NCBI GenBank assembly: GCA_002728675.1
Contig: PBVL01000048.1
Coordinates: 9,137-50,097 of the forward strand
Direction of reading: 5' to 3'
Origin: Gammaproteobacteria bacterium
Lineage (GTDB): Bacteria > Pseudomonadota > Gammaproteobacteria > Pseudomonadales > Azotimanducaceae
DNA: 40,961 nucleotides
This document shows positions 1-40,961 of the stretch, in pieces. The notes under the pieces are model-generated. The model was not told where the DNA came from. It was given only the letters and a program-made list of their open reading frames with translations, and did not search any database. How positions within the stretch are numbered: position 1 is the first letter of the stretch; each line of letters starts with the position of its first letter. The translations under genes were made by a program, and so were the position numbers.

Positions 1-920
1 GGAATGCCGGGCTCCACCGTGCCAAGGCACTCGAGCGGATCGTCCCCGACAATTGCCGCGACGGTGTCGCCGCCAATCACCATAAGCGTTCCAATCTGCT
101 CCCAACGGTCGCGAAGCATCGCCGCCGCGTCGGCCGCCATGGCAACCGCCTCGTCGTCCGTAATGGCGCCGCCGGGCAAGGGCGTTGCGAGAATCGTCGC
201 CGGGTTCGAGAAGTCGACGCCGTCACCGATTGTCTGAACCGGTAATCCAGGCGCCTCGATCTGACGGCGACTCAGTTCGTTCAGACTCCCACACAGCACA
301 ACCGCGGGCCGCGGAAGCTCGATTGTCGTGGCCGGCGCGGCCGGCAGAAACTCCATTGCGAGCGCGCCAATCGCCCCGGCCGCTCCAATCACGACTCGGT
401 CCTCATCGACCGCGCGACGGATGTTGCGCAACATCTCCTCGTTGTCTTTCGCGTCCCAGACCACCCAGTCGCCGGTCACGCCGTAGTGTTCCAGCACGTC
501 GGCGGGCTTGCTGCTGACGGGTGCATTGAGGGGATCGTTGCCGAACACAGACTCCAGAACGGGCAGACCGTGGATATAGACGGTGCCGTCGCGACATACC
601 CTGCCGGCGTCCGGAAATGCGCAGATGACCGCGACCTTGTACCCGGCCTGAAGCAGCACCTCGATCTCGAACGCCCAGTTGCCGCGCAGCCCGGCATCCA
701 TCTTGTGTGCGCGATGGACGGCCGGGCGTTCGACGACGGACGCCATGGCCGCCATGGCGTCTTCGCGGGACAGATGCCTTGACGCGATATCCACCACGCA
801 GCATCGGTCACTCCCGACCGACGGGCCAACGGGCACCGCCATGTCAGGGTTGGCGACAAGGCCGCCAATTTCGAGCGCGCCGGTGCGGTCGTCTGCGGAG
901 AGAAGAACCTCGGTCGTCAT
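1..920 (-). CDS. Four-carbon acid sugar kinase family protein (DUF1537/OtnK-like), 3' end cut by window edge
   Basis: This reading frame is open for 306 codons from an ATG at 918-920 to the window edge, so the C-terminus is missing. Near the N-terminus it reads LLSADDRTGALEIGG, the family's Asp-Asp-x-Thr-Gly-Ala substrate-binding signature. Near residue 75 it reads KMDAGLRGNWAFEIE, matching the K-x-D-S-x-L-R-G-N block, and close to the edge it has VIGGDTVAAI, matching the C-terminal nucleotide-binding G-G-D-T motif. Family members phosphorylate four-carbon sugar acids such as threonate, erythronate or 2-oxo-tetronate for entry into central metabolism. The substrate here cannot be read from sequence. 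The canonical partners (an aldolase or isomerase and a dehydrogenase) would have to lie left of the window. The gene runs in the same direction as yejBEF, 113 bases after the yejF stop. No strong Shine-Dalgarno is visible, and a hairpin at 926-953 sits just ahead of the start. Confidence 0.82.
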   Translation of the reverse strand, partial: MTTEVLLSADDRTGALEIGGLVANPDMAVPVGPSVGSDRCCVVDIASRHLSREDAMAAMASVVERPAVHRAHKMDAGLRGNWAFEIEVLLQAGYKVAVICAFPDAGRVCRDGTVYIHGLPVLESVFGNDPLNAPVSSKPADVLEHYGVTGDWVVWDAKDNEEMLRNIRRAVDEDRVVIGAAGAIGALAMEFLPAAPATTIELPRPAVVLCGSLNELSRRQIEAPGLPVQTIGDGVDFSNPATILATPLPGGAITDDEAVAMAADAAAMLRDRWEQIGTLMVIGGDTVAAIVGDDPLECLGTVEPGI

Positions 921-925
921 GAACG

Positions 926-953
926 TCTGCCGGACTCTGTTTGAAACGGCAGA
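926..953 (-). promoter_or_regulatory. 7-bp perfect hairpin directly upstream of the sugar-acid kinase start
   Basis: TCTGCCG (926-932) and CGGCAGA (947-953) are perfect inverted arms around a 14-base loop. On the minus strand the stem ends 5 bases before the kinase ATG, so it would occupy the ribosome-binding region of the transcript. No T-run follows, so it is not a typical terminator. A role in translation or regulation is inference. Confidence 0.35.
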
Positions 954-1033
954 TAATCGCCGCCCGCCTCATTCACCGCAACTTGCGCCGTACCGCCCAA
1001 CGTCACAGATTTGCCGCGGCGCGACGCGCGGCC

Positions 1034-2686
1034 TCATGCCGACGACGCCAGATCATATGCCGCCGCCATCAACGCACGCGTGTAATCCGTTTCGGGCGCC
1101 TCGAACAGACGCGCCGCCTCGCCACGCTCGACGATCTCGCCGTCCTTCATGACGATCAGTTCGTGCGCCAGCGCGCGCACCACTTTGAGATCGTGGCTGA
1201 TGAACAGGTACGCCAACTGGTGGCGCCGCTGCAGGTCGCGCAGGAGATCGACAATCTGCGCCTGCACCGACAGATCGAGCGCGGAAGTGGGCTCGTCGAG
1301 CACGACGAGGCGCGGGCGCAGGATGATCGCCCGGGCAATCGCGATGCGTTGACGCTGTCCCCCTGAGAACTCGTGGGGGTACCGGTCCTGCGCACTCGCT
1401 TCGAGCCCCACTTCGGCCAACATCGCGGAGACCTGGCTCCGACGTTCCACGGCACTCAGTTCTGGCTGATGGATCTTGAGGCCCGCCTCGATGATCTGGT
1501 TCACCGACAGGCGCGGCGGCAGGCTGCCGTAGGGGTCCTGAAAGACGATCTGCATGTCCTTGCGAAAGGCCCGCAGACGGGCTGCCTTCATTCCCTGCAA
1601 CTCAATGCCGAAACGTTCGTGTCCCCCAGAGTCGCCGTCGCCAAGGTCATCGTCCTGCAGCAGGATGCTGCCTTCACTGCCAATCAGCCGGAGCAGCGCC
1701 ATCGCAAGTGTCGTCTTGCCTGAACCCGACTCCCCGACAATCCCAAGCGTCTGACCGCGGCGGATCACGACGGACACCTGATCCACCGCCTTCAGGATCG
1801 ATTTGCGCGCGAAGAAACCCCTGGCAAGGTTGAACTGGACCGACAGGTCTTCCGCCCGCATCACCTCGGGCGCCGCCGGATCGGCCGGCACCGGATCGCC
1901 GCTCGGTTCTGCCGCGAGCAAGCGCCGGGTGTATTCGTGCTGCGGCGCGCCGAAGATCGCGGCGGCGGTGCCCTGCTCGACCAGATCGCCTTCGTTCATC
2001 ACGGCCACCCGGTCCGCCATCTTCCGCACGACCCCGAGATCGTGGGTGATGAGCAACAGCGCCATGTCGAGACGCTTTTTCAGATCGTCGAGCAGTTCGA
2101 GAATCTGCGCCTGAATCGTGACATCGAGCGCGGTCGTGGGTTCATCGGCAATGAGCAGGTCCGGCTCGTTCGCGAGGGCCATCGCGATCATGACCCGCTG
2201 GCGTTGCCCGCCGGACAGTTCGTGGGGGAATGCACGTAGTCGTTCTTCAGGCCTCGGCAGCCCGACCAGAGTCAGCAGTTCCAGCGCGCGCTCGCGGGCC
2301 TCTGCGACCCCCATACCGCGGTGGACATACAGGACTTCCGCAATCTGCTTCTCGATGTGGTGCAGCGGGTTCAGCGATGTCATCGGCTCCTGAAAGACCA
2401 TGCCGACCCGATCCCCGCGGATCGCCAGCATCGCGTCTTCATCGAGACCGACCACTTCCCGACCGTCGACCCGGATCGAACCGGTGGGGTGGGACGCATA
2501 CTCATAGGGCAGCAACTGCATGACCGAGAGCGCGGTCACCGACTTGCCCGACCCCGACTCTCCGACGATCGCCAACGTCTCACCGCGATCGACGTGGAGA
2601 GTGACGCCGCGGACTACCTCCGTCTCGCGAAAGGCAACCGAGAGATCGTCGATCTCGAGAATCCGGTCACGGGGCTGATCGGTCAT
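1034..2686 (-). CDS. yejF: Peptide/microcin C-type ABC importer, duplicated ATP-binding subunit (YejF)
   Basis: This 550-residue cytoplasmic ATPase has two complete ABC domains in one chain, as in YejF. The first has Walker A GESGSGKS (residues 42-49), signature LSGGQRQR and Walker B LLIADEPTTALD. The second repeats the set with GESGSGKTTL, FSGGQRQR and LVVLDEPTSALD. Each domain ends in the oligopeptide/dipeptide-type C-terminal extension. It would energise import of oligopeptides through YejB and YejE; in E. coli the Yej system also takes up microcin C. The ATG overlaps the yejE stop (ATGA, 2683-2686), so translational coupling is expected. It is the last gene of a yejB-yejE-yejF operon. Confidence 0.95.
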   Translation of the reverse strand: MTDQPRDRILEIDDLSVAFRETEVVRGVTLHVDRGETLAIVGESGSGKSVTALSVMQLLPYEYASHPTGSIRVDGREVVGLDEDAMLAIRGDRVGMVFQEPMTSLNPLHHIEKQIAEVLYVHRGMGVAEARERALELLTLVGLPRPEERLRAFPHELSGGQRQRVMIAMALANEPDLLIADEPTTALDVTIQAQILELLDDLKKRLDMALLLITHDLGVVRKMADRVAVMNEGDLVEQGTAAAIFGAPQHEYTRRLLAAEPSGDPVPADPAAPEVMRAEDLSVQFNLARGFFARKSILKAVDQVSVVIRRGQTLGIVGESGSGKTTLAMALLRLIGSEGSILLQDDDLGDGDSGGHERFGIELQGMKAARLRAFRKDMQIVFQDPYGSLPPRLSVNQIIEAGLKIHQPELSAVERRSQVSAMLAEVGLEASAQDRYPHEFSGGQRQRIAIARAIILRPRLVVLDEPTSALDLSVQAQIVDLLRDLQRRHQLAYLFISHDLKVVRALAHELIVMKDGEIVERGEAARLFEAPETDYTRALMAAAYDLASSA

Positions 2687-3765
2687 GCGAGCGACCGCCG
2701 CGAGTCGAACGCGTCGCGCACGCCTTCACCGACGAACACGAGCAGCGTCAGCATAATGGCCAACGTGAAGAACCCTGACAGCCCGAGCCACGGCGCGTGG
2801 ATGTTCGCCTTGCCCTGCGCCAGCAGTTCGCCCAGCGACGGATACCCCGTGGGCAATCCAAAACCCAGAAAGTCGAGGGACGTCAGCGTGGTGATCGAGC
2901 CGTTCAGCAGGAACGGCAGAAACGTCAGCGTTGCGACCATGGCATTCGGCAGGACGTACTTCCACATGATCACGAAGTCCGTTTCGCCAAGGGCGCGTGC
3001 GGCGTTGACGTAGTCGAAGTTGCGGGTGCGCAGAAACTCGGCACGCACGACGGCCACGAGCGCCATCCAGTTGAAGGCCAGGAGCATGAGCAGCAGAGCC
3101 ATCGGGTTCGGCTCGATCATGCTCGTCAGAATGATGATGACGAAGAGCGTTGGCAGCCCGGCCCAGATCTCAACGAAGCGCTGACCAATCAGGTCCACCA
3201 GCCCGCCGAAATAACCCTGGGTCGCACCGACGGCGATCCCGATGATGCTCGAGAGGAACGTCAGCCCCAGGCCAAACAGAATCGACAGCCGGAACCCGTA
3301 GATGATGCGCGCGGCAACGTCCCTCGCGACGTCGTCCGTGCCAAGCCAGTGCCGGGTACTGGGCGGCTCCGGCACGGAACCCTCCGTGTAGAGATCAATC
3401 GTGTCGTAGCTGTAGGGGATGATCGGCCAGACCATCCAGCCGTCACCCGCCTCGATCAGTTCCTGCACGGCCTCGGTGGTGTAGCGCGCCTCGGTCTCGA
3501 ACACGCCACCGAACGTCGTCTCGGGGTAGCTCACGAACACAGGCACATAGACGTCACCCCGGAACCCGAGCAGCAGCGGCTTGTCGTTCGCGATCAGTTC
3601 GGCGAAGAACGACAGCAGCATGAGGCTGCCGACGATCCACAGGCTGTAATAGCCACGCCGGTTCGATTTGAAATTCGCCCAGCGCCGCCGGGTGAGCGGC
3701 GACAGCTGCCACCGGGGCGCCGCGTCGTCCAGCACGAAACCATCCGTGGGCGCGACCGCCGCCAT
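2683..3765 (-). CDS. yejE: Peptide ABC importer inner-membrane permease (YejE)
   Basis: This 360-residue permease belongs to the binding-protein-dependent (DppC-like) family. It opens with a cytoplasmic segment containing SPLTRRRWANFKSNRRGYYS, then the first membrane helix. A long periplasmic insert follows (VWPIIPYSYDTIDL and RHWLGTDDVARDV are typical of YejE), then five further hydrophobic segments. The coupling loop containing the EAA-type motif reads NAARALGETDFVIMWKYVLP. It pairs with YejB to form the channel. The start overlaps the yejB stop by one base (TGATG), and its own stop overlaps the yejF start, so the three genes form a compact operon. Length and domain order match the family. 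Confidence 0.95.
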   Translation of the reverse strand: MAAVAPTDGFVLDDAAPRWQLSPLTRRRWANFKSNRRGYYSLWIVGSLMLLSFFAELIANDKPLLLGFRGDVYVPVFVSYPETTFGGVFETEARYTTEAVQELIEAGDGWMVWPIIPYSYDTIDLYTEGSVPEPPSTRHWLGTDDVARDVAARIIYGFRLSILFGLGLTFLSSIIGIAVGATQGYFGGLVDLIGQRFVEIWAGLPTLFVIIILTSMIEPNPMALLLMLLAFNWMALVAVVRAEFLRTRNFDYVNAARALGETDFVIMWKYVLPNAMVATLTFLPFLLNGSITTLTSLDFLGFGLPTGYPSLGELLAQGKANIHAPWLGLSGFFTLAIMLTLLVFVGEGVRDAFDSRRSLA

Positions 3766-4847
3766 CAGGCCTCTCTCGTCTCGAAGTCGATACGCGGATC
3801 GACGAGCGTGTAGGTGATGTCTCCCACCAGGGTCAGCACGAGGCCAAGAAACGTGAAGCAGAAGAGTGTGCCGAACATGATCGGGTAGTCGCGGCGCAAC
3901 ACGGCCTCGAATCCGAGCAACCCCAGGCCGTCGAGCGAGAAGATCACTTCGATCAGCAATGCCCCGGTGAAGAGCACGCCGATCAGCGCGGCCGGGAAGC
4001 CCGCGATCACGATCAGCATCGCATTGCGAAACACGTGCCCGTAGAGCACACGTTTCTGGTTAATGCCTTTTGCGCGGGCGGTGAGCACGTACTGTTTGGA
4101 GATCTCGTCCAGAAACGAGTTCTTGGTGAGCATGGTCAACGTCGCGAACCCTCCAATCGTGAGCGCCGCGACGGGCAACGCGAGGTGCCAGAAGTAATCT
4201 GCCACCTTGCCCACCACGCTCAATTCCTGCCAGTTGGTCGACGTCAGCCCCTTCAGCGGGAACAGGTCGAAGTAGGAACCGCCCGCCAGGAGCACAATCA
4301 GGAAGATCGCGAACAGGAAACTCGGGACCGCGTACCCGACGAAGATGACACCACTCGTCCACGCGTCGAAACGCGTGCCGTCCCGGATGGCCTTGCGGAT
4401 TCCGAGCGGAATCGAAATGGCATAGACCAGCAACATCGACCAGAGACCAAGCGAGATCGACACCGGCAGGCGTTCGGTGATGAGGTCGAGGACAGGCCTG
4501 TTCTGGTAGTAGCTGTTCCCGAGGTCGAGCGCGAGGTAGTCGCGCAACATCATGAAGTAGCGCTCGTGGATCGGCTTGTCGAAGCCAAACTGCGCTTCGA
4601 TTGCCTTGATCAGCGCCGGGTCGAGCCCCTGCGCTCCGGCATATTGCGTCATCTCCGTGCCGGCGGTCTGGGGGGCACCTGCACCCGCGACACGCGTCGC
4701 CGCGCCCCCGTCCTCGCCCGTCAGAGTCGCGATCATCTGATCGACCGGCCCGCCCGGGGCCAGCTGAACGATGAAGAAGTTGAGCGTGATAATGCCGATC
4801 AGGGTCGGAAAGATCAGCAGCAACCTGCGTGTGATGTATCTGGCCAC
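3765..4847 (-). CDS. yejB: Peptide ABC importer inner-membrane permease (YejB)
   Basis: This 360-residue DppB-like permease starts at a GTG (4845-4847) reading [20 protein letters not shown], the usual YejB N-terminus. A long periplasmic insert follows the first membrane helix and contains [20 protein letters not shown], a segment characteristic of YejB. Five more membrane segments follow, with the EAA-type loop [20 protein letters not shown]. It is the first gene of the yejBEF operon. The 123-base gap to the divergent yejA gene (4848-4970) must hold promoters for both directions. It contains a seven-T run, but I saw no convincing -35/-10 pair. The Shine-Dalgarno is weak. Confidence 0.95.
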
Positions 4848-4970
4848 GTCTTTTGCCGGATTCTCTCGCTCGGCTCCGATGCGCAGCGTCTACCCTACCT
4901 TTTTTTACCGATCACCGAAGGCAGGGACCGGCGGTTTACACGACACGCGCACTCACGTCAGGATGCGTCC

Positions 4971-6869
4971 ATGAGAGCAGCACCGCGGACCGGGGGCACT
5001 GCGCGCGGCCCGAAACGGTCCGGGCTGCGCACGCTTGCACAGGGACGACCGAAGGTCTTCCGCCATGTGTGTTGGCTGATCCTCGTGACGCACATTGCAT
5101 CCGCCGGAGACATCGACCCGGCCCAACTCGACTTCGCCCACGGCATCGCATTCTTTGCCGACCTGAAGTACCCGGCAGGCTTCACACATCTCGACTACCT
5201 CAACCCTGATGCGCCCAAGGGAGGACAGCTGAACGAGGCATCTCAGGCGGCATTCGACACGTTTGCTCCGTTGCCCGAGGGCGGCACGTCGCCGCCCGCC
5301 GGGTTCTGGTTCTACGCGGACACCCTGCTGATCCGTTCTGGAGACGAAGTCTCGGCGTTCTACGGTCGCCTCGCGGACGGCATCGCGGTCACGGACGATC
5401 GCATGGCGATCGTCTTTCGAATCCACCCCGACGCACGATGGCGTGACGGTGTGCCGGTCACTGCGAAGGACGTGAAATACACGTTCGAGACCCGCCTCGC
5501 CCAACTGCAGGGCCGCACGTACTTCGGGTTCATCAGGAGCCTCGCGGCGATCGACGACCGCCACGCCGTCATCCACCTGAACCACCCGCTGACGCTGAAT
5601 CACATCATCATGGTGCAGTTCACGTCTATCCTGCCCGAGCACTACTGGCGTGACCGGAATCCCCACGAGCCGACCCTGACGCCGCCGCTGTCGAGCGGGC
5701 CCTATGAGATCGCCGCATTCGAACAGGGCCGATACATCGTCTATCGCCGTGACCCCGACTACTGGGGTCGCGACCTGCCGGTCAACAAGGGACGCTACAA
5801 CTTCGACACCGTGCGCTATGAAATCTATCGCGACGCAACCGTGACCCGCGAGGCGTTCCGCAAAGGCCTTGTCGACATCTGGACCGAGGGCGACATCCGC
5901 TACTGGCACAACGGTTACGACACACCCGCGTTCGAGAAGGGCTGGATACGGAAGATCCGCCGTCACTTCGGAATCGAGGTGGGTGTGCGCAGCAGCATCG
6001 CGCTGAACAACCGGCTGCCGCGTTTTCGGGACCGCCGGGTCCGTCAGGCGCTGACTCTCGCCATGGACTTCGAGTGGCAGAACCGCACGTTGCACGCGGG
6101 CCATCACAACAGGGCACACAGCTACTGGCCGGACACGATTCTCGCCGCAACCGGTATGCCAAGCGATGACGAACTCGAACTGCTCCGGCCGTTCGCCGAC
6201 TCGTTGCCCGACGAACTCTTCAGACGGCCGTTCCGCTTCGAAGAGCCCGCGTCGCCGGCCGCGCACCGGTCGAACATGGTTGCCGCGCGTAACCTGCTGG
6301 AGAAGGCAGGATGGCGTATCAGCGAAGGGACTCTGCGAAACGCCGCCGGGGACGCCTTCGAGATCGAGTTCCTGTCCCGCAACGCCGCGGACGCCCGGGT
6401 TCTGTTGCCCTACTTCCAGCAACTGGCACAACTGGGCATCCGCGGTTCCGTCCGCCTCGCGGAAACCAGCCAGTACATCAACCGGATTCGCACCCTGGAC
6501 TTCGACGCTGTTCTGAAGAACCAGGACATCCTCATGCCTCCGGTCATCGAACTGCGCGCGACGTACCACTCGGAGACTGCGGGGGTCCCCCTGAGCCGCA
6601 ACACCGCGGGCATTGCCCACCCCGCGCTCGACTTCCTCATCGACAAGGCGGAACGGGCGACTACCCTCGATGAGATCGTCGCGGCCTGCAGGGCGTTGGA
6701 CCGGGTGCTGTTGTGGCAGTACTACCAGATCCCGCTCTATGCGGTGGACCTGCGCAGGACCGTGCACTGGGATCGATTCGGGCGGCCGGCAGTCGAAGGC
6801 ACCTACTGGCCGGCCTTTCCGGATGGCTGGTGGTACGACCCGGAGCGCGCTGCACGGATCGAACGATAG
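4971..6869 (+). CDS. yejA: Periplasmic peptide-binding protein of the Yej importer (SBP family 5)
   Basis: This 632-residue extracellular solute-binding protein family 5 protein is YejA-like. The N-terminus is basic and is followed by a hydrophobic stretch (HVCWLILVTHIASAG, near residues 32-46) that fits a signal peptide. The mature start reads AHGIAFFADLKYPAGFTHLD, and then YLNPDAPKGGQLN, the conserved opening of the family. Later blocks include RLADGIAVTDD, FRIHPDARWRDGVPVTAKDV and SGPYEI. The ATG at 4971 was chosen because upstream sequence in this frame is antisense to yejB. In E. coli yejA is co-directional with yejBEF; here it is divergent, so the binding protein can be expressed independently of the channel. 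It ends 8 bases before the stop of the convergent caspase-like pseudogene. Confidence 0.92.
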   Translation: MRAAPRTGGTARGPKRSGLRTLAQGRPKVFRHVCWLILVTHIASAGDIDPAQLDFAHGIAFFADLKYPAGFTHLDYLNPDAPKGGQLNEASQAAFDTFAPLPEGGTSPPAGFWFYADTLLIRSGDEVSAFYGRLADGIAVTDDRMAIVFRIHPDARWRDGVPVTAKDVKYTFETRLAQLQGRTYFGFIRSLAAIDDRHAVIHLNHPLTLNHIIMVQFTSILPEHYWRDRNPHEPTLTPPLSSGPYEIAAFEQGRYIVYRRDPDYWGRDLPVNKGRYNFDTVRYEIYRDATVTREAFRKGLVDIWTEGDIRYWHNGYDTPAFEKGWIRKIRRHFGIEVGVRSSIALNNRLPRFRDRRVRQALTLAMDFEWQNRTLHAGHHNRAHSYWPDTILAATGMPSDDELELLRPFADSLPDELFRRPFRFEEPASPAAHRSNMVAARNLLEKAGWRISEGTLRNAAGDAFEIEFLSRNAADARVLLPYFQQLAQLGIRGSVRLAETSQYINRIRTLDFDAVLKNQDILMPPVIELRATYHSETAGVPLSRNTAGIAHPALDFLIDKAERATTLDEIVAACRALDRVLLWQYYQIPLYAVDLRRTVHWDRFGRPAVEGTYWPAFPDGWWYDPERAARIER

Positions 6870-6877
6870 TTGCGCCT

Positions 6878-8326
6878 TCAGTTTGGTGCGTGGTTGACGT
6901 GAAGCTGTCCGCTCGCGAACGGCACTCCGTTCGGGAGATAGCTGATAGAGGAGATATAGGTCGCATTATCGAAGCTGCCCTCGCCATATCCGACGGCATT
7001 GCCGGCTACATCGCGCAATTGATAGCTCAATGACACCCCGATGACCCGGCCGATCATGCGGATTCGCCCTAGGCCCGGCACATCCGCCTGGGCCGTGAAG
7101 TTCGCTCCCGATACCTCCACCTGCCACGGCAGGCCGGAGTCGTCGTACCAGACCGCACCCTGGGTCCGCGCACCGGCGGACCAGCCAGTATCGGCATCGT
7201 CACCCCAGGTGTCGGCATCGCCTTCCTCCGCCAACTGTTCAGGCAGTAGGCGAACGAGTCCCGATCGTTGCCGGCAAACTGCCGGCATTCGAGCACTTCG
7301 GGCGAAGGCGTTGTTCCAGCCGACACATCAGGTGCAGGAACCGGATGCTCAGGTTGCGCGACTTCAGACGGACGACTCAACCTCGTGATCCGAATACGCG
7401 CCAGTTCAGCATAGTCAACGTTCGGAAATCGTTTCAGATAGAACCCGAACTCAGCGGGGTCATCGGAATTCTCGATCGTGGCCCAGAGCCTTGCATCGAC
7501 GGAAGGCCCACGGCAGTCGCGGCGGCAGGCTGCCGCGGCGCGGGCGCTGCCGGCTGGGGCGCCACAATCGCGGTGTCCTGCGGAGCCTGCGCTGCAGGGA
7601 CAAACGAAAATCGCCCGGTGAGCGAACTCGAGTCCCACGGCGACTGCGGCGCCCCGCCCAGTCGCGACGTGCTCTGCTTCACGCGTTTGCGGACTTCGAT
7701 CATGATGTCTCCGATCGAGTTACCCGGCCGCGGTATCTCCGCCGCAAACGCCTCCGCGAACGGGCTCACGTCACCGTCGCCGTCGTAGGCCACCATCCCC
7801 GGCGCGGTCGAGTACGCTATGAAGCTGCCGACCCGCGCCTCCATGCGGCGCATGCCGACCGTCACCGCGCGTGTTCCCGACAGCGAGAACGATCTGAACG
7901 GGCTGTTGCGGCACGCATCGAGCACGAGAATGTCGGTCGCGTTGCGCGCGCCTTCCATCAGTTTTAGGACCTTGTTCGCCGAGATCGCTTCGTACTCGAT
8001 GTCGACGGCCTGGGTGATCTCCGCGCCGACCGCAGCAGCCAGTTCTCGCCTTCGTAGGCCACGCCGTGCCCCGCAAAGTAGAAGACACCCACCGCGTCCC
8101 TGCCCGCGTCGTCGAGACGTTTCGCGAAGGCCTTCGCCGCGCGGTCCATCTCGCGTTTGCCGACATCCTTCAGTGTCGTGACTTCAAAGCCGACCTGGCG
8201 CAGCGAGTCGGATACCAGCACAACATCGTTTGTCGGGTTCGGAAGGGGGTCGATGTTGTGATAGGCACCGTTGCCAATCACCAGCGCGTGACGATCGGCA
8301 CCAGAGGCAACGGTCGCGGCCAGCAT
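6878..8326 (-). pseudogene. Caspase-like (peptidase C14) protein, broken by three frameshifts
   Basis: Read across three frames this encodes a roughly 480-residue exported caspase-family protein. Frame 1 (8326 to about 8032) gives HALVIGNGAYHNIDPLPNP and the catalytic-His block FYFAGHGVAYEGENWLL. Frame 2 (to about 7508) gives VGAEITQAVDIEYEAIS and the catalytic-Cys block DILVLDACRNSPF. Frame 3 (to about 7230) gives the repeat-like block WATIENSDDPAEFGFYLKRF. Frame 4 gives the C-terminal domain with AVWYDDSGLPWQVEVSG. Each change of frame is explained by loss of one base: LLPVGAEI needs CCG at 8031-8032 where only CG is present, with similar losses near 7505-7510 and 7225-7240. The first break separates the catalytic His and Cys. 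Upstream of the ATG a hydrophobic in-frame stretch follows a TAG at about codon -11, so the signal peptide is also damaged or the start is uncertain. Confidence 0.85.
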
Positions 8327-8405
8327 AGCAATCGCACAGAAGGCAACTGAGCAGGCCTATCTGATCAAGGCGGTGTCGTCGCAGGAGTCCTGATTCGATA
8401 GTAGC

Positions 8406-8437
8406 CCGTGTCCCCCGGCAGCCGGGCGGGGACACGG
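8406..8437. promoter_or_regulatory. 10-bp perfect stem-loop upstream of the glycerol dehydrogenase promoter
   Basis: CCGTGTCCCC (8406-8415) and GGGGACACGG (8428-8437) are perfect inverted arms around a 12-base loop. It lies just upstream of a candidate -35 element and about 80 bases before the gldA-like ATG. No T-run follows on either strand. It could be an operator for a dimeric regulator or a structural boundary between the divergent caspase-like pseudogene and the dehydrogenase. Confidence 0.5.
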
Positions 8438-8439
8438 TC

Positions 8440-8467
8440 CTGACGCATGGCCCGCCCACGATATACT
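8440..8467 (+). promoter_or_regulatory. Candidate sigma-70 promoter for the glycerol dehydrogenase gene
   Basis: CTGACG at 8440-8445 matches four of six -35 consensus bases. After a 16-base spacer, TATACT at 8462-8467 matches five of six -10 bases. Transcription would begin near 8474, giving a leader of about 46 bases to the ATG at 8520 but only about 7 bases to the alternative ATG at 8481. This favours 8520 as the true start. Confidence 0.45.
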
Positions 8468-8519
8468 CGCGCTCCAGCAGATGTCGTTTCACGAATCCCG
8501 CTTCGCCGAGGACAGCACC

Positions 8520-9701
8520 ATGAGCGCACCGTTCCAGCCCGCTTCCATCTACGCCAATCACGCCGATCCCTCAGTGAGGGTGATGATCGCGCCAACCAAG
8601 TACATTCAGGGACCAGGCGTACTCAACTCCGTCGGCTCCCTCGTGCAACAACTCGGCTTCAGGAAGGCCGGCCTGCTCGCGTCCCGGCGCGGGCACACCG
8701 CTGAGGCGGCCACCGCCAAAGCCGCAATCGAGGCGGCAGGTGTGGCGGCCGCTCCAACGGTCTTTGGCGGCGAAAGTTCGCTCCCCGAAATCGAGGCGCG
8801 CGTCGCGGACCTGCGCGAGCAGCAGGTCGACGTACTCCTCGCAATTGGCGGTGGGAAACCCGTCGACGCGGGCAAGTGTATTGCCGAGCGTCTCGGCGTA
8901 CCCGTGATCATCGTGCCGACGCTTGCCTCGAACGACGCGCCCTGCTCCGCGCTTTCGGTGATCTATACCGAGGACGGCGTAATGGCTGGTGCCGAGTTCT
9001 TCCCCACGAATCCGATCGCGGTGATCGTCGATACCGAAGTGATCGCCCGCGCCCCCGAACGTTACCTCGTTGCGGGTATTGGCGACGCGATGGCCACGTA
9101 CTACGAGGCGAAAGTCTGCGCGAAAAACGCCGACGCGCGCAACGTACTCGGAACGCGGCCAACCCTGACCGCCACGATGATCGGGCAACTGTGTGCGGAC
9201 ACGCTCTACGAACATGGCGAGGCCGCCTGCGCGAGCGTGCGCGACGGCAAGGTCAGTGAAGCACTCGAACACATTGTCGAGGCGAACACGCTGTTGAGCG
9301 GGATCGGCTTCGAGAGCGGCGGCCTTGCGGGCGCCCACGGTTACGCGCAGGGCTACACCGTCCTGCCGGAAGTCGAAGAGAACTACCTGCACGGGGAGAT
9401 GGTGGGGATGGGCGTGCTCGCGCAACTGATGATGGAGGGTAACCCCGACGAAGCCCGGCGCGCGGGTGAGTTCTTCGCGCGCGTAGGCCTGCCCATCCAC
9501 CTCGGGCAGATGGGGCTCTCTGCCTCTCAGACCGAGAAGATCGACGCCGTGGTCCAGGGCGCCATGTCGTTCACCCCGTTTTCGAACCTGCCGTTCGAGG
9601 TCGACGCGGACAAAGTCAAACAGGGGATGTTGAGCGCCAGCGAGATGGGCGAGGCAATCACGGCGGAGCAGGGTGAAGAAGCCTTCCTCAGGATTCGATA
9701 G
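8520..9701 (+). CDS. gldA: Glycerol dehydrogenase (iron-containing alcohol dehydrogenase superfamily)
   Basis: This 393-residue cytoplasmic enzyme should oxidise glycerol to dihydroxyacetone with NAD+. The NAD-binding motif IGGGKPVDAGK sits at residues 109-119, followed by VPTLASNDAPCSA. The metal ligands of the family are present: Asp189 in GIGDAMATYYEAK, His273 in GAHGYAQG and His291 in YLHGEMVGMG. I chose the ATG at 8520 because GAGGA lies 7 bases upstream and the candidate promoter fits it. An in-frame ATG at 8481 would add 13 residues and lacks a good ribosome site. The next gene, an MFS transporter, follows after 60 bases on the same strand and may be co-transcribed. Related 1,2-diol substrates cannot be excluded. 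Confidence 0.9.
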   Translation: MSAPFQPASIYANHADPSVRVMIAPTKYIQGPGVLNSVGSLVQQLGFRKAGLLASRRGHTAEAATAKAAIEAAGVAAAPTVFGGESSLPEIEARVADLREQQVDVLLAIGGGKPVDAGKCIAERLGVPVIIVPTLASNDAPCSALSVIYTEDGVMAGAEFFPTNPIAVIVDTEVIARAPERYLVAGIGDAMATYYEAKVCAKNADARNVLGTRPTLTATMIGQLCADTLYEHGEAACASVRDGKVSEALEHIVEANTLLSGIGFESGGLAGAHGYAQGYTVLPEVEENYLHGEMVGMGVLAQLMMEGNPDEARRAGEFFARVGLPIHLGQMGLSASQTEKIDAVVQGAMSFTPFSNLPFEVDADKVKQGMLSASEMGEAITAEQGEEAFLRIR

Positions 9702-9761
9702 CCAACCCGACCAGCCGCCGCCCACCATCATGATTGGCCCGGTGACCGGGAGGATGACCCT

Positions 9762-11033
9762 GTGGGCGTTGTAACCGAGGGCGCGCAGGACGCGGGGACG
9801 CCCCGCGGGTTCTTTACACTCGGATGGAAGATCGTCGCATTCACCGCGACGGCGCAATTCTTCAGCGTCGGGATCGGCTACTACACGTTTGGCGTCTACC
9901 TGAAGCCGCTGACGGAAGCACTGGGCGTGACGCGCTTCGAGGTCTCGCTCACCGTCTCGATGCAGATGGTGCTGATGGCGGTCTTCAGTCCGTTTGCCGT
10001 CAAACTGCTGTCCGAACACTCCATGCGCGTCATGATGCTGATCGGCGTCGCGTCGATCTCGCTGGGGCTCGTCATCTCGGCGAGCGCGACCAGCATCTGG
10101 CATCTCTATCTGGGGTTCAGTGTCGCGGTGGGGATCGGCGTCGGGCTGACCAGCAACCTCGCGTGCAATCTCATCATCTCGAACTGGTTCGCGCGCCGGC
10201 GGGGCACCGCGCTCGGGATTTCACAAGCGGGCATCACGTTCTCCGGCGTGGTCCTGGTGCCGCTCGCAACCTGGCTCGTTACGTCGTTCGGATGGCAGGT
10301 GTCGTTCCTGTTTTTCGCCGTCATTACCCCGATCCTGCTCGGCCCGCTCATCTGGCGCTTCGCCATCCGCGCACCCGAAGACGTGGGACTGAACCCGGAC
10401 GGCGACCCCGAACCGCAACCTGTCCCTGCATCCTCCGAGGACACCATCGTGTGGACCTTCGCCAGGGCCGCGCGGTCCCGGGACGTCTGGTTGATCAGCC
10501 TGATCGCCGGCCCCTGTTACATGGCCATCGCGGCAATCGTGATCGCGCTGCCGTCACACGGCACGGACCTGGGACTCTCGCCCATGCACGCTTCCTGGAC
10601 GGTGCTGGTCACGACGCTCTTCGGCGCCATCGCCAAGCCGCTCGCCGGGACGGCGGCGGATCATCTGCCGAAGCGCGGAGTCGTCGCGGCGGCCATTGCG
10701 CTGCAGGTTGCGGCCACATTGCTCCTGCTCGTCGCCGACAGCCTGTTGTTGCTCTGCGCGGCAGGCGCCCTGTTTGGGCTCGGCTATGGCGGCATTGCCC
10801 CGCTCTGGTCGCTGCTGCTGGCAGACCGCTTCGGCGTGGTTGCGTTCCCGAAGGTCATGGGCGCATCCATGCCGATGACCATGCCCTTCAACCTCGTCGG
10901 CTTGCCGCTCACGACGTTCGTCTTCGGCTTCACAGGCAGCTATCTGCCCGCGTTCGCTTCCCTGCTCCTCGGCTACGCGGTGTCGGCGGTGTGCCTCTGG
11001 ATGCTCCGGCTGCCGGCCCGGCCAGTCACCTGA
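9762..11033 (+). CDS. MFS transporter, monocarboxylate-type
   Basis: This 423-residue inner-membrane protein has about twelve hydrophobic segments and a central cytoplasmic loop rich in Pro, Glu and Asp near residue 215. The segment between helices 4 and 5, NWFARRRGTALGISQAGITF, is typical of the monocarboxylate/oxalate-formate branch of the major facilitator superfamily. The start is a GTG with GGAGG 7 bases upstream. It lies 60 bases after the glycerol dehydrogenase on the same strand, so transport of a three-carbon or other organic acid linked to that enzyme is possible but is inference. A short CCCGG/CCGGG hairpin abuts the ribosome-binding site. The 3' end converges on the carboxyltransferase gene across a stem-loop. 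Confidence 0.85.
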   Translation: MGVVTEGAQDAGTPRGFFTLGWKIVAFTATAQFFSVGIGYYTFGVYLKPLTEALGVTRFEVSLTVSMQMVLMAVFSPFAVKLLSEHSMRVMMLIGVASISLGLVISASATSIWHLYLGFSVAVGIGVGLTSNLACNLIISNWFARRRGTALGISQAGITFSGVVLVPLATWLVTSFGWQVSFLFFAVITPILLGPLIWRFAIRAPEDVGLNPDGDPEPQPVPASSEDTIVWTFARAARSRDVWLISLIAGPCYMAIAAIVIALPSHGTDLGLSPMHASWTVLVTTLFGAIAKPLAGTAADHLPKRGVVAAAIALQVAATLLLLVADSLLLLCAAGALFGLGYGGIAPLWSLLLADRFGVVAFPKVMGASMPMTMPFNLVGLPLTTFVFGFTGSYLPAFASLLLGYAVSAVCLWMLRLPARPVT

Positions 11034-11039
11034 CCGGGC
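11016..11039. terminator. Stem-loop between convergent MFS and carboxyltransferase genes
   Basis: Bases 11016-11025 pair with 11030-11039 with one C-A mismatch around the four-base loop TCAC. The stem covers the MFS stop codon and ends 14 bases from the convergent gene's stop. No T-run follows, so intrinsic termination is only a possibility; a shared transcript-end stabiliser fits equally well. Confidence 0.35.
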
Positions 11040-11052
11040 ACCGCGGCGGCGA

Positions 11053-12603
11053 TCAGGGCTCGTAAACCGGCACCATCGTCGGTCCAAGCTGGGACTCGAT
11101 CACCCGTTGCGCGGCCTCGACGAAATCCACCAGCTTCTGGCGCGTATCGCGCGGGTCGATGATGTCCTCGATGCTGAACGCTTCCGCCGTGCGGAACGGC
11201 GAAGCGAGCCGCTGCAGCCTCGCCTCGATCTCCGCGAGCTTCGCGGCGGGGGCGGGCGCGTTGTCGATCTCGCGCCGGTAGGCCGCGTACGTGCCGCCCT
11301 GGATGTGCATCGAGCCCCAGTTCCCGGAGGGCCATGCGTAACGGCGGTACATGCCGCTCGGCCGCAGATTGAGCTGGCCTGCAACGCCATACAGTTGGCG
11401 AATGACCACCGTGAGCCACGGCATCTGGGATCTGCCCGTCACGTGCACAAGCCGTGCCCCGGCGCGGAGGATGCCCTGCTTCTGCGCTTCGGGGCCCACC
11501 ATGAAGCCGGGCTCGTCCGCGAGATAGATCATCGGCAGGTGGAACGTGTCGCACAGTTTCAGGAAGCGCACCACCTTCTGGCCGGCGGCCGTGTCCATCG
11601 AGCCGCCCTGGTTCCGCGGGTTGTTGATCATCACGCCGACCGGATACCCGTTGACGCGAGCAAGTCCGATGATCCGGGCGCGCCCGTACAAGGCGCCAAT
11701 CTCGAAGAACGAGTCGCGATCGAGTACGTGGTCCAGTACGGCGCGCGGGTCATACACCTTGCGTTTGTCCCGCGGAATGACTGAAAGCAGTTCTTCGTCC
11801 CGCCGTTCCGGATCGTCCGTCGGCTCGACGCGCGGCGGCATCTCCCAGACGCTGCTCGGCAGGTAGGAGAGGAACTTGCGGATCATCGCGAGGGCTTCTT
11901 CCTCCGTGTCCGCGAGATTGTCGATCACGCCGCCCTTGCGCACCTGAGTGCGCTCGTCACCAAGCTCCTCTTTCGTGATGTCGATGCCGAGCGCGGCTTT
12001 CACGACCGGCGGACCGCCCGGAAACACCTGACTCGTGCCTTTGACCATGACGCTGAAGTGGGAGATACAGGCCTCGACCGCGGGAATGCCCGCGACCGAA
12101 CCCATCACTGCGGCCACGACCGGCACCATGCCGAGCAGCTTGCCCGCCTGCACGCCAAGCACGTTGCTGATGGCGTAGGTTCGGCCAATTTCTTCGAAGT
12201 GCCGCACACTGCCGCCGCTCGCATCGAGCAGGCGCACGTATGGCAGTCGCCACTGTTCCGCCATCTCCTCGAGGTACGTCGCTTTCGGACCATACCCGCC
12301 GCTGCCGCCACGAATCGTGAAGTCGCCCCCGTTGACCAGCACGCGCCGACCGTTGAGTCTGCAGGCGCCCACGACGAACGCCTGTGGCGTGAAGCTCTCC
12401 AGTTGCTGGTCCGCGTCGTACGTCGCCGTTCCGGTCAGCGCACCAATCTCTTCGAACGAGCCCGGGTCGACGAGCAGAGCAATCCGCTCACGGACGGGGA
12501 GCTTGCCCCGGGCACGATGTTTGGCGACGTTCTCCTCGCCCCCCATCTGCTCAGCGAGTTTCCTGCGGTGCGCGAGTTCTTCTATCTCGGGCTGCCAGAC
12601 CAT
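11053..12603 (-). CDS. Acyl-CoA carboxylase carboxyltransferase (beta) subunit, divergent type
   Basis: This 516-residue cytoplasmic protein of the carboxyltransferase family resembles propionyl-/methylcrotonyl-CoA carboxylase beta subunits. It has the N-terminal MGGEENVAKHRARGKLPVRE block and two crotonase-like halves. The second half carries INNPRNQGGSMDTAAGQKVV and LADEPGFMVGPEAQKQG. It would transfer a carboxyl group from biotin to an acyl-CoA. Some conserved sites differ: where PccB-type proteins read roughly H-x-x-x-S-G-V-A-D, this one reads QVRKGGVIDNLAD, and the first oxyanion region reads MGSVAGIPAVEA. No biotin carboxylase or biotin-carrier gene lies in the window, so its partner must be encoded elsewhere or its activity differs. 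AGGGA lies about 7 bases before the ATG. Confidence 0.82.
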   Translation of the reverse strand: MVWQPEIEELAHRRKLAEQMGGEENVAKHRARGKLPVRERIALLVDPGSFEEIGALTGTATYDADQQLESFTPQAFVVGACRLNGRRVLVNGGDFTIRGGSGGYGPKATYLEEMAEQWRLPYVRLLDASGGSVRHFEEIGRTYAISNVLGVQAGKLLGMVPVVAAVMGSVAGIPAVEACISHFSVMVKGTSQVFPGGPPVVKAALGIDITKEELGDERTQVRKGGVIDNLADTEEEALAMIRKFLSYLPSSVWEMPPRVEPTDDPERRDEELLSVIPRDKRKVYDPRAVLDHVLDRDSFFEIGALYGRARIIGLARVNGYPVGVMINNPRNQGGSMDTAAGQKVVRFLKLCDTFHLPMIYLADEPGFMVGPEAQKQGILRAGARLVHVTGRSQMPWLTVVIRQLYGVAGQLNLRPSGMYRRYAWPSGNWGSMHIQGGTYAAYRREIDNAPAPAAKLAEIEARLQRLASPFRTAEAFSIEDIIDPRDTRQKLVDFVEAAQRVIESQLGPTMVPVYEP

Positions 12604-12776
12604 GCGTGTTCCCTGATTGTGCTGTTTTCCGAAGACTACGCATGCTGTCCGAAGCGGGTCAACGCGGCCACGGGACGAGGTTCGGCAGTTCCGCGATTCC
12701 GTGATACGGTCGGGCCGACATCATGACGGGTCCGGGCGCAGACCGGCACCCACACGCGGTAAGAGAAGGATTGCCC

Positions 12777-14501
12777 ATGCACGATCTGATCATCCACGGC
12801 GGAACCGTCATCGACGGCACCGGCGCAGCACCGTTCAAGGCAGACGTCGCAGTCGACGACGGCAAGATCACAGCCGTCGGGAACATCACCGGCGAGGCGC
12901 GTCGAAGGATTTCCGCCGAGGGCATGATCGTCACGCCCGGGTTTGTCGACGTCCACACTCACTACGACGGCCAGGCGACCTGGGACCCGGAACTGACGCC
13001 CTCTTCCTGGCACGGCGTCACGACGACGGTATTCGGTAACTGCGGCGTCGGCTTCGCACCCGCGCACTCCGATCAGCACGAGTGGCTCATCCAGTTGATG
13101 GAAGGTGTGGAGGACATTCCTGGCGCCGCGCTCGCTGAGGGAATCGACTGGCAGTGGGAAACATTCCCGGAATACCTCGACGCGCTGGAACGGATTCCGC
13201 GTGTCATGGATGTCGCGACCCAGGTCCCCCACGGCGCGGTTCGTGCGTATGTGATGGGTGAGCGCGGTGCTCGCAACGAGCCGGCGACCGCGCACGACAT
13301 GGCCGCGATGGCGGACATCGTGCGGGAAGCCATCGGGGCGGGCGCGCTCGGGTTTACGACCTCCCGAACGAAACTACACCGGGCCGTGGACGGCGAACCG
13401 GTCCCCGGTACGTTTGCAGGCGCAGAGGAAATCCTCGCGCTGGGCAAGGCCGTTGCTGACGCCGGCGGCGGGGTCGTCGAAGTCGCTTCCGACATTGGCC
13501 TCGGCGGCCTCGAAGGCAACTTCGGCGCGGACATCGACTGGATGCGCGAACTCGCCGAAGAACATGCGCTGACCGTGACCTATGCCCTCACGCAGGCTGA
13601 CCGCGTGCCCGACGAATGGCGCCAACTGCTCGCACTCTCATCCGCGCCCGCAAACCAAGGCAGGGTCATGGCACAGACTGCCGGCCGGCCGGCCGGACTG
13701 CTGTTGGGACTCGAGACGTCGCTGCATCCGTTCATGAAACACCCGACCTATATGCGGATTGCACACTTGCCTTTGGCGGAGCGGGTCACCGAGATGGCCA
13801 AGCCCGCGATTCGCGACGCAATTCTCGCCGAAGCGTCGACCTTCACCGGTCGCTTCAATCACGACATCGCATACGGGTTCCACAAGATGTACCCGTTGGG
13901 AGAGCAGCCCGACTACGAGCCGGCGGCAGAAGACTGCGTTGCAGAACGCGCCGCGCGGGCGGGCGTCACCCCGGCCGCGTTCGCCTACGACACGCTCGTT
14001 GCAAACGGCGGCAAAGGTTTCCTGTTCTTCCCGCTGACCGACTTCTCCGAACGCACACTCGACCCGACGCTCGAGCGACTGCGGCACGACGGCACGATGC
14101 TGTCGCTGTCGGACGGTGGCGCGCATTGCAGACTCATCTGCGATGCCTCGACCCCGACCTTCATGCTGACGCACTGGGTGCGGGACCGGAAGCGTGGCCC
14201 CCAGTTGCGCCTGGAGGAAGCCGTGCGCCTGCAGGCCCACGACACCGCGCGGGTGTACGGCCTGAATGACCGCGGCACGTTGGAGCCGGGTATGAAAGCA
14301 GACATCAACGTCATCGACTTCGACGAACTGAAACTCGACGCACCGGCCATGGCCTACGATCTGCCGGCCGGCGCCCCGCGACTGCTGCAGGGCTGCAGCG
14401 GCTACCGGGCGACCGTGGTCTCCGGCGAAGTGGTTCGTGAAGACGGCGCGTTCACCGGCGCACGTCCCGGGCGTCTGCTGCGGGGTCGCACGGCGGCCTG
14501 A
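12777..14501 (+). CDS. Amidohydrolase family 3 protein, N-acyl-D-amino-acid deacylase type
   Basis: This 574-residue metal-dependent hydrolase opens with DLIIHGGTVIDGTGAAPFKA. The metal-binding motif VDVHTHYDGQATWDPE follows near residue 62 and GNCGVGFAP near residue 95, both hallmarks of the D-aminoacylase group. The C-terminal beta-sandwich closes with RGTLEPGMKADINVIDFD. Members hydrolyse N-acyl-D-amino acids or related amides; the exact substrate is not predictable. The ATG at 12777 is preceded by AGAAGGA at a good distance. An in-frame ATG at 12723 adds an unrelated 18 residues and was rejected. It converges on the fused ABC exporter, whose stop lies 33 bases away. Confidence 0.88.
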   Translation: MHDLIIHGGTVIDGTGAAPFKADVAVDDGKITAVGNITGEARRRISAEGMIVTPGFVDVHTHYDGQATWDPELTPSSWHGVTTTVFGNCGVGFAPAHSDQHEWLIQLMEGVEDIPGAALAEGIDWQWETFPEYLDALERIPRVMDVATQVPHGAVRAYVMGERGARNEPATAHDMAAMADIVREAIGAGALGFTTSRTKLHRAVDGEPVPGTFAGAEEILALGKAVADAGGGVVEVASDIGLGGLEGNFGADIDWMRELAEEHALTVTYALTQADRVPDEWRQLLALSSAPANQGRVMAQTAGRPAGLLLGLETSLHPFMKHPTYMRIAHLPLAERVTEMAKPAIRDAILAEASTFTGRFNHDIAYGFHKMYPLGEQPDYEPAAEDCVAERAARAGVTPAAFAYDTLVANGGKGFLFFPLTDFSERTLDPTLERLRHDGTMLSLSDGGAHCRLICDASTPTFMLTHWVRDRKRGPQLRLEEAVRLQAHDTARVYGLNDRGTLEPGMKADINVIDFDELKLDAPAMAYDLPAGAPRLLQGCSGYRATVVSGEVVREDGAFTGARPGRLLRGRTAA

Positions 14502-14533
14502 ACGGCCAGCACCACAGCCGCCTGGCGGGGGGC

Positions 14534-17500
14534 TCAGCTTCCCGCCGCGACGGCGGTCGCCGAGATCTGACGCGCCACCAGGCGCGCGTATGCGCCACCC
14601 CGCGCGATGAGCTGATCGTGGTTGCCCTGCTCCACGACGCGCCCTTCATCGAGCACGACGATCAGATCGGCGTTGCGCACCGTCGACAGGCGATGCGCGA
14701 TCACGACCGTCGTGCGGTTCACCATCAACGTGTCGAGGGCACGCCGCACCGCCCGTTCGTTGATCGCATCGAGATGACTCGTTGCCTCGTCGAGAATCAG
14801 CAACGGCGCGTCTTTCAGAAACGCCCTGGCAATCGCGACGCGCTGGCGCTGCCCGCCCGACAGGCGGGCGCCCCGCTCGCCAACCGGGGTATCGAGGCCA
14901 AGCGGCAACGCGGCGACCACATCGGTCAGGGCGGCCTTCGCAACCGCATCGGTCACCGCATCCGCCGAGGCGCCGGGCCTCGCAATGGCGATGTTCTCGC
15001 GCAACGTCTGGTTGAAGAGATACGTGTCCTGGGCAACGAGCGCCACGCGGCGCCGCAGGTCGTCGAGGGTGTAGTCCCGCAGATCGTGCCCGGCAAACCG
15101 GATTGCGCCTTCGTCCGGATCCCAGAATCTGACGAGCAGATGCGCGAGCGTCGTCTTGCCCGCGCCCGAAGAACCGACGAGCGCCACCGTCGCCCCTGCA
15201 GGGATATTGAGCGTCACCTGATCCAGTGCGGGCTCTGAGCGTCCCTCGTAGGTGAAGCTGACTGCGTCGAAAGCAATCGCCGGAGCGCCGGCATCCGCGG
15301 AGGCGTCCGCCGCATCCACACCGGGTGCCTCCACACCGGGGCCGTCGACGACCGCAACCCGTTCGTTTTGGATCGCAAAGAGCCTTCGCGCGGCACCCAA
15401 GGTGTCAGCCAGCTGACGACCGATATGCGCGATCTCGGATACAGGCAGGAACGCCGCCATCGCCAGCAGCGCAAGCAGGGGCAGTAACCCCGCATCGAGG
15501 CTCCCCCCGGAGACCAGCAATGTCCCCGTCACGATGATGGCGAGCCCGCCCATCCCGGTCGCGATCTCGAGCAATGCCGACTGCGCGGTGAGATCACGAT
15601 AGAAGCGAACCCGCACCGCGCGGACGCGATCGATCAGCGCCTCGAACCGGGCCCTGCGGCGCGCGCCGTCCTGGAACGCCACAACCTCGGACAGGCCCTG
15701 GATCGAATCGAGCGAGAATGCGTTGAGTTCGCCCAACGCCTCACGTGAGCGGGACCCCAGCGCGTCCAGTCGGTGGCGCAGCAGGAACGGGCTGAGGACG
15801 ACCAGAGCAAGAAACGGAATCAACGCGACGGCCATCGCCCAGCCATACGCGAACAGCACGCCGAGGACCGTCCCCGGCACCAGTACGGCCACGAACGCAG
15901 GCGCCACCGTGTGTGCATAGAAGTACTCCACGGTCTCGACGTCCTGGGTCGCCATCGAAGCGAGATCACCCGTGCGCCGGTGCACGAGATAGGCGGGTGC
16001 CAGTTGCTCAAGGCGCTCGAACAACTGCACACGCATCGCCGCGAGCAAGCGGTACGCCATCGCATGCGCGAACCACGACTCCAGCCAGTGGAAGATACCT
16101 GCGAGTGGCGCGGCGCAGGCAAGGACAATCGCGAGGGTGACAAAACCGCCCCCCTCCTTCACCTGAAGCACGATCAGCGACGACAGCACCCCAACGCCGA
16201 TGAACGCGAGCACGCGCAACACACCCATGACGAAGGTTGCCGCCAACGGCAGACGCTCCTTGCCGATCATCCCGAGCAGCACCCGTGTCGCACCAATCCA
16301 GCCAAGCCCCTCGGCCCGCAGGATCGCGTCGGTCGGTTCGATCGTCGCGGCACTGGCCGCAACCTCCCGACGGTCGGTCTGGGCAAGCGTCTCGGCCAGT
16401 GGAGTCCCCGCACTCAGTTCGCTGGCCTGATCGCCCATCAACGAGCGGTAGACACCATCCCGCGCCATGAGCTCATCGTGCGTGCCTTCCTCGACCACAC
16501 CGCCCTCACCCAGGACAAGAATCCGGTCCGCACCAATGAGGCTCGACAGCCTGTGCGCAAAGATCAGCGTGGTCCTGCCAACCATCAGACGATCCAGTGA
16601 TGCCTGAATCGTCGCTTCGTTCTCTGCATCCACAGCCGAGAGAGCTTCATCGAGTACCAGGATTGGCGCATCGCGCAGCAAAGCGCGCGCGATCGCGATG
16701 CGCTGGCGCTGGCCGCCCGACAGCCGGATTCCACGCTCACCGACGACGGTGGCATATCCCTGGGGCAGCCGCTCGATGAACGCGTGCGCATTCGCCGCGC
16801 GGGCCGCCGCCTCGAGCTCATCGTGACTGGCGTTAGGTTTACCGAGGCGCAGGTTGTCTTCCACCGATCCGTGAAACAGGTACGTGTCCTGATTGACCAC
16901 GGCAAAAAGCGCGCGCACCGACCCGGCATCGAGTGTTCTGAGGTCCGCGCCGCCCACCTCGACGCTGCCGGAATCCGGGTCGAAAAAGCGCAACATCAGG
17001 CGGACAAGGGTCGACTTGCCCGCGCCGCTCTCGCCGACGATGCCAACCCGCTCACCGGCAGCGACGTGGAAGTCGAGCGATCGGTGAACCTCGGTGTCGC
17101 TGCCCGGGTAGCGGAAGGACACGTCCCGGAAGGCAATGTCCGGCGCGAGATCCGCCGCGGACCGCGTCCCCTGGTCAGTCACGAGAGGGCTCGCCTCCAG
17201 CAAGCGAAAGATCGCCTGCGCGGCGGCACGTCCGAGCATCCCTGTATGCAACTGGGCGCGGAGGTCCCGGAGCGGACGAAACAGCTCAACCCCCATCATC
17301 AGCACGATGAGCAGCGTTGTGAGCGCCATGCTGCCATCCTCGACCCGGACCGCGCCCAGCGTCAGGGCGGCCGCCGCACCCACCGTGATGCCGGTGTCGG
17401 TAATGCCGCGCCCAAGCGTATTGATCGCGTTGACACGCTGAGTACTGGTGGTGAGTTCCTCAGCCTTTGCCGCGAGCTGGCCGGCACGTTGACGCGCCTG

Positions 17501-18136
17501 ACCAAAAGCCTTCAGGGTGGCAAGGCCCTGCACGGCGTCGAGAAACTCGGCGCTGAATGCGCGAAACGCCTGCGACCGCGCCCGGCTCGCGGCGTGATCG
17601 AGGCTCTGGAACACCATGGGCGCAAACAGTGTCACGAGCGTTGCACTGACCAGGACGAGCGCCACAGGCACGTCGAGAAACACCATGAACCCAAACACGG
17701 CGACCGGTGTCAGGCACGCGATGATGATCTGCGGCAGGAACTGACCAAAGTAGGTTTCGAGCTGCTCGACGCTGTCCACGACGGACACCATCAACTCCGA
17801 ACTGCGCTCCTGCGCGAAGTAGGCGGGCCCCAGCGCCAGGGCTTGGTCATAGATGGCGCACCGCAGGCGGCGCTGCACCCGGGCCGCGGTTTCGTGCGCC
17901 ACCATGGTCCGCAGGTATTCGGCACCGCCCCGCAGCAACATGACTCCGGCGATGGCCGCGATGGGCAGGCCGAGCTCGGCAAAGCCCGCACCCCCGAACA
18001 CCCGGCCAATGAGCCAGCCGAGCAGTGCCAGCCGCGCAACACCCAACGCGCTTGCAGCCAGACCAATTGCGACCGACATCGCAAGTCGATGGCGTACACC
18101 GGCGGTGAATGACCAGAGTCGGGAGTCGAAATACAT
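14534..18136 (-). CDS. Fused two-module ABC exporter, CydDC-like (TMD-NBD-TMD-NBD)
   Basis: This 1200-residue inner-membrane protein contains two complete exporter half-transporters in one chain. Module 1 (residues 1-590) has membrane helices, YFGQFLPQIIIACLTPVAVF and FLDAVQGLATLKAFGQ, a pattern typical of CydD. Its Walker A is near 368-375, LSGGQ at 472-476 and Walker B near 492-497. Module 2 (from about 620) has a CydC-like membrane domain with YLVHRRTGDLASMATQDVE. Its Walker A is at 988-995, LSGGQ at 1092-1096 and the second Walker B reads LLILDEATSHLD. Both ATP sites look intact. CydDC exports glutathione and cysteine and supports cytochrome bd assembly, but no cydAB genes are nearby, so the substrate is open. 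The upstream ribosome site is weak. Confidence 0.85.
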   Translation of the reverse strand: MYFDSRLWSFTAGVRHRLAMSVAIGLAASALGVARLALLGWLIGRVFGGAGFAELGLPIAAIAGVMLLRGGAEYLRTMVAHETAARVQRRLRCAIYDQALALGPAYFAQERSSELMVSVVDSVEQLETYFGQFLPQIIIACLTPVAVFGFMVFLDVPVALVLVSATLVTLFAPMVFQSLDHAASRARSQAFRAFSAEFLDAVQGLATLKAFGQARQRAGQLAAKAEELTTSTQRVNAINTLGRGITDTGITVGAAAALTLGAVRVEDGSMALTTLLIVLMMGVELFRPLRDLRAQLHTGMLGRAAAQAIFRLLEASPLVTDQGTRSAADLAPDIAFRDVSFRYPGSDTEVHRSLDFHVAAGERVGIVGESGAGKSTLVRLMLRFFDPDSGSVEVGGADLRTLDAGSVRALFAVVNQDTYLFHGSVEDNLRLGKPNASHDELEAAARAANAHAFIERLPQGYATVVGERGIRLSGGQRQRIAIARALLRDAPILVLDEALSAVDAENEATIQASLDRLMVGRTTLIFAHRLSSLIGADRILVLGEGGVVEEGTHDELMARDGVYRSLMGDQASELSAGTPLAETLAQTDRREVAASAATIEPTDAILRAEGLGWIGATRVLLGMIGKERLPLAATFVMGVLRVLAFIGVGVLSSLIVLQVKEGGGFVTLAIVLACAAPLAGIFHWLESWFAHAMAYRLLAAMRVQLFERLEQLAPAYLVHRRTGDLASMATQDVETVEYFYAHTVAPAFVAVLVPGTVLGVLFAYGWAMAVALIPFLALVVLSPFLLRHRLDALGSRSREALGELNAFSLDSIQGLSEVVAFQDGARRRARFEALIDRVRAVRVRFYRDLTAQSALLEIATGMGGLAIIVTGTLLVSGGSLDAGLLPLLALLAMAAFLPVSEIAHIGRQLADTLGAARRLFAIQNERVAVVDGPGVEAPGVDAADASADAGAPAIAFDAVSFTYEGRSEPALDQVTLNIPAGATVALVGSSGAGKTTLAHLLVRFWDPDEGAIRFAGHDLRDYTLDDLRRRVALVAQDTYLFNQTLRENIAIARPGASADAVTDAVAKAALTDVVAALPLGLDTPVGERGARLSGGQRQRVAIARAFLKDAPLLILDEATSHLDAINERAVRRALDTLMVNRTTVVIAHRLSTVRNADLIVVLDEGRVVEQGNHDQLIARGGAYARLVARQISATAVAAGS

Positions 18137-18275
18137 GGGCCAACCGTTACACGGGCCAGCGACGCGAGCAAGATGCGGTCACGATCCATGACGCGCGAAG
18201 AAGGGGTTCGGTCACCGCGCCCGGCGGGACCCACTCCTGCGCTACCATCCGGGCGTTTCCAATGGAGCTTTCAGC

Positions 18276-18626
18276 ATGAGCGACATCGTACGCCACCATA
18301 CCTCGACCCGAATGAGCCAGGCGGTCGAGCACAACGGAGTTGTCTATCTCGCGGGCCAGGTCGGCGACGACCCCACCGCCGACGTCAAAACGCAGACACA
18401 GCAGATCCTGGACAAGATCGACACCCTGCTGGGCGAGTGCGGGACCGACAAATCACGACTGCTCTGGGCCCAACTGTGGGTGACCGACATGCGCTACTTC
18501 GGGGCCATGAATGAGGTCTGGGACGCGTGGGTCAGCGAGGGCAGCGCTCCGGCGCGCGCAGGTCTTTGCAGCGCGCTTGCGGGGCCGGACTACAAAGTCG
18601 AAATCATGGTGATGGCGGCGAAGTAA
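18276..18626 (+). CDS. RidA/YjgF-family protein, YoaB-like
   Basis: This complete 116-residue protein of the Rid superfamily has the YoaB-type pattern: VEHNGVVYLAGQVGDDPTAD, then QTQQILDKIDTLLGECGTDK, then GAMNEVWDAWVSEGSAPARA and DYKVEIMVMAAK. The Arg of PARAGL corresponds to the family's conserved carboxylate-binding Arg. RidA itself deaminates reactive enamine/imine intermediates from amino-acid metabolism; roles of the YoaB-like branch are less defined. GGAG lies 9 bases before the ATG. The glycerophosphodiesterase starts 7 bases downstream, so the two are probably co-transcribed, although a functional link is not obvious. Confidence 0.92.
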   Translation: MSDIVRHHTSTRMSQAVEHNGVVYLAGQVGDDPTADVKTQTQQILDKIDTLLGECGTDKSRLLWAQLWVTDMRYFGAMNEVWDAWVSEGSAPARAGLCSALAGPDYKVEIMVMAAK

Positions 18627-18632
18627 GCTGTC

Positions 18633-19370
18633 TTGCCGTCCCGCCTCTTGCCGGATCGCCGGCACCGCACCGAGTTGGTCTGCCACCGTGGCGCCAACGC
18701 GATCGCGCCGGAGAACACGTATCCGGCCGCTCAACACTGCATCGACTGGCAGGCCGACTGGCTCGAAATTGACGTCAACACGAGCCTCGATGGCGTCATG
18801 TACGTGTTCCACGGCCCTGGCCTCGAGCGCACCACCGACGGTACGGGAACGCTCCACGACCTGACCTCCCACGAAGTGGACAGGCTCGACTGCGGCGCCT
18901 GGTTTGCGCCCAGGTTCGCGGGCGAACGTGTCCCCCGACTTGCCGAGTTCCTGCAGTGGGCCAAAGGCCGCATCAAGCTGTTTCTCGACGTCAAACGCGC
19001 GCCCCTTGAGGACCTCGTCAGGTTGATTGACGACACCGACCTTCGGGATGAGAGCTTCTTCTGGTTTGGGGACGCCACGATGGCCAGACGCTTCAGGGCG
19101 ATCGACCCGGGCCTGACGCTCAAGATCAACGTCAACTCGGTGGCGGGGATCGACCACGCGGTTCGGGCCTACGGCGCGGCGATCGTCGAGTTCGGGCTTG
19201 CCGAGGACACGGCTGACCTGATTGATGTCTGTCGAACCGCAGGCGTCAGTTCGATGATCCGATACGGCGGCGACAGCACGCGCGCTTTCGAATCCATCCT
19301 GTCGCTCGCCCCCGACATGGCCAACGTCGACCATCCGGACAGGTTCCTCGCGCTGCGAGACCGACCCTGA
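18633..19370 (+). CDS. Glycerophosphodiester phosphodiesterase family protein (GDPD)
   Basis: This 245-residue TIM-barrel enzyme should cleave glycerophosphodiesters to glycerol 3-phosphate and an alcohol. It has HRGANAIAPENTYPAA, containing the first catalytic His and the E-N-T motif, then DWLEIDVNTSLDG with the metal-binding Glu and Asp. Next comes VFHGPGLERTTDGTG with the second catalytic His; the usual HD is HG here. LFLDVKR corresponds to the I-E-x-K strand, with Asp in place of Glu. No signal peptide is evident, so it is probably cytoplasmic. The start shown is a TTG; another TTG at 18648 is possible, and neither has a clear ribosome site. The product could feed glycerol metabolism together with the glycerol dehydrogenase at 8520. 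Confidence 0.82.
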   Translation: MPSRLLPDRRHRTELVCHRGANAIAPENTYPAAQHCIDWQADWLEIDVNTSLDGVMYVFHGPGLERTTDGTGTLHDLTSHEVDRLDCGAWFAPRFAGERVPRLAEFLQWAKGRIKLFLDVKRAPLEDLVRLIDDTDLRDESFFWFGDATMARRFRAIDPGLTLKINVNSVAGIDHAVRAYGAAIVEFGLAEDTADLIDVCRTAGVSSMIRYGGDSTRAFESILSLAPDMANVDHPDRFLALRDRP

Positions 19371-19427
19371 AGATCAGGCAAACGCACCGGCAGTGTCTCT
19401 CACTGAAAACCGGCCCTGGTCCCGGGC

Positions 19428-20900
19428 CTACTGCGCCAGATAGCCCACGATCGTCAGCACGATCGTGTAGGGGATCGCCATGACAACCATGCGCATGTAG
19501 CCGAGCCGAATCACCGGCGCAAGCGCCGAGGTCAGCAGGAAGAGAAACGCCGCCTGACCGTTTGGCGTCGCGACTGATGGCAGGTTGGTTCCGGTGTTGA
19601 TGCTGACTGCGAGCCGCTCGAAGTGATCCCGGGAGATCACGCCGTTGTCGAACGCGGCCTTCACCTCGTTGATGTACACCGTGGCCACGAAGACGTTGTC
19701 GGAGATCGCCGACAGCAAGCCGTTCGCGAGGAAAAACGCCCCCGGCTGAATGTCGAGCGGGAGCGTGAGCACCCAGGCAATCACGGGGGAGAACAGGTGC
19801 AGGTCATGAATCATGCCCACGACGACGAAGAAGATGCAGAGGAGCGACACGAACGGCAGCGACTCCTCGAACGCCCTGCCGATGCGATGTTCTTCGTTGA
19901 TCCCGGTCATCGCGGTCACGAGCACCAGCAGGCTGAGCCCGATCAAACCCACTTCCATCAGGTGCAGCCCGAGGCCAATCACCAGCAGCACTCCGCAGAT
20001 GCCCTGCACCCAGAGGCCGTACACCTCGGTCTGCGTCCGCTTCGCGTCTTCCTCTTCGACATATCCCTTGAGAATCGCGCGAACCTGGGGGTCCAGCTTC
20101 TGCCCGTAGCCCAGTATCCCCGTCAGTTCCAGTACAACGCAGGTTGCGAAGCCGGCAATCACCGCGGGGATCGTCACATGAGACATCACGACGACGAACT
20201 CGAGGAACTCCCAGTCCAGCTTGTCCGCGATGAGCAGGTTCTGGGGTTCGCCCACCATGGTCGTTACGCCGCCAAGCGCCGTACCAACCGCTCCGTGCAT
20301 GACGAGACTGCGAATGAACGAACGGAAATCGGCCAGCATGTCACCCCCCATCTCCTCCCGGTCCGCAATGCCGTCGTCGTCGTAGTCGGAGCCACTGGCC
20401 GAGTGAATACGCTCGTACACGCCATAGAGCGCGACAAACACCGCGATCAGCACCGCGGTCACGGTCAGTGCGTCGAGGAACGCGGACAGGAATGCGGCCA
20501 TCACGGAGAACACCAGTGAAAGGATGACCTTGCTTTGCACGCCAACGATCAGTCTTGCAAACAGAAAGCTGAGCAGCGGCTTCATGAAGTAGATGAAGCT
20601 CACCATGAAGATCAGCAGCGCGAGCACGCCGAGGTTCTGCTGAATCTCGTGCCACACCGTATCGGGCGTGGTCAGTCCGAGCGCGAGAATCGCGAGGGCA
20701 AGGATTCCGCCACTCTGAAGGGGATAACACTTGAGCGCCATCGCGAGAGTCAGGATAAACATCGCAAGGAACAACCAGCCAAGCACCGTCGTCCCGACGA
20801 CGAGCTTCAGCGGCAGGCACGCCACCAGGAACACCAACAGTGCATTCTTGAACCACACCGGGCTGTTGCCGAGAAACTGCTCAAAGGCTAGTCGAATCAT
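19428..20900 (-). CDS. nhaB: Na+/H+ antiporter NhaB with an EF-hand-like cytoplasmic insertion
   Basis: This 490-residue inner-membrane antiporter would export Na+ in exchange for protons. NhaB hallmarks include TLAMALKCYPL, SAFLDALTVTAV, MHGAVGTALGGVTTMVGEPQ, NGLLSAISDNVFVATVYINE and INTGTNLPSVATPNGQAAFL. It is somewhat shorter than E. coli NhaB at the C-terminus. The cytoplasmic loop around residues 172-183 reads DYDDDGIADREE. That fits a 12-residue EF-hand calcium loop, with acidic residues at positions 1, 3, 5, 9 and 12 and Gly at 6, a motif I do not recall in E. coli NhaB. AAGGA lies 7 bases before the ATG, and a perfect inverted repeat sits 31-50 bases upstream. The 3' end converges on the GDPD gene; small CAGTG/CACTG and GGCCC/GGGCC inverted repeats lie at 19391-19428. 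Confidence 0.94.
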   Translation of the reverse strand: MIRLAFEQFLGNSPVWFKNALLVFLVACLPLKLVVGTTVLGWLFLAMFILTLAMALKCYPLQSGGILALAILALGLTTPDTVWHEIQQNLGVLALLIFMVSFIYFMKPLLSFLFARLIVGVQSKVILSLVFSVMAAFLSAFLDALTVTAVLIAVFVALYGVYERIHSASGSDYDDDGIADREEMGGDMLADFRSFIRSLVMHGAVGTALGGVTTMVGEPQNLLIADKLDWEFLEFVVVMSHVTIPAVIAGFATCVVLELTGILGYGQKLDPQVRAILKGYVEEEDAKRTQTEVYGLWVQGICGVLLVIGLGLHLMEVGLIGLSLLVLVTAMTGINEEHRIGRAFEESLPFVSLLCIFFVVVGMIHDLHLFSPVIAWVLTLPLDIQPGAFFLANGLLSAISDNVFVATVYINEVKAAFDNGVISRDHFERLAVSINTGTNLPSVATPNGQAAFLFLLTSALAPVIRLGYMRMVVMAIPYTIVLTIVGYLAQ

Positions 20901-20930
20901 GAAGGTTCCTTTCTCATTGTTCTTGCGTCG

Positions 20931-20950
20931 CCATCACCATCGCGTGATGG
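20931..20950. promoter_or_regulatory. Perfect 7-bp inverted repeat in the nhaB leader
   Basis: CCATCAC (20931-20937) and GTGATGG (20944-20950) flank a six-base spacer, 31-50 bases upstream of the nhaB ATG. The geometry suits either a dimeric-regulator operator or an mRNA hairpin in the leader. NhaB genes in other bacteria can be regulated by salt and pH, but nothing here identifies the regulator. Confidence 0.4.
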
Positions 20951-21129
20951 AAGTTTAGCGCCCCGAAGCATACATCGTCGTCACGCCCGGCACGTAATTG
21001 GGTGTCTGACCTGATTTCTGATGGTAGCCCACCCGACGGGCCTCGCCACATTGCCGGCCGCTTCCGCCCTGGGCTGATTACGGTCACTCGAACACTGTTC
21101 GCGCGTTGGTGTGAGGGCGCGCGTACACT

Positions 21130-21150
21130 CAACCCCCAACCCTCAACCCG
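21130..21150 (+). repeat. Three tandem CAACCCN heptamers in the crotonase leader
   Basis: CAACCCC, CAACCCT and CAACCCG follow one another without gaps, ending 19 bases before the crotonase ATG. The array is too short to assign a role; it may be a protein or RNA-binding site or simple slippage. The next bases, ACAAGCAAGG, carry the only visible ribosome-binding candidate, about 10 bases before the start. Confidence 0.4.
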
Positions 21151-21169
21151 ACAAGCAAGGCGCCCGTCC

Positions 21170-21976
21170 ATGGCATACCAGTTCGTAACCTACGAGAAAC
21201 GAGATCGCATCGGCTACATCACCCTCAATCGTCCGGAGGTCATGAATGCGTTGCACCCGCCCTGCCACGCAGAACTTGGTCAGATCTACGACGAGATTGC
21301 CGAGGACCCGGACGTCTGGGTCGTGATCGTCACGGGTGCCGGCGACCGGGCCTTCTCCGCCGGCAATGACCTGAAGGCAACCGCCGAGGCCGGGCGGCGT
21401 CCCGCCTCGGAGCGCGCGAACGATCAACCGGCGCGACCGGCAAGCGGCGGATTCGGCGGGAACACGTCGCGATGGGACTTCGTCAAACCGATCATCGCGG
21501 CGGTCAACGGCTGGGCGATGGGCGGCGGCATGGAGATCATGCTCGCGTCCGACATTGTCATCGCGGCGGATCACGCGATGATGGGACTCCCGGAACCCCG
21601 CGTTGGACTACTCGCGGGCGCGGGCGGCGTCCATCGCTTGCCGCGCCAGTTGGGCACGCGGCGGGCGATGGGCATGATCCTAACCGGCAAACCCATCGAT
21701 GCCAAAACCGCCCTCGACTGGGGGCTGGTGAACGAGGTTGTTCCGCTCGCCGACCTGATGACAACCGCTGAACGTTGGGCCGCCGAGATCATGGAATGCT
21801 CACCCCTCGCGATTCGCGCGTCCAAACAGGCCGCCATGGCTGGCATGCACATGTCGATGGAAGAGGTGATGTCCACGACGTTCCCCGCGCAGACCGCGAT
21901 GCGCGGCTCTGAGGATATGCTCGAAGGCCCCCGGGCTTTCGCAGAGAAGCGCGCGCCGGAGTGGAAAGGGCGCTAG
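21170..21976 (+). CDS. Enoyl-CoA hydratase/isomerase family protein (crotonase)
   Basis: This 268-residue crotonase-fold enzyme acts on acyl-CoA thioesters. The oxyanion-hole segments are AFSAGNDLKA (residues 61-70) and AVNGWAMGGGMEIMLASDI (111-129). A conserved catalytic-type Glu is present at 142 in GLPEPRVGLLAGAGGVHRLP. A Gly/Pro/Arg-rich stretch at 75-100 is the usual variable loop. Hydration of an enoyl-CoA in fatty-acid-type oxidation is the default, but the superfamily also includes isomerases and hydrolases. The ATG at 21170 begins the conserved domain; the longer upstream frame has no homology-like content. It is monocistronic and converges on the VOC gene. Confidence 0.88.
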   Translation: MAYQFVTYEKRDRIGYITLNRPEVMNALHPPCHAELGQIYDEIAEDPDVWVVIVTGAGDRAFSAGNDLKATAEAGRRPASERANDQPARPASGGFGGNTSRWDFVKPIIAAVNGWAMGGGMEIMLASDIVIAADHAMMGLPEPRVGLLAGAGGVHRLPRQLGTRRAMGMILTGKPIDAKTALDWGLVNEVVPLADLMTTAERWAAEIMECSPLAIRASKQAAMAGMHMSMEEVMSTTFPAQTAMRGSEDMLEGPRAFAEKRAPEWKGR

Positions 21977-21981
21977 CGCCC
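21968..21981. terminator. 14-bp perfect palindrome spanning the crotonase stop codon
   Basis: GGGCGCTAGCGCCC is perfectly palindromic and contains the TAG stop of the crotonase gene. It could fold as a 5-bp GC stem with a CTAG loop and lies 18 bases from the stop of the convergent VOC gene. No T-run follows on either strand, so an intrinsic terminator is only tentative. Confidence 0.35.
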
Positions 21982-21998
21982 GCCGCTCGCCGCAGCGC

Positions 21999-22523
21999 TC
22001 AGACGAGGTAGAGGCTCCAGTCGTTCCTCTGAATGAGCTCAAGCATGAGACCGCCAGACGCACGGGTGTCGAAGTAGTGCATTGTCACCTGGTCGTCCAC
22101 GACCAGGGTCATGATCTGCTCGACACCCTTGCCGACAAGCTTTTCGGTCTCGCGCTCCAGGTCCTCCACCATGAAGGCGATGTGCGAGATCCCGTCGCCA
22201 TGACGATCGACGAACTCGCCGTTCACGTCCTCCACGCCCTCACCGATCTGGATGATCTCGAGCGGCAGCGGACCCATGCGTACGATTCTGAGCTTGCCCG
22301 GTCCGCTGCGATGCGGGCTTGGTGGGGCCGATGTCTGCCGATGTGTCGTAAACCGAATGTCGTGTGGCACCCGCGGGAACCGGTGCGTCGCGGAGATCAG
22401 GCCCAGGGACTCGTAGTACGCAAGCGTCTCGTCGAGAGACCTCACGATGAGCCCCAGATGCAGGAGTTGCCAGTCACTCTCGGTCACTCCCGTCCAGTTG
22501 CCCGACAGTTCGGTATTGATCAT
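21999..22523 (-). CDS. VOC (glyoxalase/bleomycin resistance/dioxygenase superfamily) protein
   Basis: This 174-residue protein has two beta-alpha-beta-beta-beta modules. Module 1 begins LLHLGLIVRSLDETLAYYES, with a His at the usual first metal-ligand position. Module 2 begins DGISHIAFMVEDLERETEKL, with the second His, and LMLELIQRND near the end supplies a Glu. The fold is shared by glyoxalase I, methylmalonyl-CoA epimerase and ring-cleavage dioxygenases, and the reaction is not predictable. The insertion VPHDIRFTTHRQTSAPPSPH is atypical. The ATG at 22523 was chosen because GGAG lies about 9 bases upstream; an in-frame ATG at 22577 adds 18 non-conserved residues. It is convergent with the crotonase. 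Confidence 0.82.
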   Translation of the reverse strand: MINTELSGNWTGVTESDWQLLHLGLIVRSLDETLAYYESLGLISATHRFPRVPHDIRFTTHRQTSAPPSPHRSGPGKLRIVRMGPLPLEIIQIGEGVEDVNGEFVDRHGDGISHIAFMVEDLERETEKLVGKGVEQIMTLVVDDQVTMHYFDTRASGGLMLELIQRNDWSLYLV

Positions 22524-22714
22524 CCGCTCACTCTCCTGCAGCCGCGCGTCCCCGAAGCCCGCGCCTGGCTGATCCACATTCAGTTGTCATGGTACCGGAG
22601 TCGGAACCCGGGGCCGCCCGTTCCGGAGCCACCCTGCGCCGACTCCGAGGGCTTGAGGCAACGTCGAAGACCGGGTAGGTTCGCCACCGTTCCCATTCTT
22701 GAGCGGAGGCTCCA

Positions 22715-23962
22715 GTGACCACCGTCCCCCGTGAGTTCGACCCTGCGGTTATCGAGGCCAACTCGAGCCCCGAAGATCAGATGTACCACGCGGAGGTGAC
22801 CTTCGCGGAACCCATGAAATCCGTACTCGAAAACAACCCCGAAATCTATTTCGTACCACCGAAGCGGGGCAGCGAATGGGGTACCTGGGAGTTCCGACCG
22901 GGCTCCTACTACGACACAACCACCGGCGACAAACACCCTGCCTGGCGGGACAAGCCGTTGCCCCGGGCCACCAGGGACATTGCGCAACTCCGTCAGGACA
23001 TGCTGCGCTGGGGTTACTGCAAGATCGAGGACGCGCTTTCCGCAGATCAGGTTGCAACGATTCGGCAGCGCGTCATGGAGCAGGCCGAGGGCGAACGTCT
23101 GGCCGGTATCGCACAGAAAACCCCAAGCGGCCAGAACATCAACTGCTGCGTGAACAAAGGCCGCTGTTTCGAACTGCTAATCGAGCAGCACCCGAGCATG
23201 GTGCAGGGCGGTCCACTCGTCGAGCAACTCGTCAGTGAAGCGTTGGGCCAGGGCTGGATCTGCACCTCGCTCATCGCCGCGATCTCACTGCAAGGTGGCG
23301 TGCCACAGGCGCTGCACCAGGATCAGGGGAATGCGCCCGATTCCCGCAGCCCGATGTCCGTGAACGTGCTGACCGCGATCAGCGACGTCGATGAGGCCAA
23401 CGGGGGAACGCTGCTGATTCCCGGTTCGCACCGGATTCTGTCGGACGCCGTCCGTGAAGGACGACCGGTCGGAAAACTGCCGCCCGCGATCAACCTCGAC
23501 GCGAAGGCGGGCACCATGATCATCACCGACGGCAGACTCCTGCACGCCACCGGGATCAATCACACCAACTCACCGCGGATCGTCATGCTGAACGGCATGC
23601 AGAAGCCGTGGATGCGGCAGCAGGAGAACTGGATGCTGTCGGTCCGCCCGGAAGTGTTGCAACGCGCCAGCACGAAACTCCTCCATCGCATGGGCTATCA
23701 GGCGACAACCGGAGGCCAGACCAACGAAGGCCACGGATTTGGCGCGCGCGGGTTGCCTGGTGAGGCAGCGGGCGCCACAGTCGCGTTCCGACTCGCCGCG
23801 GATGCGGGCGACTATATTCGGGTCGGCGAACTCGGTCCCGACTCCAGCAAAGAAGACCTGGAGGCTCCGTACACCCTGCGTGAGGTCGTCGGCGCGGCGA
23901 GAGCCGGAGGCAAGAGTGCGCCCGTTGGCATCACGGGAATCAGGATTCCCTCAGGCGACTGA
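22715..23962 (+). CDS. Phytanoyl-CoA dioxygenase (PhyH) family protein
   Basis: This 415-residue Fe(II)/2-oxoglutarate-dependent oxygenase keeps the iron triad: His201 and Asp203 in ALHQDQG, and distal His277 in RLLHATGINH. An Arg at 288 suits the 2-oxoglutarate carboxylate. The core is typical: NVLTAISDVDEANGGTLLIP, then GSHR and GTMIITDGRLLH. The 90-residue N-terminal extension and the 100-residue tail are longer than in minimal PhyH proteins. The reaction is probably hydroxylation of a small molecule or acyl-CoA; the substrate is unknown. The GTG start has GGAGG 7 bases upstream. Its stop is only 3 bases from the stop of the convergent P450 gene. Confidence 0.87.
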   Translation: MTTVPREFDPAVIEANSSPEDQMYHAEVTFAEPMKSVLENNPEIYFVPPKRGSEWGTWEFRPGSYYDTTTGDKHPAWRDKPLPRATRDIAQLRQDMLRWGYCKIEDALSADQVATIRQRVMEQAEGERLAGIAQKTPSGQNINCCVNKGRCFELLIEQHPSMVQGGPLVEQLVSEALGQGWICTSLIAAISLQGGVPQALHQDQGNAPDSRSPMSVNVLTAISDVDEANGGTLLIPGSHRILSDAVREGRPVGKLPPAINLDAKAGTMIITDGRLLHATGINHTNSPRIVMLNGMQKPWMRQQENWMLSVRPEVLQRASTKLLHRMGYQATTGGQTNEGHGFGARGLPGEAAGATVAFRLAADAGDYIRVGELGPDSSKEDLEAPYTLREVVGAARAGGKSAPVGITGIRIPSGD

Positions 23963-23964
23963 AC

Positions 23965-25221
23965 TCACAGCGGATGCAGGCGGACCGGGACATCCCTGAT
24001 CCCCCGGATGAAGTTGTTGGGGTTGCGAACGACCTCGCCGACAACCTCAACCGTGTGGAAGCGCTGCATGATCTCTTCCCACAACACCCGTAGCTGCATT
24101 TCCGCGAGGCGGTTGCCCATGCAACGGTGCACCCCGAAGCCGAACGCCACGTGCGCGCGGGCGTTTGGTCTGTCGATGATCAGCTTGTCCGGTTCTTCAA
24201 AGACGGTCTCGTCCCGGTTCCCGGCGAGGTACCACATGACCACTTTGTCACCCTCGCGAATCGTCTTGCCGCCAAGTTCGTAGTCCTGCAGGGCAGTACG
24301 GCGCATGTGTATGACCGGTGTCTGCCACCTCACCATTTCAGAGACCATATTGGGAATCAGCCCGGGGTTTTCTCTCAGCTTCTGATACTGGTCCGGGAAC
24401 TGGTTCAGCCCGACCACGCCGCCGCTGATGCTGTTCCGGGTCGTGTCATTCCCGCCGACGATCAGCAGCAGAATGGTGCCAAGGAACTGTTGCGGGTCCT
24501 CGTTGAGCTTTGCCGTCGCCTCGCTGTTTTGCAACATCGAAATGAGATCAAAGGTCCGGGGCTGACCCGCCTTGCTCGCCCACAACTGGTAGAAGGCTCC
24601 GGCAGCCGCCATCAACTCATCGTAACGCTTGCGCATGTCGATGCTGTCATCACCTGTCACCTCGGGTATCGCAGTCGTCAGATCCGACCAATAGACCAGC
24701 TTGTGGCGATCCTCGTAGGGGAAATCGAAGAGCGTCGCAAGCATCCGGGCCGTCAGTTCGACCGACACTTCCTGCACCCAGTTGAACGTCTCGCCAACCG
24801 GAAGATTTTCCAGAATGTCGATCGCGCGTTCACGGATCAGCGGCTCGAATTCTGTGAGGTTGCTCGGCGCAACGGTTGGCGCGACCGCCCGCCGCTGACG
24901 CATGTGCTCAGGCTCGTCCATCGTGATGAACGACTGCGCCTGAATCTGACCCTCCTCCTGGGGGTATGGATCGACAATGACGATCCCGCCTTTCTCGGAA
25001 GAGAACACCTTGTGGGTGGTATCGACCTCCTTGATCAGATCATGGCTGGTCACAGACCAGAAGGGACCGTTCAGACTCTCACGCTGAAAGTGGACCGGCG
25101 CCTCCCGACGCAGCCGCGCAAACCACGGCTGCCATGTGTCCCCGCCGTAGAGTTCCGGTCGACTGACGTCGATGTCTTCAAGCGGTGTGGACTCTGCGTC
25201 CCGGGTCTCGACTGCATTCAT
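23965..25221 (-). CDS. Cytochrome P450 of the CYP153 type (alkane/fatty-acid terminal hydroxylase)
   Basis: This 418-residue soluble P450 has the I-helix motif GGNDTTRNSISGGV (residues 256-269), ExxR at 295-298 (EMVR) and the haem-binding loop FGFGVHRCMGN with Cys367. The segments LTARMLATLFDFPYEDRHKL, MRRTALQDYELGGKTIREGD and NFIRGIRDVPVRLHP are strongly CYP153-like. That family hydroxylates the terminal carbon of medium-chain alkanes, alkenols or fatty acids. It normally needs a ferredoxin and ferredoxin reductase, often encoded next door; neither is present in the window. The ATG at 25221 has AAGGAGAG immediately upstream; an in-frame start at 25245 adds eight residues and lacks this site. 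Confidence 0.9.
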   Translation of the reverse strand: MNAVETRDAESTPLEDIDVSRPELYGGDTWQPWFARLRREAPVHFQRESLNGPFWSVTSHDLIKEVDTTHKVFSSEKGGIVIVDPYPQEEGQIQAQSFITMDEPEHMRQRRAVAPTVAPSNLTEFEPLIRERAIDILENLPVGETFNWVQEVSVELTARMLATLFDFPYEDRHKLVYWSDLTTAIPEVTGDDSIDMRKRYDELMAAAGAFYQLWASKAGQPRTFDLISMLQNSEATAKLNEDPQQFLGTILLLIVGGNDTTRNSISGGVVGLNQFPDQYQKLRENPGLIPNMVSEMVRWQTPVIHMRRTALQDYELGGKTIREGDKVVMWYLAGNRDETVFEEPDKLIIDRPNARAHVAFGFGVHRCMGNRLAEMQLRVLWEEIMQRFHTVEVVGEVVRNPNNFIRGIRDVPVRLHPL

Positions 25222-25391
25222 GCGTCTCTCCTTAAGTTCGCCCATTGTAGATGCCCAGCTTCACCCCCGGATACGTCCGATCGCACCCGAACTGACGACA
25301 GCGACCCGACACCGCTCCGGCGACCTCGGCTACGATAGGGCATGCACTTCGCAGGCACGACCGGGACCCGACTTGCCGTGATTCCGACCCG

Positions 25392-25925
25392 ATGGCTCTG
25401 AAACCAACGATCCACAAAGCGAGCATCGCACTTGCCGACCTCGATCGAAACCACTACGACTCGCTGGAGCTGACCATTGCGCAGCATCCGTCAGAGACCA
25501 CGGAACGGATGTTCGTCAGGATGCTCGCGTACTGCATCAACGCCGCGGAGGGCATCACGTTCACGACCGGCCTGAGCACGCCTGACGAGCCGGATATCAG
25601 GATCACATCACTCGATGACAGGATGCTCGCATGGATCGACGTTGGTGAGCCTTCGTTCGAGCGTCTGAAGAAAGCCTGTCGCCTCGCCGAGCATGTTCAC
25701 GTCTACAGCTTCAACGCCAAGTCACCCATTTGGTGGGAGAAGCAGGGCAGAGCTCTCGGCACGCTGCCCGCCGGGATCTGGCAATTGGACTGGCGCGAGG
25801 TACAGGGCGCGAGCGAACTGGTCCGCAGAACGATGGCGTGGTCCGTCACCATTGCCGACGACACGGCGCTCATCAGCACGGACGAAGGCAGTCGGGAACT
25901 CGCCTGGAGGCGACTTGCGCTCTGA
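25392..25925 (+). CDS. yaeQ: YaeQ family protein
   Basis: This 177-residue protein matches YaeQ over its whole length. It opens ALKPTIHKASIALADLDRNH and continues with HPSETTERMFVRMLAYCINA, DEPDIRITSLDDRMLAWIDV and HVYSFNAKSPIWWEKQG. The fold resembles the PD-(D/E)xK nuclease group; E. coli YaeQ was first noted as a suppressor affecting RfaH-dependent phenotypes, and its biochemical role is unsettled. The gene is common in gammaproteobacteria, which supports the assignment of the window. It stands alone, divergent from the P450 and converging on the Ddn-like gene with a 3-base gap. Confidence 0.93.
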   Translation: MALKPTIHKASIALADLDRNHYDSLELTIAQHPSETTERMFVRMLAYCINAAEGITFTTGLSTPDEPDIRITSLDDRMLAWIDVGEPSFERLKKACRLAEHVHVYSFNAKSPIWWEKQGRALGTLPAGIWQLDWREVQGASELVRRTMAWSVTIADDTALISTDEGSRELAWRRLAL

Positions 25926-25928
25926 TCC

Positions 25929-26363
25929 TCAGACCGGCTCGGCGACGAACACGGGGATCTTTCGTTCGGTCTTCGCCTGATAGTCGTTGTAGGGCGGATA
26001 GGCGTCCGCGCTCGCTTCCCACAGTCGGGAGCGCTCCTGGTCGTCTTCGACCTCGCGCGCTCGCATCTTGATCACGTCCGTTCCATCACGAATCTCGACG
26101 TCCGGATTCGCACGCAGGTTGTAGACCCATACGGGATTCTTTGGCTGCCCGCCCATCGAACCGATCAGCACGTAGGTGTCGTCTACCTTGACGCGCATGA
26201 GGGGTATTTTGCGGATGCCGCCCGTCTTGTTCCCCACGTGAGTCACGATGATGCAGGGCATGTCGGTGTTCGGCAGCGTGGTGGCTTTGGTGCCCCCGCT
26301 CCCTTCGTAGAGCTCAACGTGTTTCTTGACCCAATCTAGGGTGGGCGGAATGTACTCTGGCAT
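25929..26363 (-). CDS. Nitroreductase/deazaflavin (F420)-dependent oxidoreductase family protein, Ddn-like
   Basis: This 144-residue split-barrel protein resembles the deazaflavin-dependent nitroreductase family. The signature stretch is PCIIVTHVGNKTGGIRKIPL, followed by VLIGSMGGQPKNPVWVYNLR and NPDVEIRDG. The C-terminal SADAYPPYNDYQAKTERKIP is also typical. Characterised members use coenzyme F420, FMN or haem-type ligands, so the cofactor cannot be fixed from the sequence. F420 use would be notable in a gammaproteobacterium, and no F420-biosynthesis gene is seen here. The ATG at 26363 begins the conserved domain. The gene is convergent with yaeQ and divergent from the hydrolase at 26527. Confidence 0.88.
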   Translation of the reverse strand: MPEYIPPTLDWVKKHVELYEGSGGTKATTLPNTDMPCIIVTHVGNKTGGIRKIPLMRVKVDDTYVLIGSMGGQPKNPVWVYNLRANPDVEIRDGTDVIKMRAREVEDDQERSRLWEASADAYPPYNDYQAKTERKIPVFVAEPV

Positions 26364-26526
26364 CTGCAGTCCTCATCTGGTCCAGCGCGGGCCGGCGATG
26401 GCGCCATGCCCGGCAACGTGTCGCCAGCGTACGGAAAAGCCGCGCAAACCTCCACTGTCCCTGCGGCCAAAGCGCCCGCCGCACGATCTGCGTTACGCTC
26501 GCCGGACTGACGGGAACGGAAGCAAC

Positions 26527-27366
26527 ATGCCACACCTCAATGCCAATGGCGTCGAACTGCACTACGAAACTGATAGCGAAGGCTATCCGCTTGTCTTCGT
26601 CCACGGCGGCTTCGGCGGCGTCTCGACATCGGTTCTTCCAGGCGGGTCTCCGATAGAAGGCGCGGTTCCCGACGGCTATTGCGTCGTCACCCACGACCGC
26701 CGCTGCGCGGGCACCTCGGAATACACGCTGGACTGGTTCACGCTTGCAGACATCGCCGAGGACACGCACCAGTTGATGGTCGCGCTCGGCTTCGAAAACT
26801 ACGTGCTGGTCGGCTCGTCAATGGGCGGCATGGTGGCGCAGCAACTCGTGCTGACCCGTCCGGGCGCGATCGCGGCGCTCGCGCTGATGAACACGGGGCC
26901 AGACCTCATGTCGCACACCCGGTGGGGACAGGCCTACACCGCAACCGCGGCACGGGTCAGGGAGACAGGCGACGATCTCGAATTCGAACGCGTTCGCGAC
27001 CGGATACGCAATCCGCCAGAGCCGGACGCGGACGCCGCCAAAGCACGCCACGCCGAGTATCTGACGGCGCTCGCGGCGCGCTCGGACGACGAACTGAAGC
27101 TCATGCACAGTGGCACCGTGCGCAACTACGGTGCGTTTGTCGGCTACAACTTCAGCGGTCGCCTCAGTGAAATCGACGCGCCCACGCTGATCGTGCACGG
27201 GACAGCCGACACCACCGTGCCGTTCGAGGACGGACAAACGCTGGAGCGCGGCATTCGGGGCAGCGAGTTCCATGCCATCGAAGGTGCGCAACATGGAATC
27301 CTCGGTTATCCGGCCGCCAAGGCCGCACTGCAGGGATGGCTGAGTCGGTTGAGCCTCTCACGCTAG
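26527..27366 (+). CDS. Alpha/beta hydrolase
   Basis: This 279-residue cytoplasmic hydrolase has the classical triad. The nucleophile Ser98 is in VGSSMGGM, an Asp is in IVHGTADTTVPFEDG, and a His is in AIEGAQHGILGYP. The oxyanion-region motif PLVFVHGGFGG is at 21-31. Substrates could be esters, lactones or C-C bonds; the sequence does not decide. The start at 26527 was chosen because GGAACGGAAG lies upstream and the domain begins there; the upstream frame is non-conserved. The preceding 160 bases hold only a 10-base palindrome, ATGGCGCCAT. The MFS gene downstream lies on the same strand. Confidence 0.87.
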   Translation: MPHLNANGVELHYETDSEGYPLVFVHGGFGGVSTSVLPGGSPIEGAVPDGYCVVTHDRRCAGTSEYTLDWFTLADIAEDTHQLMVALGFENYVLVGSSMGGMVAQQLVLTRPGAIAALALMNTGPDLMSHTRWGQAYTATAARVRETGDDLEFERVRDRIRNPPEPDADAAKARHAEYLTALAARSDDELKLMHSGTVRNYGAFVGYNFSGRLSEIDAPTLIVHGTADTTVPFEDGQTLERGIRGSEFHAIEGAQHGILGYPAAKAALQGWLSRLSLSR

Positions 27367-27538
27367 CGTCCCTGTCTCCTCACTGACCAGCGGGACGGGG
27401 CACAGCGAGTCGACCATGTGATAGCGTTCGGGCATGTCGGACCCCGTCGAACGCTAGGCACCGCAGGACACGGGGTCGCCAGAGACTCTGCTCAACCGCA
27501 ACTTCCTGCTGCTCTGGCAGGGACAGACCGTCAGTGCA

Positions 27539-28756
27539 ATGGGCACTTCGCTGTTCCAGATTGCGCTGCTGTACTGGCTGATGGAGACAACGGGGTCGGC
27601 GACGGTGATGGGCCTCGTGTCGATGCTGAGCGCCATCCCGGGAGTCATTCTCGCCCCGTTCGGCGGCGCGATCGCGGATCGTTTTTCCCGCAAGGCACTC
27701 ATCGTCTGGGGTGACGCAATTCTGGGCGTGGCCATGCTGAGTCTTGCAGTGCCTTTCTATCTGATCAGCGTGCCTGTGTCGGTCCAGGTGGGTTGGGTCG
27801 TCGCCGTGAGCATGACAGCCGGCGTCGTCGGCGCCTTCTTCAGACCCGCCATCATGGCGTCGATCCCGAGCCTCGTTCCCCCGCATCGGCTGCAGGCCGC
27901 GAACGCGATGCACAGCGTCTCGCTGACCGCGAGCATGTCCCTCGGTCAAGCCGCGGGCGGCATATTGTTCCGGTTGCTGGGCGCTCACGTCGTCATGCTG
28001 ATCAACGGCGTCACCTACCTCCTGTCCGCACTGTCGGAAGCGTTCATCCGGATTCCCCAGAAGCGGCCCGACGCGGTCGACTCCTGGAGTGAACTGGGTC
28101 GTGCGTTCCTCGACGACATCATCACGGGGCTGTCCTACGTCTGGCACCGTGCGGGACTGCGCAACATGATGATCGCGTTCGGGCTGCTGAACCTCGTCAC
28201 CGCACCGCTCGGGGTCCTGATGCCGATCCTGCTCGACAAGTGGCTGCAGCTGCCGTCGGACTGGTTCGGTTATCTGATGGCGGCCATGGGAGCCGGCAAC
28301 CTGATCGGGATGATGTTGGCGGGCATCCTCGCCATCAACGGCGTCACCCGCTTCGTGATCGCCATGCTGGCGCTCTATGCCATGGCTGGCGTCAATCTCG
28401 TTTTTGGTCTCGCGACCGAACCACTGGTGCTCCTGGCAGCCAACTTCGCGGGTGGCATCCTGCTGGGGATCATGATGGTTGCCTTCACGACCCTCATGCA
28501 GTTCACAACACCGGACGAACTGCGCGGCAGAGTGTCGAGCGTGATGATGGCGGTCATCGGTGGCAGCGTACCCATCGCAATGGGGATGGCGGGCGTGCTG
28601 GCGGACGTCGTCGATCAGAACATTCCTCTGCTCTTCATCGCGGCCGGGCTTCTGGCCGCCGTGGTCGTGACCGGCATGGTGCTGAACCGACCGTTTCAGG
28701 CTTTCCTCTCGACCAAACTCCAGGCGGTCCACGTACCGACCCCCGGATCAGACTGA
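27539..28756 (+). CDS. MFS exporter (EntS-like group), N-terminus uncertain
   Basis: From the first in-frame ATG this is a 405-residue major facilitator with about eleven clear membrane segments and the loop 2-3 motif GGAIADRFSRKALIVWGDA. It resembles EntS/drug-efflux proteins. The conserved first helix starts earlier: in the same frame the codons before 27539 read LLNRNFLLLWQGQTVSA, which belongs to the family. The true start is therefore upstream. The only in-frame ATG that would include it is at 27434, but a TAG (27455-27457) interrupts it after seven codons. A CTG at 27488 is the sole near-cognate start between. The gene is either initiated at CTG, truncated at ATG 27539, or inactivated by the amber codon. 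Its substrate is unknown. Confidence 0.8.
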   Translation: MGTSLFQIALLYWLMETTGSATVMGLVSMLSAIPGVILAPFGGAIADRFSRKALIVWGDAILGVAMLSLAVPFYLISVPVSVQVGWVVAVSMTAGVVGAFFRPAIMASIPSLVPPHRLQAANAMHSVSLTASMSLGQAAGGILFRLLGAHVVMLINGVTYLLSALSEAFIRIPQKRPDAVDSWSELGRAFLDDIITGLSYVWHRAGLRNMMIAFGLLNLVTAPLGVLMPILLDKWLQLPSDWFGYLMAAMGAGNLIGMMLAGILAINGVTRFVIAMLALYAMAGVNLVFGLATEPLVLLAANFAGGILLGIMMVAFTTLMQFTTPDELRGRVSSVMMAVIGGSVPIAMGMAGVLADVVDQNIPLLFIAAGLLAAVVVTGMVLNRPFQAFLSTKLQAVHVPTPGSD

Positions 28757-28844
28757 CACCGGAAACCCCTTCCCCACCAGGCGTGTAAGCTGCGAGCGAA
28801 CCGACACTGCACCGACACCAAGTCTTGATTGGAAAGCACACCAC

Positions 28845-30710
28845 ATGAAAACGCTGAATCGCGCCAACGGACTGCTCGCCCTGCTCTTATGCGGCCTGTG
28901 CACGATGGCCGAAGGCTCGAACGAGATCTACGCCGCACGCTGCGCAAGCTGCCACGCTGACGAGCCCACCCGCTCCGGCAAAGACTCCGGCCCCACGCTC
29001 GAAGCCATGGCCAACATGGGGCGCGCCCAGATCAGATTCGCGCTCACCCGGGGCAAGATGCAGATTCACGCCCGCGACCTGAGTGAGCAGGATCTGAATC
29101 ATCTCATCGCCTTTCTCGCGCCATCGGCGCGGGACGAATGGTCGGCCGAGGCCTACCTGTGCGCCAACCGGGCAATTGACCGGCGGGCGCTCGACGAGCC
29201 AACGATCAGTGCGTGGGGGCTCGACGCCCGCAACACACGTTATCAGCCGAACTCGGAACTCCGCTCGGACAACGTCCAGGACCTGGAACTCGCGTGGGCT
29301 CTGGGGCTCCCTGAGACGGCAGAGGTCCGCTCGCAGGTGGTCGTCGCCGGGAACACCGTGTTCGCTTCCTCAGTCGGAGGCCATCTTTTCGCGCTGGACC
29401 GTACGCGCGGCTGCATCAAGTGGCACCGCCACCCTGCCCAGGTCATCCGGACCTCTCTGACGCTTGCCAGGGTTGACGACCGACCCGCCCTCGTGTTCGG
29501 TGGCGCGCTGAAAGAGTCGACGCCCATGCGGCTTTCACTGGTGGACTTCGGTCAGGCTGTTTTTGCGGTTGCAGCAGACACGGGCGAGACGCTCTGGGCG
29601 CAGGATGTCGCACTGTTCCGGGGCACGATTCTGACGGGCGGCATCGTGCAGCACGGCGCGAGGCTGCTGGTGCCGCTCTCGGCGATGGGCGTCGGCTTCG
29701 GCGGCGATCCGAACTTCGAGTGCTGCAAGAGCCACGGCGCCGTCCGCGCGCTCGACGCCAATACCGGCAGGATCCTCTGGACCGCCCACATGACCGCGGA
29801 GGCGAAGCCCACCTACAAGAACCAGCTCGGGGTCCAACAGTGGGGCCCCTCCGGCGCTTCCGTCTGGACAACCCCCACCATCGACGCGAAACGCAATCTG
29901 GCGTACGTCGGGACCGGCCAGAATTCATCATCTCCGGCATCGGCCATGTCAGATGCAATTGTCGCGATCGACATTGATTCCGGCGCAGTTCGTTGGGTCT
30001 ATCAGGGCACCGCGGGCGATGCGTTCAACTCAGCTTGTCTGTTTGGCGGTCCGAATTGCCCGAAGGAAAACGGTCCTGATCTCGACTTTGGCGCATCCGC
30101 GGTTCTGGCGCGCACGTCGAACGGCAAGGACATCCTCCTGGCGGGGCAGAAGTCCGGGGTCGTCCATGCCCTCAATCCCGAGACCGGTGACGTGCGCTGG
30201 CGCACGCGCGTCAGCCCGGGGTCCGCGCTCGGTGGGGTGCACTGGGGTATGGCGGTCAGCGGGCGCACTGTCATCGTTCCCATCAACGATCCGGTTCCCG
30301 GGCCCGGTGTCACGCGCAAACCAGGGGTGTATGCGCTCGACATCGACACCGGCCGAACGCTCTGGGCTTACGACGCGGTGCCGGTGTGTGACAGCGGATT
30401 CTCCCGGGGCGCACCATGGCCTGATTGCCCGTACACCTTTTCCGCCGCGCCCAGTACGTCCAACGACCTTGCCTTCGTCGGCTCGCTGTCCGGCGTTGCA
30501 TACGCGTTCGACGTGAGGACGGGCAAGGTCGTCTGGCAGTTCGACACCGCCGCGACGTTCGACAGCGTCAACGGCATTCCAGCCACCGGAGGCTCGATTG
30601 ACGCGCCAGGCATGGTGGCGGCGGGCGACATGCTCTTCGTGGGCTCGGGCTATGCGATGTTTGGCGAGAACCCCGGGAACGCGCTGCTCGCGTTCAGGCT
30701 CAAGCGATAG
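28845..30710 (+). CDS. Exported quinoprotein dehydrogenase with N-terminal cytochrome c domain (PVA-dehydrogenase-like)
   Basis: This 621-residue periplasmic protein has a signal peptide at residues 1-24. A small class I cytochrome c domain follows with CASCH at 33-37 and a likely Met ligand in GKMQIHARDLS. The rest is a PQQ-type beta-propeller. Tryptophan-docking blade motifs recur: DTGETLWAQD, NTGRILWTAH, DSGAVRWVYQ, ETGDVRWRTR, DTGRTLWAYD and RTGKVVWQFD, with a degenerate RGCIKWHRHP. A vicinal Cys pair (ECCKSHG) is like that of quinoprotein alcohol dehydrogenases. The order, haem first and then propeller, matches polyvinyl-alcohol dehydrogenases. It would oxidise an alcohol in the periplasm and pass electrons to its own haem. 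GGAAAG lies 8 bases before the ATG. No PQQ synthesis genes are in the window. Confidence 0.85.
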   Translation: MKTLNRANGLLALLLCGLCTMAEGSNEIYAARCASCHADEPTRSGKDSGPTLEAMANMGRAQIRFALTRGKMQIHARDLSEQDLNHLIAFLAPSARDEWSAEAYLCANRAIDRRALDEPTISAWGLDARNTRYQPNSELRSDNVQDLELAWALGLPETAEVRSQVVVAGNTVFASSVGGHLFALDRTRGCIKWHRHPAQVIRTSLTLARVDDRPALVFGGALKESTPMRLSLVDFGQAVFAVAADTGETLWAQDVALFRGTILTGGIVQHGARLLVPLSAMGVGFGGDPNFECCKSHGAVRALDANTGRILWTAHMTAEAKPTYKNQLGVQQWGPSGASVWTTPTIDAKRNLAYVGTGQNSSSPASAMSDAIVAIDIDSGAVRWVYQGTAGDAFNSACLFGGPNCPKENGPDLDFGASAVLARTSNGKDILLAGQKSGVVHALNPETGDVRWRTRVSPGSALGGVHWGMAVSGRTVIVPINDPVPGPGVTRKPGVYALDIDTGRTLWAYDAVPVCDSGFSRGAPWPDCPYTFSAAPSTSNDLAFVGSLSGVAYAFDVRTGKVVWQFDTAATFDSVNGIPATGGSIDAPGMVAAGDMLFVGSGYAMFGENPGNALLAFRLKR

Positions 30711-30716
30711 CGTGGG

Positions 30717-32309
30717 TCAGGGTCTTGGGTCTGTCACCAGCGCTGGTTCTGAAACGACTGAACTGGGGGGCGGCGGGACGAGACAGCGAGCCGCATCCAC
30801 GATCGGATCACAGCATGCGGCGTCCGGTTCGTCGGTGCGGCAAACGTCCTCGCTGAAGGCCTGACAGAACATAGGCCAGACGGCGACGCCCGTACCGTCG
30901 ATCAACGCCTGCATTTGTCCCGGCCCTCCGGGACAGGCTAATGCGTAGGCAGCGCCCAACTGCCATTGTCCGTCGCTGCCTGGAACCACCTTCGGATTCC
31001 CCGACCGGTCGCTGCCCCACCAGTTGTTGGCAACGTTCACATCGGCGTGCACAACATAGAGGTCCATCGACGAGGGTAGTTCAAGCCCACTCCCGTAGAT
31101 GCGATTCCGGCCGCCGCCGCCAAGCTCACCGCCGCCAAAATCCAGGATCGTCCCGGGCGAGGGTTTGCCAAAGATGTTCCAGACCGCAACACCGAAGCCG
31201 CCGCTGCCCGCAATGTCACTGTCCTCCAGGATCACGCGTGAGGTCGCCGCGTGCTGCTCGGGCACACGTACACCGGCCTGCAGCCAGTTACCGCCGTGAT
31301 ACGTGACCACTTCCAAACCGTTATTGCCAACGCCCTGACCGGGCGTATCGCCGACATATCGATACCGACGAATCGTCGCGGTGATGCTGCTCTGGTGTTG
31401 CGCAACAATCAGAATCCCGTCCGAGCTTTCGAAGGCGTTGGCAACGCTGACCTCCGTCATCTCGAGCGTAGCGGTCGCGCTGCCCTGCGTGTCGACGAGC
31501 ACGCCGGACCGCGGGAATCCCGGCCCCAGATCCCCGACGCTGTTTGCGGAGAGCGTCAGCACCGCGCGGCTCTCACCGTGGGCATGCAACGCGATACCCG
31601 CGCCTCCGAGCCGGATCAACGCCCCGTCTGCCGACCTCAGCCCAGTGACGGAATTCTCCGCGAAGGTGTTCGCACCAACGCCGTCTCCGGCAGACGGCTC
31701 ATCGTGCAGGAACGCCACCACGGCTTTTGGAAACTCCGGCACGCCGAGGCCGGCGGTCGCGCCGGTCGTCACGCTAGTCAGGCCGGCAACATTGCCGCCT
31801 TCGATCCGGTTGCCGCGCACCACCGCGCCCTGGACGTTGCGACCCAGAATCGCGTGTCCCGCAGCCGACCGGATCACAATGCCGGTCACCACGACACCAT
31901 CCGCCAACGTCACCGCATCGCCCCCGCGGCGCGAACCATCGGTGTTGGTGATCACCGGCCACCTGTCCGCAGACGCCACGCCGCGGAGCCGCTGGCCGGC
32001 CTGCAACACGATCCCGCCATCCAGCGGCGAGGCTCCCGAGGCCGCCACCAGAACGCGAATCTCATCTCCAGGGCGCGAGACAGCTTCCACCGCAGACAAC
32101 GACCGAAAGGGCGCCCGGCGACTCCCGTCTTCCGACACGGAACCTGGTGCCGCGCTCTGCACGTACCAGACCGCAGCCTCCGGATGCCCCACGGGATCAC
32201 CGCTGCATGCGGTCAGCGCAAGTGTGATGCTCGCTGCGATGGCCCACTGCTGCAACCCGCGACCGCACGCCTTCAAAAGTCGCGTCACGCAACCCCCTGT
32301 TACCCACAT
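30717..32309 (-). CDS. Putative lipoprotein with right-handed parallel beta-helix
   Basis: This 530-residue protein has a signal sequence ending in the lipobox LTAC, so it should be lipid-anchored. The mature part begins with a pattern of the beta-helix/DUF1565 kind: AVWYVQSAAPGSVSEDGSRR, then RSLSAVEAVSRPGDEIRVL. Repeated Gly/Asn-rich turns follow (VRGNRIEGGN, LSANSVGDLG, VANAFESSDG, GNNGLEVV), typical of parallel beta-helix repeats. A Cys-rich tail (VCRTDEPDAACCDP) and a proline run close it. Members bind or cleave polysaccharides; no catalytic residues can be named. I chose the ATG at 32309, with AGGAG 8 bases upstream; GTG starts at 32327 or 32288 are alternatives. It converges on the quinoprotein with a 6-base gap. 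Confidence 0.75.
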   Translation of the reverse strand: MWVTGGCVTRLLKACGRGLQQWAIAASITLALTACSGDPVGHPEAAVWYVQSAAPGSVSEDGSRRAPFRSLSAVEAVSRPGDEIRVLVAASGASPLDGGIVLQAGQRLRGVASADRWPVITNTDGSRRGGDAVTLADGVVVTGIVIRSAAGHAILGRNVQGAVVRGNRIEGGNVAGLTSVTTGATAGLGVPEFPKAVVAFLHDEPSAGDGVGANTFAENSVTGLRSADGALIRLGGAGIALHAHGESRAVLTLSANSVGDLGPGFPRSGVLVDTQGSATATLEMTEVSVANAFESSDGILIVAQHQSSITATIRRYRYVGDTPGQGVGNNGLEVVTYHGGNWLQAGVRVPEQHAATSRVILEDSDIAGSGGFGVAVWNIFGKPSPGTILDFGGGELGGGGRNRIYGSGLELPSSMDLYVVHADVNVANNWWGSDRSGNPKVVPGSDGQWQLGAAYALACPGGPGQMQALIDGTGVAVWPMFCQAFSEDVCRTDEPDAACCDPIVDAARCLVPPPPSSVVSEPALVTDPRP

Positions 32310-32314
32310 GCTCA

Positions 32315-32475
32315 TTACTCCTGCCACCGAACCACTTCGACCACAGGCAGCGCGACCGCTGCAGCTTTCCCGTCATGCTCGGCCGACGCAACGTCGAAAC
32401 GCGCGAGGTGACCCTCAATCAGGGTCCTCAACTCCCGGTCGTGTCGATAGACGGTTGCCAATTTACGCGCCCCTG
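32315..32475 (-). pseudogene. Possible truncated 5' remnant of a NUDIX-type gene (tentative)
   Basis: One frame encodes a short coding-like stretch, RELRTLIEGHLARFDVASAE and then HDGKAAAVALPVVEV, before a stop at 32315. It vaguely resembles the N-terminus of CoA-pyrophosphatase NUDIX proteins, but no NUDIX box follows and no good start codon is visible. It lies directly after the SDR remnant in another frame. I treat it as leftover coding sequence with low confidence; it may be chance. Confidence 0.2.
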
Positions 32476-32610
32476 TCAGGCTGTGAGGCCGTGATCGATG
32501 ACACGCCCGAAGCTCGTCACGCCCTGCCGGGCAAGACGAATCGCGCACCCGCGACCGATTCCCGATGCGCCGCCGCAGACGATCGCTACCCTGTTGTCCG
32601 GTCGACCCAT
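32476..32610 (-). pseudogene. N-terminal remnant of a short-chain dehydrogenase/reductase
   Basis: An ATG at 32608-32610 opens a 44-codon frame whose beginning is a standard SDR nucleotide-binding motif, NRVAIVCGGASGIGRGCAIR, followed by LARQG. After about 25 SDR-like residues the similarity stops and a TGA ends the frame at 32476. No Tyr-x-x-x-Lys active site or other SDR sequence exists downstream in any frame. This is best read as the surviving 5' end of a deleted gene. Confidence 0.65.
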
Positions 32611-32733
32611 GACTTTCTCCGTCAGCCCCGAGCCGCACTACCTCATACCAGGGGCACATGTGCAACTCACCATCGCAGCATCCACGCCACAGACACGTTA
32701 TGTTCCGGGTTCGACAAATCAGCGGGAACAGCA

Positions 32734-34218
32734 ATGAAATCAAGGGCACTGCTCTGCACAGCAATGCTGATGCTGTGGGTCCCGGACGCCCGATCCGATC
32801 CCTGTTTTGACCTGTACCAACTGACCGACTACCGGCACGCGATCGAACCGGGCATCGTCGTCGATGCAACCGACACTCTGCCGCGTCACTGCGCCGTGCG
32901 CGGCGTGATCAATCGTGCCATTCAATTCGAGGTCAGGCTGCCGCTTACGGACTGGAACGGCCGTTTTCTCATGCTGGGTACAGGCGGCTCGTCCGGCTAC
33001 ATTGCGGACACCACCTTTGGGCTGGGTTCCGGCTTTGCCGTCGCGTCGACCGACACCGGCCACCAGGGCGTCGGTCTCGAATACGCCCGGCAGCCTGAAG
33101 CCGCGCTCGACTACGCATTCCGCGGCGTGCACCTCGCAACCCTGACGTCCAAGGCGATCGTCCGTCGCTTCTACGCGACAGACATCTCCCACGCGTACTA
33201 CGGCGGCTGCTCCAACGGCGGCCGCCAGGGTCTCATCGAGGCAACCCGATTCCCGGACGACTACGACGGCGTCGTCGCAGTTGCGCCCGCATTCGGCCCC
33301 GTCAGCGACGGCCTGCCGTGGAACCTCATGGCTTCGCGGGCACAGGCGGCAGGACCATTGACGGCAGACCACATTCGCCTGCTCGACGACGCGTCACGCA
33401 AAGCCTGCGACGCCCTGGACGGCGTCGAAGACGGGATCATCAACGATCCTCGCGTGTGCACACTGGAGCACTACGACCCCGCGGACTTGCTCTGCGCCGA
33501 GGGCCAGGATGCAGCAACCTGCCTGAACGCCGCGCAACTCGACACGGTCCGCCAGCACTATCGCGGCGTCGTGGACGCCGGCGGCAACGTGATCTCCCCC
33601 GGCATCGTGCCAGGAGCGGAAACGGCGGGAGGCTGGACGATGTGGTCGCTCCCCGGTTTCACAAATCCCGAGACGGGTGAACCGCTGGAACAAAGCATCA
33701 GCGAGATGAGCGTCGAACATCGATTGCGTGACTGGGTCTACCACAATCCGGCATACGATCCCGCGGCCTTCGACCTGGCAGTCAATCGCGGCGATCTGAA
33801 CCGTGCGTCAGCCGTGCTTGACGTCAACACCGCGGACCTCCGCAGGTTTCGCGAACAAGGCGGCAAGCTACTGCTGGTCCAGGGCTGGAGCGACTACCCT
33901 GTCCGGCCGGGACGGATCATCGACTACCTGGCGCGGTTGGAAGCAGCAAACGGCGGCGCAGCGCGGACCCGGGAGTTTGCACGCCTCTTCATGATCCCCG
34001 GTATGGGCCACTGTGGCGGCGGGCCCGGTGCGCACGTCTTTGACTACGTGAGTCCGCTGGTCGCATGGGTCGAAGACGGCGACGCTCCGGACGAACTCGT
34101 TGGTGGTCGACCGGACGGCGCATTCACGCGTCGACACTGCGCGTTCCCGGCCACGGCCGTTTACCGGGGCGGTGACGAGAATGATGCCGCAAGCTATGCA
34201 TGCAGGGTCCCGGACTGA
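32734..34218 (+). CDS. Tannase/feruloyl esterase family protein, exported
   Basis: This 494-residue secreted serine hydrolase starts MKSRALLCTAMLMLWVPDAR, a signal peptide. It carries the family's CS-D-HC arrangement: Cys159-Ser160 in YYGGCSNGGRQG, Asp387 in VQGWSDYPV and His426-Cys427 in PGMGHCGGG. In this family the two cysteines form a disulfide that brings Ser and His together. Many further cysteines suit a periplasmic or extracellular protein. Substrates are aromatic carboxylate esters such as feruloyl or galloyl esters. The ATG at 32734 was chosen because the signal peptide starts there; the much longer upstream frame is antisense to the beta-helix gene. The flavin monooxygenase follows 83 bases later on the same strand and could act on a product. 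Confidence 0.88.
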   Translation: MKSRALLCTAMLMLWVPDARSDPCFDLYQLTDYRHAIEPGIVVDATDTLPRHCAVRGVINRAIQFEVRLPLTDWNGRFLMLGTGGSSGYIADTTFGLGSGFAVASTDTGHQGVGLEYARQPEAALDYAFRGVHLATLTSKAIVRRFYATDISHAYYGGCSNGGRQGLIEATRFPDDYDGVVAVAPAFGPVSDGLPWNLMASRAQAAGPLTADHIRLLDDASRKACDALDGVEDGIINDPRVCTLEHYDPADLLCAEGQDAATCLNAAQLDTVRQHYRGVVDAGGNVISPGIVPGAETAGGWTMWSLPGFTNPETGEPLEQSISEMSVEHRLRDWVYHNPAYDPAAFDLAVNRGDLNRASAVLDVNTADLRRFREQGGKLLLVQGWSDYPVRPGRIIDYLARLEAANGGAARTREFARLFMIPGMGHCGGGPGAHVFDYVSPLVAWVEDGDAPDELVGGRPDGAFTRRHCAFPATAVYRGGDENDAASYACRVPD

Positions 34219-34301
34219 ACCGCGCCTTCAGCACGCCGTGATCACCGTCTCGTTACCCAAACACCCGAATCAGAACCCGCAAATCAGGATCAGGAGCCGA
34301 C

Positions 34302-35366
34302 ATGCCCGTTGAAATGATCGGATGGATTGCGCCACGCGTGTCCTCTGAGTTGATCCCCGCCGAAGGGCCCGCATTCGACCCCGACGTCATCGCGCACACG
34401 GCGCAGATTCACGAGCACGCCGACTTCGACCGCGTGTTGATCGGCTATTTCTCCGACGCGCCGGACGGCTTCATGGTTGGCGCCCACGCCGCCGCGGTTA
34501 CCGACCGGCTTGGTTTCCTGCTCGCCCACCGGCCCGGTTTTGTGGCGCCGACCGTCGCTGCCCGCAAGCTCGCATCGTTCGATCAGCTTTCGGGCGGCCG
34601 GGTCGCCGTTCACATCATCTCCGGCGGCAGCGACAGTGATCAGGCGAAAGACGGTGACTACACGGACCATGCCGGCCGCTACCGGCGTTCCAGCGAGTAC
34701 ATCGAACTGCTGGAACGCACCTGGACATCGGACGTGCCGTTCGACCACGAGGGCGAGTTCTATCGAATCGAACGCGCCTGGGCCGACATCCGCTGCGCGC
34801 AGACACCGCGTATCCCCGTCTTCGGCGGCGGCGGCTCCGATGCGGCGATCGATGCGCTCGCACCACACCTTGATGTGTTCATGTTGTGGGGTGAACCGCT
34901 CGCAGAGACGGCAGCGTTCATGGAACGCGTGCGCGCAAGGAGCGGCAAGCGCCCGATTCGCTTCAGTGTCTCGACGCGGCCAATTCTCGGCCGCACCGAC
35001 GCCGAAGCGTGGGATCGCGCGCGGGACATCCACGCTCAGATCAAGGCCCGGATGGGCTCGCGTGCAGCCGCCACGCCCGAGAACGTCGGTTCCCAACGAC
35101 TCCTTCAGGCCGCCGCGGACGGCGAGGTCCACGACACGTGCCTCTGGACCTCGCTTGCGGAACTGACGGGCGCGCGGGGCAACTCGACGGCGCTCGTCGG
35201 CTCACCCGAGACGGTCGCCAAAGCCATGGTTGCGTACTACGACATTGGCGCCACGAGTCTCCTGATCCGCGGCTACGATCCGCTCCCCGACGCGATCGAG
35301 TACGGCGAGGAACTGATCCCGCGCGTCCGCGAACTGGTCGCCGAGCGGGATGCATCGAAGGGGTGA
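34302..35366 (+). CDS. LLM-class flavin-dependent monooxygenase (SsuD-like)
   Basis: This 354-residue luciferase-fold TIM-barrel resembles alkanesulfonate monooxygenase SsuD. Typical blocks include FDRVLIGYFSDAPDG, HRPGFVAPTVAARKLASFDQ, SGGRVAVHIISGGSDSDQAK, DGDYTDHAGRYRRSSEYIEL and LLIRGYDPLPDAIEYGEELI. Such enzymes use reduced FMN and O2 to cleave C-S bonds of sulfonates or to oxidise other substrates. No flavin reductase or sulfonate transporter is adjacent, so sulfonate use is not established. AGGAG lies 7 bases before the ATG. It may share a transcript with the tannase gene upstream. Confidence 0.9.
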   Translation: MPVEMIGWIAPRVSSELIPAEGPAFDPDVIAHTAQIHEHADFDRVLIGYFSDAPDGFMVGAHAAAVTDRLGFLLAHRPGFVAPTVAARKLASFDQLSGGRVAVHIISGGSDSDQAKDGDYTDHAGRYRRSSEYIELLERTWTSDVPFDHEGEFYRIERAWADIRCAQTPRIPVFGGGGSDAAIDALAPHLDVFMLWGEPLAETAAFMERVRARSGKRPIRFSVSTRPILGRTDAEAWDRARDIHAQIKARMGSRAAATPENVGSQRLLQAAADGEVHDTCLWTSLAELTGARGNSTALVGSPETVAKAMVAYYDIGATSLLIRGYDPLPDAIEYGEELIPRVRELVAERDASKG

Positions 35367-35472
35367 CGCCCCGTGCCGGACTCCCATCAGGGTATGCGGG
35401 GGTTGGCTCGAAACTGAGGTCTGCGGCCCCCATCCAACCTGATACGCCGATCAGCGGTCCGACGGGCTCCGG

Positions 35473-36108
35473 CTATCGGACGGTCCGCGCAATCGAGTTT
35501 GCGTAGTAGCGGCAGAGCTTCCGGCGCAGTGGATGGTCGATCAGCGTATAGCCGCCGTCGCGTCTGTCCAGCATTCCACGGTTGACCATGATCCGGAGCG
35601 CGTTCGCGAGCGTGCCGAGCTTTGGGCGTTCGTCCGACTTCATTGCACCACCGCCCGCGATGATCCTGTCGATCAGGTCGCTGACCCGCCGGACGATGTC
35701 GCTCGCGGCCACGTGAACGCGATAGACGAACCGGGAGAACCAACGCTCAATCTAGTAGCCGATGCGGAAGTAGATGAACACGTTGAAGGCAGGCACGATT
35801 TCGCTCGCGTACGCGTGCACCCGGGACTGCAACACGTCACGCGGCACGTGCTCCGCAGTCGCTTGCGCCTCAATCGCGTCGAGCACCTGTCTGTCCCAGG
35901 CCAGCCGGTCGATCAGGACCTGGCGCCTGGTTCGCTGAAACGGGCGAATCTTGATCTGCAGCCCGAGGTTTACCCGCTCGATCGAACGGAGCAGGCGGGA
36001 GCGCAGGTACTATCGCGTGCCGGGCAAGAGCACGCTGCCGATGACCGCATACGCGCAAACGAGCGTCATCAGCGCGACGAGCCAAAGCGGCAGTTCAACC
36101 GTCGTCAT
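35473..36108 (-). pseudogene. Decayed glycerol-3-phosphate acyltransferase (PlsB-like): two amber codons, catalytic core deleted
   Basis: A single frame of 212 codons joins the two ends of a PlsB-type acyltransferase. The N-terminus reads MTTVELPLWLVALMTLVCAY, then (after a TAG) YLRSRLLRSIERVNLGLQIK, IRPFQRTRRQVLIDRLAWDR and SEIVPAFNVFIYFRIGY. A second TAG and ERWFSRFVYRVHVAA follow. It then jumps directly to a C-terminal segment, LANALRIMVNRGMLDRRDGG and CRYYANSIARTV. The whole central acyltransferase domain with its His-x4-Asp motif and substrate-binding blocks is absent. Both ambers (36010-36012 and 35752-35754) stand where I recall Trp in relatives, consistent with TGG-to-TAG changes. The product cannot be active; another acyltransferase must exist elsewhere in the genome. 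Confidence 0.82.
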
Positions 36109-36189
36109 CTGGGATGAGGGACGAGGTACATGGGTGCATCGTCTCAGGACCGACGCCAAACGTGAAGAGCCCCCCCTTCGGTCCTGCGA

Positions 36190-36219
36190 TTGCCGGATCG
36201 GCGCGGGCCGAACTAACAT
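36190..36219 (+). promoter_or_regulatory. Weak candidate promoter for the second PhyH gene
   Basis: TTGCCG (36190-36195) and TAACAT (36214-36219) are separated by 18 bases and each match four of six consensus positions. The predicted start near 36226 would give a leader of about 19 bases carrying the GGAGAG ribosome site. The match is modest in GC-rich DNA, so confidence is low. Confidence 0.3.
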
Positions 36220-36244
36220 GGAACCTGGGCACCGGAGAGAAACT

Positions 36245-37387
36245 ATGAGTCTGAACGCACGCGAGCACGCGGACGCCATGCAGGACTACATTCGGCAGGG
36301 AACCGAGCGGGCGCTCGCGTTGCCGAACCGCGGACCGATTGTGCTCGACGACAACGGCAAACTCGATGCGGAGATCGTCAAGAACTATTGGGAGTACGGG
36401 TTCTACGTGTTCACCGGTGTCGTGGACGGGGAAGAACTTGCCGAGTTGCGCGCCGACATCGAACGGGTGCTGGACGGCGCCCCGGTCGAGCGCGGGGCGG
36501 AACTGGACGCACACGGCCGGCCCGCAATTGGCGCTGAGTTCGAGCGCGGCACGTTCAGCTTCGTGAATCCGCTCTCCGACCCTGTTGGCGGCACCGACCG
36601 CAACAAGGGGCGACACCCCGTGAAGATGCTGGACCCGAGCCCTGCCGAGGATGCGCCTGCGCAGACCATCGCGAATCTCGCGGGCAACCTGCAGATCATG
36701 GATTCCTGTCTGCGGCTCTACGGTCATCGCGGTCTGCTCGCGGTTGCCGAAGCGGTACTGGGACCGGACTTCGTACCCTACAACGAGGTCACGTTCATCA
36801 AGGAACCCGGGCTCGGGCCATCGGTGGCCTGGCACCGCGACGGCACCACGCACTGGGATGCCGACGACTGGGACCGCGGCGCGCACGGCTTCAACTTCAT
36901 GGTGCAGCTCTACCCGAGCACACCGGGCAACGGCGTCTGGGTGCTCCCGCGAAGCCACCGAGAACGGCAACTCGATATCAGGGGACTGGTCGCCGCAAGC
37001 GGCTCTGAACGCATCGACGGCGCGGTACCGCTCATCTGCGAGGGCGGCGACGCGTTCATCGTGAACCGTCAGATGCTGCACGGTTCGTTTGCCAATACAT
37101 CGGCCGAGCGACGGGTCACACTGAACGAAGGATTTTTTCCGCGCAAACGCATCGAAAACGTCACGACTTCCATGCTCGACGGCACGGTGGCGACGTTCGA
37201 TCCCGAACGTATCCGGACGCGCAGCAGGATCATTCCCCTTGCGGTTGACGCGCGCCGGCAGCGGTTTCCCGACGAGACTCCGTATCGATACGCGCCGCTC
37301 GCTGACGAACCCGAGTGCAATCGTTGGAACGAAGCCGCGCGCGAGACGATCCTCAGGGACTACAACCTGCTGGACATGTACATCTAG
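36245..37387 (+). CDS. Phytanoyl-CoA dioxygenase (PhyH) family protein, second copy
   Basis: This 380-residue Fe(II)/2-oxoglutarate oxygenase differs from the PhyH protein at 22715. The iron ligands are His197 and Asp199 in AWHRDGTTHW and His279 in RQMLHGSFANTS, with Arg290 placed for 2-oxoglutarate. Other core segments are DFVPYNEVTFIKEPGLG and GNGVWVLPRSHRE. An N-terminal helical region contains YWEYGFYVFTGVVDGEELAE, the usual opening of PhyH proteins. The substrate is unknown. GGAGAG lies about 6 bases before the ATG; the longer upstream frame is antisense to the plsB remnant. It converges on the cupin gene, 8 bases away. Confidence 0.87.
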   Translation: MSLNAREHADAMQDYIRQGTERALALPNRGPIVLDDNGKLDAEIVKNYWEYGFYVFTGVVDGEELAELRADIERVLDGAPVERGAELDAHGRPAIGAEFERGTFSFVNPLSDPVGGTDRNKGRHPVKMLDPSPAEDAPAQTIANLAGNLQIMDSCLRLYGHRGLLAVAEAVLGPDFVPYNEVTFIKEPGLGPSVAWHRDGTTHWDADDWDRGAHGFNFMVQLYPSTPGNGVWVLPRSHRERQLDIRGLVAASGSERIDGAVPLICEGGDAFIVNRQMLHGSFANTSAERRVTLNEGFFPRKRIENVTTSMLDGTVATFDPERIRTRSRIIPLAVDARRQRFPDETPYRYAPLADEPECNRWNEAARETILRDYNLLDMYI

Positions 37388-37395
37388 CGTCGGCG

Positions 37396-37800
37396 TCAGG
37401 CCGGCGGCTCAACCACCTCGGTTTCGAAATTGGCGGGCGCCACGATCTCGAGGACGGCGAAGTCTTCCGAGATCTCGAGTTCACGGTGTTTGATCCGTGG
37501 CGGCTGCAGTACGAAGTCACCTTTGCGGATCGTGTGCACGCCTTGGCCCTCGTATTCGAACTTTGCCCAGCCTTCGAGCACCTGAATAAACTGAAAGTCG
37601 CAGTGGTGGATGTGCCACTGCTGAACGTCATCCGGCTGCGAGCGGCCGTTTGCGCGAATGATGTGCGCAACGTAGTCCCCGCCGGTCGCGGCGGAGATGC
37701 CCAGATCCCGGTAGTCGAAGATGCTTCTCAGTCCCTCGGTCCAGGCTTCCTGACGGTCTGCATCACCCGCTTCGGCATGTACGAATTTCCACTGACTCAT
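37396..37800 (-). CDS. Cupin-domain protein
   Basis: This 134-residue single-domain cupin has motif 1 as WHIHHCDFQFIQVLEGWAKF, with three His and the later Glu of the metal site. Motif 2 is KGDFVLQPPRIKHRELE, with the fourth His. It begins MSQWKFVHAEAGDADRQEAW and contains RSIFDYRDLGISAATGG. A mononuclear metal site is likely; it may be an isomerase, a dioxygenase or a sensor domain protein, and the sequence does not tell. AGGGG lies 8 bases before the ATG at 37800. The upstream extension of this frame is not conserved. The 234 bases to the next gene hold nothing I could identify. Confidence 0.82.
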   Translation of the reverse strand: MSQWKFVHAEAGDADRQEAWTEGLRSIFDYRDLGISAATGGDYVAHIIRANGRSQPDDVQQWHIHHCDFQFIQVLEGWAKFEYEGQGVHTIRKGDFVLQPPRIKHRELEISEDFAVLEIVAPANFETEVVEPPA

Positions 37801-38034
37801 GCGTTCGCCCCTGCTTCGAGAAAGGTCGAGTGTAGCGCCGTTAGGTTGTCTGAAACCCGCGGAAATCAGCAGGATTCGATCAAAGACGCCGGCGCGCACG
37901 ATTTCTGTCCCGCCTGCGCTCGAACTCACCAACAGCAAGACAACCGTGACGGTCTGCGGATGTATCGCACGGGGCTTTGGTAGCCCGGAACGAACCCCGC
38001 TCGCGTGCTCGCAAAGCGCCTGTCCGCGTCTGGC

Positions 38035-38787
38035 CTAGCCGCCGGCGTTCGCGACGAGGAACCGTCGGGCGTGATCGAGCGCCTCAGTCATGTGTTCGGG
38101 CGAATCTTTCCACGGGAATCTCGTGACCTCGGAGTTTGGTGCAAGCTCCGCCGACTCCATTGCAACCGCGTATGGATGGGGCGGAATGTCGTCCGGCATG
38201 ACCAGCACGGGCGTCGTGCAGGACCTGACGAAGTCGCGCGTCACTGTGAAGACGAAGTCTGCGCGGGAGGTGTACATGGCATCCAGATGTTCGCGAACCT
38301 GATCCATGGTGATCGCCGGATTCCTGTCACAAAGCGCGGGCCCCCAGTTCTTCAGGTTGTTGTCGCGGAAGATCGTTGGATGGTCCGGAGAGAAGCCGCT
38401 CGGCTGGCACATGACGGCGGCCACGATCCGGTCCGGCGCGCGCTGAATGAGGTTCCACAGGAACGGCCCACCAATACAGCAGCCGAGCACGAGAAAGCGT
38501 TCACAACCCAGATGGCTCATCAGCCCAAGCTGATCGTCCGCGTAGTCGTTCCACGGATTCTCCCCGCCAATCGGACCGGTCGACTGTCCGCCGTTGGCAT
38601 TCCGCTGATCCATCGTGATGCAGCGGAAGTGGGCACCGAACTCTTTGACGGCGTCGAACGGGCCGTAGGCTGACGTCCAGGCCGCCAGGTTCGAGTTGAG
38701 CCCCCCTCCCGCGATGAGCAGCAGCGGGAAGCCTGAACCCGAGTCTTCATAGTGAATTCGAACGTCACCACTGTCATAAAACGGCAT
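38035..38787 (-). CDS. Alpha/beta hydrolase with Cys at the nucleophile elbow
   Basis: This 250-residue alpha/beta-hydrolase-fold protein contains PLLLIAGGGLNSNLAAW (oxyanion region, residues 21-37), MDQRNANGGQS, and the nucleophile elbow VLGCCIGGPF at 100-109. The nucleophile position, between G102-C103 and I105-G106, is Cys104 where most relatives have Ser. A likely acid is in VLVMPDDIPPHP and the His is in FPWKDSPEHMTEAL. Dienelactone hydrolases use Cys at this position, but the rest of the protein does not look like that family. The ATG at 38787 has GGAG upstream and begins the domain; an in-frame start at 38835 is unlikely. It is divergent from the PfkB-type kinase across 94 bases. Confidence 0.82.
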   Translation of the reverse strand: MPFYDSGDVRIHYEDSGSGFPLLLIAGGGLNSNLAAWTSAYGPFDAVKEFGAHFRCITMDQRNANGGQSTGPIGGENPWNDYADDQLGLMSHLGCERFLVLGCCIGGPFLWNLIQRAPDRIVAAVMCQPSGFSPDHPTIFRDNNLKNWGPALCDRNPAITMDQVREHLDAMYTSRADFVFTVTRDFVRSCTTPVLVMPDDIPPHPYAVAMESAELAPNSEVTRFPWKDSPEHMTEALDHARRFLVANAGG

Positions 38788-38838
38788 CAAGACACTCCAA
38801 AGTGTGCTGACTCGACGATCCTCCATCCCGCACATTGT

Positions 38839-38869
38839 TGCAACGTGGGTGCAACGCGCGAGTGCAACG
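38839..38869. promoter_or_regulatory. Three direct TGCAACG repeats between divergent hydrolase and kinase genes
   Basis: TGCAACG occurs at 38839-38845, 38850-38856 and 38863-38869, with start-to-start spacings of 11 and 13 bases, close to one helical turn. The last copy is followed at once by TATGAT (38870-38875), a five-of-six -10 match lying 6 bases before the kinase ATG. If used, the kinase mRNA would be nearly leaderless. The arrangement suggests an operator controlling one or both genes. Confidence 0.45.
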
Positions 38870-38881
38870 TATGATCGAGCG

Positions 38882-39700
38882 ATGGCACGACCACTCAGAA
38901 TCGCGGCGGTCGGCGAGTGTTGTCTGGATCACTACACCGGTGAGCAGACGCCCCGCCTCGGCGGCATCACCTACAACTTCGCCCTGCATGCGGCCCGGGC
39001 GTTCGAGAACGCCGAGATTCACCTGATCTCGTCGGTCGGCCACGACGCGCGGGACGCCTTCGTCGGCGAACTCGACGCGGCGGGCGTCCACCACGATCTC
39101 GCGGCTGCGGAGCGCACGCCGTCGCTCGGCATTCGGTTGAACGACGCCGGCGAGCGAACGTTCTTCGATTATGACCCCGGCGGTCTCCTCGACTGGGAAC
39201 CCACAGCGTCACAGCGCGAGACCATCGAGTCCGCCGACTATGTCGTGCTGACCCGTTACCACGAGATCGCATCGCTCTTCGAGCGGCTGGTCCGTCTGCC
39301 GACCCGAGGTCAGCGTGTGGTCGACTTTGCGGACATCTCGAACGCGCAGTCAGCGGAACTCCCGAGGATCGTCGCTGATCATGGTCTCGCGGATGTCTGC
39401 ATCTTCGGTCTTGCGCCACATGAGACGGCCGCGCGAACCTGGCTCACATCCCTCGCGCGAGACCACGCGGGGCTGTTTGTCATCACACTCGCGAGCGAAG
39501 GCGCGGTTGCAGTCGAGCAATCGACGACGACGCATCAGCCGGCGTTTCCGGTCGCGGAAGTTGTCGACACCACGGGCGCGGGGGACTGCTTCGCTGCGCA
39601 TTTCCTCAGTCGCTGGTGTACCGAAGGCGACGTGGGTCAGGCGCTCACTGACGGATGTTTTGCCGCTAGTCAGATCATTCAGCGCCGCGGAGCGAGCTGA
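38882..39700 (+). CDS. PfkB-family carbohydrate kinase (fructoselysine 6-kinase-like)
   Basis: This 272-residue ribokinase-fold enzyme starts LRIAAVGECCLDHYTGEQTP, has the LGGITYNFALHAARAF signature with the Gly-Gly substrate motif, and ends with VVDTTGAGDCFAAHFLSRW. That last block carries the anion hole and the catalytic Asp. The short length and CCLDHY opening resemble fructoselysine 6-kinase (FrlD) more than ribokinase. No frlB-type deglycase is present, so the sugar substrate is uncertain. The ribosome site is weak, and a TATGAT element sits 6 bases before the ATG, so leaderless translation is conceivable. The 3' end overlaps the convergent MFS gene by 26 bases. Confidence 0.85.
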   Translation: MARPLRIAAVGECCLDHYTGEQTPRLGGITYNFALHAARAFENAEIHLISSVGHDARDAFVGELDAAGVHHDLAAAERTPSLGIRLNDAGERTFFDYDPGGLLDWEPTASQRETIESADYVVLTRYHEIASLFERLVRLPTRGQRVVDFADISNAQSAELPRIVADHGLADVCIFGLAPHETAARTWLTSLARDHAGLFVITLASEGAVAVEQSTTTHQPAFPVAEVVDTTGAGDCFAAHFLSRWCTEGDVGQALTDGCFAASQIIQRRGAS

Positions 39701-40849
39701 CCATGTTTTTCGATGCGTGCGCGGCCAGGATTCCCAGCGCCGCCAGAACAAGCGCGGGCACCAGTACAAGGCCGGGGTTACCCATTCCGTCGACAAGCAG
39801 CCCACCGGCGAGTGGGATGACGAAGCCAAGCAGATAGCCGACCGCGAAAAGACCGGCCGAGAGTGACGGTGCCGTCTCGACAGTCGCGATCTGCGGGACA
39901 AGCCCTACAACCTGAATGAGCTGCACGCAGGTGGCAATGCCCAGTGCAAACGCCGCGATGAGCGTGAACCAGCCGCTTCCCGTCATCACACCAATCAGCG
40001 CCAGCGCAACCCCCAGGCCATCACCACGATCGGCCCGCGTTTCCCGATGAGCCATCGCGCAAGCGCAATCATCGACAACGAGCCGACAACCTGAGCACCA
40101 TTGAAGACAAGCAGGTACGTCGCAAGGCGCTCCTCCTGTCCCTGATGCGCGAGGATCGTAGCGAGATAGGCATTGGTACCGAAGTACCCCGCCGACGCCG
40201 CCCCAAGGATGACGCCGAGATACCAGAGTCGAGGCAAGCGCCACGGCGGGTTGGCGGTCGGTGCCGTGCCAGACGCTGCTCCGGCCACCAGTTTCGTTCT
40301 GTGCGCCACGACAATTGCCGCCACGACCAGCAGCGCCGGCGCCGACCAGACTGCAAGCACCCCGCGCCAGCTTCCGTCCACAAGCGGCAGCACAACGGGC
40401 AGCGTGAACCCCGCGCCGACGAACTCCCCCATCAGCATCCCGTTCATGTAGACAGCCGAGCCGAGCGCGGCGTAGCCGGGTGTCCATCTCAGCACGATCG
40501 CCGGCAGCGATGGCTGCATGACGGCAACGGCAAGCCCCGTCAGCACCGTGCCGACGAAGAGCAGGGCGAGCGGCGGCGCGGCCCCACGCAGGGTCGACGC
40601 CGCTGCCAGGATTACAAGCGCTCCACAGAGCGCGGCAAGCGGACCAAACCGCGCGATGATCAACGCCCCTGGCAACGCACCGAGCGACAGCATCAGCACC
40701 GGCAGGGTCGTCAGCGCCCCGACGCCTGTCTGACCAAGGGACAGCTCGGACTGAATCCCCGGCGCGAGCGCGGGAATCACCAGAATCGGCAAACGCAGGT
40801 AAAGCCCGGCGAACCAGAGCAGAACGAGTGGAATGACGCGACTCAACAT
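39675..40849 (-). pseudogene. MFS transporter (CynX/NimT-like) interrupted by a -1 frameshift
   Basis: Frame 1 from the ATG at 40849 encodes about ten membrane segments: VIPLVLLWFAGLYLRLPILV at the start, YMNGMLMGEFVGAGFTLPVV midway and KRGPIVVMAWG at its end near 40015. It then hits a stop, while the next frame continues the protein as ALALIGVMTGSGWFTLIAAF to a stop at 39675. The break lies at a run of five G on the coding strand (CCCCC at 40010-40014); one additional G would restore AWGVALALIG. This is a typical homopolymer lesion and may be a sequencing error rather than a true pseudogene. The repaired protein would be about 391 residues, the normal family length. The transported substrate is probably a small organic anion. 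Confidence 0.78.
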
Positions 40850-40961
40850 CGTGGCGTGCTGTCCTTGAAGCGACGGCAGTCTGACACAGCGGCGCCCGCA
40901 CCGGCTGCCGTGGGGCCATACGACGAACTCCGCGCAACGGCGTAAAGTGGGTGCAGCAAAT

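Follow-up and report, generated by a model that had tools for sequence, protein, structure and literature searches.

Two kinds of protein provide the closest described systems for the locus reported here: the PlsB glycerol-3-phosphate acyltransferase (TIGR03703), and a set of shorter PlsB-related acyltransferases of about 465–476 residues in which PF01553 is combined with PF19277. An example of the short kind is WP_011536725.1 of Ruegeria sp. TM1040, annotated as a 1-acyl-sn-glycerol-3-phosphate acyltransferase. The PF01553 acyltransferase domain is the part that carries the HX4D motif. A search of the literature found no related publication. The copy described here has both of its ends in common with the short proteins, in the same order and in one frame, whereas about 259 central residues are absent and two internal stops are present; with PlsB, in turn, the remnant and an intact short relative are only distantly homologous. 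From these comparisons, the segment 36108–35473 is very probably an ordinary pseudogene of an accessory PlsB-related glycerolipid acyltransferase.

The window, that is, the whole stretch of 40,961 nucleotides that was analysed, contains on its minus strand, from 36108 to 35473, a single register with two internal TAG codons whose translation corresponds to both ends of a single protein. It starts with an ATG at 36108 and finishes with a terminal stop at 35475–35473, likewise TAG; the internal ones are located at 36010–36012 (codon 33) and 35752–35754 (codon 119). With both read through, the register comprises 211 residues, and the 633 bp that are left of the gene are free of frame shifts, with a third-position GC of 0.83. 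An earlier note on this DNA had given the register, its strand, its coordinates and the two amber codons correctly, and had also rightly described a fusion of two ends, although its lengths of about 120 and 75 residues have to be replaced by about 138 and 73. The retained N-terminal end (residues 1–137, 35698..36108) is 52–59% identical to five relatives from the same family, and the retained C-terminal end (73 residues, 35476..35694) 32–39% identical to them.

The assignment to the short family is based on homology of both ends to the same intact members. When the genome of the window and those of its relatives, 58 in all, were searched, a 474-residue open frame of the genome G029 matched residues 2–137 of the register with 59% identity (E 6.4e-53) and residues 135–207 with 34% (E 4.8e-7), the ends being in the correct order; this is far above the chance level. 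In the intact G029 protein (465 residues), PF01553 covers positions 147–272 (57.5 bits) and GPAT_C positions 317–464. A Pfam search of the 211-residue register gave nothing meaningful (a single match, E 0.24); since PF01553 in particular has no match, the window copy is to be classified as a remnant of the short family and not as a working member. The gene had previously been called PlsB-like and reduced to its two ends, and the origin of the ends from one acyltransferase family is borne out. PlsB itself is rejected as its identity: the intact G029 protein scores 131 and 136 bits with two PlsB models whose cut-offs are 618.5 and 610, which makes the family a shorter one that is related to PlsB. 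The remnant obtains 16 bits with TIGR03703, far short of the curated cut-off of 618.5.

In comparison with the intact copies of G029, G087, G088, G089 and G090, the window copy reaches Asp138 and resumes past position 397, with 259 residues (about 777 bp) lost in frame in each of the five comparisons. The missing stretch includes the entire PF01553 domain and part of GPAT_C, which agrees with the early impression that everything catalytic is gone. The deletion had been recognized as in frame, with a joint near 35715; protein alignment moves the inferred joint by 18 bases, to Asp codon 138 at 35697–35695. This codon is compatible with both sides of the joint in G087–G090, while the N side in G029 is Asn and the C side is Glu in 8 of the 13 relatives shown. 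Recombination at a short repeat is a possible origin, as the Asp codon fits both sides; the source genus is represented by this genome alone. The maintenance of the frame had been regarded as unexpected for random decay. However, a third of deletions preserve the frame by chance alone, and no special reason is required; the case is a warning not to take an in-frame internal deletion as a mark of retained function.

Regarding other copies, the earlier note had proposed a search for an intact one elsewhere in the genome. A full-length PlsB lies on a separate contig, C3 (804 bits), and for the short kind the matches listed at E 1e-10 contain this copy alone. In the family, at least 8 of 206 genomes hold the short kind with at least 49% identity among the matches listed. 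Five of these eight have full open frames (G029, G087, G088, G089 and G090), the copy of G022 is cut by a contig end, and two are broken, namely those of the window genome and of G166. The G166 copy (L058 5859–7229, minus strand) retains the middle; its defects, two frame shifts and a TAG that replaces a Gln of the relatives, differ from those of the window copy. A draw of 390 genomes from the order yielded seven matches, the own genome included, of which five were strong (51–55% identity, in frames of 469–493 residues) and one was weak (32%, in a frame of 1155). A shortened version was absent from the matches listed for the sets of 58, 206 and 390 genomes, which overlap. Relatives are also present in Ruegeria and Tritonibacter, and an alignment-based scan of contigs from named genomes found 588 stretches encoding a relative, the best 80 of which were kept. 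By their titles, these 80 come mostly from metagenome genomes of proteobacteria and desulfobacteria, and a few belong to Acidobacteria, Planctomycetes and other groups; each has one segment spanning the stretch absent in the window copy, in a set that is biased toward complete copies by its ranking by match. A scan of the named-genome contigs with the 211-residue register alone detected no relative, its short exact patterns being probably too strict.

An alignment of 79 sequences was prepared from the 80 loci by omitting eight (shorter than 440 residues or with no stop before the contig end) and adding seven copies. Three of the omitted loci (L095, L140 and L151) have one internal stop each within the aligned stretch, and two of them come from Olavius algarvensis symbionts. 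In this alignment, 77 of the 79 relatives have Trp at the position of codon 33 and 70 have it at that of codon 119, as had been suspected from the sequence alone. TAG is an ordinary stop in the window: it terminates 5 of the 15 Pfam-supported genes tabulated, including the neighbouring PhyH gene, and recoding is not indicated by this usage. A CUA anticodon was not seen at the 28 tRNA matches of the genome, a set which is incomplete (Asp and Lys tRNAs are absent). Of all nonsense changes that could arise in the register, Trp codons account for between 17% under equal rates and 35% when transitions are weighted fourfold, so that two of two such changes at Trp have a chance of about 3–12%, which is mildly uncommon. 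Two nonsense changes correspond to an expectation of approximately 66 substitutions, an estimate whose margin is very wide.

The age of the loss was approached through divergence. The window branch measures 0.70 in the tree of the 79 relatives, against a median of 0.17, in a genome which is generally far from its relatives. In trees of five genomes (G090 was omitted, its longest PlsB frame being cut short at 490 residues), the ratio of the remnant branch to that of G029 is 1.44, compared with 0.98 for PlsB and 1.17 for GyrB. The sites unique to the window genome (G000) and to G029 number 20 and 15 in the remnant, 58 and 70 in PlsB (two of the G000 sites read X), and 46 and 38 in GyrB; the remnant does not differ significantly from either control (Fisher p 0.25 and 0.84, respectively). 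Of the N-terminal sites that are invariant in five close relatives, the window copy departs at 13 of 67, two being the TAGs, and G029 at 4 of 58; for the C-terminal end the figure is 4 of 20 in both. As the divergence is not significantly above that of the two control genes, the loss is probably recent. The measures disagree somewhat, and recent loss with slight relaxation is the simplest reading.

Three alternatives to a pseudogene have to be weighed. The organism's gene may be intact, its middle having been lost in the assembly and two of its bases called wrongly. The quality of the genome (252 contigs, 91.45% complete, 7.57% contamination) lends something to this idea, as does an MFS gene at the window's end that is also apparently frame-shifted, but the matches listed at E 1e-10 place the missing middle on none of the other contigs, except for the PlsB match, and a deletion plus two miscalls would presumably be needed together; an artefact is unlikely. 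The two ends might instead derive from different genes joined by a rearrangement, for which the poorer match of the C-terminal end (32–39% against 52–59%) could be invoked. Nonetheless, the same contrast exists between intact relatives (62% and 40% for G029 and G087), both ends lie inside one open frame of G029, with the single frames of other relatives equally contrary, and separate trees place each end with G029 and G087–G090 with weak to fair support (0.20–0.83). The alignment of both ends to this one frame also settles the question, raised earlier, of whether they belong to different families, and makes a rearrangement scarcely credible. The remaining alternative, also put forward in the earlier note, is a non-enzymatic membrane stub that is retained through readthrough of the two TAGs. 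Apart from them, the register is open and keeps its frame, and the changes in it do not significantly exceed those of the control genes, although the branch of the remnant is somewhat longer than in PlsB and GyrB, and long in the tree of 79 relatives. Against a stub, TAG is a normal stop here, no CUA tRNA appears at the matches of the incomplete tRNA set, and the matches listed for the three overlapping sets of genomes include no similar shortened form. A retained stub is therefore very improbable, and it is even more doubtful that the fused ends are still expressed by double readthrough as a small non-enzymatic membrane protein.

The pseudogene is favoured by the presence of both ends in one intact frame of G029, the two TAGs at conserved Trp positions and the loss of the domain, disabling defects by comparison with intact relatives. 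It is also favoured by the widespread full-length relatives, the separate PlsB, the use of TAG as a stop and the lack of a CUA anticodon among the 28 tRNA matches, as well as by the differently broken copy of G166 and the patchy presence of the short kind (at least 8 of 206 genomes, two of them broken). Against it, the open 633 bp, the third-position GC of 0.83 and the lack of a significant excess of changes would also fit constraint, and the coincidence of both nonsense changes with Trp is mildly uncommon; the site counts are small enough to suit a young pseudogene equally well. The ancestral gene would have had about 465 codons and encoded an accessory PlsB-related glycerolipid acyltransferase. 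In this lineage, the comparisons show two kinds of lesion by which the gene was very probably inactivated: about 777 bp were lost from its interior, and with them the acyltransferase domain in its entirety, and two Trp codons became stops. The full-length PlsB that the genome retains is presumably the reason why this was tolerated. The old start, if translated, would now yield a 32-residue peptide, and the sequence comparisons made contain no pointer to a function of the remnant. Beyond annotation the case matters little: it is a clear case of a lineage that has lost an accessory lipid acyltransferase while keeping PlsB and, together with G166, a hint that a patchily distributed gene is lost repeatedly.

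As to the surroundings, 13 window frames were searched against 87 loci with a threshold of E 1e-10 (two of the 13 have no Pfam match, and their strand may have been misassigned). The immediate neighbours, a luciferase-like gene and the PhyH gene, had no match beside intact copies; matches were found for a carboxyltransferase and an MFS gene in L058 and for an ABC exporter in L057. A less strict comparison of open frames, covering nine loci, also matched an enoyl-CoA hydratase and ABC genes in L057. The MFS transporter gene (39675–40961, minus strand) is the apparently frame-shifted one: its first and last parts are in different frames, both match one open frame in L058, and it may be another pseudogene or reflect an error in the consensus. 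In Ruegeria sp. TM1040 (L022 3992–5422), the intact acyltransferase gene is flanked by meaA and ccrA, genes of the ethylmalonyl-CoA pathway.
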